Shown piece after piece: positions 1 through 64,000 of a stretch of DNA of 64,000 nt. Below the pieces are notes generated by a model. That model saw only the letters and a program-made list of their open reading frames with translations. It had not been told where the DNA came from and searched no databases. Numbering within the stretch: the stretch's first letter is position 1; each line of letters opens with the position of its first letter. The position numbers and the translations under genes were made by a program. The DNA is from Bursaphelenchus xylophilus (Eukaryota; Nematoda; Chromadorea; Rhabditida; Aphelenchoididae): NCBI GenBank assembly GCA_904066235.2, contig CAJFCV020000002.1, positions 10,788,001 through 10,852,000 of the forward strand. Direction: 5' to 3'.

Positions 1-204
1 AATGAGAAGACCCCATAAAGCGCGCAGGCAGCCGTGTCCCCACAGCAATTCGCCCGAACATATCCCACTAGACTGCACAGTAGTGGTAGACCGCACGGTC
101 CGCCGCCAGCTTATCGGTGACCGGTGCGTCAATAAGGAGCACGCTCCAAGAAGGAAACATTAATGACTCTAATAACTAATGAGTCCAAAAAAATCTCCTT
201 CTGA
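1..204. other. Left edge, no assignable gene
   Basis: An open frame of 53 codons runs from an ATG at 3 to a stop ending at 164. It is rich in basic and cysteine residues and resembles nothing I know. It may be the tail of a gene that starts outside the window, or chance. Nothing else is visible before the first repeated promoter block at about 203. Confidence 0.25.
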
Positions 205-475
205 TGACCCAAGAATGCAACATTCCTCCAACCCTAAAATGGACTTAACAACACAAGAAGCAGTATATAAACGGATCCGCTCTACCTCCAAAAACATCTT
301 CCCCGCAAAGTATTCCCAAGATGTCTGATCCAACCTCTATGATTTCACTCATGTTCGAAACCGGCCCATCTTCCATCGTCCAGGTAACAGAAGCCCTCCG
401 TTTGTGGACCCCTATAAACCATCAACAAGTATCAAGATGTCGGACCCAACTAGCATGATTTCGCTTGTGATTGAG
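203..475 (+). pseudogene. Truncated copy 1 of the MSDPTSM small-protein family with its promoter
   Basis: A TATA box (TATATAAA, 264-271) lies about 50 bp before an ATG at 321. The frame begins MSDPTSMISL and matches the copies at 437 and 874 for about 30 residues, up to the conserved LWTPI. It then runs out of the family and stops near 474, overlapping the start of the next copy. The upstream 120 bp is nearly the same as the block before the 874 copy, so promoter and gene were duplicated together. Function is unknown. This is probably a remnant left when tandem copies collapsed. Confidence 0.6.
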
Positions 476-730
476 ACCAGCTCCTCATCCATCGTCTTAA
501 TAACCGAAGCCGTCCGTTTATGGACCCCTATAAAATATCAACTGGAGGCCCTCAACGTCCACATTGAAGAGTGTCTGGTCAACCCAGACATTGTGGAGTC
601 TATTCGCCTCAACCGCCGCAAGATTTATGTAATTGAACGACGACACACACCGAGACTGGCTCATTTAGTAGCCGAGGCCGAGTTGCCAACATGGGACGTA
701 GGAACCATAATCCTCCTCAACACCCTGTAA
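437..730 (+). CDS. Unknown small protein, MSDPTSM family copy 2
   Basis: An ATG at 437 opens a 97-residue frame. The order is an N-terminal MSDPTSMISLVIETSSSS block, then LWTPIKYQLEAL, then an acidic IEECLVNPD segment, then a basic block containing RRKIY and ERRHTPRLAH. The last two blocks recur in the fragments at 1775 and 2690, so they define the family. There are no transmembrane segments or recognisable motifs. The in-frame ATG at 404 is less likely as the start, because the other copies all begin at MSDPTSM. No TATA box lies directly upstream of this copy. The product is not identified. It could belong to a virus or a mobile element, because it sits among such sequences and is found only as repeated copies here. 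Confidence 0.5.
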   Translation: MSDPTSMISLVIETSSSSIVLITEAVRLWTPIKYQLEALNVHIEECLVNPDIVESIRLNRRKIYVIERRHTPRLAHLVAEAELPTWDVGTIILLNTL

Positions 731-765
731 TAATCAAATAATGGAACCTTCAGATGACCCAAGAA

Positions 766-873
766 TGCAAAATTTCCACAGACCGTAAAATGGACTTAAC
801 AACACTAGAAGCAGTATATAAAGCGATCCACTCTACCCCAAAAATCATCTTCCCTGCAAGTATTTCCCCAACA
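766..873 (+). promoter_or_regulatory. Duplicated TATA promoter block
   Basis: TATATAAA at 815-822 lies about 52 bp before the ATG at 874. The block from 766 is nearly identical to the one from 203. Strong conservation of an upstream region together with the coding start suggests a real core promoter, with transcription starting about 30 bp downstream of the TATA box. Confidence 0.55.
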
Positions 874-1284
874 ATGTCGGACCCAACAAGCATGGTCTCG
901 CTGGTCATTGAGACCAGCACTTCATCGATCGTTCTGGTCACCGAGGCTCGCCGGCTATGGACCCCCATCAAGTATGCCCCAATTGGTCGGCCGGCCATCC
1001 ACCGGCCCACCATTCACCGGTACGCATGGCCGGTAAACGCCCTTGAACAGGCGTACCCGGAGCAGACCCAAATCCGGGTCGACAGACGGCCGGGAGAGGC
1101 CAAGTGGACGGCAGGCATCTCGCTGGCGGACGTGCGAACCAGGACAATACTGGAAATGGAGCAAGACTCCGGTATGGTCACCAAGGCCATAAATGCCACG
1201 GCGGTCCAGTTAATGGACCGCGTGGCACACCAGGAACGGCTGGAATTACCCGCACACATGTGGCGATTCTGGCTCTTCTTGTAG
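874..1284 (+). CDS. Unknown small protein, MSDPTSM family copy 3 with a different C-terminus
   Basis: A 136-residue frame starts at the family ATG and shares the first 35 or so residues with copies 1 and 2 (MSDPTSMVSLVIETS through LWTPIKY). After that the sequence is unrelated to copy 2, is proline-, histidine- and arginine-rich, and is more GC-rich than its neighbours. This looks like a family N-terminus joined to another sequence, either by recombination or because the family has variable C-termini. A poly(A)-like AATAAA follows at about 1317. The product is not identified. Confidence 0.45.
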   Translation: MSDPTSMVSLVIETSTSSIVLVTEARRLWTPIKYAPIGRPAIHRPTIHRYAWPVNALEQAYPEQTQIRVDRRPGEAKWTAGISLADVRTRTILEMEQDSGMVTKAINATAVQLMDRVAHQERLELPAHMWRFWLFL

Positions 1285-1323
1285 TGCCTCCGGCCCTATC
1301 AGAAATATTGCTGCTAAATAAAC

Positions 1324-1557
1324 GTGTTTGACAATTATTCGGCTCGGCTCAGTTTAGATAACACCGAGCACAGGTATTACAGCCACCATCGGTTTGAATA
1401 TGACATGCAGAACTTGGGAAACACATTTCTGCTTCAAACGATCACAATACTTCTCCTCCGAGAAGACCTGGGGCTAATATATTTAGCCCCAGGCACTACG
1501 AGGATGGCCCAGCGGCTGCGCCATGAGGACAGAGAAGGCGAGATAGCATGGTCGTAA
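1324..1557 (+). pseudogene. Relic sharing a HHRFEF-type block with 4913-5210
   Basis: The frame contains SHHRFEYDMQNLGNTF, which matches RHHRFEFDVNNMAKFF encoded near 5136-5185. The two loci therefore share a second small-protein family. Outside this block similarity is not evident by eye. There is no convincing start or promoter. Confidence 0.35.
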
Positions 1558-1599
1558 AGTTATGCAAATAATTCGCTTTTCTTTGCTATATTCCTCTTT

Positions 1600-1740
1600 C
1601 ATAAATTTACGAATTTCTATATAAGCTGCCCTCGCAATCAGTCGAGGAAGCTTCCACGCTCTTTATAACCCTTGTAAATATTCTCTCGTAATAAACTTTA
1701 TCTAAAGTCATAATATATTACAGGGCCTATGCGCAATGAA
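1600..1740 (+). repeat. LTR-like segment (TATA to poly(A) signal)
   Basis: TATATAA at about 1618 is followed by a GAAGCTTCCAC block and AATAAA at about 1691. The same order of elements occurs in reverse orientation at about 3530-3690. This is the layout of the U3-R part of an LTR. Termini were not resolved, so it may be a solo or broken LTR of an unclassified retroelement. Confidence 0.45.
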
Positions 1741-1774
1741 GGTCACATCAAACTAAGAAAATGATTGAACACTT

Positions 1775-1850
1775 GTAGTGCTCATCGAGGAGTGTCTGGA
1801 CAACCCAGGCACACAAGACACCATTCGCCTCAACCAACGAAGATATATAT
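1775..1850 (+). pseudogene. Fragment of the MSDPTSM family
   Basis: About 75 bp encode a stretch like IEECLDNPGTQDTIRLNQRR, the middle of the family protein, with no N-terminus or C-terminus. The piece is surrounded by AT-rich DNA without coding character. Confidence 0.45.
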
Positions 1851-2129
1851 CGTGCTAAAATTTTCTGCTTTATTTTTTTCTGCTCTAAAAGTTGATTTTT
1901 TCAAAAATATGAGCAGAAACTCGAACAATGCAAAAAAAATGCCTGAATTTTCTGCCTATTTTTTCTGTGTTTTGCAACAGAGCTTATTATTGCTCGATAA
2001 TTCATTTATATTTTTTAGATACCTAATAAATTTGTGAGCTTCGTTTCTCATACTTACTTTATGATGCGCGTTGACAAATAATATTACAACTTATTTTTAT
2101 TTTCAGATTTGTAAATTTCTTTAAACAAA

Positions 2130-2467
2130 ATGAACAACAACAACCTGGAATGCCCAGTGTATGAGGCAGTGAAGGAGTATTGGAGGCTTGCAGGAAATGA
2201 AAAAATCGTAAATTGTCGAACTAAATCTATTTCCAACGAGCCAAGACCATAGAGGAATGCGTAATTTGCCGAACTAAATCTATTTCCAACAGCGTCAAAG
2301 GAATAATTCGGGAAACGTCAAGTTTACACTACAAAAACGGCATTTCCTTCACCGCGCTATCAACGTGGTGTGACGAAAACGAAATTATATGCGGACCTCG
2401 TAATACACCAGCAGAGTATGAAGAAGAAACTGCAAGGGAAAAAGTGCCACAAAAAGTTCAAAAATAA
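2130..2467 (+). pseudogene. Small gene broken by a short tandem duplication
   Basis: An ATG at 2130 follows a TTTTCAG acceptor-like site (about 2100-2106). The frame starts MNNNNLECPVYEAV and stops after about 40 codons. A segment encoding CRTKSISN occurs twice, about 50 bp apart, in different frames. The second copy continues as an open frame with TALSTWCDENEIICG and an acidic tail, ending at 2467. The simplest reading is one original ORF of about 100 codons disrupted by a 50-bp duplication. The product is not recognised. Confidence 0.35.
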
Positions 2468-2574
2468 CAATTTCATCGAATTGGAAGAAGCTTCAAATGC
2501 AGGAAGAAGAATGAATTCAACTCCGAACAGCGGAAAGTAATGCACTCGTTTTCTGAAGTCGAATGTTTGGCCCG

Positions 2575-2960
2575 ACTTCAATGGTTTCCCTAATTGTCGA
2601 AACCAGCTCGATATTGTTGGTAACGGAATCCTTTGGTTATGGACACCGATCTACAACCAGTTGAAGGCACTGGGAGCGACGATCGAGGAGTGTCTGGTCA
2701 ACCCACACACACACAAGATATCATTCGGCTCATCCGACGGAAGATATATATCGTCGAGCGCCGGCATACGCCGCGATTGGCCCAAGTAATTCCTGAAGCC
2801 AATATTGTAATAATTGGAAAGAACGAGATAAGTGCGAAAAGCACGTGGATACCACCGCTACAAGGAAACGCGCAATGGAGGTCACATCAAAAAAAGAACA
2901 AGATTGATGGACACGCGCAGTGCGTGCGTCAGATCAGAGAAACTAATGATTAACTACCGT
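2575..2960 (+). pseudogene. Decayed copy 4 of the MSDPTSM family
   Basis: The reading frame begins TSMVSLIVETSSILLV, then loses a base just before the conserved tryptophan (around 2634). It continues in another frame through the IEECLVN block and the RRKIYIVERRHTPRLAQV block. The 3' part (2840-2955) matches, in inverted orientation, sequences at 3790-3900 and 5500-5640. At least one frameshift makes this copy non-functional. Confidence 0.55.
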
Positions 2961-3394
2961 CCGAATTACGAAATAAATGTCTTTATCATAAACCAAATTG
3001 GTAAAGCGAATGAATCACGCTTGCACACATGAATAACTCTTTCATCACCTTAATTTTATGTAACCCACGCGACCAGAAGCGTCAAGAACGTTATGTGACT
3101 AAATAGCATATATCATCGTTATTTGGAGACTTCAATTTTTTTAGAATAGAAAGGTATAAATGAAGGTTTTATTTACAATAACGTTGAAGGGAAACATGGA
3201 TACTACGTTTGCCAGCTCAAATCATTTACTCGAGAGGGCAGCCGGACAAGGCAACAAATAGTCACTTGTCGTTACAATATTGTATACATACTGTATGGCT
3301 GAACAAAACCTAGACCGTATCCCGAGATATCAAAGAACTCCACAATAGCCACGGGACTATTCTATTTTTTCTAATACAACTGCAGATACACTTG

Positions 3395-3910
3395 TAGATC
3401 ACCAACTTTTTCCTCAGTAGCCGTAGTTTTTCTTGGATCACTTGGGTGTCGCGCTTTTATGTTTGATCGGCCACTTTCCAGAACGCGGAAGGCTCCGATC
3501 CATCTCGGTGGGACCTCCACTTTTTGTTATGGTCGACTTTAGAGAATTTGATAAAGTTTATTAGAGAGAAAAATTACAAGAGTTTTAAAGAGAGTGGAAG
3601 CTTCCTTTACAAGAGTTCGAAAGAGAGTGGAAGCTTCCTCAATTGATTTCGAGGTCAGCTTATATAGTAGCTTGGGTTATTGTAGTTTGGGTTGAACAAA
3701 TTCCAAACTTAGTTTTTATGTACTCAGTTTCTTCTGAGTCCATCTGTCGGTTCGGTTTCGTAATCCGGAAGTTATCGATCAGTAGGTCCTCTGTGTTTGA
3801 CGCACGCAACGCGCTTGGTTACTGATCTTGATCTCCTTTGATGTGGTCTCCTTTGACCGCTCCTTTCGTAGCGTAGCGGTGGTGCTTTCCGCTCGGCTTC
3901 CATTGTTCGA
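3395..3910 (-). repeat. Inverted copy of element 3' end with LTR-like block
   Basis: Read on the minus strand, 3790-3900 matches the downstream part of copy 4, and 3530-3690 carries TATATAAG, a doubled GAAGCTTCC block and AATAAA, the same order as at 1600-1740. The stretch 3413-3460 also resembles 5486-5520. These are pieces of one repeated element in mixed orientations. Confidence 0.45.
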
Positions 3911-4122
3911 TTTTTACAATATCACGGCCAAGAGATGAACGCGTCTCTGCGTTCCGGCTTTATCCGTAGGATATTTCTTCAATGTTGTCTTCTGGGGTCT
4001 AGTTCTCTCTTGTTGTGTTAGTTCCAGTTATGGGGCAAATGGTGTCGATGAAGTTATTCTTGTTCCAGCCGAGGATCAGGAATCGGCGTGCGGAGGACTC
4101 TTACGACCAAGGCTCCAACCAT

Positions 4123-4558
4123 TAGTAAGGGGCGGCGCTTGTTTCTGAAAACGATATTATATAATCGCTTCTGTAAGTTAGTCTGGATAGATTTATCTCG
4201 CGTATTGCGAACGAAGAGCAATAAATATATTTGTAATATCATGCCGGATTATTGATTGGGTTAAACCGAACTACCACCATCGCTACCCCGAACACGCGTA
4301 CCGCACCAAACCTACGAGCACCGACAACCCCAGGAAATGAACAAATCCAACCACCACGACTATCCTGAATAAGTACCGTACCAGAGCTCAGTCCAGATTC
4401 CCGATAACCCCAATAACTTCTTATAGAATGGGGAGGAGTAAGGGGCGGCCCTTGTTTCTGAAAATGATGTTATATAATCGCTTCTGCAAGTTCGCGTATT
4501 CCGAACGAAGAGCAATAAACATATTTGTAATATCATGCCGGATTATTGATTGGGTTAA
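4123..4558 (+). repeat. Direct repeat pair with TATA and poly(A) signal
   Basis: About 135 bp at 4123-4260 is repeated at 4439-4558, with an internal deletion of about 18 bp in the second copy. Each holds a TATATAATCG element and AGCAATAAA. The spacing of promoter and poly(A) signal fits short LTRs. The roughly 180 bp between them holds no gene I can recognise. It could be a badly deleted LTR element. Confidence 0.45.
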
Positions 4559-4912
4559 TTAGATGAGTAGAAGTTTAGTCATTTCCAGAAATTGAGTGCT
4601 CATTAAGTACCGAATTTTGGCGGCCGTTTCTTGTATTCTTTCTTCTTTGTCTGGCCGTTTCGAGTGCTGGGGCGTTATATGTTTACTGGCGGCGGATTCA
4701 GCCGGGCACGGAGCCACGGAGAACAGAAGAACTGATTGATCAGAGGTGGAAGAGAGCAACCTTTGAATGTTTTGGACAAGAATTTTTGAGAATAAAATAA
4801 ATTTTTTGGCAAGGCCTTTTCGTATTTACAGGATTTCCTGCTTAATATTTTCTTTTGATTATGTCTGATATTTTCATTTCCGATTTGTTTTTTTCTCTTT
4901 TTAGAAGCGAGG

Positions 4913-5210
4913 ATGAACATTTCGGAAGGTAAGAAAAAAAAGGACTGGAAGCATTGCGTTCGCGCTCCGCGAACTTTTGGCGCCGCCTCGGGCCACGGCG
5001 GTCCCCATAGACCACGAGTTAATGGTCTTGGCCGAACTCTTCCAACGGCTGATCCACGTGGCCAGGATACAACAACTAAAGCTGGAGATCAACCCGCCAA
5101 GACGAGAAGGATCAGGCGCTTTCTATTCCGGAACAACGCGAAGACATCACCGTTTCGAGTTCGACGTAAATAATATGGCAAAGTTTTTTTTTGTAATATT
5201 ATTTTGATCA
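4913..5210 (+). pseudogene. Small ORF of the HHRFEF family
   Basis: Two overlapping frames are open. The one supported by similarity to 1380-1440 reads through LAELFQRLIHVARIQQLKLE and RHHRFEFDVNNMAKFF and ends at 5207. A GT donor-like site follows the ATG at 4913 by 16 bp, so the first frame could be joined to the second by splicing. The leucine-rich part could form a helix. The product is unknown. Confidence 0.3.
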
Positions 5211-5434
5211 TGTTGCCTTCTTATTTTGCATTTTTTTTGGATATTCCCGTTTTTATTTTTCATCATTTTTTTGTGATGTTTTTGTGGGGCGAAAAATTTG
5301 TGATACTATTGTTTTTATTACGGTTATATTTTTTTGTATATTTCCTATTTCTTTTTCTTAACTATATAGCTATATATGAAAATATTTTGCATAATAGGTA
5401 TAGTGCTTAAATTTCGCTTTCTTGCTCTAGGATG

Positions 5435-5690
5435 GGGCTCACATCTCGAGCAAAATATAGCTTACGTTTGTTGACGTGAGTAGTCGTAGTTTTTCTTGGA
5501 TCACTTAGGAGTCGATCATTAGTTCCTCTGTGTTTGACGCACGCAACGCGCGCGGTCATTAAGCTTGATCTCCTTTGATGTGGTCTCCTTTGACCGCTCC
5601 TTTCGTAGCGTAGCGGTGGTGTCCACGTGCTTTCCGCACGGCTTCCACTCACTCGGTCGTCTGATCCTTGGCCGCCCACACAACAAGATG
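5435..5690 (-). pseudogene. Minus-strand relic of the MSDPTSM element 3' part
   Basis: The minus strand encodes AESTWTPPLRYERSGQRRPH and matches the reading downstream of copy 4 at 2840-2955. It is the least damaged version of this C-terminal segment, but it has no family N-terminus. Probably a piece of the same repeated element. Confidence 0.4.
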
Positions 5691-7100
5691 CAGCATCGTC
5701 TCGCTGAAAAAACGTAAAGGAGTTAGATCGTAAAGCCCTTCAAAGGATCCATGGCGTTTCATACAAAGCTTAACCAAATGTTTTGCGAACCAATCTGAGT
5801 ACTCAAACAAGTACTGAAATGTCCAAAATCGTAAAAAAATTATTCACATATTTGTTAGACAAATTTATCCGGGGCAAGTTCATGATGCCTTCAAAAACAA
5901 AACAATAATTGAAGACAAGATGATCTAGTGAACAGCCATTACGGAGGCTCTATAAGGTGCCGCGTAACACTGTTTTCAGTCACAATTTCGCATCTCAGTA
6001 ATGTGGGCAATTATGATTAATTTTGGCCGACAAAATTCTTGATTGCCACAACACTCGGCGCTCCTGCTTCTTAATCACATTCTCCCGTGCAAACGCCTCA
6101 GTAAGCATTCACTCCCTGTCGCATGCTTAATGATTCCTCTTATGAGGTGTAGTAGGGCCGGAAGACCTCCCTTGGCCCAGCCCTAGGGCACCTCATCTGA
6201 TCCCGCCCATTTATGCTAATACATAAGCTTCCAACAATAAATATGTCGCAAATCAATCCCTTGTTGTACTCGCCGCCAGCCCATCTTAACCTCCGCATCC
6301 AGCTAAAAAGTAGGAGAACACTCAGTTACTCAAAGGAGTCGGTAAACCCATCCGGCCGATTCCACCGTGTCACCGAGCCACCCCCGGCTGTGACAAACTT
6401 CAATGGTATCCCTAATTGTCCAAACCAGCCTCCTTTCCTGTTGCCAGCGGGCCGGGCCACAAAAAATCGGCCCGGCCCGGCCCGATTGCCACCTCTTGTC
6501 CCAACTGTAGAGCTCGCCAATACCTTCTCAATTGGTTTATACAAAAAAGTTATAGTTAATACTTCACTATTCTTATAAGAAAAATGTTTTATGTATACAA
6601 AATCTCCCTTATCAGCGATCAAAAAGCATTGTTCAAAAGTGGCGTTTTTCTGCTTTTCTTTTTTGCATACAAAGAGAGAGAGAAGGGGACTGATAAGACA
6701 AGTTCGGATCGAATGAGGAGCTGTCTCTTTTTGGTAAGAGAGACAAAATTATGATGATATATAATATAGAGTAATTTCTATTCAACGATTTGAAGGTTAT
6801 AGTATGGTTTACCAAGGTTAATATATGTATATATTTGTGTAATATGTAAATTTTGATATAATACTTATATATAATATATATATGCATTAATGTTGTATAT
6901 AACATATAATTATGCATAGATATAATAATGAACATATAATAACTTATATAGACATATAATAACTCCAAAATGTATTAATTCGTATATTAAAACGTTATCT
7001 TGTCTTTATCGAGTTTATTCAACGAGTTAATAAAGAATATAACCTGGTTTGCCATATAACTATAAATGTGTAGCATGTGCATTTGCATATAGTCCTTATA
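5691..7100. other. Non-coding and AT-rich stretch
   Basis: No convincing gene. A 40-bp piece at 6398-6440 matches the MSDPTSM family N-terminus (SMVSLIV reading, one substitution from copy 4), so another family remnant lies here. The stretch 6750-6970 is very AT-rich with repeated TATA and ATAAT runs. The open frame at 6213-6578 has no support beyond its length. Confidence 0.5.
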
Positions 7101-8092
7101 CAGGGTGTTTCAAGAAATTTGGAACAATTAATTTGCTTATATCTTTGTGTTCTTTGCAGCTATCAACGAATTTCTTTTTGCTTCTAAAAATTGACGTCGT
7201 GCGTTTTTAGAATCTCTAAAAAAATGTGTTTTCGTCGGCGGAGGGCCCATTTCTCGGCGTAGACAATTAGGGCTTTTTTTAAAAATCACATCGTATTACG
7301 TGGCGGAAACGCCGTTGCAACGGCTGAAATCAAGTTTACGTTAAACCTCCGTGGATTTTACGGTATGTTTTTTTGCGTTTTCGATTTTGCGCAATCCGCG
7401 GAGGCGCGGCGGAGACCTCAAATTTTGGCGGACTTTGTTTTCGGCCTTCGGCTTTTGCAAATTCATATTGGAAAAGAGGTTGGGGCGATTTTTTGTTTTC
7501 ATCCGATGCACAAATAGCAAAAATTTCGTACTTTCTTTCATCGGCGGAGGATTCGGCGGAGGCTTTATCAATGGGTCAAAACAAAACTCCGCCGATTTGT
7601 CCGCCGGACCAAAAAAATCAAAAATCTTTGAAAGATAATGTTGCTCTGATGGATTCTTGTAGCTGAGATTTTTCCCGGACTCGTAAGACAGCTTTGACCC
7701 TTTGATAAAACCTCCGCCGAATCCTCCACCGGGGAAAGAAAGAACGAAATTTTTGCCATCTGTGCATCGGATGAAAACAAAAAACCGCCCCAACCTCTTT
7801 CCGAACCTGAATTGCAAAAACCGAGGGCCCAAAACAAAGTTCGCCAAAATTTGAGATCTCCGCCGCGCCTCCGCGGATGTGCGCAAAATCGAAAACGCAA
7901 AAAAAAGCATACCGTAAAATCCACGGAGGTTTAACGTAAACTTGATTTCAGCCGTTGCAACGGCGTTTCCGCCGCGTAATACGATGTGATTTTTAAAAAA
8001 GGCAAAAGGCCCTAATTGTCTACGCCGAGAAATGGGCCCTCCGCCGACGACAAAAAATTTTTTTAGAGATTCTAAAAACGCACGACGCACAG
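7101..8092. mobile_element. Long palindromic TA-flanked element, copy A (3' end lost)
   Basis: The element starts CAGGGTGTTTCAAG directly after TA (7099-7100). Its left arm (7101-7560) is repeated inverted at 7680-8092, including the GGAGGGCCCATTTCTCGGCG block. The right arm stops about 95 bp before the expected terminus, so this copy is truncated. It encodes no transposase. The TA flank and terminal sequence fit a non-autonomous Tc1/mariner-type foldback element. Confidence 0.75.
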
Positions 8093-8189
8093 CGTTCCGA
8101 ACATTTTTTCCGCCGCCGATCGGTGTCGAAAAAAGGAAAAAATGAAAAGTAGTGCTTACAAGTCGGTGTATATTTGGCTAGCCACAATA

Positions 8190-9259
8190 CAGGGTGTTTC
8201 AAGAAATTTGGAACAAATGATTTGCTTATATCTTTGTGTTCTTTGCAGCTATCAACGAATTTCTTCTTGCTTCTAAAAATTGACAGCGTGCGTTTTTAGA
8301 ATCTCAAAAAAAATTGTTTTTCGTCGGCGGAGGGCCCATTTCTCGGCGGAGAAAATTAGGGCCTTTTTTAAAAATCACAGCGTATTACGTGGCGGAAACG
8401 CCGTTGCAACGGCTGAAATCAAGTTTACGTAATACCTCCATCGATTTTACGGTATGCTTTTTTTGCGTTTTCGATTTTACGCACTTTTGCGGATGCGCGG
8501 CGGAGACCTCAGATTTCGGCGGACGTTGTTTTGGGCCTTCGGCTGTTGCAATTCATGTTGGAAAAGAGGTTGGGGTGATTTTTTGTTGTCATCCGATGCA
8601 CAGATGGCAAAAATTTCGTGCTTTTTATCCCCGGCGGAGGAGTCGGCGGAGGCTTTATCAAAGGGTAAAAACAAAACTCCGCCGATTTGTCCGCCGGACC
8701 AAAAAAATCAAAAATCTTTGAAAGACAATGCTGCTCTGATGGATTCTTGTAGCTGAGATTTTTCCCGGACTCGTAAGACAGCTTTGACCCTTTGATAAAG
8801 CCTCCGCCGAATCCTCCGCCGGGGAAAAAAGCACGAAATTTTTGCCATCTGTGCATCGGATGACAACAAAAAATCACCCCAACTTCTTTTCCAACATGAA
8901 TTGCAACAGCCGAAGGCCCAAAACAACGTCCGCCGAAATCTGAAGTCTCCGCCGCGCCTCCGCGGTGCGCGTAAAATCGAAAACAAAAAAATGCATACCG
9001 TAAAATCGACGGAGGTGTAACGTAAACTTGATTTCAGCCGTTGCAACGCCGTTTCCGCCACGTAATACGCTGCGATTTTTAAAAAAGGCCCTAATTTTCT
9101 CCGCCGAGAAATGGGCCCTCCGCCGACGAAAAAAATTTTTTTTGAGATTCTAAAAACGCACGCTGTCAATTTTTAGAAGCAAAAAGAAATTCGTTGATAG
9201 CTGCAAAGAACACAAAGATATAAGCAAATCATTTGTTCCAAATTTCTTGAAACACCCTG
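8190..9259. mobile_element. Long palindromic TA-flanked element, copy B (complete)
   Basis: The 1,070-bp element begins CAGGGTGTTTCAAG and ends with its exact complement CTTGAAACACCCTG, flanked by TA on both sides (8188-8189 and 9260-9261), the target duplication expected of Tc1/mariner superfamily elements. The two arms of about 500 bp are near-perfect inverted copies around a centre at about 8725. A transcript would fold into a very long hairpin. Open frames here come from the palindrome and encode no recognisable protein. Confidence 0.85.
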
Positions 9260-9349
9260 TAGATGTAACTAAACTAAAAAGTGGTTATTAGACTATAAGA
9301 GATTGCCATTCCACGTATACTACATCATCATACCTTATGTTAATGTTCG

Positions 9350-9580
9350 ACGTCGTTTTTTAGAAGCAAAAAGAAATTCGTTGATAGCTGCGAAGAACAC
9401 AAAGATATAAGCAAATTATTTGTTCCAAATTTCTTGAAACAACAGTATAATTATATTATATATAATATGTATAGCAACGGTGGAATATATTAATTTATTT
9501 GTTAAAACATGAACTTAATTTTTTCCGGACTTAAAATTTGTTTTATACACATAGAAAATATATATTAAAATATAATACGA
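9350..9580. repeat. Direct repeat, left member, with foldback-element end
   Basis: The stretch 9350-9440 is the terminal 90 bp of the palindromic element, ending in a mutated CTTGAAACAAC. It is followed by about 130 bp that recur almost unchanged at 10486-10616. The two members bracket about 900 bp containing the integrase fragment and the 9591 ORF. Confidence 0.65.
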
Positions 9581-9720
9581 GTGACCAAACATGTCATCTG
9601 CTTCATCAACAAATGCCGGCCAGGTCGTACGCCAATACCAGAAACTCCTCAAGAGGCGGGAAGGCGGCTCGTCAGAGCCGAGCAAGAAATCTATCCCCCC
9701 CACCCCAAAAATTCAAACGA
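9581..9720 (+). pseudogene. 140-bp fragment of the BEL/Pao integrase region
   Basis: This is nearly identical to 17962-18100 within the retroelement pol gene. It differs by a G/C substitution near 9619 and by one extra C in the run of C at about 9695-9701. The extra base puts the pol frame out of register. The left junction abuts the direct repeat and the right junction abuts an ATG at 9720. It is a captured or transposed fragment rather than a decaying whole element. Confidence 0.75.
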
Positions 9721-10073
9721 TGAACACCCACGAAGTTCGGATCCTTCGCATGCGACTAACGCAAGCGACGACAGAAGCGTCGCTAGCGGTGAACAAGTTG
9801 AAGGCGGAGTTACTAAAAATAGAACAAGAAGCCAAGGCCAAAGGAATTCCAACCAGTCTCCACATCGGAACAACGAGAGCAATCCAGTCAATGATAAACG
9901 GAGTGTTCCTTCCGTCGGACATCGGCGGGGAGCACTGCGTCCCACCCTACGACCACAGGGCAGAAGGAGCGTCGTTGGCCGGGGCTCTAAACAGAACAGA
10001 GCTGGCACCAGGAAATGACCCACCCAACGTTAATCAACCCGCATCCAAAAATAATTATTGTAAGGTTATTTAA
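9591..10073 (+). CDS. Unknown 160-residue protein, 5' part from retroelement sequence in a shifted frame
   Basis: The frame starts inside the integrase fragment, reading it in a frame different from pol until the extra C brings it back to PPTPKIQT. It then runs on for 117 residues from a second in-frame ATG at 9720. The 9720 part has a long lysine- and glutamate-rich helix (EASLAVNKLKAELLKIEQEA), then a mixed segment and a polar tail. The start at 9720 may be the original one, with the upstream 43 codons added by the insertion. The helix resembles the coiled-coil N-terminus of some retroelement Gag proteins, but I do not recognise the protein. An AATAAA-rich tail follows at about 10090. Confidence 0.4.
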   Translation: MSSASSTNAGQVVRQYQKLLKRREGGSSEPSKKSIPPTPKIQTMNTHEVRILRMRLTQATTEASLAVNKLKAELLKIEQEAKAKGIPTSLHIGTTRAIQSMINGVFLPSDIGGEHCVPPYDHRAEGASLAGALNRTELAPGNDPPNVNQPASKNNYCKVI

Positions 10074-10284
10074 TTAAATTTTATCAACGCAATAAAATAA
10101 AATAAATAATATAAAATATAAAATTCAATAAAAATTAGTTAGGATGTGAGTCATTTTGAAAGAAGCACCAGTTGACCGTCGGTTACACCGTTGACGACGT
10201 TAAATTTCAAACGCCATAATATTTATTTTACGTTAGGCAAAGGTAGCCCTGACATCTCATTAATGTCACGGCGAGGTTCGAACG

Positions 10285-10616
10285 TAATACGATGTGATTT
10301 TTTAAAAAGGCCCTAATTTTCTCCGCCGAGAAATGGGCCCTCCGCCGACGACAAAACATTTTTTTAGAGATTCTAAAAACGCACGACGTCGTTTTTTAGA
10401 AGCAAAAAGAAATTCGTTGATAGCTGCAAAGAACACAAAGATATAAGCAAATTATTTGGTCCAAATTTCTTAAAACACCCTGTATAATTATATTATATAT
10501 AATACGTAAAGCAACGGTGGAATATATTAATTTATTTGTTAAAACATGAACTTAATTTTTTCCGGACTTAAAATTTGTTTTATACACATAGAAAATATAT
10601 ATTAAAATATAATACG
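10285..10616. repeat. Foldback-element end plus direct repeat, right member
   Basis: 10285-10493 is the right end of the palindromic element, ending CTTAAAACACCCTG before TA. From about 10486 it continues into the 130-bp sequence shared with 9447-9580. The gap between the two direct repeats suggests that a segment was inserted or duplicated between two copies of this end. Confidence 0.6.
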
Positions 10617-10640
10617 ATATACTACAATATACTACGTAAA

Positions 10641-10645
<5 letters not shown>

Positions 10646-10700
<55 letters not shown>
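10646..10700. repeat. (TA)n microsatellite
   Basis: About 27 uninterrupted TA dinucleotides. The sequence just before it is also AT-rich. Confidence 0.95.
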
Positions 10701-10701
<1 letters not shown>

Positions 10702-11084
10702 TACGTACATATAATTCATGTTACATGATATTAATTTTGATTACCCAATGTCGTCCAATGACTCGATGTCCGACTCCTCGCCCAGAACTAGAATATAGGA
10801 TAGTTCCAACAAGGAAATTGCTCGTATTGGTTCCATTTTTACCGCGACGGGTCAAAATAAATGTAATTCACAAAAATCAAGACGATCTAGACGACCAACA
10901 TGAGCCCCCTATTCGAATAGGCAGTACATCGGTAGTTGCAACCTAAACCGTTTTTTTTAAGGGAAAAATGCGCTTCTAAGTTCTTTCGTATAATATAGCA
11001 CCAAGATTTTCAAAAATCTCGGGCGCAGCTCGAGACTCATTTTGGCAAAAATATTTTTTTCCAAAAACAAAGTAGCGAGTCTTT

Positions 11085-11245
11085 TCTGCCACAAGGCCGG
11101 CCACCGCTGCTGGAGTTGCCAATACTTGTAGTGTTATGCTCTACAAAGGGCAAGTCGCTGCTTTAGTTGCTTTAGAAAAGGACACGTATTCTGCAGATCG
11201 GAGAGTTCACCGTAATGAATGACGACACATCGGACTCCGAATAAC
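11085..11245 (+). pseudogene. Zinc-knuckle relic of a retroelement gag
   Basis: In one frame the segment reads CHKAGHRCWSC and, after a stop, RCFSCFRKGHVFCR, two degenerate copies of the CCHC nucleocapsid knuckle of LTR retrotransposons. The tail then reads DDTSDSE before a stop at about 11243. The same acidic tail and 75-bp 3' flank occur at 13576-13605. In-frame stops make it non-functional. Confidence 0.5.
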
Positions 11246-11311
11246 ATCCTTTTTCATACTTATCACTTATTCATTCTTTTACTTTAACTCGATAAAAGAA
11301 ACAAGGAAAAC

Positions 11312-11680
11312 ATGGCTCCAATACAAGGTTCTCTTCAGCTCAAGAACCTCGATTGTACGCGTTATTCAACTTTTGTAAAAGGGAAAATTTGTGCGTGTTC
11401 TCGATTTCAACTTATCGCGAACAGGTGGGCAAGCAGGGCCACGGCGGCAAAATTACCAAAGCTAACTCTCCAAACGTTCGATGGCGCAGACACATTGGCA
11501 TATCTACCGTTCATGGATAGCTTCACAGTTCACGTAGACAAAAGAGAAGACGGCGCCACCGCCCTCTTATCGCGAACAGGTGTCAATCTGTTCGTAATAA
11601 GAGGGCACAACGGGAACAGAAGAGCGCCGTATAAGACGCGTATTCCATTATTTATAATCATGTCATATATTTCAGGTTAA
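11312..11680 (+). pseudogene. BEL/Pao-like gag fragment
   Basis: A 122-residue frame starts MAPIQGS and contains KLPKLTLQTFDGADTL followed by PFMDSF. BEL/Pao Gag proteins typically have a LPKL-x-FDG-x-W-x-F-W-D-F signature at this place. The usual aromatic residues are partly replaced, and the frame ends soon after, so this is a fragment. A second ATG context identical to this start lies at 13684. Confidence 0.45.
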
Positions 11681-11718
11681 AATAAATTGTCTATCTACTT
11701 TACATGGTGCATTAGGCC

Positions 11719-11934
11719 ATGGTGGCCTTAGGGTTGCAAAGATTGGATCAACTGTTAGTAAAAATCAAAAGGCTAGTGGAGTCAGCCGTAGAGTTAGAGT
11801 TGTCAGTCCAGCAGACGGGAAGACCAGAGGTGCAAGTACAGGAAGATTCAGCGAAGCTCAGGAAGAAGCTGGAGGATATTAAAGAAGCACTGACAAATGC
11901 CGTAGAGCAATATGAGGAAGCGGACCAAAAGTGA
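11719..11934 (+). CDS. Short coiled-coil ORF, possible gag N-terminal piece
   Basis: A 71-residue frame is almost entirely helical by composition, with heptad-like spacing of leucine and valine (LQRLDQLLVKIKRLVESAVE and KLRKKLEDIKEAL). BEL/Pao gag genes often begin with such a coiled coil, but this is inference. It ends just before a perfect hairpin at 11939. Confidence 0.35.
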   Translation: MVALGLQRLDQLLVKIKRLVESAVELELSVQQTGRPEVQVQEDSAKLRKKLEDIKEALTNAVEQYEEADQK

Positions 11935-11938
11935 CTCT

Positions 11939-11960
11939 ACGTCGGGTTCACACCCGACGT
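11939..11960. other. Perfect 8-bp hairpin
   Basis: ACGTCGGG and CCCGACGT flank a six-base loop. In a eukaryote this is not a terminator. Related but imperfect ACGTC motifs follow at 11985-12075. Confidence 0.6.
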
Positions 11961-12660
11961 TGATCAATGTCCCAGAACACCTGAGACGTGGAATTGATCA
12001 ATGTGGAGGGAATCCTGGACGTCATACTCCAAGAGTACGACGTCAAAGGGGAACGTAACGTCGTCATATCAAAAGACCGATGTTAAGAAGCCCAAATGAT
12101 AGCGAAGACTGACTTTGCAGACCGAAATAACTTTTGTTAAGAAAAACATGCCCATTTCTCCCTGATGAGGCAGAGATATGAAGCCCAGATAATATTGCTT
12201 GGGCTAATTTTTATTCCAGTTTGTATTATAAAATTTTATTTGATTATTGAAATAAAATTATCTACTAAACTGTGTAAAACTTCAGGATGGCGAGCAAACT
12301 ATCGTAAACGTTGACCTGTCTCTGTCTAACATGATTACCTCAGTATTGATTGCCCTATTGTGTAATAAAACCAGACGATTTTCTAATAAATCACCATTTG
12401 TCAAAACACGACATTCGGTCGTTGCACTTAAAAAATAATGAATAATTGGAGATTACATAAAAGCAGTGGATATGGAAGACGTAAATTTTACGAATTCCTG
12501 ACAATTCATTTACTCCTCCACAAAAATTTGAAAATTCATGTAGATTCATCGCGATGGTCAACCCGTTCAATGTTCAGTTGGAAATCTCCCACGAGGTAAG
12601 AACATGTTGGTCGACAAAATTTTTTCTTTGCCTATGTCTTGTGAACCGATTAATGATCAT
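11961..12660. other. No gene seen
   Basis: AT-rich sequence with AATAAA at about 12240 and 12365 and no coding frame supported by similarity. Confidence 0.5.
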
Positions 12661-12840
12661 CTCTACTAACAAACCCCTCGCGCCACTACTGATAAAAGTC
12701 TGATAAAGGCGTCATAATACAACTCGCCCACGCGAATAGATACGTGCTAGTGACTCACCGGACAAATGTACAAACTAAAAATTGACACTATATAAGCAAC
12801 ACCGAATTTCAGTCATTTGAAGCTTCACTATTGCAAGTAA
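12661..12840 (+). promoter_or_regulatory. Duplicated upstream region with TATA box
   Basis: The segment is repeated at about 14741-14895. It contains CTATATAAGC at about 12789, whereas the second copy has CTATACGC. Sequence conserved between copies ends just where different coding frames begin, so it behaves like a promoter module attached to different genes. Confidence 0.45.
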
Positions 12841-12939
12841 TGTTACTCTATATTATATGATTATATAATAAATATTTGTATATTACCTGGGCATTGCACA
12901 TTTTACTATTGTCTCTAATACATACAACCCATTCTTGGA

Positions 12940-13605
12940 GACAACAAATTGATATTTGGTGGTTGGGCCTGAGCCCACCACCATTCGGAGTGAACACTGT
13001 CGTTCCAGCAGTGTTTACGTTAAACATTCCACAACACATCCAACGGACATTCTCGACAAAGCTGTACCTGCCGCATTTTGGCTCACCGGGACCTTTTTTC
13101 CGATGATTAATTTGGTCCTCTCATCATCAACCCGCCAGTTGGAGCTGGCTCCTCCGACACCCACTGAACCGGCAAGCCAGCTCAGCCTGAAGGGAAAGTC
13201 GCCTCACAGGTTCATGGAAGAACTAGAGGATGAAGCGGGATTCCGCCTCATCCAGGCAACCTGGAAGCAGGAGGCTGGGGAGCCTCGCCTAGCGGTGCAG
13301 GTCTACGCTACAAGACTGCACCGCTGGCTCAACACACATGCCAAACTGAACCTCCCGGCCAATTATGAATGCATTTTGGCCCGAGCATTGGCCCCTTTAG
13401 CCCGCGAAAATGGGTTAATTCAATTGGACGACTACACCGAATACCAATTGTTCCACTATGCCAAGTGGGACAGCCAGCGGATCACAATCTCCAACTCTGT
13501 GATCCCCTCCTTCCCCCTCAATGCCGAGGGAAGGTACCGGCCCCCGTCAACGGGCTCCTCGGAGAATATATCGTAATGGATGACGACATTTCGGATTCCG
13601 AATAA
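12940..13605 (+). pseudogene. Unknown gene with frameshifts
   Basis: Three partly overlapping frames appear to be pieces of one protein. The first, up to 13103, reads PPPFGVNTVVPAVFTLNIPQ and ends PGPFFR. The second, to 13576, contains a proline-rich segment and then LIQATWKQEAGEP and ALAPLARENGLIQLDDYTEY. The third adds a short tail MDDDISDSE ending at 13605. The same tail and 3' flank occur at 11213-11330. At least two frameshifts separate the pieces. I do not recognise the protein. Its neighbours suggest a viral or retroelement structural gene. Confidence 0.35.
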
Positions 13606-13660
13606 TCTCCGAATAACATCCTTTTTCATACTTATCATTTATTCATTCTTTTACTTTAAC

Positions 13661-14115
13661 TCAATAAAAGAAATAAGGAAAACATGGCTCCAATACAAGA
13701 TTCTCATGTCGTAAAAAACTTACGAAACTTATGACTTGGGCACGGAACACCCAAAGAATTAAGATAATGACTTGAGCAAACAAGAAAACGAATACCAAGA
13801 GGAATGGCATCGAAGGAATAGCACAGCTCATAACTGTATGGGTGCAGTTGCAGTCGGGCGGAGGGAGAAGAAGATCCCGCTCCAAGTCCCAAGACGGGTC
13901 CACACAAACCCGAGCGCTCAAATATCTGGAAAAACATCATAAAGAAGGAAATCAAATGGTGATAAGGAAATGCAGAATTCTACTCACTTTTCTGATCGCC
14001 AACAGACGGTCTGGGCCGGACACCGCACCAGTCCTCCACATGGATTGTCTTGGTCGTCAGCTGGGACGAGTGGGTTCCATCTTCGGCGGAGACTCCAACG
14101 AGGAGAACACCAGTA
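13661..14115 (-). pseudogene. Truncated tandem copy of the 14130-14576 membrane-protein gene
   Basis: Minus-strand sequence matches the neighbouring gene from the end of its signal peptide (VLLVGVSAEDGTHSSQL) to its membrane anchor (MPFLLVFVFLFAQVIILI). The initiator is missing and a TAG follows the DQKSE reading in the middle. The copy is therefore inactive. The pair is a head-to-tail duplication. Confidence 0.6.
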
Positions 14116-14129
14116 GTATAAAAAATAAA

Positions 14130-14576
14130 TTATGGCTGCAAGGCAAGGTTCTCAGGTCGTAGAAAACTTATGACTTGGGCACGGAAGACCCAAAGAAATA
14201 AAATAATGATTTGAACTAACAAGAAAAAGAATACCAAGAGAAATGGCATTGAAGGAATGGCACAGTTAATAATTCGATGGGTACAGTCACAGTCGGGCTT
14301 TGGCAAGAGAAGATCCCGCTCCAAAACCCATGACGGGTCCACACAAACATGAGGACTCAAATACCTGAAAATAAAAACATCATAATGGAGGAAAGCAAGT
14401 GAGGAAATGCAATTCAACTTACTTTTCTGGCCGCTAACAGACGGTCTGGGCCGGACAACGTACCAATCCTCCACATGGATTGTCTTGGTTCTCAGCTGGG
14501 ACGAGTGGGTTCCATCTTCGGCAGAGACTCCAACGAGGAGAACACAAGCAATATAACAAATATGAAGAAAATTCAT
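14130..14576 (-). CDS. Small secretory-pathway membrane protein, function unknown
   Basis: The minus-strand frame from the ATG at 14576 encodes 148 residues. It starts with a hydrophobic signal peptide (MNFLHICYIACVLLVGVSA), followed by a polar region with a CVDPSWVLERD block and a CDCTH cysteine pair, and then a strongly hydrophobic segment (PFLLVFFFLLVQIIILFLWV) about 20 residues from the end. This suggests a type I single-pass protein with an extracellular part of about 85 residues. The frame remains open upstream to 14711, but the start at 14576 is preferred because it begins the signal peptide. A truncated duplicate lies directly downstream. The surroundings are mobile DNA, so it may be an element-encoded surface protein. 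No family is recognised. Confidence 0.45.
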   Translation of the reverse strand: MNFLHICYIACVLLVGVSAEDGTHSSQLRTKTIHVEDWYVVRPRPSVSGQKSKLNCISSLAFLHYDVFIFRYLSPHVCVDPSWVLERDLLLPKPDCDCTHRIINCAIPSMPFLLVFFFLLVQIIILFLWVFRAQVISFLRPENLALQP

Positions 14577-14812
14577 TTTTCTTCTTTCCCAATTCTTATC
14601 TCCGAATAAACTCGGAAGAGCGACTGAAAGAGTGATTCTGGATAAACGCAGGGACGCGTTTTTTTTCCAGGCCGAGAGATTGTAATAATCACAAAACACA
14701 AAGAATCGCAAGATTCCTGAGTATGAGTCAGAACAGAGATTCTAACGAATCCCCTCGCGCAACTACTAAAAACAATCTGATAAAGGAGTTATAATACAAC
14801 TCGCCCACGCGA

Positions 14813-15100
14813 ATGGACACGTGCCAGTGGCTCACCGAACAAATGTGTAAACTAAAAATTAACACTCTATACGCAACACCGGATTTCAGTCCCTTGGACT
14901 GTCGACGAAAGCCCTTGTCGTCGACAATCCTCATCGTCCCAACCACCGACGACGGGGTAGCGTTTGTCCGCAACCAGCGGATCCCGCACGCCCTGGTGGT
15001 GGTGTGGCAGGCGCCCATTAACTATGACTCACTCTGCCGTAACGAGCCTACCATCTTTGGAAGATTCCATGTTCACATGGCAAACCCACACAAAAAGTAA
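14813..15100 (+). CDS. Unknown 95-residue ORF behind a duplicated promoter-like module
   Basis: The first 28 codons lie in the module shared with 12661-12840. The rest encodes a compact segment containing STILIVPTTDDGVAF and PHALVVVWQAPINYD. It ends 60 bp before the LTR fragment of the chimeric element. Function is unknown. It could be an unrelated gene into which the element inserted, or another piece of the accessory array. Confidence 0.35.
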   Translation: MDTCQWLTEQMCKLKINTLYATPDFSPLDCRRKPLSSTILIVPTTDDGVAFVRNQRIPHALVVVWQAPINYDSLCRNEPTIFGRFHVHMANPHKK

Positions 15101-15159
15101 CAAGATTACAAAATAAAATTGTCCGTAGCTCGAAAAAACCCGTTGGAGAAAGTGTTCGC

Positions 15160-15291
15160 TGTTGCGACTCGACTCGCAAAGAATTGTAAAAAGTTTTTTC
15201 AACTATATTATTTTTATCTTTCCTCTTGTTTGTAAAGGGAAAAAATTGTGAGCGTTCTTTACTCTCCATTTCTCTCGCAATTGTTTACTAA
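15160..15291 (+). mobile_element. Truncated 5' LTR of the chimeric BEL/Pao element
   Basis: These 132 bp, beginning TGTTGCGACTCGACTCG, are identical by eye to the first 132 bp of the 3' LTR at 21565. The left edge is a canonical LTR start. The right edge is abrupt: the TATA box, poly(A) signal and primer-binding site are missing, and virus-like coding sequence starts at once. Identity of the two copies points to a recent insertion or to gene conversion. Confidence 0.8.
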
Positions 15292-17112
15292 CAGCGACTC
15301 AAACCTCGGTGGCAATCCCAATCACTAACGTGAAACTCCCGGGTGCCGAGTATTCTACGATTTAAAAGACCTACAGTATCAAGTAAAGGACTCACCAATT
15401 GAAAAGAACCATGCACTGATAATGATTGATGTTGATTACTATGTCGATATAAATCAGTATCTATCTCTATTCCATCCTATTGTAATGTACACGATGTCGC
15501 CAACCAAAGTTTCGACTGTTGGCGAAAAGAGTGAGACTGCATTTTATATAGAAGGAGATGAGGTGTGCAATTTTGTCAGTGGCGGGGCAACTTATAAACA
15601 CCCTATCTGGGATTACGAGACCGACCACCTGGCTGTAACTGATCGTACCAATAATTTGTGTATGTATACAGTGGAATCCAGGAGGTGCGAGTTGAATGAC
15701 CAGTATAAAATAGTGTGGTTATTACCCCGCGCTAGAGTACAAGGGTCCCGGTGGTTGTTTAGTCCTTGGAAAGTTCTGTTTGAAATCAAAAAGGTCGAAA
15801 GGAAACTCTACACATCTGGAGGAGTAACGCTTGTGTTTGATATCATCAACAATACAGTTTGTGTCAAGTCGCTTGATAGCGTACACCAGATAATGCTAGA
15901 TGCTACATTATACAGTTCAATTGTCATAAGAGCATCAAAGAAGGATGACCCATTGATATCAGACGTTGAGAGAATATTGTTAAGTCAATACCCCGACAAA
16001 GGCCGCAAACAAGCTACATTAGATGCAGCATTATTGATTGATGCTTTATCTAAGTTACCGAAACCTACGGTGACAACAAGTAGCATGGGGCCAACGTCTC
16101 ATTTTCAATCTTTGGGACCGCTAGCAACGGAAGACGGAGAGGAACGAGGACAAAGGGTAACTGAACCTCTAATTGACGCACCGTCTGTCATCCCAAAGAA
16201 CAGTTACAACAATGACGTAGCAATGGTTCAGAGCCGCATCACAAATGTGCGGAATGAGAAAACCATACCACCAGAATTCTACAAGTATAAAGGTGAATTT
16301 ATGCAATTGCTCGTTCCGGCTGATGTTTGCCACTCGGTTGTACCTTTTGATCTCGACGAAGTCGAGAGGCGTCAGGATAAACCGTTACAACGAGCAAGAT
16401 CAGCGCAGGTCAAGTCAACGGCCTCATTGAATGCATCTAACAAGAACAAATCATTCATTAAAACTGAACCATATGCTGGAACAAACGCCCCACGTCCAAT
16501 AACGACGATGTCGGCTGAACATACCATGGTCTTGAGCACAATCACATTGGCCTTTTGTGACCAAGTGATGAAGAGAGTACCGTGGTATATGCCTGGTAAG
16601 TCCACCAGGGAAGTCGCTAGTCGGATTAAAGAACATAGTGATAAACCATTTATCACATCTGACTACAGTAGGTTTGATGGACATTGTTCCAAAGATCTAG
16701 CACAGTTGGCAAAAGCATGTATAGGGCGAGCATTACAGACCAAGGATAGAACAACTTTTAGCAATTTATTTGAGAAAACTTATTGCAAGAAAGCTGTAAC
16801 ATCCAATGGTTACGTATACTTGGCCCTAGATGGCACCAGATCAGGTAGTCCCACAACATCAGTGGGGAACACAATAATTGATGCCTTCATAGCATTTGTG
16901 GCCCTACGTGAATTGGGTGTGCCATCAAAGAAGGCTTTTAACTCAATTACGATAGTTTGTGGAGACGATGCTTTGTTGCAATCTATCGCTGGATTATTAC
17001 CAATGTATGAGCTTGTGGCTACAAAACTAGGTATGTCCTTGGAAGCACGTGAGATCCCTTATGGAGAACCGGTTCCATTCGCGGGCAGATATTTCGTAGA
17101 CCCAAGTTTAAG
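15292..17112 (+). CDS. Endogenous noda-like viral RNA-dependent RNA polymerase (5' end lacks start)
   Basis: A continuous frame of 570 codons runs from the first ATG at 15422. In-frame coding character extends back to 15329, and a single stop at 15326 separates it from the LTR junction. Palm motifs are intact: motif A with the two aspartates of DYSRFDG (residues about 414-419), motif B with SGSPTT and the N of GNT (about 473-482), and motif C GDD (514-516). A YY-x-D block near the N-terminus is typical of replicases in noda-like and related plus-strand RNA viruses. Similarity ends near GRYFVDP (about 17107), where BEL pol coding sequence begins in another frame. A DNA copy of an RNA virus gene has no route into the genome except reverse transcription. 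The lack of stops or frameshifts suggests youth or constraint. The virus family is given as noda-like from motif spacing only. Confidence 0.85.
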
Positions 17113-18375
17113 TACGACGGCGATGGCACAGTAACAAAAAGAATGATGGTATCTCATCTCAGAAAATTTTATGACCCACTTGGACTTCTATCTCCAACAA
17201 TGTTGCCATTCAAACGGATCCTTCAAAAGATTTGGGACCTAGGGATCTCATGGGATGACCCCGTGCCCCAAGAACTTGTATTCGAATGGACGAAGTATGT
17301 CGACGACGTGAAAGAAATAGAAGTTCCGCGGATGGTGGAACTAAAATCAGAAGACGTCAACATGGCGGTGTTCTGCGACGCAAGTTCATACGGCTTTGGT
17401 ATTGCTGCATATGTAATTGGACCGATGAAAAAACCTGCTTTAATCTTTGCAAAATCACGACTGTTCCCAAGCGAATTGAAGAAACGATCGAGCATCAAAC
17501 TGACGATTCCCAGAAAGGAAATAACTTCGATGTATGGGGCAGCAAAAGTGGCCAAATTTCTCATGAAGGAACTACCACAAATCAAGAACGTCATCATCTA
17601 CTCAGACAGTCAAGTGGCCATTCAACAGTTATTACATGAAGACGATCAAACCATCTATGTAAGAAACAGAGTACGCGAACTGCAAAGCTACAGAAAGGAG
17701 ATGGAATTTCGCTTTATCGATGGAAAACTCAATCCCGCTGACATTGCAAGTCGCGGAGCAAAAGTAACTGAGCTTATGCACAACGAATTATGGTGGAAAG
17801 GACCGGAATTTCTACTACAGGACATCACGGAATGGCCTTCAACAATGGTTGTCCCAAAACTCACAGACGTTCCCACCGAGACGACGACAACAGCTACCGC
17901 GAAATCCGACGAACCAGCCAGTCTCATCACAAAAGACATGGATTGGAAGAAGCTGATCAATGTGACCAAACATGTCATCTGCTTCATCAACAAATGCCGC
18001 CCAGGTCGTACGCCAATACCAGAAACTCCTCAAGAGGCGGGAAGGCGGCTCGTCAGAGCCGAGCAAGAAATCTATCCCCCCACCCCAAAAATTCAAACGA
18101 GACGACGTCTCTACAAGGATGACATTGGCACATGGCGAGTGGACACCAGACTGGCGAACGCAGAACGAACGGAAAATGCAAAGAACCCCATCTGGCTACC
18201 TGTGGAGAGTCCGCTAGCCCAAAAGATCGTTCAATACCATCATGAAAATAACCACCACCAATCGGCGTTGGCCGTAACATCACTAATAAGAGAAAACTTC
18301 TACATCTCTTACAGGTATGTCAAAACAATGGTTAAGAGGTGCATCCGATGTCGCATCTACAACACTCGTCCTTAA
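17113..18375 (+). CDS. pol: BEL/Pao pol fragment: end of reverse transcriptase, RNase H, integrase zinc-binding domain
   Basis: Reading in the pol frame starts within the viral stop region and becomes clear at KFYDPLGLLSP, the conserved linker after reverse transcriptase in BEL/Pao elements. RNase H follows, with catalytic acidic residues visible in FCDASSYG, RKEITS, YSDSQ and NPADIASRG. Next comes the integrase N-terminal HHCC domain (YHHENNHH then RCIRC). Gag, protease and the reverse transcriptase catalytic core are absent and are replaced by the viral RdRp. A TAA at 18373-18375 interrupts the frame between the zinc-binding domain and the integrase core. The frame continues without shift beyond it, so this is either a single nonsense mutation or a readthrough site. 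Confidence 0.88.
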   Translation, partial: YDGDGTVTKRMMVSHLRKFYDPLGLLSPTMLPFKRILQKIWDLGISWDDPVPQELVFEWTKYVDDVKEIEVPRMVELKSEDVNMAVFCDASSYGFGIAAYVIGPMKKPALIFAKSRLFPSELKKRSSIKLTIPRKEITSMYGAAKVAKFLMKELPQIKNVIIYSDSQVAIQQLLHEDDQTIYVRNRVRELQSYRKEMEFRFIDGKLNPADIASRGAKVTELMHNELWWKGPEFLLQDITEWPSTMVVPKLTDVPTETTTTATAKSDEPASLITKDMDWKKLINVTKHVICFINKCRPGRTPIPETPQEAGRRLVRAEQEIYPPTPKIQTRRRLYKDDIGTWRVDTRLANAERTENAKNPIWLPVESPLAQKIVQYHHENNHHQSALAVTSLIRENFYISYRYVKTMVKRCIRCRIYNTRP

Positions 18376-21300
18376 GAAACTCCAATGTTTCCCCCACTAC
18401 CAACAAGCAGAACAACTACCGGAACGCCATTCGAATCAACGGGACTGGACATCTGTGGACCATTACGAACAAAGGATGGACCAGCATACGTACTGTTACT
18501 GACCTGTCTTCGTACCAGGTCAGTACATTTGGAGCTTACGGACTCCATTAAAACAGAAGACATTCTTAATGCGATGACCAAATTCTGCGCTCGTAGAGGA
18601 GTCCCGCGATATATCCTCAGCGACAACGCCACCTACTTTGTCGCTGGACGAAAAATGTTTTTGGAAAAATATGGACACCTTCAAAACATCACATGGACGC
18701 ACACCACACCTAACGCTCCATGGCGCGGAGCGACCTATGAGAGATTGAACAGAAGTCTAAAAGAAGGAATCAAACGGACCCTGGGACGATCACGACCTTC
18801 ATATAAAGAACTGGAAACCCTTGTCATCGCAATCGAAGGAACTCTTAACAATCGTCCTCTGCTTCCGTTATACGACGATAACGACAGCTTTGAAGCCCTG
18901 CGACCGGTGGACTTCTTACGACCAAACGGAACCAGGTACGATGAAAATGGTGATACAGCGAACGAATCAAGCGATCCAGACTTCGTGATAAAGGCATACA
19001 AAATCAATGAGCTACGACAACTTTACGACAAGTTCAATGAAAGGCTTGACAAGTTTTGGGCACGATGGAGAAAGGAATACCTGGACACACTGGCCGATCG
19101 TGGAAACTATCAAGAGAAGCAAACTCTCATTCCGAAACCAGGAGAACTTGTAATCCTGGAAGAGCCAGAACAACCGAGAGGAGAATGGAAAATGGCCAGG
19201 ATTAAAAGAGCAATCAAATCCAAAGATGGAATCACGAGAAACTGCGAGATCATCCTGCCTAATCGGAAGACTGCAATCCGAGCAGTCAATTTATTACATC
19301 CATTAGAAATAGGAGGAGAAGTTGAAGGAGAAGAATTGGACTACAAGACGAAGGAGGACCTGGAGAGAGAGCAAAAACAACCTGTTCCGGCTAGATGTGG
19401 ACGTCCAAGGCGAAACAAATTTATCGACTACACCCCTCTATTAATGTTGTTAACATTCGTCATTGGAGGCGTCAATGGTCAAACGAATCAGCCCAAGTTG
19501 TGTCTCGGGAAGACCCGAGTTCTATGGAGGATGCCAGATGTGGCCAGTTGTGATTACGACTTGTCCGTCAACAGCGACGTTGGGAAGCCAAGACGGATAG
19601 AACTCTACAAAAGAAACACAATCGAATTTCATTCTCCTGCCTATGTATGTCGGTTGGAGGCAATGACCGTAAGACAACAGACGCTGTTGAACGGCGTCCC
19701 AGAAGTTCGAGAAGACCAAAACCCACCCGAAGTGCTATCAGAAGAAGAATGTAAGAAGATGATTGTGGAAAGAAAATGCAAACATGGCGAATTAGTAAAA
19801 GGGAAGTCGATTTACCGGACACACAACAAAGTTAGCATCGACCCACCAAACAGAATCATGACCTTCTTAAATGGAGAAAAAGTGGATGTCAAGAGAAACT
19901 GCCTCCTGCTGGAAACAAAGGTATTCGCCCACTACGGGAGCCCATCAGCAACGTCGGCAATGGGAGACCTATCTGGCTGCACTTATTCCGCTGGAATATG
20001 CCGTACCAAGGAAAACGAAATATTCGTGTGGAAAGTCAACCAAACGCAAAGGTGTGAATTTGTAAAGGCTTATCAAGGAGTTGGCGTGGTCACCGATAAG
20101 TCTGCTGTGATCGAAGATCTGCACGCCATGGTCACATTCAACACCACTATTACAAAATCGGATTGCAATCAAACAATAATCCCAACAGATCAAGGACTTG
20201 GAATTCGTATCGGTCCCCCAATCAAAATTCGTGGAATTCAAGACGAGACTCCTGACTTACCAACGCGGGCACCGTTTATCCAGCCAAAGGATCTACCTAC
20301 AATGCCAACAACTACACTTCGGCCAACGAGTCGACCGACGACTACACGGACAACCCCAATACGAACAGAACCTCCGCGAAGAACTACAACGACAGCACCA
20401 ACGAAAGCAACACGTGCAACGACAACGAAGACAACTCGTACAACTACAACTGGAAAAGGATCTGGAAATCCTTCACAGATGTTTGGTTTAATGGAGTTGC
20501 TAAGGGGAGCAACCAAGGAGGACATGATGGCAAAAGGATACGACGAGGAAACCATTGACAATTTCCTCGCTAAAATGAAGCCAAGATGGTCACGACAAGC
20601 AAATTTGGATGTATCCGATGAGGAATCGTCGGATTTGCAGTTCGCCGAATACTACACCCTCAAGCAAATGCGACATCTGGCAAGAGCGATGTGTGCTATG
20701 CTGCGCGAACATTCAACGAGGATTCGAGAAGTCATATCCATCAATCCGACTGTTACTATGCAGAGACTGCTGAACCGGACGAACATTGTAGCCAACCGTT
20801 TGAGCGACGATATCGTTGAAGTTGAGATGTGCCACCGTCTGAACAAGAAGGAGTACCAATTCAAACCCAGTCCCAACGAATGCGTAATACCCATCAGGAT
20901 CAACCAATACAACACTACATTGTTCCTAAATCGTCACACGCAAATTCTCCACCGTTCAAAGGAAACTGCAAAAGAAGAAAATTGTGGACCTACAATGAAT
21001 GTAATCATCGACGGCCAAGTCTACGAATACAACAGAATGACGGGAAAGACAACACCAATTAAAGAACAAGCCAAGCAAGTGAAACTTGAAGAAAAAGACC
21101 AATGGCATTTTCTGGATCAACAATACATCTTCAAAGACATCATACTCCACAAAAGCAACGTGTTCCAAGAAGAGATCTTGGAAGAAATGGAGAAAGCTGT
21201 TAGTACGGAGTCAGAAATATTGGTCCAAGACCAAAGTGTGCTTGAGCACCATGATTTAAGGACGGAAATTCTCGACAGTTGGGGATTACTCTGGACAATA

Positions 21301-21555
21301 TGGTACTATGCAAAGATGGTATGGTTTGTATGGGTGACAATCTCGTGTGTACTCCAAACATATGGAACTGTCTACGCAATCTTGGGTTACTACAAGCAAC
21401 GGCAACCACAACCGCAAAACCCACCTCCGGCACAGCCACAGGCCATGGAAATGGTGACGTACTCAATGCATGGAAGTCCTCAACTACACATTCGAAGACC
21501 ATTTCGGACAGAGGATCAGACGCGACCAGGTTTGACGGAATCTCTTCTTCCTTAG
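18376..21555 (+). CDS. pol-env: BEL/Pao integrase core fused in frame to an envelope-like glycoprotein
   Basis: After the TAA the same frame stays open for about 1,060 codons. The integrase core shows the first aspartate in TGLDICGP, the second in SDNATYF and the glutamate in ATYERLNRS. A basic spacer (GRPRRNK, about 19400-19420) leads to a hydrophobic signal-like segment (PLLMLLTFVIGGVNG, 19441-19485). A cysteine-rich ectodomain with several N-glycosylation sites follows, then a threonine-rich mucin-like stretch (20290-20460), a basic SRQ site, a second ectodomain and a C-terminal membrane anchor rich in tryptophan and tyrosine (about 21285-21390). Some nematode BEL/Pao elements carry envelope genes taken from viruses. 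The source family of this one is not clear to me. Lying in one frame with integrase, it would need cleavage or splicing. Confidence 0.8.
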   Translation, partial: ETPMFPPLPTSRTTTGTPFESTGLDICGPLRTKDGPAYVLLLTCLRTRSVHLELTDSIKTEDILNAMTKFCARRGVPRYILSDNATYFVAGRKMFLEKYGHLQNITWTHTTPNAPWRGATYERLNRSLKEGIKRTLGRSRPSYKELETLVIAIEGTLNNRPLLPLYDDNDSFEALRPVDFLRPNGTRYDENGDTANESSDPDFVIKAYKINELRQLYDKFNERLDKFWARWRKEYLDTLADRGNYQEKQTLIPKPGELVILEEPEQPRGEWKMARIKRAIKSKDGITRNCEIILPNRKTAIRAVNLLHPLEIGGEVEGEELDYKTKEDLEREQKQPVPARCGRPRRNKFIDYTPLLMLLTFVIGGVNGQTNQPKLCLGKTRVLWRMPDVASCDYDLSVNSDVGKPRRIELYKRNTIEFHSPAYVCRLEAMTVRQQTLLNGVPEVREDQNPPEVLSEEECKKMIVERKCKHGELVKGKSIYRTHNKVSIDPPNRIMTFLNGEKVDVKRNCLLLETKVFAHYGSPSATSAMGDLSGCTYSAGICRTKENEIFVWKVNQTQRCEFVKAYQGVGVVTDKSAVIEDLHAMVTFNTTITKSDCNQTIIPTDQGLGIRIGPPIKIRGIQDETPDLPTRAPFIQPKDLPTMPTTTLRPTSRPTTTRTTPIRTEPPRRTTTTAPTKATRATTTKTTRTTTTGKGSGNPSQMFGLMELLRGATKEDMMAKGYDEETIDNFLAKMKPRWSRQANLDVSDEESSDLQFAEYYTLKQMRHLARAMCAMLREHSTRIREVISINPTVTMQRLLNRTNIVANRLSDDIVEVEMCHRLNKKEYQFKPSPNECVIPIRINQYNTTLFLNRHTQILHRSKETAKEENCGPTMNVIIDGQVYEYNRMTGKTTPIKEQAKQVKLEEKDQWHFLDQQYIFKDIILHKSNVFQEEILEEMEKAVSTESEILVQDQSVLEHHDLRTEILDSWGLLWTIWYYAKMVWFVWVTISCVLQTYGTVYAILGYYKQRQPQPQNPPPAQPQAMEMVTYSMHGSPQLHIRRPFRTEDQTRPGLTESLLP

Positions 21556-21564
21556 GGCCGGGAG

Positions 21565-22040
21565 TGTTGCGACTCGACTCGCAAAGAATTGTAAAAAGTT
21601 TTTTCAACTATATTATTTTTATCTTTCCTCTTGTTTGTAAAGGGAAAAAATTGTGAGCGTTCTTTACTCTCCATTTCTCTCGCAATTGTTTACTAAAAAG
21701 TCTCTTCATTTTTCTCTTCTTTTCGCGAAACGCGAAAATAACTCTCTTCGCTTTTTTCTAACGCAGAAATTATTGCGAAACAAATCTATCGCATTCTAGA
21801 AACGAATTATGTCACGACATATTTGTCTAAATTTCGAAATTGTTGTGAAATAATGTTTACATCACACTAACCCCACCAGTATATAAACCCGGCCCGAGCC
21901 ATCTAAAGAGAGAGTCGCCTGAAGTAAGATATATTCCTCTACTCTGGAATTGTATACGCTGGTTCTATTCAAATAAACTACTGTGTATAACCTTTTTTGG
22001 ACTAATCTTTCACCACTAGACTTTACTGACTTATTGCACG
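21565..22040 (+). mobile_element. 3' LTR of the chimeric element
   Basis: It begins TGTTGCGACTCG immediately after a purine-rich tract (AGGGCCGGGAG, 21554-21564), the expected plus-strand primer. It carries TATATAAA-type TATA at 21881-21887 and AATAAA at 21972-21977. The right boundary is not fixed: a TTGCA near 22031-22036 would give the usual CA end, but there is no complete 5' LTR to compare with, and I found no clear target-site duplication against the bases before 15160. Confidence 0.75.
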
Positions 22041-22697
22041 GGGCGCAATATCGCCTTGCTTCCGTAAGACATGCTGTTCGTGGCGGTGCAAAATATACAA
22101 AACTCCCTACAAACGCTTTAGCCGACTGCAGTGTCTAGGCCAATGCTCTCTCTGCTTTAACTCCATCTTGCAACCCCAAAATAAAATGCACCAAATGCGC
22201 ACGGCAGCCGCATCACCCGCTCTTATGCCCGCGCGTAAGCGAGGAAAAACAAGAGCAAGTCGGTACTCAACATTTCTGTTCAGGCTAAACGAAAGGCGGT
22301 ACTTGAGGCTCAATGAATCAACAAAAGTGTCGCGCTCCGCGAGAGTAAGAAAGAACAACGCGAACATCAGGATGCTATATATCCCCCAGAGGGATATGCA
22401 GGTTAGGTGGAACTTTTGATAATATGGCATCAAGATTTTCAGTAGCTTTGATCAAATGCGCCCGTGATTTGCCGATTTCAGTCCGTCCGGAATCGGACGT
22501 CACCGTTGTCGCCATTTGAATGAAGTTGTGTACTAGATTTCACGGCCCTTCTCCCACACGATCAGGCACCGCTTCTTCTCACAACGGGTCCGGGACTCTT
22601 TCCTCAGACCAACCCTAAAAACACAACAAATCCAACGATAAATAACACACCTTTTATCCGCCTCAATCCGTCTACAATCACACAAATATATTATATA
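22041..22697. other. No gene seen
   Basis: Short opposing frames exist at 22107-22433 but show no domain, start context or similarity that I can recognise. Confidence 0.4.
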
Positions 22698-24109
22698 CTC
22701 CCCGTACAATGTTTTGACCCCCCTCCTAACTCCGTCCAAAGTGTACTAATTCGGACCAAATTTGGTATGTAGTATACTCACAGGCTAGTAACAAAAAATA
22801 ACATAGCAGGACCTACCTTATGGTTGAATATCAAAATCTAGGGAAAATTTTCAAAAATCACCTTAAAAAATCGAGGAAAAAGTTTTGACCCCCCATTAAA
22901 AAACGTTAGATATCGCCAGCGGATGCCACGCAAACCTATTGTAATCGACGTCCCATACCTGAATACAGGTTAATAAATGGTTTCCCGTTGAATGCTTCGT
23001 TGCATTTGAGGATTCAACGCGTTAAACCGTTTTTTGCTGCCCAAAATTGTTACCTTCTCCTTTCAATAAAAGTGCAAGGTGGCCTGGCGGTGTAGATTCG
23101 GCAGATACCCTCTTGTCATGCCCAGCCTTGGTGAGCCATTTGCTCTTTGACTCAAGGTCGAGATGTGGTCGTTAGGTCCTCAATGTAATCGTGAGACTCC
23201 TAGTTACTCTCAAACAAAGAATGAACTCCGGCTGACACGGTCTCATATGGTTTGCAGGCGCAACTTCGCCGATCTGCACCTTAACGAAAAACCCGCGTTT
23301 TTCAAATGGATTTTTAGCCACCAAAAACGGTCTTCATTTGATGGACCAGGTAATTTAAGACGGTACAGCACCCACCATACTCATTTGAGACGTATGAAAC
23401 GCCAAGTTGGAGGTGGGGATGTCATCGTACTCGGGGTCATCTACAGCAACGGCAAACTTAAGATTAAGGTGAATGAAACCCATTACAAAACGTGTCAAAT
23501 CAAAACATTTTACATTACTGAGAGTAAATAGAAGTCTCACGATTACATTGAGGACCTAACGACCACATCTCGACCTTGAGTCGAAGGGCAAATGGCTCAC
23601 CAAGGCTGGGCATGACAAGAGGGTATCTGCCGAATCTACACCGCCAGGCCACCATGCACTTTTATTGAAAGGAGAAGGTAAATACCGGTCTAAATCACAT
23701 GATATAAACCCAATTTAGAGCTCTAGGAAAGCGCTAAGGCAAGATTTTTACAATTTTGGGCAGCTCTACATTAAAAACGGTTTAACGCGTTGAATCCTCA
23801 AATGCAACGAAGCATTCAACGGGAAACCATTTATTAATCTGTATTCAGGTATGGGACGTCGATTACAATAGGTTTGCGTGGCATCCGCTGGCGATATCTA
23901 ACGTTTTTTAATGGGGGGTCAAAACTTTTTCCTCGATTTTTTAAGGTGATTTTTGAAAATTTTCCCTAGATTTTGATATTCAACTATAAGGTAGGTCCTG
24001 CTATGTTATTTTTTGTTACTAGCTTGTGAGTATACTACATACCAAATTTGGTACGAATTAGTACACTTTGGACGGAGTTAGGAGGGGGGTCAAAACATTG
24101 TACGGGGAG
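22698..24109. mobile_element. Inverted-repeat TA-flanked element with Tc1/mariner core
   Basis: Ends CTCCCCGTACAATG and CATTGTACGGGGAG are exact complements and are flanked by TA at 22696-22697 and 24110-24111. The arms are about 500 bp each and nearly identical, covering the TTTTGACCCCCC blocks and, further in, 23050-23200 against 23530-23690. About 320 bp of unique sequence in the middle holds a transposase remnant. Confidence 0.85.
23205..23531 (+). pseudogene. Tc1/mariner transposase remnant
   Basis: The centre of the element encodes FKWIFSHQKRSSFDGP, then RQVGGGDVIVLGVIYSNGKL. This follows the family pattern around the second catalytic aspartate: a WIFSDEK-type stretch, FDGPD, then GGGSVMVWGAIS-x-GK-L. 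The aspartate position reads HQK here and only about 90 residues remain. The fragment is non-functional but identifies the superfamily of the element that encloses it. Confidence 0.75.
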
Positions 24110-24421
24110 TATACGTAAACAGATACACAATCACCGACGAATAACTTGGCCCGAGCGGTCCTCGACACTTCTCGGCCGTTTCGTACGTGCCAAATCCCAA
24201 TGACTGTCCAAATTGTCCCCATAATTCCCATTTCCACGGCTTGCGACGGAATGCCAATGCTGTCAATCTGATCGCTTCGAGACTCGGCGGTGGTCCAAAT
24301 GCCTCCCGGTTGTACTGTGTTTGTCTTTGGTCAACCCGCAAACTTGGGTTAATAAACTTTATTTTTATTAACACACGAAAATCCAGCCAAAATTGATCAA
24401 AAATTTTTTACTTCCAAACAC

Positions 24422-26520
24422 TCATTTCTTTGACTTCGACTTCTTTTTGGATCTCCTCAGCGAAGCATCCCTTTCCTTGGCGGTTTCTCGGATACTCTCG
24501 GACGAAACGACACAGAATTCCTTAGGCTTCTTCACAATGCACATTACTACAGCAATTGCAATGGCGAGCCCAAGCAAAGTTCCTCTGAAAAAAACAAATA
24601 AAAAATTTTTTTGCCCAAAAAATTGCGCTGTGTAAAAAAATCGGAAAGGGCTCTAGGATCTGCACGCACGGTGAAAAAAAAAATTTCCGGAGTTTTAAAG
24701 AATGCATTGTGCAAAAAGAATGCAAGAAACATCCAAATTGAGAAAAATGCACCACAAAATTATACTGTGCAAAAAAGTCAAAAAATTCGTCATTGCACAG
24801 TGCGGGAGACATTTTAGAAAATCAAAGATCTGCATAGTGCAAAATTTTTTTGGAGTTTCAAAAAATGCACTGTCCAAAAAATACAAAAATCTAGAATTGA
24901 AAAAAATGTCACCAAAAAATTGCGCTGTGCAAAAAAAAACAGAAAAGTTGTCATTGCACAGTGCGGAAGGCGTTTTGGAAAAAAAAATTTTTTGGTCACC
25001 TTCAAGAAAGTGCACTGTGCAAAAAATGCAAAAAAATTTATTGAAATATTGCACAGTGCGGAAGATATTTTCATATTGGATAATCAAAGATCTCCACGGC
25101 ACAAAATTTTTTCGGAGTCTAAAAAAATGCACTGTGCAAAACAATGAAAAAAATCTCGACACTAAAAAATGTGTTACCATGAAGTTGCACTGTGCAAAAA
25201 ATTCCGAAAAAAATTGTTAAAATATTGCACAGTGCGGAACACACATTGAAAAAAAAGATCTGCAAAAAAATCGAAAAAATTTTCGAAGCTTCAAAAAAAA
25301 TTTTTTTTAATCCTCTTACCCAATGAATCCCAAAAACAGCGATAATGGCCACCAATACCGATTGAGTTCGAAGAACAAATCGAGTTCACCATGCGGATGA
25401 ATAAACACGCTTGGATTGGCCGGGTCGAATGGAAGATCGCTAACCAATTTCAAGATTCTATTGGGCGATTTGATGACCAAACTGAGTGATTCAACTGCTC
25501 GGCCTTGTCTGGAAAAAAAAATTATTGAAGAACCTAATATTTTGTGGGTAAAATGCGACAACTTGAATAAAAATTGTTTTAAATATCTAAAAATTCAATT
25601 TTCAGCCACTTCTCGGGCGCAGCTCGGAAAAAATCAAAAATTTTTTTATTTTGTCAAAACGTCGGAAAAATCAATTTTATAATAAGTTTATGGGTTTTTA
25701 GGATATTTTTATGACAATAAAAAAAATTTTAAAACAACCTACTCCAGTAAAACGTCAATAATCTTGTAATTTCCAACCTTTCGAACCAGAAAGCCACAAA
25801 GAATCTTCTCCGGTTGATATGCTCTGGGATAGAGGAGATTTTGTTGAAGAGTAAAGTTCTGTGAGCGCAAGTCGTCACGGTTCGGCTTTCCGTTTGATTC
25901 TAAATTTTTAAAAATGCAAAAAATTTTTTTTAAATAAAAAAATTGGAGTAACGTGGGGAAATTTCGAGAGCGAGAGAAACGGAAAAAGTTCCTTATTTTG
26001 GCCACAACAAAGGTACTCCGCGAACTGCGCCCAAGCTTGGGCACTAAAGTTAGAAAAAAATGCTTCGACCTGGCTGGCACTGAATTACTATAATAGCTCT
26101 ATAGTTTTAAGGGTACCTACGAAGGCTGTGACGACTCATTTAGTTCCATACGGAGGCAATAAGTTTAGTTCCGGACAGGTTTCATCGTATAAAGTGTAAA
26201 ATCACAGGCTGCAGCCGTTTTTGAAGGGTAAGGTGGTACGTAAAAAAGAAGGTACCTCACTAACTAAATCAACTGTCCGGGCATTGACAACGATGAATTG
26301 AGCCTGCACGCTAAATTTGGGCTAATTCCGACAAGCTTCCGCAAAGTTATAAGTTGTGGCCAAAATAAGGAACTTTTACCAGAGAAACAAAGTTTTTCGG
26401 GCATTTCTTTGAAAATTTTGAACTAAAACTCGGCCAAAACTTACAAAAAAAACTTGAACAGATATTTCAGCTTTTGCTATCGATTTTATGAGATATATAA
26501 CAAAGTTTCATAGTTGAAAT

Positions 26521-26554
<34 letters not shown>

Positions 26555-27362
26555 AAAGCCCCTGTAACAGCCTTATAATAAGGTGAAGAATCAACCAATT
26601 CATTCTCTAAACTACTTTTTCCCTCACAGAATTTAAGAACATAAAAATTTTTTTGACCGTCCTCCTCTTTTTCCATACTCTCTCGCCCATAATTTTCGGT
26701 GAATATCTCGGCTACTCTTGCAAATTACAAGCCAAGATTTTCAGGAATTTATATGTAGCCAATCTGTAACTACTATGCTAAATTTGAAGAAAACTGGCCA
26801 GCGGAACTCGAGAAAATCTCTTGCCAAAAAAAAACACTTTTTTCTCTGACCGTCTGTCGTTTTCCGCAATCTCTCGTCGAAAATGCTGAGAAATTCCTAA
26901 TTTTCTCTCCGTATATGACTTTTTTGGTTCGAAAAACGGTAATTACAAACTTACCTTTCAAAAACCAAAGTTGTGGAGGCGGATTTGTGGCATTGAACAT
27001 AACCCTCGCGGTATAGCAGCTATTGGATCCGATCTGAATCGTAACATCCGGAACTTTCGGAAACTTAAACTCAAATTCCAACTCCGGAGTGTTCTTGAAA
27101 CTGAAATTGAACGTGTCGAGGGCAATGCCGAAAAATGGACTTGGATCACAGCCATCTTTGTAATCTTTTTGGTTCAAAAACTTGTATTCAATTCTACCAT
27201 CAACGGCTTTGAGATGACAGGTTTCTGAAAAAAACGCGTCAAAAATTCCGTCACCCTAAACAAAAAATCTTAAAATATGGATTCCTTACTCTCTCCGCCG
27301 ACTTTGAGTACTGTAATCATCCCAAAAATAGCCACAAATCGAAGGGAAATTACACTTGACAT
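24422..27362 (-). CDS. Predicted single-pass type I membrane protein, five exons, family not recognised
   Basis: Exons on the minus strand, in order, are 27290-27362, 26955-27224, 25743-25899, 25320-25508 and 24422-24584. Phases agree and give 283 residues. The N-terminus is a signal peptide (MSSVISLRFVAIFGMITVLK). The lumenal or extracellular part begins KTCHLKAVDGRIEYKFL, contains six cysteines and N-glycosylation sites (NFS, NAT and NFT), and is rich in beta-type sequence. A membrane segment (RYWWPLSLFLGFIGGTLLGL and onward) spans the exon 4-5 junction. A cytoplasmic tail of about 40 residues ends in a lysine- and serine-rich stretch (RRSKKKSKSKK). Introns 3 and 4 hold a MITE and GCACNGTGC dyads. 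The start is the only ATG before the signal peptide. I could not place it in a family. Confidence 0.75.
24595..25250. repeat. GCACNGTGC dyad cluster in an intron
   Basis: About 13 copies of the 9-bp dyad or one-mismatch forms, each usually followed by A runs or preceded by T runs, at irregular spacing of 30-60 bp. They fill intron 4 of the membrane-protein gene and avoid its exons. Confidence 0.8.
25986..26375. mobile_element. 390-bp MITE, AAGTTCCTTATTTTGGCC family, copy 1
   Basis: Terminal inverted repeats AAGTTCCTTATTTTGGCCAC and its complement bound the element. A second copy lies inverted at 49751-50142, about 95% identical by eye. No coding capacity. It sits in intron 2 of the membrane-protein gene. 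Confidence 0.85.
26640..26945. repeat. Diverged copy of the GGGGAAGTAC-type MITE
   Basis: The order of blocks CTCTCTCG, ATATCTCGG and AGATTTTCAGGAATT matches the 3' half of the elements at 36035-37048 and 48794-49475. A second similar block follows at 26840-26930. The ends are not recognisable. A poly(T) run of about 27 bases lies nearby at 26526-26552. Confidence 0.5.
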
Positions 27363-27817
27363 CAGATTTTCGATCAAAGAAAAGATGAAAAATCGACCGG
27401 TCGGTAAAATTTTCGGGTGAAAAGGGGGTAAAAAATGTCTTGAGTTGCATTTCCAACAAATTTCCGCTAATTTTTTGGCCGTTTTAACATTTCCAATATT
27501 CTTTTGACACTCCGTCAACTTTGTGACATTTCGTCTACTTCATGGAGAATTTTATTTCTTTTTCTTTTTTTGTTGGGATTTTCGGTAGAATTTGATGGTA
27601 AATAGGTGATAGGAAAGAATAAATAGGCTAGGCTTCTAATTTTTACCTCTTTGCGACTTCTGATATTATTTTAGACATTCGTCACCTAGTGTAATATAAA
27701 TTTTCACGATTTTTTCGTAAATAACGTGTATGAACCACTATATATTCAGATCGCAATGACGATTTGTTTGTATTCAGATTCCGCTAATGGTTTTTTCTTA
27801 TTTTCAGCTAGATCAAG

Positions 27818-29941
27818 ATGGACAAGAAGCCGATCAAGAAGAAGACCAAGCCGGCGCCGGAAGCCGCAAATTTGAGCGAAGCGCAGAAGGAACAGCTGAA
27901 GGAGTCGATAAGGTCGGAAATGGAGACAAAAATTGTTTCCAAAGCCAAGAAAAAGGCTGTCGGAATATCGAAAGTTAGTCGAGGAAAAGCCGTGAAGACA
28001 CAGAAGAAAGCTGTAAGTTTTTTCATCGTTTGTTGTCTGTATTTAGATGAATGAGAGTGGTACGAGTCTATGATGTATTTTACACTGATTTTCTTCAAAT
28101 TCTTCCGTTTTTGTTAAAAAATTTGATGTCATGGATAACATCACAAAATTTGGGCGGTCTAATTGAAGACGTAGCAAAAACTGTATGTTTGATATTTGCG
28201 ATAGGACCTGTTACTGTTGTTCAATGTTCCTTGAACGATTTGGGGAGTCAAAATTATGCATTTTGAGCTCGTTTTTATATTATACTTGAAACTTTTGGAC
28301 TCTAACAAAATTCTGTTCGATTTTCGGTATTTTAATCATAGAATAAGCAATTTTTGAGCTTTGCAGGTTTCCTAGGACTTACTTGAGCTATTTAAGTCCA
28401 CCAGTTGGTTCTGTTTTGCTATTTTTGTCCTTTTCCATAAGCGATGTTATACTTGGCAGTTAAAAAATTAATTTTTTTAAAAGTGAAGCTAACGTTATAT
28501 TATTAATAAAAGCTCCTTTTCAGGAAAAAAGAGCTCGTCGAGAAACTCGTGAGAAGATCAGAGAGAAGCTTGGAGACGATGCCGCACCAAAGGCCGAGCC
28601 CAAAACAATCGAAAACACCAGAGAAGCTGATGCCACTTTTGTTGATACGAATGATGTTGAAGTGAGTTTTTTTTTATTTTATTGTTACGTTTTTAGATCA
28701 AAGAAGAAGTGGGCTTGATTTTACTACCGAAATTCCCAAATTGACGTTCATTTTCAGGTCCAATTGGACGAAAATTCGGATGAGCTCTCGGCCTATTTCC
28801 GAAGGGAAACTCAGCCGCGAATTTTGCTCACAACTTCGCCGAAAGCCAAAGTCACAACAATGAAGTTTGCATTTGAGATGCAGAAATGCATCCCGGATGC
28901 GGAATTCTTACCGAGGAAGGATGCAGCCATCAAGAAGATTGTCAAAGACGCCATTGAAAGGGACTTTACTGATGTTGTTATTGTTCATGAAGATAGAAAA
29001 CGGCCGGGTAAGGACTGTTCAGTGGGTGTGGGGTTTGATTTGGAGATTTTGAGGCCAGACAGAAGTGATACGGTGATTTTTGGAGTTGGGTGGGGTAAGA
29101 GGGGACCATGAATAATATCAGAGGAATTGGCTAGTATAAGATAAATTTTGGATCAAAGTGATATTTACTAGTATTCTAAAGGTCTTATGAGAGGTGTTAC
29201 TGTAATTTAGAAGGAAATTAAATGGTGGTTCAAAACAAAAATTGCTTTTTTTGCAAGAAAATTGAGTTTTTATACCTAAAACAATGTCAAAATGGAGTTA
29301 ACTTTTAACTTTCTTACTATTATTCGCTTCTTTTCGACCTCAAAGGAAATTACACTGTATAACGTTTGATTTTGCAGTCGGTCTCATGATCTGCCACTTG
29401 CCGGAAGGCCCTACCGCCTACTTCAAGATTAATAGTCTGAAGTTCAGCAAAGACATCAAAGGAGTTGGCGAATCCACCGATCATTGCCCAGAAGTCATTT
29501 TGAACAATTTCAACACTCGACTTGGCCATACGGTGGCTCGAATGCTCGCCTGTCTCTTCCCACATGACCCTGAATTCAGAGGCCGGAGAGTTGTAACTTT
29601 CCATAATCAAAGGGATTATATCTTCTTTAGACATCATCGGTGAGTTTGGGAGGGCTTTATGAGAGGTTTGGAGAATAGAATTGGGGTTTTTATATATTGT
29701 AGATGGCAGTTTGGACATCTGATTATATTACACTTGATATTTTTTTTATCAAATCTTGCATTTTTTTAGATACGAATTCAAAAAAGAGGGTGCCAAGGCC
29801 GCACTACACGAATTAGGCCCCAGATTTACCCTCCGGCTTCGATGGCTTCAAAAAGGAACTTTTGATTCCAAAGAAGGAGAATATGAATGGGTCCGAAAGC
29901 GGCACGAAATGGAGATGTCCAAACGAAGATTTTACTTGTAA
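27818..29941 (+). CDS. rpf-1: RPF1, Brix-domain 60S ribosome assembly factor
   Basis: Exons are 27818-28012, 28524-28661, 28758-29007, 29378-29639 and 29770-29941, in phase, giving 338 residues, the usual RPF1 size. RPF1 works in the nucleolus in maturation of the large-subunit precursor (27S and 5.8S/25S rRNA processing), binding RNA through its Brix domain. The N-terminal 100 residues are lysine-rich and helical. The Brix domain starts near [15 protein letters not shown] and contains [49 protein letters not shown] and [14 protein letters not shown]. The C-terminal [18 protein letters not shown] is diagnostic of RPF1 within the Brix family. TTTTCAG at 27801-27807, 10 bp before the ATG, is a likely spliced-leader acceptor. 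AATAAA follows at about 29983. It converges with NDUFB2. Confidence 0.95.
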
Positions 29942-29994
29942 TTGGCTAAACTTTTTTTTGTTACTTGTTCCTTGTTATTCGATAATAAATTGTT

Positions 29995-30090
29995 TTTTGT
30001 CCATTGCACAGTGCGAATTTTCAAAATTTTTGACGCCGCACAGTGCGAAAATAAATTTTGGTCCCGCACTGTGCGAAAAAAATAAAAAAA
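29995..30090. repeat. GCACAGTGC copies between convergent genes
   Basis: Three copies of the dyad within 75 bp in the short spacer downstream of rpf-1, overlapping its presumed poly(A) region. Confidence 0.75.
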
Positions 30091-30161
30091 ATTTTGCTCC
30101 GAGTCCAAAAAATGTGACAAAAATACATTTTTTTATTCTAAAATACCTCCTAAACACGGAT

Positions 30162-31092
30162 TCAACGATAAGTTCCGTACTTTTTGCCATGACTTCCCCA
30201 ATATTCCGGGTCCTCCGCATCATCCGGCGGGATTCCCAACTCCTCGTCCGTGAATTCCTTCGGAATGTAGGGGATATACCAATGCCCAACCAACAATTCG
30301 TACTTCCAATAGATCGAGTAGAAGACCCAGGACCAGAACATGGTTCCCAAAACGGTGGCCATGATTTGATCGCCTCGCAGTTTGTAGTGGGGCCTTTCTC
30401 GGTAGAAAAATCTGGAAAATGTGGAATTTTTAGAAATTTTTCTTGGAGATTGTAGTGAATTTTAGATTGGACACATCTATTTCAACATGCTCCGGAAAAG
30501 GAATAAAAAATTTCAGGTAATTCGCAAAAATTTTTGAGATTTTAGATAGCTTGAGTAAAACATCTAATTTGAAGACTGTGCAACGTTTTTCACGCTGAAT
30601 TTTTTGCTTGAAATTTAACATATAAGCCCTTATCTAACTCCTAGAACCATTCAAAATACGTTTTCAAGAGCTTTCATACAGAAAAAAGACCAAAAATTTC
30701 TTAAACTATCCAAGTCTATGATGAACAATATAAAATCTCTCCAAAATCGGAAAAACAGATTTCCAAAAGGGCTAAAACAGTCTCCATAAGCCTATTCTAC
30801 CCCTTTATCTTCATCCGCACCATATATTCTTCTTGGGTTTCCTAAAATCAAACAAAAAATCGGAAAGAACGTACTCTTGGTTCTCATCTCCCTCCATCAT
30901 CAGATTATGGGTATGCGTGTGGTAGATGGGATTGTCAAGGGCACCAAAGTGATTACCAACCATAGCTTCCTCGACTTTGTTCGCCTCCTTTTTGGACAAC
31001 CATTTCTGGCTTCGAGCGGAGAAGCCGAGGCTTCGGAGCTGCGTGGCCAGAATCCGAGATTGATTCAGGGCTTTTGCACGGGCCAGCCACAT
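30162..31092 (-). CDS. NDUFB2: NDUFB2, accessory subunit of mitochondrial complex I
   Basis: Two exons (30875-31092 and 30162-30411) join in phase to give 155 residues. NDUFB2 is a single-pass accessory subunit in the inner-membrane arm of NADH:ubiquinone oxidoreductase. The signature ending FTDEELGIPPDDAEDPEYW is the family hallmark. It is preceded by one membrane helix (MFWSWVFYSIYWKYELLVGH) and by FYRERPHYKLRGDQ, which aligns with the conserved YRQ motif region. The N-terminus (MWLARAKALNQSRILATQLR) is basic and hydroxylated, as expected for a mitochondrial presequence. It is longer than the mammalian protein because of an N-terminal segment of about 60 residues. Confidence 0.87.
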
Positions 31093-31860
31093 GGCTTACT
31101 AAAAATAAATGTATTTAGGGGGATTTAAAATAAAACTAAGAATTCATGCGGGGAATATGAGGAATATTATATTGTTCATGAGATCAGATGTCGAAAAAGT
31201 AAATTAAACGGGGAACTATCAAAATTTTGAAGAGAAAAGGCGTGGTACTGCCTCATGTTAGCACATCCAGCAATATTAAATGGCTTTGGCAAAAAAAATT
31301 GGAGAATTTCTAAGGTTCCCGACCAATTACATTATCCATGTCCCAAGTATGAAAAAAGGTTGGTTTTGGGGAATTTTTCAACAAATTTTAATGAAACTGC
31401 ATCTAGCGAGAAAGCCAGCACCCTAATCAACGTTTTTCATAAGGAATTCTCAATTCCCTTGGCTATTTTCAACAAGAAAAATATTATTTTAGACATAAGA
31501 GACACAAAGAAATTTTGAAGAATAGTTTCAGCTATATAAATCAAAGTAAAGAAGGAGAATTAATGTAAAATACGAGGTAGAGCAGTATGTTTCCACTTTT
31601 CAAGCGAAAAAATCGAGAGAAAACAGCTTGCAACGGAATGCCAAGAGGTGTGGAAAAATTGCCAAATCTGCGGGAACTTTGAATTTTGATTACTTCTAAA
31701 CTTACTTTTTGGCGGGAATCGAGGTAAACAAGGCATTTCACGATCCTAGACAACCGAAATTTTAGAAAAATAAAAAATTTTCAATTTTATTTTTTCAAAA
31801 TTTTTAATTTTTCATTTTCTCACGTAGAAATTCAAATTTCCCCCGAAATTTGCATGAAAT
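31093..31860. other. Intergenic, no gene assigned
   Basis: This is the divergent spacer between NDUFB2 and the sperm-protein gene. On the minus strand a 50-bp stretch at 31693-31742 is bordered by an acceptor-like and a donor-like site (GTAAGT). It could be a 5' untranslated exon of the minus-strand gene, but nothing confirms it. Confidence 0.4.
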
Positions 31861-31866
31861 GAGGGG

Positions 31867-31874
31867 TATAAAAG
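31867..31874 (+). promoter_or_regulatory. TATA box of the major sperm protein gene
   Basis: TATAAAAG lies 55 bp before the ATG at 31930, a typical distance for the compact promoters of nematode sperm-protein genes. Confidence 0.7.
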
Positions 31875-31929
31875 CCGGAGATTTGGGCTGGATCCTCATC
31901 AGATCCGTTCTGTTTCCTCTGTTCTCGCG

Positions 31930-32652
31930 ATGGCTCAATCCGTTCCCCCAGGAGATATCACCACCCAGCCCGGCACCAAGGTCGTCTTCAACGCCCCCTA
32001 CGACGACAAGCACACCTACCACATCAAGGTAAGAGCTGAAGGGTGAAGTAGAAGGGTTGATAGGTTGATTAGGTAGTAGCTTTTGGGATTTTTTTTATGG
32101 TTTTTTGGGGTTTTTTTGAAAATTTTTGGGATTTTTTTGAGATTTTTGGAAATTTTTGGTTATTTTAGGGGAATTTTGGGGGTTTTTTCGTAATTTTTGA
32201 AAATTTTAGGAATTGCCAAACATTTTTAGAGAGGTTTTTTTAAATTTTTTTTGCGTTTTTTTTTGCAATTTTTCCAAATTTTTGGCAATTTTTTTTGAAT
32301 TCTTGTACATTTTTTGCAATTTTTTGCATTTTTTCAATTTCCCACCATAATCCCCCGTCTTTTCCAGGTGATCAATGCCGGTGGTCGTCGTATCGGATGG
32401 GCCTTCAAGACCACCAACATGAAGCGTCTCGGTGTCGACCCCCCATGCGGAGTGCTCGACCCCAAGGAGGCCGTCTTGGTGGCCGTCTCCTGCGACGCCT
32501 TCAGCTACGGCCAAGAGGACACCAACAACGACCGTATCACCATCGAGTGGACCAACACCCCCGATGGAGCCGCCAAGCAGTTCCGCCGCGAGTGGTTCCA
32601 GGGCGACGGTATGGTGCGCAGAAAGAACCTGCCCATCGAGTACAACCCTTGA
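31930..32652 (+). CDS. msp: Major sperm protein (MSP)
   Basis: Exons 31930-32028 and 32368-32652 join in phase 0 to give exactly 127 residues, the standard MSP length. MSP is the cytoskeletal protein that polymerises to drive crawling of amoeboid nematode sperm, and when released it signals oocyte maturation. The immunoglobulin-like fold is represented by [17 protein letters not shown] at the start, [47 protein letters not shown] and EYNP at the end. The coding region is GC-rich and codon-biased compared with its neighbours, as expected of a highly expressed gene. AATAAA follows at about 32715. The intron is a T-run-rich, approximately 10-bp-periodic sequence, typical of germline-expressed nematode genes. 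Confidence 0.97.
32040..32340. other. Periodic T-tract cluster in the MSP intron
   Basis: Runs of four to eight T recur about every 10-13 bp for nearly 300 bp with short G-containing spacers. Periodic An/Tn clusters of this kind in Caenorhabditis introns resist germline silencing. The assignment rests on pattern and host gene only. Confidence 0.6.
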
Positions 32653-32999
32653 GCACGACACTTCTTTTGGTAGAAAGCAGAACGTTCGAAGGTCAAATCT
32701 TGTTTTGTAGTTGTGAAATAAATGTTTTGTAGTGTAACTTTTGGAATTTGATTTTTGGTTTTTTCGGCGTTTTTTATTGGATCTTGGCTTCATTTCTATT
32801 GGATTTTTGAAAAGTTTTGGGGTTTTTCCTTGTTATCAGTGTTGTTTGAACCTCGGGGCTTTTTTTGGCATTAGGTTTTCCATTTTTTTCGCTTTGTAGG
32901 ACTGAGCTTCTATTGAATTTCTAAGCTTCTATTTTTTCGATATTATTTAGTGACTATGCCTTTTTCTAAGGCATAGACCAAAACTTGGAAAAAACGGGA

Positions 33000-33285
33000 A
33001 TTTTTGGAAATTTCGGCCATGAGAACTTCTGTTTCTACCGTAGATGGTAATGTTTCCACAAAAAAAATTTTTCTTCGCGAGACTGAAAATTACAGCCGAA
33101 AAGTGTCTTTCCTATGACCTCTCTCCGCCTTTTTCATGCTCTCTCGGCTTCAAAGATCGTCGAATATCTCGGCTTTCCTTGGATAATGCTAGCTAAGAGT
33201 TTCAAAAGTTGGAGTGTAGCCTACGCCTGACTTATGTACAAAATTTAGAGAAACTCTGACCGTCGCACTTGATGCTAGAGTAGTT
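33000..33285. repeat. Diverged GGGGAAGTAC-type MITE copy
   Basis: Block order (TTCTACCGTAGATGGTAATG, CTCTCTCGGC, ATATCTCGGC, CTGACCGTCGCACTTG) matches the 36035 and 48794 elements. The left terminal repeat is missing. Confidence 0.6.
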
Positions 33286-33434
33286 AGTTCCTTTCAATTT
33301 TTTTCCAAATCAAAACTTGATAAAAATCACTCAAAATCCGTGTCCTTTTTATTTGTAGAACAATTTTATTACGATTAAGTTTTCCCGGCTTATTACGTCA
33401 CAGTAACTTCAGCTCATTACATTTAAAAAAGTTT

Positions 33435-36400
33435 CTATCCTTGGGGCTGTCGTTTCTCCCAATATCCGGTCTCCAATCGGGGCTCCGGGCAGTGATCGCA
33501 GCTTCCTTTGGGACCCTAAAAAGTTGAATTTACTATTGAAATGGAATGTAAAAAAGCTTACATTATCGCCAGGTTTTCCTCTCGGGCCGTCTGCTCCATT
33601 AGCTCCTCTGGGACCGCTGCTGCCTGGTTCTCCCTGAAAAAAGGTTGGTTTTCAAGGTTTCAGCGAATTTTTTGAATAGTTAGGGTGACCAATGTAAAGG
33701 TAAAATACGGCCTTTTACTCTAAGGATCATATTTTTTCTAGGGGAACACATTACACTTTGGGTCAAGTGTTACGCTCAAACTCAAAAATTACTACAGCTA
33801 TATGGAAAATCGCGCCGAATATGCTGATAAAGATGCCACAAACAGGTTAAAAAAGGATTGTTGAAACTTGAAGGACACTTAGAAAAAAATGTTATGTTAT
33901 TCATGTGCAATATACTGGTCGATAAAAAAATTTTTTGGGTCTAGAAACTTGAAATTTGGTATGAAAACTTCATGCAACACTCTAATACCATATCAAATCG
34001 TTTAATTTGATGGACTTTTCATTGCACTTTCTTGGAAAAAGACACAGAGAGAAACACTTGACTCATAGGGCCAAGTCTTCCTTCTGAAATTTTCATGTCC
34101 AAAAACACCCCGCAAGTTTCAAAGAAAGGCCAAAAAATTATCTAGAAATTATTATCTTACTTGTGGTCCAATGGGTCCAGGCACTCCATCCTGGCCGTTT
34201 CTTCCATCCTCTCCCGGCTCGCCAGGTGGTCCACGAGCCCCTGGAGGCCCTGGAGGACCGGCTGGACCCTCCTCTTCTGACAGCTACAATTTTATTTTAC
34301 ATTACGATGAGAAATACTCATCCTACCTCCCCATCAACCCCTCTGTCTCCATTATCTCCCGGATCTCCCGGTTCGCCCTTCGGACCGGGATATCCGACCG
34401 GTCCGGGTGGACCAGGCTCCCCGTTTCGACCGTCTTTTCCCGGGTGACCGACTGGACCATCGTCTCCTTTCGGTCCTGGCGCTCCTTGCGGGCCGACCGG
34501 ACCGGGAGGACATTCGAAACAGAAGTCGTCTTCGGTTGGGGTTCCTTTGAGATCGGCGTCTTTTCCGGCGGCGCCACGCGGTCCTTCTTGTCCGTCCGGC
34601 CCTGAAGTTGGAGGAAATTAATTTTACAGACACTATCAGCATGTTGTGTAAATTTAGGAGCTTATTTAAGACTCAGTTTTGCTGATTTTATCAAAAATAA
34701 TTTTTTGAAAGAAATTTTGGGTCTCACCGCGATAGCCCGATTTCTGATAGTGGAAAAGCCCTAGGTCAAGAAAGAGTTATTTCCTATTGAAAAACAGGCT
34801 GTTGCAAAATACGATCAGCCGGATTTAACGTCAAATTTTAAATTTCGATTTTTGGTACCACCACGAAAACGTGATTTACTGGGGGGAATGCAAGACTATA
34901 TATATATATTTTCTTTTGGAAAAAATCTAAAAACACAATTTCTAGAACTTGTAAAATACGGTTCAGTAAGTAATATGCTTGTTTTCATTTTATGCATGAT
35001 TTTTAAAATTTTCGGTCCCACCACGAAAACGTGATTTATTGGGAAAATACAAGACTATTCGTGGACAAGAATAAAAAGTAAATTTTGAGAACATTTAAAA
35101 TACGGTGGGATACTTTGTTAAATTCAAATTTTGGTCCCACCACGAAAACTTGATTTTTTTGCAAAGCTCTAAAATTACAAGCTAATGGCTAAAATAGCAA
35201 TATTATCTTCAAGATTTGACATCACATTCACAACAGAAAGCTTCAAAAAGCCAAAATTCACATTAGAAAGCTTAAAAAAGCCAAGATTTACCTGGATCTC
35301 CAGCCGCGCCCGGCGGTCCCGGTGGGCCAGCCAACCCTCGGCCACAGCCACAACATCCATCAGAGTCTCCAGCAGCCGCTCCTTTCGCATTCCCTTGGCC
35401 CGACGGTCCAGTTGGCCGGGCTGGCCGCGCATACGAAGCCGGAGTATTCGAGACGCTCCCCTTACGATATTTGGGCCTCCCCGGCACGGCGGTGGAGTAT
35501 ACGTTTGACGCCACCAACGGGCGTTGAGATGTGTGTCGGCGGAGGCGACGATGCGCAGAGATCTTGGTGCCGAGCGCCTCTTCCGTGGCGTCAATGTCCC
35601 TCCAGATGTACTGCGTGTCGATTTTGCACTCCTCAATGTTCGGCTGGATCTGCGTTAGCGTGCGCTGCATCCGGAAGTAGACCATGGGGATGAGGACGAT
35701 GCTTGAGAAGACTGCTAAACAGCTGAAAAAAAGGGGTTGAATAAGAGCTGGAAAATGTTGAATTTTTGAGAAAGTTAACTTTATCAGTCTGTCGGGAAAA
35801 TAATGAGGACTCTGTCGCATCGAAAATCGCAGCCGAGAAAATGAATTGTGTCGCAGCAAAATCGAATTGCTTTTCAGTTCAGCGACGCGATCGGTACAAA
35901 GACATTGTGTTCATTATTTTCCCGACAGAAGGATAAATCGATAAATTTTGATGAAACAAGGGGGAATTGTGAAAAAGAAAGTGCCGGAGGGGGCATTCTC
36001 GGTTGAGATTTTAGAGGCATGAAGAATGCACTTACAGGGGAAGTACTCCAAGTGCGACGCTCAGATTTTTATGAAACTTGGCACAAATTTAGAATAATTT
36101 TTTCTAACAAGGAAAGTACTTCTATGGGGTGTGGAATTACCGGTCAAGATATATATCAAAAAATTCGCAAAAAATTTCTGATTCAGAATATATAAAAATT
36201 AGCTGCCTAATTTTGGTCTATTAACGAGTTTTATCAATAAATGTATTTCTCGAGGAAACAAATCTGCGGCAACAAAAGCGAGCTCGGTCTCTTCCCTCGG
36301 AAGAGAGCGGTGTGGCCGAGTGGTTAGAGCGCTAGATTGGGAATCCGAAGGGGACGGGTTCGATTCTTTTTGCCACACTAGAACCCATTTTTTACATTGG

Positions 36401-37247
36401 AACTACTTTTAAGGTGTAGTTGTAATCCAATTTGATATTTTAAGGCTTGTCAAGGCCTCAAAATTTATTTTAGCACAAAACAAAATTTTTTTATTGGTAA
36501 AAACACGGTCAAAAAGACACTTGCATTGTGTCGCGAGAAAACTTCTGAGGACAAAAACATGTCATCAGACCAAAATTAGGCAGCTAATTTATATATATTC
36601 TGAATCAGAAAATTTTTGCGAATTTTTTGATATATATCTCGACCGGTAATTCCACACCCCATAGAAGTACTTTCCTTGTAAGATATATTCGACAATCCTA
36701 GCTCGCGCTTTGCAGAAACAACCGAGATTTTTAGATCGAAAGTTGGCTAAAATTTATGACTTTTTGCCCAATTTCGGTTTCATGACTATTTCTACCGTAA
36801 AGGATGATGTTTGTACAAAAAATCAAATTTTTCCGCACGAAACTACCAAAGTTATGGCTAAAAAGCGTTTTTTTCTGTGACCGCTATCCACGTTTAGCGT
36901 GCTCTCTAGGCGGCAAAAATTGTTTGATATCTCGGCGGCGCTCGGAAAGCGCGAGCTAAAACTTTCAGGAATTCATATTTAGTCCATACACGATGTGTGT
37001 GCAAAATTTCAAGAAAATCTGAGCGTCACACTTGGAGTAGTTCCCCTGTTAGCCTTTTCGAAGAAAACGGTATGTGCATTTCTTCAAGCGAGAGAGAGAA
37101 AAAATGTCCACGCACTTTATGAAAAATGCTAAGAAATTCATATCCTTACCCCTCCCACCCCTCTTACCTGAGTGCCACTGCGACAAACACCGTCTTCTGC
37201 ATGGAATGCATGTATTTGATCCGATTTTCATATTCGAAATCGGCCAT
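33435..37247 (-). CDS. Cuticle collagen with nematode N-terminal domain
   Basis: Six exons (37168-37247, 35292-35722, 34327-34601, 34161-34283, 33562-33633, 33435-33515) join in phase and encode 353 residues, a normal size. It is a secreted structural protein of the exoskeleton that assembles as a trimer. The N-terminus ([20 protein letters not shown]) leads to a hydrophobic anchor ([20 protein letters not shown]) and the conserved [12 protein letters not shown] region. RRLRR is a likely furin-type cleavage site. Gly-X-Y blocks are interrupted by a CCGCG cluster, a CFEC pair and, at the C-terminus, CDHC, the positions that crosslink chains. One 44-bp intron lies between exons 3 and 4. Introns 1, 2 and 5 contain mobile elements. 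Which of the many collagens this is cannot be said by eye. Confidence 0.92.
34800..35160. repeat. Repeated AAATACG ... CCACCACGAAAAC pairs
   Basis: Three successive units in collagen intron 2 each consist of AAAATACG, a spacer of about 40-80 bp, and GGTCCCACCACGAAAAC followed by TTGATTT or GTGATTT. The same pairing recurs at 40150-40340 and 50390-50410. No terminal repeats are seen. Confidence 0.65.
35785..35930. mobile_element. Short foldback MITE, GTCTGTCGGGAAAATAATG family
   Basis: Inverted ends AGTCTGTCGGGAAAATAATG and its complement, about 146 bp long, in collagen intron 1. Other copies or parts are at 43468-43616, 44383-44530, 45298-45440, 45578-45719, 49537-49680, 51302-51433, 51571-51795, 52107-52260, 53371-53513 and 53533-53671. 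Several are bordered by TA or ATA. Confidence 0.8.
36108..36679. mobile_element. Nested foldback element carrying a tRNA-like sequence
   Basis: Inverted arms of about 115 bp (36108-36227 and 36566-36679), with ends CAAGGAAAGTACTTCTATGG and its complement, enclose about 340 bp. That interior contains the tRNA-like sequence at 36310. Confidence 0.8.
36310..36378 (+). tRNA. tRNA-like sequence, probably a pseudogene
   Basis: A perfect 7-bp acceptor stem (GTGTGGC with GCCACAC), box A-like GGCCGAGTGGTTAGAGCGC and box B-like GGGTTCGATTC are present. The anticodon stem pairs poorly and the T stem is mismatched (CGGG against CTTTT). If the loop TTGGGAA is taken, the anticodon would be GGG. Both internal promoter boxes survive, so it may still be transcribed, but it is unlikely to be a working tRNA. 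It lies in the middle of a foldback element. Confidence 0.5.
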
Positions 37248-38342
37248 TTTCGACCCAATCCCCGGCCCAAATCCCAAATAATTTCAGTCAGCCAAAAGTG
37301 AAACCTCAGGTGAGCGGGTTGAGTAATTCTTAGCCTCAAAGGCGAACTTCGATTTGAAACTCGTTTGCGCGATTTTTCACTTTTTTTTGATCGACGAAGA
37401 TTCACGATCCATCGACGGAATTAATCCATGATTTATTTATTTTAAACGACAAAGTGAGCCGAGCGCAAAGGGGCTAGCATGTTGCGTAAGAGATGACCAT
37501 TTTGGGAGGGAGAAGGTGAAAAAATGAAAAATTTGAATTGAGTTTGGGCTTCAGCTCAAAACGGGACTTTTTGATTTTTTTAGTTGTAAAATACGCAGTA
37601 GTCCGCACAGATTGAAAAAAAATCTCATAAAATAGAGTCTCGGTACTTCAGACAGTCTCATTTAGATAAAAAATTTTGAAAAATTCAAATTTCCCGCCAA
37701 AAATTAATTTCTTGGCATTCTGTTGCAACTTCTGAAAAAGTCTTAAAACTCGATTTCAAAATGCGTGTTTATGATTACATATCTGATATATAGACTAATA
37801 ATTGAGTTGGAAGAGAGAAATATAGCAGGAGCAGTTGGATTTTTGGATTATATTATACTAGACATCAAGTGTAAAGATTGGTCGCAATTGTGGTAAAAAT
37901 GGGGTAAAAAGGAAAAGTGAGATGGTAAAATACGGCAAGTTGAGCTTTGTATGCCCTACTGGGTATTCAGAAAGGCTCTATGAAACGGAATTTTCAAGGA
38001 AACAACTAAAAAATGCAATTTCTGACGTTTTTTTAAAAGAAACTGACAAAAATTTTATTTTTAAAACAAAATGCGTTAAAACGTGGATATTTTTTAAAAT
38101 CTATAGGCGTAGAGTAAAGAATAGACCAATCAAAATAATGATTAGTAACCTACAGACCAGCTGCAACCCCAAAAGTTGACCGAAGTTGCGAAAAGTCATC
38201 GATTTTTATTCAAATCTCCAAAAAAATAATTTCTTACCGATTACAATTTAAAATACGACTAAAATTACCGAATTACCATCGGGTTTGTTAATATTAGTAA
38301 ATAAAAGTTCAAAAAATAAATAAATAATAACACCGATATTTT
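37248..38342. other. Spacer between collagen and tub-1
   Basis: Contains the collagen promoter region (minus strand) and several TAAAATACG motifs (for example 37926 and 38250). No supported gene. Confidence 0.5.
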
Positions 38343-41300
38343 TTATTCACAGGCCAATTTCCCGTGAAATGAGCTCATTGCAATGCCGAACGCCTGAATC
38401 GGCGACAGCGGGTATCGAAAGTCCATGGTGAACACCTCGGAATTGATGCGACCGAACTGCATTACCACGTAGTCGGCTGAAAATTGGAGGAGTTTTAGGG
38501 TTTTTGTTTGGGCCATTTTTTGAGATTTTTTTATTTTTTTTAAAAATTTTTTGGTAAAAAGTAAAAGGCTTCGTATTTTACAAATAAAATTTTTTAAATT
38601 TTGCCGAAAATATTTCATTTTTTGAAAGAATAATTTTCTTTTGATTTTCACAAATTTTTGACAAAAAATCAAAAAAAAAATCGAGACAGAAAAAAAGCAT
38701 TTTATTTACTAGTACGTTCGTAAAGTCGCTAAAAAAAATTTTGGAAAAAATCCAAACTTTAAAAATTTTTTTTTTTTTTTTTTTGAAAAATCCCGTTTAT
38801 GCCTATAAAAACTTTCTCTTGCTTTTTCTATGATTTCCATAGAATACTGCACGTCAAACAGAGATAAGCATTCGATTGAGTACGGAAAGCATGTGGAAAG
38901 GTCCGCTAAAAAAAGGAAAGAGGAGGGCGGGGGGACGGGTGGAGGGAGGTTTTCGATGGCGCTGATTTCGAAAATCATGTCAATTTTCATCTGAATTTTA
39001 CAATTTTGCTTAAGCAGTAGTGCCATTTTCGCTGTATACACGAAAAAAAGCGTCATAAGTTTTCGTACAATATCATACAAGTTTGACCAAGTTTTTACCA
39101 ATTAAAACATTCATTTTAAAGAATTGAGGAAGATAGGCAAAAATTCAGAGGAAATGGATACAATTTTCAAAATCAGCACCACCGAAAACCCCTAAATCCA
39201 TTACTCAAAAAAAAAAGTTTTTTTAATTACTAATTAACACTACTGCTTAAGCAAAATTGTAAAATAAAAAAAAATGCATACGATATTCGGAATCAGCGCC
39301 ATCGAAAACCTCCCCCTCTCCCCACCCTCCTGTTTTCTTTTTTTAGCGGACCTTTCCGTCCTTCGTGAAAACATTCCGGTGAACGGATTGGCAATTTGCC
39401 AAAAAAAGGCGCGAAAAAACGTTTTGTCGGGGGAGAAATGGGGAATTTTTGGGGCGAGAGAGTACGCTTTTGCGTGTCTTTTTTCTCTCTTTCTCTGCGA
39501 AATCAAGACGAAGTGTAAAAAACCGATAGCGAAGAGTCTATTCCGGTCAACGGACTCCTCAGTTTGACGTGTACTGTACAATTTCCCCTTCAACTTGTTT
39601 TTTCAAAATTTTCCACCAAAAATGCGAAACCACATCATTGTCGTATTTTACCAAAATTATTTTTATTTTTTCTCTTTTTTAAAACCCAACTTACGATTCA
39701 AATGATGGACGATTTGGAAGTTTTTCACACTGGCCTGGGTCACTCTCCCATGGAAATTGAGGACATAACTCTGTGTGTCCTCATTCCATTGGGGCTGTTT
39801 GTTGTTGAGTAGGACCATTTCTTCCAATCGATGGGACTTGTAGCGCTCTAATATCGTGTCTTTTTCCTGAAATTCGAAAAATAAGAAAATAAAAAAAATT
39901 GCATAGTGCAAAAAAAAGAAGCTCAAAAAATTGCACGGTGCAAGCAAAAATTGATTTTTAAACAAATAAAAAAATTTTAAAAATGATTTTTAGGCTATTT
40001 TAGTGCCCTTTTGAACATTAGTTTTCTGCACAGTGCAAAAAAGTTAAAAAAAAATTTTTGTGTCCCACCACGAAAACTTGAAAATCAAGACGATTAAACT
40101 GAAAACTAAGAAAAAGTAGATCAAAAAATATTGGCCAGACATCACATGTTTGGCTAAATTTTTGTAAAATACGACTTTCAAAAAAAAATTTTTTTTTGGT
40201 CCCACCACGAAAACCCTCAGAAACTGGTAAATGAAATAAACCGATAACAAGAGTAAAAATGGTTGCTTTAAAACTGTTTTTAACAGCGTAAAATACGTTT
40301 TTTTCACTCATTTCCGGTGTTTTTTGGTCCCACCACGAAACCCCTGAAAAGCAGGGAGATTTGTGGAAAATGCCAAACAAATAGCGGGAAATATAAAAAA
40401 GGAGGAATTTTTTTTCGCCCGCAAATGGACTTTTCGATGCCCGCAAATTTTCGCGGTTCGCGACCGCAAATTAAAACGAAATCTGCCCGCACTTTTTCTG
40501 CCCGCAAATTATAAAAATGTTATAAAGCGCCTGAAACATGGATGATTAGTGAAATATTTGTATAAATCCGGTGGAATTAATAAATTTACATATGTAAAAA
40601 TGCATTTGACAAAAAAAAATTTTTGACAAGTGTCTCTGATCCATGTTTTTTGGGATAAAATATCAAATCACGGAATTTTATCATGTTTTTGGACAAAGCT
40701 GATGAATATGGAGTCCAAATCAAGTTGTTATAAAGGCTGAACAAAACTTTTTTTTGTCCAAACGAACTTTTCGATGCCCGCAGATCGGAAAATCGGGTCC
40801 TCAGACGTTACGAATGTAAAAATCTTCATTGTTATGATTTTTTGAGCAATTCCTAGCTACCACTAGGCCATTGACGCATATCTCTTCGCAGAAAATTTGA
40901 ATTTCAGCACACTTCTTGCGACCATCCGCACCGATTTTTCGGTGGAAAAATGCAAATTAAAATTTGCGGGCAAAAAAAGTTCTAAAAATTTTTGTGTGCC
41001 CGCAAATCTAAAAAAGCTTCCAAATAAATCAAAACTTGTTGTCTTGGGGAAAATTGGGCTCATAATGCTATTCTGACTATTTTTATGACCATTGACGCCG
41101 ATTTTTTGGTTGAAAAGCTCAAATTTAAATTTGCGGGCAAAAAAAGTTCCAAAAATTTTCGAATGCCCGCAAGTCAAAAAAGGCTTCCAAATCAATCAAA
41201 ACTTGTTGTGATGAAAATGCGGGTTCCATAAGCGACATTATGACAGCTTTTACGACCATCGGCTCCGATTTTTCAGTGAAAAAATCCAAATTAAAATTTG

Positions 41301-44300
41301 CGGGCAAAAAAAGTTCCAAAAATTTTTTAATGCCCGCAAATCTAAAAAAAGCTTCTAAACGACCGTGTAAAACGGTAACCACTATTCTTTACAGTTTTCG
41401 ACTTCAGAAAGTTATCATGAATTTTGTCCGGTTCCGAAACCTCGTTGAATAGAAATTAGAACTAGTGTCGCATTTGTGGCATAGTTGAGACACGACTCAA
41501 TTATTTGAAGACAAATTTGAGTCCCTTAAAATTATCCTTATTCGGGTTACAGACCTTGTACCAACTGACTTCAAGAAAAAAAAACTTTGTGATAGAATGG
41601 TGGCTGTGCCTTCCGTCAAAACATATTACTCTTTCTTTACTGTTATTGTAGCAATAAGAATCACTGAAGGTAACGATTCGTCCCCAAAAGTGCAAGATTT
41701 GAAACAGAAACTTACCTTTCGGTCAATTTTTGAAAAAAATTCGGTAAAAGAATTTCATTTTTTGAGTTTTCTTATCAGAAATGACGCAGTTTCGGCAGAA
41801 GTGGACGTTTTACACATTGATGCGATAAATAACCGTCTACAGTATTTCTCAGGATTATCAAAAGAAAGGCACAAACCCAAAACACTTTACCGGGCTTTAA
41901 TCATGAACAATGTCACCAACCTTGACTGATGCCTGAGGGCTTATCACAAAGTAAGAAATAGTTGAACTGATGTGTATTGACATAGTTACAGTTTTCTATA
42001 GCGGTAATCTCTAACATAAACCGCGTTTAAAGCTTTTTTTTAGATTTGCTGGCATTCAAAAATTTTTGGAACTTTTTTTGCCCGCAAATTTTAATTTGAG
42101 CTTTTCAACCAAAAAATCGGCGTCAATGGTCATAAAGATAGTCAGAATAGCATTATGAGCCCAATTTTCCCCAAGACAACAAGTTTTGATTTATTTGGAA
42201 GCTTTTTTAGATTTGCGGGCACACAAAAATTTTTAGAACTTTTTTTGCCCGCAAATTTTAATTTGCATTTTTCCACCGAAAAATCGGTGCGGATGGTCGC
42301 AAGAAGTGTGCTGAAATTCAAATTTTCTGCGAAGAGATATGCGTCAATGGCCTAGTGGTAGCTAGGAATTGCTCAAAAAATCATAACAATGAAGATTTTT
42401 ACATTCGTAACGTCTGAGGACCCGATTTTCCGATCTGCGGGCATCGAAAAGTTCGTTTGGACAAAAAAAAGTTTTGTTCAGCCTTTATAACAACTTGATT
42501 TGGACTCCATATTCATCAGCTTTGTCCAAAAACATGATAAAATTCCGTGATTTGATATTTTATCCCAAAAAACATGGATCAGAGACACTTGTCAAAAATT
42601 TTTTTTTGTCAAATGCATTTTTACATATGTAAATTTATTAATTCCACCGGATTTATACAAATATTTCACTAATCATCCATGTTTCAGGCGCTTTATAACA
42701 TTTTTATAATTTGCGGGCAGAAAAAGTGCGGGCAGATTTCGATTTAATTTGCGGTCGCGAACCGCGAAAATTTGCGGGCATCGAAAAGTCCATTTGCGGG
42801 CACCGAAAAGCACGTCCTATAAAAAAACACCTAATATACGACCAATAGCAATGTTTTGGGTCAAAATTGCAAAATAACTTACACTGACCGGTCGAACTTC
42901 TTTCCGCTTTTCCCCATCGACCAGCGCCGGCAGAATGATCGTCATCTTTCGCGGCCCTTTGAATCCAAAAACGTTTGTCTCCTGAAACATACGACAGTGA
43001 TCGTGTTATTTATACAATAAAATATAAGGTAAACGTTTGAGGCCTACATAAATAATAGCACCAAGTTCTTGTCGAACGCCGTCACCGATTACTGTCGCTT
43101 TCCGCGGATTGTCGCCATTGTCGTATATCGTGAACATTGTGCCGACTGCGTTGGATCTGAAAGAAGTCTGTAAGCAGCGTATCTTCAAGAAGTTTTCCTT
43201 TGCGATTTTCTGCAAAAATGCTCAACGATCTGTGCAGTCGAAGAGAGAACAGTCGTTTCAAGATCGGGCGCCTTTGAGCGATATCGTATCGAAAGCGTTG
43301 CGGCAGATCTCTCCCCGTTTTCTGAACTCTCCCCCTTTTTGAACCCTCCCCCTTGAAAATTGAAAAAATAAGGTGTGACATCTTATACGATGACAATTTT
43401 TTTCAAGTTGAAAAAATGAGGTGTGACATGTCATACGATGAAAATCTTTTCATCCTAATATGTATATCAGTCTTCGGAAAAATAGTGTGGACTCGTCGCG
43501 ACTTGTAATCGCCCATCCTCGTTTTGCAACGGCTAACAGCGGCTGAAGATTTTATGCGCGACTGCGACGAGGCGAGGCACTGTTGTGACAAATCCGCGTT
43601 ATTCTTCCGACAGAGTGATGGAGACACACCGCAAGTTCGAATCCGATATATAGGTTTCTTACGTACTGTAGAAAATTGAGTATTAGTCCGTTCGTAAAGT
43701 CGCCGGGGTGATTTTTGCACTGTGCAAAAAATTTTCAGGATGCGCGGTAGCTCAGAAAAAAAATTACACAAAAAGAGAAAGGTCCGTATTTTAAAATAAA
43801 CTTTGTTCTAACGCAGGGTTCCAAAACCGTTTCCGAATTTTTTTGATACTGCTTTCGATAGATTGAGCCTGAACTCTCCCCCTTTTTGAACATTCCCCCT
43901 TGAAAATTGAAAAAAATGAGGTGTGACATGTCATACGATGAAAATCTTTTTCAAACTGAAAAAAATAGGTGTGACATCTTATCGTCATCGTATGACATGT
44001 CACACCTCATTTTTACTATTTGAAAAAAATTTCCATCGTATAACATGTCACACCTAATTTTTCTCAATTTGAAAAAAATTTCATCGTATAACATGTCACA
44101 CCTCGTTTTTTCAATTTTCAAAATGGGGGGATGTTCAAAAAGGGGGAGAGTTCAGGGTCAACCTATCGAAAGCAATATCAAAAAAATTCGGAAACGGTTT
44201 TGGAACCCTGCGTCTGAACAAAGCTTATTTTAAAATACGGACCTCACCACTGAAATTTTTTTTTATTTTTTCAGCGCACCCTGCCAAATTTTTTGCACAG

Positions 44301-47300
44301 TGCAGTTCGCAAAAATCATCCCGGCGACCTTACGAACGGACAAGCACAAAATTTTATGCACTATGTAAGAAATATGTATATCCCTCTGTCGGGAAAATAA
44401 TGCGGATTTCTCGCAGCAGTGCCTCTCCTCGTTGCAGTCGCGCATAAAACCTTCAGTCGCTGTTAGCCGTTGCAAAACGAGGATGGGCGATTACAAGCCG
44501 CGACAAATCCACATTATTTTTCCGACAGACTAATATACATATTAGGATAAATTGTCAGCACAACGTACCTGACTTTCGAGATGTAACTCCTCCCGTTGCG
44601 ACTCAAATCCGTTGGATCCGTCGAAATCAAATAATTCGCCGTCGCGCTCTTTTTTCGCCTCCGTGCTGCCAATAAAAATACATTTCGATTGTTTCCACTG
44701 TTGTCATCCCGTTCTAGATGTAAGTAGTAGATCGGGAACATTCCTTTGTCCATTCCTTTCTTGTCTCGAGTGATCCGACATTTCATTGTGATGTTCTTCT
44801 TGGCCGGCTCTGGAAATGATATATTTGTTGAGAAAGCAGGGCGTAAACTGTCACAAACGAGTAAAATTTGGTTTTTAAAACCGTGTTTGCGGCCTAGTTA
44901 TACGCCAAAGGCTAGAAGGTAATCTAAGAAAAATTTCGATGATCTTCAGGGCTTTCGTTCCGGGACCCAAGTATAAGGTAAATTTTGTTTTTTTCACAGT
45001 CCACTTTGACGAAAAAGATTGGTTGTTTTCCAATATGTCTTATACAGTGGCAAAAAAAGTATCATTTTGAATCCGGGAAGTATAAAAAATGTAGCAAAAT
45101 GCCTCCCTTTCTAACTGAAAAAACCTCGGTTTTGAAGAGCTCGCCCTTCCCCTCGCAAAAATAGCGGGCGTGCTTTTGAAATCGGAGTCTCTTCATTTGG
45201 AGATGGAGGTGTGTTGCTGTGTTTTTGATACATCCCGGAGGCAGAATGGTATGTTTTTTGCTATGGATCAGGTCCGACACTGCAGAAAAGATTTTCTCAG
45301 CCTGTCGGGAAAATAATGGGCACAATTTCGCTGCGCCTACCGCGTCGATGAAGTGAAAAGCAATTTGATTTGCCACGATAAAATTAATTTTCGATAGGCT
45401 TTTTGACGCGACAGAGTGGCCATTATTTTCCTGGTAGACTGATAAATCATCATGCATTAGCACCTCTTTGATCTCCATAATTTTTGTGTTAGTTTCAAGG
45501 CCAGAATCGACTTTGCAAAGTGCAGGTTAACCCTAGAAAAAGAGCCTACCCCAGAACGCACATTTTTTCTTTTTTATCAGTCTGTCCTGAAAATAATGCG
45601 GATTTGTCGCAGCAAACAGCCGTCGCAGAAGCGGACCAAGTCCCAGCCGCGGCTAGCTCCCGAAAAGCGATTTTCCGGACGATTTAAAACCAAATCCACA
45701 TTATTTTTCCGACAGACTGGTATAGTATAAATCACCTTTTTTGAACCCTTACCCATGACAAATTTATCCAAGTTATTGACAATATCCCCCACATCCAATT
45801 TCACCGAGGTATCTTCCAAGACGTTCGTCTCCAAGTTATCATCCTCCTCCCACGGGCGCACCGTCTCCGAGCCGTCGTTTTCGCCCTCGGAGATGGCGTC
45901 ATTCGACGCCGAGATGTCCAGCCGATCCACGTCGATCACCGGCTTCACCGGATCACTGGCCACCGACGTCGAGGAGCTCGTCTTGGTGGTGGTGGATTCC
46001 ATGGACAGGCTGAAAGTGAGAGTAAAATACGTTACGATAAATGCGGTACTATAAATAAAATCAAAAATGATCTTTTCCGAAGAGCGTGTACTCAAAGTGA
46101 GGAGAGCGGTTCGAGAAAAAAAGCCGTTTGGCCAAATTACAGGATATTACAAAAAAAGTGAAGGAAAGTGGAAGGCTATAACTTCCGGCGGAGCCGGCGC
46201 AGAGACTTCGTATTTGAATTATGTATTTTTAAAAGACATTAGTGTTTGTCTACGAAATAACAAGCTTTTAAAGTGCAAACTGAGGTAGCTACGACCTTCT
46301 GAAGTAGAGGCATCTCTACCCAGAAAACAAGGTTTTTTCAGTTGAAGATGATCGAGAAATTTCGGATTTTTTCGGTTGAAAATCACCAGGAAATGTCGGA
46401 TTTTTTGGGGGGTTTCAATATGGCCATATATGGGTCGATATACCCATATATGGGTGATGTTGAAAAAGAGGAGGAAAGTGCCAACATTTGCAATTTTTTC
46501 GACTTTTTCTTAAAGACTATATCAACAAACCCCCAAAAACATGTCTTTTAAAAATACATATTTCAAATACGAAGTCTCTGCGCCGCCTCCGCCGGAAGTT
46601 ATAGCCTTCCACTTTCCTTCACGTTTTTTGTAAGACCCTGTATTACAGGGTGGCAAATAAAAAGTGTAATTTTTTTGATGGGTCCTGCAGCGAAAACTTG
46701 AGGTGTAGCAAAATATTGTCTATACCATTAAATTCTACGTGTTTTTCTGTCCTAGACTTTTCGATTTCATGCCCATATCGGTTGATAATCATCTCTGTTT
46801 TGAGTGTCAAACATAGGGACCCTATTTTAAACCTTTCCGAATGTAAAAGAAAAAAATGTCCTTGCACTTTATGAAAATACATATATACATAGCACTACAT
46901 ATTATTCACACCTTTGATTGTATAAAAACCCAAAAAAAACTGATTTTCTCACCTCTGCCTCTGACTATGCGGTGGCGTCAGCCCTTTGACCGTGATAATC
47001 TTGGGGCCGGTTGATATGCTCGAAATGGATTTACTGGACGGAATCGGCGTGTGCGACGGTTTTTGGGCCGGAGCGTTCTCCAGAAACGAATAAAGCGAGC
47101 CGGAGTTCAGCGTCGATGGCAGCGGATCGTCGTATTCGCTGGAATCGGCGCGTTCAACCTTCGACGCGACTATGCCATTCTGTTGCATACGACGTTGCCG
47201 TTGACGCTCTTCGAGGAGGTGGCGCTAAAAATGAGAAGTCAGAAAAGAAATGCAAGAACGTAAGAAAGAGTGTGAGAAAAAGGAGATTAAACTTTTTAGT

Positions 47301-50269
47301 TTTGAAATGTAAAATACGAGAAATTAATTTTTGTATTCTAACATTGTTTTTACCAAAAAGCCGCCGTAAAAATGCAATGTAGAGAGTCCAATTTTTTCCC
47401 TCACAAAACTGGCAAAGATACGGCTAAAAGGCTTTTTTATCTCTGGTCGCTTTCTGCGTTTGGGTACTTTACCGGTCGTAAAAATCCTACAATATCTAGG
47501 CTGTTCACGGAAAGCGCAAGCTAAAACTTTCAGGAATCGATACTAATGCAGCCAGTAAACGAAATACATGCAAGATTTCAGTGCAGTAGCTAGAAAAATA
47601 AATTTTCATTTGGAAACGGAAGCATCAACCTGCAAACTTTTTATGAACCAATTCTTTACAAGACAAATAATCATGAAGCAAAAAAAAAATAGTGGCACCA
47701 AAAGTTCTTTTTCAGTCAAGCAAATCAAAAAACAACAAAAAAACATTTTTTTGCAGATTTTGAAATGAAAAAAAAATGAAAATTCCGCATTGAACTGGAA
47801 GTTGGTGACAAATCTTTCCCTAATGTGTCAAGTTTCTTCCTCTCGGAAAAAAATTTTTTTTAATTTTTTTGTAATACGCTGGTGAGTTAGCATTAGCAAC
47901 AGTAAAAAATCAACCCGACAAGATTTTTAATGCCCGTAAAAAATTTAGCCTAATTCTGCACAGTACCACAAATCATCAAAAACAAACAAAAAAATTTTGC
48001 ACCGTGCGGCCAAAAACCAACTTTTTTTGGTTTTTTCGCACAGTGCAAATAGCTCAAAACACATTTTTTTCTAAAAATCTTATTGACCTTCCAAACCAAA
48101 GTCCGAAAACATTAAATGCGTTTGAAAATGTCGCAATTTGAACCATATATTACAGCAATTGTCATGACTACCCAGCACGGTGCATACAATTACATTTCTC
48201 CCCCAAAAAATGTAGATAATATCAATGCATTTGAGGCAGTTTCGCGAGAAAATTGCTTTGTCCGTCTTATGTAATCCCACATAATACCCTACGTGGATGA
48301 CGGGCTGGGTAAACAATTATGACATACGAAGTTTTTGGAAATGAAAAAAGTGTAGAGAAAAGTGTATTGCACTGTGCAAAAAATAGAAAAATTATTAAAA
48401 AAAATTTTTTTTCTTTATTACAGTACTAGCATTTTCATAAAGTGCGTAGACTTTTGTTTGGGCTTTTTTTTGCACCGCACAGTGCAAGTTTTCTGTTCCT
48501 CGCGCAACGCCATCTTTTTCGAAATATTTATTATTTTGCACTGTGCAATTCCTGAAAATCGCAACGATTCCATCGAGAAAAGCTTGCGTCGCTGCGATAT
48601 TGCGCTTGCACGGTGCAAAAGGTCAAATGCACGCGGCAAAAAAGAGCTTTTTGTGTACGGTGCGGCCTACGACAAAAAATCCACGCACTTTGTGGAACTA
48701 CTAGTACAGTGGGGGACCTGATCCAGTGGCAAAAAACGTATCGTTTTGCATCCGGGAAGCATCAAAAATGTGGCAAAGTGCTTCCCTCTCTAACAGGGGA
48801 AGTACCCCAAGTGCGAGGCTCAGATTTTGATGAAACTTGGCACAAATTTAGAATGTTTTTTTCTAAGACATATGCGAGAATCCTAGCTCGCGCTTTGCAG
48901 AAACGACTGAGATTTTTGGATGGAAAGTTGGCGAAAATTTGACAATTTTTGCCGAACTTCGGCACAAAAAGTTTCCTGCCTATTTCTTCCATAGAGGGTA
49001 ATGTTTCCACAAAAAAATCAATTTTTTCCGCGCGAAACTAGCAAAGTTATGGCCAAAAAGTGATTTTCCCTCTGACCGCTCTCCACGTTTAGTGTGCTCT
49101 CTCGGCGGCAAAAATCGTTAAATATCTCGGTGGCGCCTGCAAAGCGCGAGCTAAAACTTTCAGGAATTGATACTTAGTTCATGACCGAGGTGTGTGCAAA
49201 ATTTAAAGAAAATCTGAGCGTCGCACGTCAAACTGAGATAAGCTAAAACAGTCCGGTGAATAGATTGACAATTTGCCAAAAAAAGACGCGAAAAAACGTT
49301 TTGTCGGCGAAGAAATGGGGAATTTTTGGGGCGAGAGAGTACGTTTTTGCGTGTCTTTTTTCTCTCTTTCTCTGCAAAATCAAGACGAAGTGTAAAAAAC
49401 CGATGGCGAAGAGTCGTTTCCGGTCACCGGACTCCTTAGTTTGACGTGCGTCGCACTTGGGGTACTTCCCTTGTCAGAGCGAAAGTTTTTGGCAATTGGT
49501 GCCTCCATATTTCGTAATTTTTTTTCCTTATGTCTTAGTCTGTCGGGAAAATATTGAGCACTCTGTCGCATCGAAAACCGCATCACCGCCGAGAAAATGA
49601 ATTGTGTCGCGGCAAAATCAAATTGCTTTTCACTTCAGCGACCCGATTGGCGCAGAGAAAATGTGCTCATTTTTTCAACATTACTGCAATACGTATTTAA
49701 AAAAAAAATCTATTTATTTTTTTTTCAATGTGACGCAAAAAAATTGGTAGAAGTTCCTTATTTTGGCCACAACTTATAACTTTGCGGAAACTGGTCGGAA
49801 TTAGCCCAAATTTAGCGTGCACGCTCAATTCATCGTTGTCAATGCCCGGATAGTGGATTTAGTTAGCGAGGTACCTTCTTTTTTACGCACCACCTTACTC
49901 TTCAAAAACGGCTGCAGCCTGTGATTTTACACTTTATACGATGAAACATGTCCGGAACTAAACTTATTGCCTCCGTATAGAACTAAAATGAGTCGTCACA
50001 GCCTTCGTAGGTACCCTTTAAACTATGGAGCTATTACAGTAATTCAGTGCCAGCTAGGTCGAAGCGTTTTTTTCCTAACTTTAGTGCCCAAGCTTGGGCG
50101 CAGTTCGCGGAGTACCCTTGTTGTGGCCAAAATAAGGAACTTTTTCCAAAACATTTAATAGCGCGCTTTGCAATGAATTACATAGTATGAAAGCAAAAAA
50201 GATAAGCAAAAGACAATTCAGTTTCCTTACCTGTCGTTGCAGATTGTGTGTTACCCAGTCGTTACTCAT
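38343..50269 (-). CDS. tub-1: Tubby-like protein TUB-1
   Basis: Eight exons in phase: 50231-50269, 46953-47224, 45753-46009, 44569-44809, 43048-43156, 42883-42981, 39695-39866 and 38343-38476, encoding 440 residues. Tubby proteins bind phosphoinositides and carry membrane proteins into cilia. In worms the protein acts in ciliated neurons and in fat regulation. The N-terminus [20 protein letters not shown] is helical. A disordered acidic middle follows, then the tubby domain: [102 protein letters not shown] and the diagnostic end [21 protein letters not shown] two bases before the ATG may be a spliced-leader acceptor. Introns up to 3 kb are filled with foldback elements. Confidence 0.96.
38850..39571. 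mobile_element. ACGTCAAAC foldback element in the last tub-1 intron
   Basis: Ends ACGTCAAAC and GTTTGACGT are complements. Inner arms at 38914-39025 and 39237-39352 (AAAGGTCCGCT, GGTTTTCGATGGCGCTGAT, GCTTAAGCA) are inverted. The 39380-39570 part matches 49250-49449. Confidence 0.7.
39895..40040. repeat. GCACNGTGC copies in tub-1 intron
   Basis: Three or four dyad copies (one mutated) just inside the intron, followed by two AAAATACG plus CCACCACGAAAAC pairs at 40066-40340. Confidence 0.65.
40417..42801. mobile_element. 2.4-kb foldback element with 750-bp arms
   Basis: The left arm (40417-41200) and right arm (42040-42801) are near-perfect inverted copies. GCCCGCAAATTT and GCCCGCAAATCTAAAAAAGC motifs recur within each arm about every 100-180 bp. 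The centre (41240-42030) contains an open frame at 41597-41929 that resembles no transposase I know. It lies in tub-1 intron 6. Confidence 0.8.
43372..44150. repeat. Inverted array of the GTGTGACATNTTATACGATG repeat
   Basis: Units of about 65 bp (AGGTGTGACAT, ATACGATGAAAA, TTTTTCAA) run in one direction up to about 43975 and in the other from there to 44110. The array lies within a larger foldback at 43687-44342, whose ends are GTCCGTTCGTAAAGTCGCC and its complement. Confidence 0.7.
46120..46635. mobile_element. Foldback element in tub-1 intron 2
   Basis: Arms at about 46133-46245 and 46527-46632 (CTATAACTTCCGGCGGAG and its complement) are inverted. A small palindrome of CCATATATGGG repeats lies inside at 46425-46455. 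Confidence 0.7.
48000..48625. repeat. Scattered GCACNGTGC dyads in tub-1 intron 1
   Basis: About nine copies including the G-centre and A-centre forms, among other repeat fragments. Confidence 0.65.
48794..49475. mobile_element. GGGGAAGTAC-type MITE with nested ACGTCAAAC element
   Basis: Ends CAGGGGAAGTACCCCAAGTG and CACTTGGGGTACTTCCCTTG are inverted. An internal piece at 49226-49449 matches 39380-39571, with ends CGTCAAACTGAG and TAGTTTGACG. The outer element is therefore older than the nested piece. Confidence 0.75.
49751..50142. mobile_element. 392-bp MITE, AAGTTCCTTATTTTGGCC family, copy 2
   Basis: Inverted copy of 25986-26375 with the same terminal repeats. It is in tub-1 intron 1, 90 bp from exon 1. 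Confidence 0.85.
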
Positions 50270-52100
50270 TGCTGAAACGAAAAAGTTGTAGTTGTAAAAT
50301 GCTATGCAACTCGAAAAAAACAAGTTTAAAATTTCGAATAAAAGATCAAATAAAAAAATAGATAAAAAAACATAAAAAAGATTAACGGGTAAAATACGGG
50401 CCCACCACGGTGAATTTCCAGACATTAAAAATCAAAAAAATTGTTTAGAAAATGCCGAAAATTAGCCAGAAATCGCTGAAAAAAGGCTAAAATATCTAAT
50501 AAAGGGGTTTATAAATAAAATAAGTTGTTCGGTGCAACTTAATTCTCGTTGAAAAGGCTCTAAAATTAAATTTAAAGCTTTCAAAATAAAAAAAGAATAA
50601 AAAAAATGAAAAAAACGGCCAAAAAATCACAAAAAATCCCAAAAAATGTTTTATTTTATTAATAAGAGCCTTAAAATCGAAAAATCATCCCTGAACTATC
50701 TTCGTTACTTCATAAAAAAAGTCTAAATTTAATTTACAATACTCACAAAAAAAGATGAGTATTCAAAACAATCCAAAAACTCTTCAAAAATCTCAAAATT
50801 TCCCCCAAAAACCTTTCAATTTGCGGCTAAATAGGCTTATAAACACAAAACTCAATCCGCTCGTACTCCGTGACTCTTCGCAAAGCCCTAAAATCCAATT
50901 TACAGCCATCTAACACCCAAAACAAAACAAAAAATATCAAAATTCCCCCGCAAAACAGTTCATTTTCGCTTCGCGAACTGTCTGGAAGCGCGGCCCCAAA
51001 ATAGGCGGCTGATTATCGGAGATCCCAGCCGTTTGGGTAATTCCATGCCGTCAGGGAGGGCCGAAGACGCCGATAGTTACCGTGGTAATCGGGGGCGCCG
51101 AAAAGACCGGCCGCAATGGAGAGGGCGCGAAAAAGCGGAGGGAAAAATGCTCGGTTGCCCGGGGCGACGAGAATTGCTTTTCAACCCGCCGCGTTTTTAA
51201 TGAATTTATTAATGACTATGATATTGGGCTGATGCAAACGGATTATGGGCTGGAGAATGTCGAAAATTGTCGATTTAACAAGGAAGAAATGAAACAATAT
51301 TAGTTTGTCGGGAAAATAATGAGCATTCTGTCGCAGCGAAGAACGTTTTTATCGCGGAAAAATCAAGTTGATTTTCACTTCACTGATGCGATTGGCGCAG
51401 AAACATGGTGTTCATTATTTTCCCGACAGACTAAAGATAATACAGGGGCAGTGCTCAAGGTGCGACGCTGGGATTTTGAAGAAAATTTGCACAAATTTTG
51501 CCAAATATTTATTGACAATTGTAAGACGCAGGTGAGACTCCGGCGTCGCGTTCTACCCTACAAATCCACATTACTTTCCCGACAGGCTTACACTACGATT
51601 TTTCAAAAGTTAGTAGACTTTTCGTCGCAGCTCTGCTCTGCATTTCAACAGTGGAAATATCGTTACACGGTGCTAAATGGTTCGAAATGGCGTACCATGC
51701 AAAAACCGCAAAATGCACCGTGCAGCGCAACAAAAAGTGCGCCTAGGCGAGAAGTTTTGCTGCGAAAGATCGGCATTATTTTTCCGACAGACTGTAGCAC
51801 AGAAAGGTTCAGACAATTTTCTTCTGAGACAACTGATAGCTCGTGTTTTGCTATGAGGACCAAGATTTTTTAAAAGCGGGCTACTTTTTTGCACATTTTG
51901 ACATGAAAAGTTTCACTCCTTTTTCTACCGTAGTAGGTAACGCTTCCACAAAAAATCAGTTTTTTCCGCATAAAATTGTGAAAGATATGGCTAAAAAGCG
52001 GTTTCTCTCGCTCTCTGCATTTTCACGTACGCTCTCAGCGACGAAGATTTTTAAACATCCCGGCGGCAGTTGCAATGTGTGAGCTAAAATTTTTAGGAAT
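50270..52100. other. tub-1 upstream region, no gene
   Basis: AT-rich DNA to 50960, then a short GC-rich stretch (50960-51180) that may be a promoter or untranscribed unique DNA. Short foldback MITEs follow at 51302-51433 and 51571-51795, and a diverged GGGGAAGTAC-type fragment at 51440-52100. Frames at 51082-51303 and 51319-51873 run through these repeats and are not supported. Confidence 0.5.
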
Positions 52101-52375
52101 TGATATCAGTCTGTCGGAAAAATAACGGCGAATCGTCGCAGCAAAATGTCTCGCCTCGCCGCTATCGCGCACCAAATCCCAAGCCGCAGCTTGCAGTCGC
52201 AAAGCGATGATGAGCGATTCCGATGCGCAACGAGATCCGCCGTTATTTCCCCGACAGACTGATAATGGCGGTTCGTGGCGCCTCGAAATCGCCCATCATC
52301 GCTTTGCGACGGCTGCCGAAGCTGGACATTTGGTGCGCAATGGCGGTGAGGCGAGGCGTTTTGATGGGTTGAACC

Positions 52376-52915
52376 TGAACTCTACCCCTTTTCTGAACTT
52401 TACCCCTTTTTCAACTCTACCCCTTTTCGAACTTTACCCCTTCAGAACTTTACCCCTTTTTCAACTCTACCCCTTGAATGAACTTTACCCCTTTTTGAAC
52501 ACTACCCCTCATTTTGAAAATTGAAAAAATTAGGTGTGACACCTTATACGATGAAAAAATTTTTCAAATTGAAAATATTTTTTCATCGTATAAGATGTCA
52601 CACCTGATTTTTCTCAATTTGAAAAAAAAATTTCATCGTATAAGATGTCACACCTGATTTTTCTCGATTTAAAAAAAATTTTCATCGTATAAGATGTCAT
52701 ACCTTATTATTTTCAATTTGAAAAAATTTTCATCGTATAAGATGTCACACCTTATTTTTTCAATTTTCAAAATGGGGTAGTGTTCAAAAATGGGTAGAGT
52801 TCAGATTTTTTGGCGAAAATCAAAAAAAGGGGTAGAGACTTTTTTGGGGTAGAGTTGAAAAAGGGGTAAAGTTCAGATTGGGGTAAAGTTCAGAAAAGGG
52901 GTAGAGTTCTGCCGC
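52376..52915. repeat. Palindromic compound array (CTACCCC and TCATCGTATAAGATGTCAC units)
   Basis: Tandem units TGAACTTTACCCCTTTTT (52376-52510) are mirrored by AAAAAGGGGTAAAGTTCA (52780-52910). Between them are five units of about 60 bp based on TCATCGTATAAGATGTCAC. The whole array sits inside a split short foldback MITE (52107-52260 and 52925-52965). Confidence 0.75.
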
Positions 52916-53689
52916 AACGGTTTTGATGCGACAATCCGCCGTTATTTTCCCGACAGACTGATATGTAACCGATTCCCGAAGTGTGTGCAATTTAATGGCA
53001 TTGAGGGAAAATCTGAGTGTCTCACTTTGAAAAATTCGCTTTTTAGTGTAAAATACAACACATATGTATATACGTGCTACATATGTACGTTCCAGACACT
53101 TGAACCTTTCTGTTATTCCATTAGAACCAGTAATTATATTCCTTTTGTCATAAACTATATTATGTGTTTATGTTTTCTGGAAATAATTTTTGGTCGTCAA
53201 CGAGTTTAGAAATTAATGAAAGAACTCGAATCCAGTTTACGTGCACATTTATTATATGTTCCCATATTCTCATAATCATAAGAGAACGAAAATGTAAAAA
53301 TAAACTTGTGAAATCGGAGAATATTGTATAATGAATCCGTAAACAAAGCAGAGTGAAATTCGTCATATCGGTCTGTCGGGAAAATAACGTTGGATTGTCG
53401 CAGAAAAATTGTCACTTTGTCGTAGTAGCGCATCAAATCTCTGATAGCCGTCGCAACGCGCTGATAGGCGATTCTAAGGCGCGAAAAATCCGCATTATTT
53501 TCCCGACAGACTTAAAAAATCTCATGTTGAACCAGGCTGTCGGGAAAATAATGAGCGCAATGTTGCTGCGCGTCGCTGAAATAAAAAAAATGTTTTTGAT
53601 TTTGCAGCGACACAGTTAAAACGGCGATACGATTTTCGCTGCGACAGAATGGCCATTATTTTCCCGACAGGATGACAAAAGTTCTTTAT

Positions 53690-54595
53690 TTTGCACGATG
53701 CAGTTCCAAACATGGAATGCACAGTGCAATCCGCAAAGTTTTTATTTTCTGCACGGTGCAAACCAAAAAGTTCTCTTTTGAATTTTTCCCCCCTTTTCGT
53801 TTATTTTGCTTCTTTGTCGCTGCTCCCATTTTCCTTTTTGTGCACCGTGCTGACTTGTCGCTTCTTTTTTTCGCACAGCGCAGACATTTCGCTCGTTTTT
53901 TCGCACAGTGCGGAGGGCTTGTCGCGTCTTTGTTTCGCACAGTGCAGGTCAGTTGTCGCTTCTGTTTTTGCACAGTGCGGGCTTTTCGCTTCCTTGTTTC
54001 GCACAGTGCAGGTCAGTTGTCGCTTCTGTTTTTGCACAGTGCGGGCTTTTCGCTTCCTTGTTTCGCACAGTGCAGAGTCCTGGTTTCTTCTTTCGCACGG
54101 TGCGGAGGACTTGTCGCTTCTTTTCTCGCACAGTGCAGACATTCTGTTTGTTTTTTCGCACAGTGCGGAGGGCTTGTCGCGTCTTTATTTCGCACAGTGC
54201 AGACATTCTGTTTGTTTTTTCGCACAGTGCGGAGGGCTTGTCGCTTCTGTTTTTGCACAGTGCGGAGGGCTTGTCGCGTCTTTATTTCGCACAGTGCAGA
54301 CATTTTGTTTGTTTTTTCGCACAGTGCGGAGGACTTGTCGCGTCTTTATTTCGCACAGTGCAGACATTCTGTTTGTTTTTTCGCACAGTGCGGAGGGCTT
54401 GTCGCTTCTGTTTTTGCACAGTGCGGAGGGCTTGTCGCGTCTTTATTTCGCACAGTGCAGACATTTTGTTTGTTTTTTCGCACAGTGCGGAGGACTTGTC
54501 GCTTCTTTTCTCGCACAGTGCGCACAAAGTCGCCTCTTTTTTTCGCACAGTGCAATTTTCTTCATTTTTTTCGCACCGTGCAAAAACTTTTTTTA
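53690..54595. repeat. Dense GCACNGTGC tandem array
   Basis: About 33 dyads at roughly 25-40 bp spacing, arranged as higher-order repeats with spacers such as GGAGGGCTTGTCGC and GACATTCTGTTTG. The period gives open frames on both strands, up to 334 codons, that carry no other coding sign. Confidence 0.9.
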
Positions 54596-54599
54596 AAAT

Positions 54600-55440
54600 T
54601 TTTATCAAATTACCTCAATATCCGACAAAATAAGTTCACACTTCAAATTAATAAGTTTTATTTAATGTTTTCATGACATTTCGAAGAACTTTTTCCACAA
54701 AGACAAAACGTTTTATGACACGATGAGAAAACGGAAAAACAATATTTTATAGACTGAGGGGGTTTAATTTCTTCTTTTTTTGTACGACTTTAAACGCGTT
54801 TTACAACCTATCCAGTGCTAATTCGAAAAAAAAATAAAAAAAAATTGAAAAATGGAGAAAAAATCAAAAAATTTCAAAAATAAAAAAATTCGAAAAATGT
54901 GAAAATAACTGTGAAAATGCATATATACACAGATAAGCGAGACAAATACTATTTCTGAAGCTAATTGTAAGTAGTTGTAAGTAGCAAAAAAATAGAAAAA
55001 ATCGAAAAACTTCAAAAAATCTCAAAATTGGAAAATCGTATTTTAGGTCGTATTTTAGCCAAAAATTCAAAGATCAATAATTGACAGGCCAATTTCGTCC
55101 CAAACATACGAGATTTAGCAAGAAAACCTATGAAAAACAATCGAAAAAACTCAAAAACACAAAAAATATTGCCGTCGCCGCAAAAAAGTACGCGAATTCG
55201 CGTCAAAAGTCCGAGGTTTTCGTAAAATGTAAGATGGTGAGAAATCCACAGCCACAGCTACGACCTAGTCTGCGCTTTTTTGGTAGTCAAACTCTACGAG
55301 GAATGGAATTATGCACAAAAAACGATAAACTAGCAGCACTGAAAGTCGGCGAGACTTTGCAGTTTTAATAAGTTTAGACCTAATTGGAGATGCCCGCAGG
55401 GCATGAAGGGGTCGGATTTGGAATTTCGGAAAGTTTGAAA
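54600..55440. other. AT-rich spacer, no gene
   Basis: A frame at 55081-55368 is lysine-rich because of A-rich DNA and is not supported. Confidence 0.5.
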
Positions 55441-55444
55441 TTTG

Positions 55445-55910
55445 TCGCACTGTGCAAAAATTCTTGATTTTTTTGCACTGTGCAAAAAAATTTTGCACTG
55501 CACAGTGCAATCGAATTTGGTCGATTGCACTGTGCGAAGAAACAATTTAGCACTGTGCGAAAATCAAAAAAATCTGCACTGTGCAAAAATTCTAAAAAAC
55601 TGCACGGTGCAAAAAAATTTAAAAAATCTGCACCGTGCAAAAATTTCAAAAATCCGCACCGTGCAAAAATTAAAAAAATCTGCACTGTGCAAAAATTCTA
55701 AAAATCTGCACCGTGCAAAAAATTTTAAAAATCTGCACCGTGCAAAAAATTTAAAAATCTGCACTGTGCAAAAATTCAAAAAAATCTGCACTGTGCAAAA
55801 ATCCTAAAAATCTGCACCGTGCAAAAAATTTAAAAATCTGCACGGTGCAAAAATTCTAAAAATCTGCACTGTGCAAAAAATTCAAAATTTCGCACCGTGC
55901 AAAAAAAACT
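55445..55910. repeat. GCACNGTGC array, about 28-bp period
   Basis: About 20 dyads, each followed by AAAAA and a short AT spacer. The units run TCTGCACNGTGCAAAAATT with A, C, G and T all seen at the centre. Confidence 0.9.
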
Positions 55911-56066
55911 CAAACCTCCCGACCCCAAAAAAATGACCTGCGGGGGTAACTGATTAGAGATTTGGATTCCCGTTCAGGTATATAGAACAAAGTAAAAAAA
56001 AAGACGAGACATATTTACTGTAAGGTTGTTATCAAAACGCTATAAACGATAATTAATTGGGTAGAG

Positions 56067-59000
56067 TTAGACTTCTTTCGGGTCGGGGGTGGGACGAAGT
56101 TCGATGGTGAGGCGGATGGGTTGGGTGATTTGGGTCTTGACCGGCAGGTAGGCCAACAGTTCCTCGGGGAGATTGGCGTTTTGGTCCAGTACTTTCAGGA
56201 CGACGGTTTGATTGTGCATTGTTTTCGAGGTCTCCAGATTTTGGAAGTAGGCTTCGGGGATGTTCACGGAGAGCGGGGAGGCGGAGCCGGACTGAAAATG
56301 GGGGAAATAAGTCAAAAATTATTAAAAAATTTTGAAAAAAATTTCAAAAAAATTAATTTTTATAATCTAAATCAAGGTAAAATCGAGTGCAAAATAATTT
56401 TAAACAATTTTAGAGATCATAACCCTCTTGATTTAGCTACTACCACTTCGAAAAATTAAAAAAAAAATTTGAAAAAAAATTAAAAAATTGAAAAAAAAAT
56501 TAATTTTTATAATCTAAATCAAGGTAAAATCGAGGGTAAAATATTTTTAAATAAGCTTTGAGGTCATAACCTTCTTGATTTAGCTATTACCACTCCACAA
56601 AATCAAAAAAAAAATTTTTGAAAAAAAAAATTTTGTTCTAAAATAATGTGAAAAAGTGTCCAAAATAAATCCCAATAGTCTCTAAATTCTCTACACTCTC
56701 TATTCTATCCATTTTACCCACAAAATCATCTAAATTCAATCAAAAATCACCAAAAATTCATCTAAAACAAGGTCCCAAAAAAAATTTCATTTCTCCCCAA
56801 ATCCCATTCCTTTCAAAAATCCCCTGCAACCTACAGTATGTGAGTGTTTCTCCTCCTTATTCCCGGGCCTGAACTCCTCTCGGCCTCTGGCGAACCTCAG
56901 GGCGGCTTCATCGACGCTTTCCAGCACCTGATCCTCGGCCTTCATGCCGTCCAGGAAGGTCTGGCTGAGCTGGTTGCTGTGGTGAGTCATCAGGTGCAGG
57001 CTCAGCTTCTCGGCCTCCATTTTGCCCACGCACACGGGGCAGCACTCCTCCGAGATGGAGGCGGTGGAGGAGCTCGAGCTGGGCGGCGGTACCGTGTCCT
57101 GGGGCTCCAATTTCGTGAATTCCTGGGTGCTGTCGAAGTTGGTCGGGGTTTTTTGGCTGACCTCGCACTCGGAGGAGGCCGAGGAGCCGGCGTGGTTGTT
57201 GTTGTTGGTGCTGGGGACGGGCTGCGCGTTCGTCAGCGGCATGATCCCGTGCGCGTCGCGTTTGTGGTCGCGCAGCTGGGTGCGGGTGTCCAGTTTGATC
57301 TTGCACAGGTCGCATCTGAAATGTCTTCAATTAGCGATACAATAATTGAAAGTTTATCCAAAACCTCCAAGAAGTCTGCAAACAATTTAGAAAAAAAATC
57401 GAATTGCACTGTGCGGGAAAAATAAGAACTTAAATTTTCGCACCGTGCAAAAAAAAAGAAACGCCAAATTTTGCACAGTGCAGAATAAAAAATTTTCTCA
57501 TCGCACAGTGCAATCAACTTTTCACTGCACTGTGCAGTGAAAGTTTGCACTGTGCGGTGAAAAAATTTAAAAATCGCACAGTGCAGTCAAAAAAATCAAA
57601 AATTTTGCACAGTGCAAAAGATCCAAAACTTCGCACAGTGCAAAAAAAATCAAAAATTTCTCATATTTCGCACCGTGCAAAAAAATCAAAAATTTCTCAT
57701 ATTTCGCACCGTGCAAAAAATCAAAAAATTTCGCACTGTGCAAAAAAAATCTAAAATTTCTCATGTTTCGCACCGTGCAAAAAAATCAAAAATTTCGCAC
57801 TGTGCAAAAAAAATCAAAAATTTCTCATATTTCGCACCGTGCAAAAAATCAAAAAATTTCGCACTGTGCAAAAAAAATCTAAAATTTCTCATGTTTCGCA
57901 CCGTGCAAAAAAATTAAAAATTTCGCACTGTGCAAAAAAATTCAAAAATTTCTCATATTTCGCACCGTGCAAAAAAATCAAAAATCTCGCACCGTGCAAA
58001 AAATCATAAATTTTGCACAGTGCAAAAAACCAAAAATTTCGCACCGTGCAAAAAAATCAAAAATTTCCCATATTTCGCACAGTGCAAACTCTCCAAACCC
58101 CCAAAATCCTCCCAACTCTCCTACCTGAAGCTCAACCCTCCTTCCTTTTCCTTCTCGAGTGTATCAATGTTAGCGATGACGCTCTTATTCTCATCAATCA
58201 CGATATTGTGCATCTTGAGCATGTGTGTTCTCAAAAAATACTTGTTGCAGACCTCTTTGTTGCACAGGTCGCAGTAATTCTTGCTGGTGGAGGAGTACTG
58301 TCGTTTCGGTGTTTTGGGGACCTGCTGGGCCTGGTTGACGAGTTGGGCCATGCGGGCCATGTCGAGTTGGTTTTCGAGGCCCAGCGACTGGCTGTTGAAG
58401 TTTGGGAACATTGGGAAGTTGAAGTTGGGCATGGATAAGCTGGGAAGCAGCTGGTTGAGGACGCTCGCCGGGTCCGATGAGGTGGGGACGTTGACGTGCG
58501 GGGTGGGTGGGGTGTTTTCGGGCGAGTTGGTGGGCGAGCGGATCTGTTTTTGGGCCTGTTGCAGGAGGAAGTTGCCCAGGTCCAGCTTCTCCAGCAAATC
58601 GCTGTCCTTCTTCTCGGTTTGCGCGGTGAGGCGGGGCATTTTAGCGACCGGCCGGTCGTCCGAGTGTTGTGGCGCTGGCGAGGCGGTGGTGCTGACGTTT
58701 GAGCGCTTTTGCGGCTGAAAAATTAGGGAAATTAGGGTAAAATCGAAAAATTTTAAAAAAATCGCAATTTTTTTAAAATTATCAAAAATTACAGTAATCC
58801 AAAAGCCAAAATAGATAATTAAACACTCGAAAAGACATGGCATGATCATTAACTTGATCAAACCCATCAAAAAATCTCGTTTTTCCAAGACTTTTTCCTA
58901 GTGTTTCCCGTTAAAAATTTTTGGCAAAATTGAAAAGTACAGTAATCCGAACGGCCCAGTAATTCACAACAGCCTTTTTTAGACCCTGTTTTATCCCTGT

Positions 59001-61207
59001 ACATCAAAAAAATAATAAAATTATTTTGAATTTTTCAAGAAATTTCAAAAAATCGAAAACCCGCTTATAACAAAAATTACAGTAATCCAAATGCCCTGAA
59101 ACTTCACAAAAGCCTCTTCTAGACCCTATTCTATCTCTACACATCAAAAAACAACAAAATTATTTTGAATTTCCCAAGAAATTTCAAAAATTCCGCTATC
59201 CAAAGACCTTATTATAACTAAAATTACAGTAACCCTATGGCCCAAAAATTTTCCCCAAAGCCTCTTCACACCCTTTATAAATAATAAACACCACAATCAC
59301 CAACCTTATTCATTGTCTGTGTGTCCAGCGGGCCCAACAAGGAGGTGGCATTGGGGCCCAACAACCTCATCAAATCGGCGCCGCCTTCGGCCGGGTTCAG
59401 CGTCGCCAGGAAGTTCAACAACTGCTGGGGGTCCAGCTCGTTCTGGGCCGGCTGCTGCGGCTGCGGTGGGTGGTCGTTGAGGAGGCGCGACATCAGGTCG
59501 TTCGAGTTTATGGCTGGGGTGGTGGGCTCGGAGAAGACGGGCGACTGCTCGGCGTGCTCGGTCTGCGCCGAGGAGCGGCCGTTCTGGAAGAGGGCTTGGT
59601 TGAAGAGCGTGTCGAACATTGAGGAGGTTCCGTTCGAGTTCTGAGCATTCTGAAAAAAACGGTTGGTTAATTTTTTCAACTTTTTTTGGGGATTTTTTCA
59701 ATTTTTTGGTAAAAAAATCCGTGGAGAATTGTGAAAAATTATGCTGTAAATAGTTATCAAGGTCCCATCTTTTATATACATTAATTTGAAGGCAAGTTAA
59801 ACCTTTTTTTACCTTTTCAACCCCTAATTTACCTTATTTTAGCAAAACATGCCTAAATTTTCAATTTTCCTCAATTTTTCGATAAAAAATCGTTGAGAAA
59901 TTGTGAAAAATCTCATTGTAAACACTTTTCAAGGTCTCATCTTCTATATACACTCATTTAAAGGCAATTTAAGACCTTTTCAAACTCTAATTTACCTTAT
60001 TTTAGCCAAAAAACCCCAAATTTTCTTTTTTTTCCTAAAAAAATCATATAAAACTAACTTCAGCTGCCCTAAAATATTCTAAAATATAATTAACAAAGTC
60101 TTTACTCAATTATACAATCAAAATTACCTCAATAACTCCAAAAAAAATTTCGAATTTTACCTTATTTTACCAAGAGCCCCCCAAAAAATCGAAAAATTTG
60201 CAAAACCGCAACTTTTGATTCCCTGCACCTTCCCGGACCGTATCGCTGATAACACAGCACTTCTTCCGCTACTGTATCGGCCCTCCACAACACCACAAAG
60301 GCTTGGAAACATTTGCGATAAGCGGTTTTTTCTCGGTGTTTTTATTGAAATTTCCAAAATTTTTTGCGGACCCTCCGCTTATCGGCAAACTGCGATCGGC
60401 GTCGACTCCTCTTCGCGAAATTAATAATTCGTTTAAACGACGCTAAAAAACGCGCTCTTCCATGGGCAGCGTGACTGTTTTTTCGCATCGATAAAATCGA
60501 AGAAAAATGGGGATGGAGGGGGGGACGGGAAAAAGTTTCGAAAATAACGGTGCGAAATTTTGTAAACAGTCCGTCGAAGTTGGACGGTTCGATAGTAAAG
60601 AGAAGAGTCCGCACGCATCCCCCTGAGGGTCTTTATTGGGCCATCCGGCGGCGCTGTAAAACGCTACGGTAGGGAAAGGGGCGGGAGCGGGGAAAAGCGG
60701 ATTTTTCGCCGCTAATCCCATGCTCTACGTGCGAAATTTTGTGACGAATGGGATGCTAAGGACATTGCCTCAGTGCCTAGAGCAATCTACAATCCGATTT
60801 TTGGGCTACTGTAACAGTAAAAGCGAGCTGGAGGAGAAAGAAGAGTTTGGAGAGGTTTCGGTGGGAAAAATCGATAAAATCTGATAAGCAAGAAGATGAA
60901 TGGTTTGGTTTTTCATCTCAAAAGAACCGCCAGAAAATTTAACAGCTACATCTAGTCGATAAACATCAAAATAACATTGGTTTACCCATCAAAAAATCGA
61001 AATCTCCATCAACATCACCTAAAATAAGGTCGGACCAAAAATTCACCCCTCCAAACCAAATTTTTGGTAGCAAAATGTTTCCAGATAGCATTATCAACCC
61101 AACAGCTTCAAAATAACACCACATACCTGCAGCTGCATCATCAATTGTTGGAGATTTTCGGCCTCGGACTTGTTGGCATCCACCAGATCCGAAGAATCGG
61201 TAAGCAT
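56067..61207 (-). CDS. C2H2 zinc-finger protein, probable transcription factor
   Basis: Five exons in phase (61127-61207, 59305-59649, 58125-58714, 56835-57315, 56067-56291) encode 573 residues from the ATG at 61207. The region before this ATG is also open, so the start could lie further upstream. The order is a short leucine- and glutamine-rich N-terminus, a long disordered region with proline, glutamine and asparagine, finger 1 (YCDLCNKEVCNKYFLRTHML then KMH), finger 2 (CDLCKIKLDTRTQLRDHKRD then AH), a serine-rich acidic linker and an atypical finger 3 (CCPVCVGKMEAEKLSLHLMT then HH). The C-terminus is a mixed domain ending PKEV. Paired fingers followed by a distant third suggest DNA or RNA binding in the nucleus. 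The exon 2 donor is GTTGGT, a weak form. Intron 3 is filled with GCACNGTGC dyads. The ortholog is not identified. Confidence 0.85.
56330..56610. repeat. Two-copy tandem repeat in intron
   Basis: About 120-130 bp (TTTATAATCTAAATCAAGG to GATTTAGCTA) occurs twice, at about 56356-56450 and 56504-56595. Confidence 0.7.
57405..58090. repeat. GCACNGTGC array in zinc-finger gene intron
   Basis: About 30 dyads, many in a higher-order unit of about 60-110 bp containing CAAAAATTTCTCATATTTCG. Both A/T-centre and C/G-centre forms alternate within the unit. The array fills intron 3 (57316-58124) almost from end to end. Confidence 0.9.
58785..59275. repeat. Three to four tandem copies of an intron repeat
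   Basis: Each unit of about 140 bp begins AATTACAGTAATCC and contains AGACCCTRTTYTATC and TCAAGAAATTTCAAAAA. The copies differ by 15-25%. Confidence 0.7.
59705..60015. repeat. Two-copy tandem repeat in intron 1
   Basis: About 150 bp, including GAAAAATTRTG and TTTACCTTATTTTAGC, is present twice in succession. Confidence 0.65.
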
Positions 61208-63635
61208 CCTGTTTCGCGGGGCGGACCAATGAAGCTCGAGCAGGGGTTTTGTGCAGAAGCTGATCAAGACTTTTCCCCGTTCTTGGAGCCTGCAACAAAT
61301 TCGGAATGAACTTTGCGAATTTTTGGGCAATAAATCGGCGCCGAGCGCAGAAAAATCGCGAAAATTGTTGAACAACGCGAGATTATGCAACTTTTCTGCA
61401 GTGGAAATAACGCGACAAAGTCGAAATCGTTTGTTGAGGACAGAAAATTTCCAAAAACACGCGGAAAATCAAGGGAAATAAGGGGAAAGAGATCAAATCT
61501 GCCATGAATAATATAAATTGATGGAATATGGGTGAAATCGAGTAAATACTAGGTGGAAAGGGGGTAAAAATAAATGAAAAAAGTAAAATAAGACACTGGA
61601 AAAGGTTATCAACTGAGATTTTCTCGGAATTCGACAAAAATTGAGGATTTTTGGAAGCGCGAGCTGCGCCCAGGCTTAGGAGAGAAATTGCAAATTTGAA
61701 CCCGGAAAATATTAAACTTGGTAAAATACGATGACTTCTACGCTTCGATGAAATTTCAGGCCGTAGGCTTCACTAGATTTTTCACAATAATCATTTCTTT
61801 ACATCCATACCAAGTGCAATATAAATTATTCAAATTTCCGCCCCAAATTCCAATCCCATCTTCTTATGACTTTACGAAAACAGTTCGCAAAGCCCATCGA
61901 AAACAAGTAGGGTGTTTCATTTCCGAAAATTTCGCCACTTTTTTTACAAACAGTTTCATTTTTTTCGCGGCGATCGGCCGCGGCCCATTTTTGGGGCGGG
62001 CGAAGAAGAAACTTCCCCCTATTTCTTTCTCTGCTTTGTATCAGTTATGTTCTTCACTGTTAATTCGGTCGTTTTAAAGCGCGCAAAAACTAATATTTAT
62101 GGAACGGAGCAAAAAAATAGCGCGCCGAAAGCGGAGAGCGGCCGAAACGAAGGCGAATGGGGAAATAGAGCGGGAGAAACGTGGAAATTCGCCGAGATTC
62201 GGCGAGAGGAATGGTGGCGAAGAAAAAGAGTGTTTTAAAAATTTTCCGGAGTTGCCGAATTTCAAACCTTTTCGGGAGATGATAAAGTATCAGTTGGAGC
62301 AATAAAACAAGTCACGTTGGGCAATTGTTGTTTACGCGCACTATCAATGGGACCTGCAAAAGTTTTGGGGTGCCTTTTGGCGCCGCGGTTTTCGGAAATT
62401 TTGGGGAAATTGATCAAGAGATTTTTGAACCTTAATGATGACTAAAATAAGGTCGGAAGCCTTGAAAAGTGACAGGAAATTAATGCGAAAACATTGTAGC
62501 CGATGACAACAGGGTTTGAGAAGAATATTTGGAACAATTTTTCTTTCGAGGTTACTGTACTTTTTAAGAAAATTAAAATTTTTTCCAAATTGATGACTAA
62601 AAAAGATGATGTCAAATTATTGGTAAAAACTTAAATTTGAAAGGCTAAAACAATATTCTGACTCCAAAAAATTCTATGTAGCTACAAAGCAAATGATTTT
62701 TACCCGGAATCATACTGTATTTTCCAAGTAATTTCAAAATTTTCCCGGTTTGGTGACTTAAAAAGAAGTCTCAATTTCTTGTCCTTGGAAAATAGCCTCA
62801 GGGGAGAAATATTATGGTTGGTTGAGAAATATCCTATACTAACTATTTTCAACTTTACTCCTTGTCTCTTACTGTACTTTACTGTAAAACTAAAAGTTTC
62901 CAAAAATGTCTCAAATTGTGTCCGATCTGGCGAGTTAAGCAACGGCTCGATTAGTCGCAAGTTCGAATCCCAGCTCATGCAAAGTTAGATAAATGGTCAG
63001 AAATGTGATTTATAATATTAGTAGAGCTGAATATTAGACAGCAAATTGTTGGAATCCGTATTTTAAACCAATTTAAAGCAAAAAATCCCAAAATTTTAAA
63101 TTTTCAAAACGAAAATCGCCACCCAAAACCGCAAAAAGTACGTCTCATGGTCATGAAAACCGTAAGAACTTCACAAAAATTCCGAAAAAACTCCGAAATG
63201 TGAATCGAATTGACTGATAACCACACGAATCAAATTGAACAAAAAATTAATTATAAACGCTCCAAAAAAACTTTTTCCTTTCTCTCATCAAAAGGCTTTG
63301 AAAAAACATTGCCATAATAACAAAAGAGTTCGAGAAAAAATTTTTTTTTCAAAACACAAATTTTGAAACACCCCAAAAAGCAAAAAAAAAATCATGAGAT
63401 TTGTGAAAAACGTCGAAATTTTCAAAGGTCGCTGCAACGTGAGATGGGAAAATGATCGGTCGAACCGTGCCCTTTTAGCGACGAGAAGGGCAGTTTGTAA
63501 CGAAAACTATTTCGGAAAATATTTTTGAATTTACGTTCCGTGGGAGACACGAGTGGGAATGGACAAAGTTTACTGGATGAACTCGAGGAGGAAAAGTTAT
63601 AAAAAAAGGTGGTTATTGAGTAGTAATATTGGAAA
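61208..63635. other. Upstream region, no supported gene
   Basis: A 68-codon lysine- and arginine-rich frame at 62099-62305 is followed directly by AATAAA. It has no similarity or splice evidence. The remainder is AT-rich, with occasional TAAAATACG and AAAATAAGGTCGGA motifs. Confidence 0.45.
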
Positions 63636-63639
63636 GTAT

Positions 63640-63990
63640 GGTATCGACATAAAGCCAGTTATCTCAGCTCTTATGCTGATATGATTTGAGACACAAAAAA
63701 TTTGAAGCGCCCGATTTTTAAAAGAAATTTGAGATTATCCATAAATTTGATGACCAAAGTGCGAAGTGCAAAAAGTTCTAGTATTTGAATTGCCAGAAAA
63801 ACAAGGGTAGTATCAAAATGAAGCTAGTTACCTCAGCTTTCATGCTGATACGATCTTATGCTCAAAAACTTCTGAAACAACCGATTTTTTGAAGGAAATT
63901 TGAGAGAATCCAAAAAATTTGATGACCAAAGTTCAAGGTCCAAAAAAGTCTAGTATTTGAATAGCCAGCAACACAATTTTAGTATCAAAA
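63640..63990. repeat. Two-copy tandem repeat at the right edge
   Basis: A unit of about 175 bp (AGCCAGTTATCTCAGCT, GATGACCAAAGT, TCTAGTATTTGAAT) occurs twice and may continue beyond the window. Confidence 0.75.
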
Positions 63991-64000
63991 TACAGCCCAG

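Follow-up and report, generated by a model that had tools for sequence, protein, structure and literature searches.

A nodavirus-like polymerase fragment in a defective BEL/Pao retrotransposon of Bursaphelenchus xylophilus, and its probable entry by template switching

How did sequence from an RNA virus come to lie inside a retrotransposon of a nematode? The question is raised by a chimeric element of Bursaphelenchus xylophilus, the pinewood nematode, a 6,891-bp unit at positions 15160-22050 of the window, the 64,000-nt stretch C2:10788001-10852000 that was analysed. By ORF length, 132-nt LTR identity and Bel/Pao domains this element appears to match eBxnv-1 (deposited sequence LC158686), published by Cotton et al. 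in 2016 (PMC5177903): both have a 570-aa ORF, exact LTR identity over 132 nt and a Bel/Pao peptidase and integrase, and both are single copy. These authors described a single-exon nodavirus-like ORF of 570 aa within a degenerate Bel/Pao element that they placed in the Tas clade, with LTRs identical over 132 nt; they closed an assembly gap by genomic PCR, thereby confirming the locus, and found it at the same position in four of six strains, the other two, OKD1-F7 and C14-5, and B. mucronatus lacking it (PMC5177903). They further reported that the locus is expressed at a low level in every stage and that 1,713 bp of it are free of SNPs and indels in four strains, and offered, as speculation, copy-choice recombination or template switching by reverse transcriptase as its origin (PMC5177903). 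The virus-in-retrotransposon locus, template-switch proposal included, has thus been known since 2016, and a literature search on the name eBxnv-1 returned no report beyond that paper. No difference is seen in the element itself; what the present analysis adds to the main text of the paper is the full, longer LTR, a gag patch and with it a third join, sister copies, a TCGC flanking repeat and variants shared by the two LTRs. Our genome searches covered 8 contigs (78,253,340 bases); the Ka4C1 assembly v5, from Nanopore and Hi-C data, comprises 11 scaffolds, five of them unassigned contigs shorter than 20 kb (PMC7561696). From left to right, the parts of the element are:

15156-15159, no strand: left 4-bp flanking repeat TCGC, a likely target-site duplication (read from the sequence)
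15160-15291, plus strand: left LTR piece, limited to U3 nt 1-132
15292-15342, plus strand: gag patch, 51 nt, same as in two sister copies
15343-17097, plus strand: nodavirus-like insert, 1,755 bp, with part of the methyltransferase region and part of the RdRp
15422-17134, plus strand: 570-aa ORF, its final codons running into pol out of frame
17098-18375, plus strand: remaining pol, first part, with Peptidase_A17 and Integrase_H2C2; in-frame stop at 18373
18385-21555, plus strand: 1,056-aa ORF with DUF5641, then an env-like region
21565-22050, plus strand: right LTR, 486 bp, with the string TATATAAA at LTR nt 316
22051-22054, no strand: right 4-bp flanking repeat TCGC (read from the sequence)

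The viral nature of the insert is apparent from profile and structure-database searches with the ORF divided into two pieces, which recovered the Pfam families Noda_Vmethyltr (6.4e-25) and RdRP_1 (1.2e-14), with RdRP_3 and RdRP_2 weaker. Both pieces also match PDB chain 8fm9, an RNA-directed RNA polymerase of 1,011 residues, the first over residues 160-222 (1.6e-06) and the second over residues 475-699 (2.6e-11); for the second piece 12 other PDB sequences, including other RNA-virus polymerases, are listed with weaker values of 8.7e-05 to 0.003. We take 8fm9 to be flock house virus protein A, the nodavirus RNA1 polymerase. The methyltransferase and RdRp domains of nodaviral type indicate that the insert derives from the Nodaviridae, and the comparison with viral RdRps that the first-pass annotation had proposed returned nodaviral matches in Pfam and PDB. 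The notion that the 570-aa ORF is a plain gag or reverse transcriptase misread as an RdRp was rejected, as its best Pfam and PDB matches are nodaviral. A search for Peptidase_A6, the nodaviral capsid family of RNA2, gave no match, and control genomes likewise gave none. In a scan of viral contigs with the 266-aa RdRp piece 23 stretches fit a pattern and none was confirmed, while a protein search with the same piece, under a length rule that excluded full-length relatives, yielded 634 candidates and none at E <= 0.001. DNA and protein searches alike placed the viral segment at one position in the genome.

The viral frame is open from 15329 to a stop at 17132 (601 codons) and includes the GDD at 16961-16969; within the 1,755-bp insert it has no stop, whereas every one of the other five frames contains 20 to 53. 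The ends of the insert, 15343 and 17097, were set where the match to the sister copies stops, and viral homology itself is seen from about 15425 to about 16987. By codon count the insert would extrapolate to residues ~133 to ~735 of the 1,011 in 8fm9, which implies that both ends of the protein are missing: what the window shares with protein A is the two aligned pieces of an internal fragment. The earlier description of an intact RdRp frame with GDD is hence borne out for the open frame and the motif and fails for the protein, which is cut at both ends. As the fragment aligns only with the middle of the nodaviral polymerase, a working enzyme is unlikely, and it is probably not an active polymerase. 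Nor is the open frame evidence of function, since young copies keep open frames without selection.

The remainder of the element is BEL/Pao, with Peptidase_A17 (Pao; 9.2e-35) and Integrase_H2C2 (2e-06) downstream of the virus in Pfam searches, where BEL pol had been noted before. The BEL/Pao gag with DUF1759 and the reverse transcriptase are absent except for the 51 nt of gag, and pol is broken by a single in-frame stop; the window copy is a defective member of this group. It ends at 22050, ten bases beyond the 22040 originally given. In the env-like region, at 19969-21552, a match to Glycoprotein_B of herpesviruses stays below threshold (22 bits against a cut-off of 43); a gB-like env has been reported for the nematode Tas element.

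What the element looked like without the virus can be seen in two large virus-free sister copies, one on C1 (L014) and one on C2 (L015), each about 97-98% identical to the window over the aligned parts. L015 has the DUF1759 gag, protease, RVT_1 and Peptidase_A17, and in the stretch fetched its match ends at window position 21168, short of the right LTR. In L014 both LTRs, DUF1759 and the protease are present, with no RVT_1 match in the pieces scanned, and this copy is without ~1.36 kb around the reverse transcriptase region that L015 carries. At the position of the virus L015 has the gag core, protease and reverse transcriptase, in agreement with the first-pass annotation, which had the virus in place of gag, protease and the reverse transcriptase core. 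Relative to the sisters, all segments of the window element are in element order and orientation. A search with the pol piece matched four places: the window's own copy, L014, L015 and a 140-bp scrap in the window. Over 3,487 columns compared, drawn from five segments within 17540-21150, 25 differences are private to the window, 48 to L014 and 26 to L015, and all three differ at 2; at sites where the sisters differ, the window is nearer to L015 across 17540-18400, and its placement elsewhere in pol and env is less clear. Across 527 compared columns, one base beyond the LTR, the two LTRs of L014 show no difference, which argues that the BEL family was active recently. L014 (C1:198600-207600) has, besides its identical LTRs, a single 2,006-aa ORF, and part of the env of another copy lies ahead of it, such that two elements appear to share one LTR. 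Whereas Cotton et al. reported 9 insertion fragments and isolated LTRs and called the chimera the sole appearance of the element (PMC5177903), the newer assembly shows two larger copies. The paper also reports a primer binding site (PMC5177903), whereas the window element is without one of the sister type: the primer-site-like string of both sisters is absent from 15100-22100 in an exact search.

Alignment to L015 resolves three joins. At the first (15291/15292), LTR nt 132 passes into gag 15292-15342 with the intervening 1,011 bp of L015 missing; it is the join where shared bases can be judged, and it has one. The second (15342/15343) leads from gag to virus, its L015 counterpart lying a few codons before DUF1759. 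The third (17097/17098) leads from virus to pol, with the L015 counterpart between RVT_1 and Peptidase_A17. The stretch bounded by the second and third joins stands in place of about 2.5 kb of L015 sequence. The virus is hence not joined to the LTR without spacer, as had been thought, since the 51 nt of gag intervene, and the right join does open into pol but not at ~17110. The gag frame stops at 15363, past the second join, and the viral frame at 17132, past the third, so that no fusion protein spans either; such frame mismatch is as expected for an accident. The sequence of the first join occurs once in the genome with up to one mismatch allowed, which, with the single viral segment, answers the earlier suggestion to look for further copies with the same junctions. 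Genome searches found no intermediate carrying just one of the joins. A hairpin just past the first join was considered as the cause of a jump and not supported (fold z-score -0.74, matched or bettered by 50 of 200 shuffles).

The LTRs bear out the first-pass annotation on two counts: 15160-15291 and 21565-21696 are identical at all 132 positions, and the left edge is an exact LTR terminus, the piece being the first 132 nt of U3 with TCGC directly outside. The 132 bp were rejected as an LTR length; with a right LTR of 486 bp and sister LTRs of 526 bp by match coordinates, they represent a cut left LTR. The left piece lacks the strings TATATAA and TATAAA. It has at least 8 matches in the genome, two of them within the window, and at two alignment columns, 41 and 88, the window's two LTR pieces have in common a variant carried by none of the 6 other matches listed; at column 88 two of these 6, both LTRs of L014, are gapped. 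These shared variants would fit a single template in one round of reverse transcription, with later gene conversion as an alternative. Another LTR piece, at about 585-723 of L018 (C6:11542800-11552700), ends near LTR nt 139, and the window break is at nt 132. The TCGC directly outside both exact LTR ends (15156-15159 and 22051-22054) is what would be expected from integrase insertion of the whole unit 15160-22050, the chance of a 4-bp match being ~1 in 256. Among the copies whose ends were read, both outer ends were readable in the window copy and in the solo LTR L020 on C6, which has CTAG on both sides; this repeat can be read as 5 bp (ACTAG) if the LTR is one base shorter, while the window fits 4 bp only.

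Taken together, we consider it probable, at roughly 0.7, that the nodavirus-like sequence entered a BEL/Pao copy when reverse transcriptase switched template to viral RNA and back, the product then being inserted by integrase. The TCGC repeat, the two private LTR variants and the virus-free sisters support this account, as which the locus had also been explained in the first-pass annotation, and it is the best one available; that it formed in one step is inferred. Composition, the three joins, the flanking repeat, the shared variants, the sisters and the single viral place are read directly from the DNA; we infer that both RNAs were in one particle or cell, that the template jumps occurred, and that the virus entered and the element integrated in a single event. 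The RNAs of the element and of the nodavirus would have come together in a germ-line cell. The first strand would have been copied through env and pol, with a jump at 17097/17098 to viral RNA, of which ~1,755 nt were copied, and a jump back from virus to gag at 15342/15343, where 51 nt were copied. A third jump at 15291/15292 to U3, made either during first-strand synthesis or while a second strand was extended from a primer at the polypurine tract, would leave a left end starting at U3 nt 1, and integrase would then have inserted the chimeric DNA as one unit. For the specific scheme of one reverse-transcription round with these three jumps (from pol into the virus, from there into gag, and on to U3) and a product integrated whole, we would put the odds slightly above even; a third event is required to account for the 1,011 bp missing between LTR and gag, and this could be a later deletion. 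In Triticeae, complex LTR insertions are reported to have been made by template switching (PMC1950507).

The same locus might instead have formed in two steps, with a normal BEL copy integrating first and viral cDNA being pasted in later, for instance during DNA-break repair, at the cost of the gag core, protease and reverse transcriptase, while a separate 1,011-bp deletion took away the remaining left LTR and the first part of gag. Neither the TCGC repeat nor the shared LTR variants discriminate against such a history, as an ordinary copy integrated first and altered later would leave both equally, and losses are seen in the family at large, in the ~1.36 kb missing near the reverse transcriptase of L014 and in truncated LTR copies. 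Yet it calls for free viral cDNA, hence for a reverse transcriptase to make it, and for two separate DNA events that both preserved order and orientation, and no one-join intermediate was found in the genome; we regard it as possible but rather unlikely. That the viral ORF was kept for host use, e.g. for RNA interference against viruses, a speculation of Cotton et al. (PMC5177903), could draw on the 601-codon frame with its GDD, on the low expression in all stages and on the invariance of the 1,713 bp in four strains (PMC5177903). Against this, the fragment aligns to residues 160-699 only of the 1,011-residue protein, the left LTR piece has no TATA string and a young copy stays open without selection, making domestication improbable. 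Wrong joining of viral or contaminant sequence to a BEL copy in the assembly has hardly any probability: the gap was closed by genomic PCR and the locus found in four strains (PMC5177903), the later Nanopore and Hi-C assembly has the same structure, and the agreement of the repeats directly outside the two LTR termini would have to be coincidence.

The chimeric element has neither the gag core, protease and reverse transcriptase nor a primer site of the sister type, and so is likely immobile by itself. The eBxnv-1 transcript contig of 7,088 bp (PMC5177903) is longer than the 6,891-bp unit and would fit read-through from flanking DNA. About 5.5 kb upstream of the element, at 9581-9720, lies the 140-bp BEL pol piece, identical to 17962-18100 at 138 of 140 positions, flanked by direct repeats (9348-9580 and 10384-10617, 96.6%) and beginning a 160-aa ORF; the sequence that follows the pol piece, 9721-10100, is not found elsewhere in the genome, and the region 9348-10617 is possibly a second template-switch product. 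Just to the right of the element, a long inverted repeat at 22694-24113 resembles a fold-back element; its 341-nt arms are 99% complementary and enclose a second pair of arms of 163 nt.

As outlined in PMC5177903, non-retroviral RNA was likewise joined to an LTR retroelement in the LCMV-IAP integration of Geuking et al. (2009) and in the plant potyvirus case of Tanne and Sela (2005). By that outline the former is experimental, whereas the present case is natural and retains most of pol, env and both outer ends, and the latter kept only the terminal repeats of its element. If the template-switch account is true, the locus would be a natural recombinant between a retrotransposon and an RNA virus that retains both outer ends; since the parent element family is still in the genome, the order of the jumps would be readable under the single-round scheme. 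It would stand among the few natural cases in which DNA records how an RNA virus reached the genome of an animal. Together with the third join and the likely target-site repeat, the sister copies weaken the published suggestion of a still-working polymerase, and all three make the published template-switch proposal testable in strains from which the element is reported absent.
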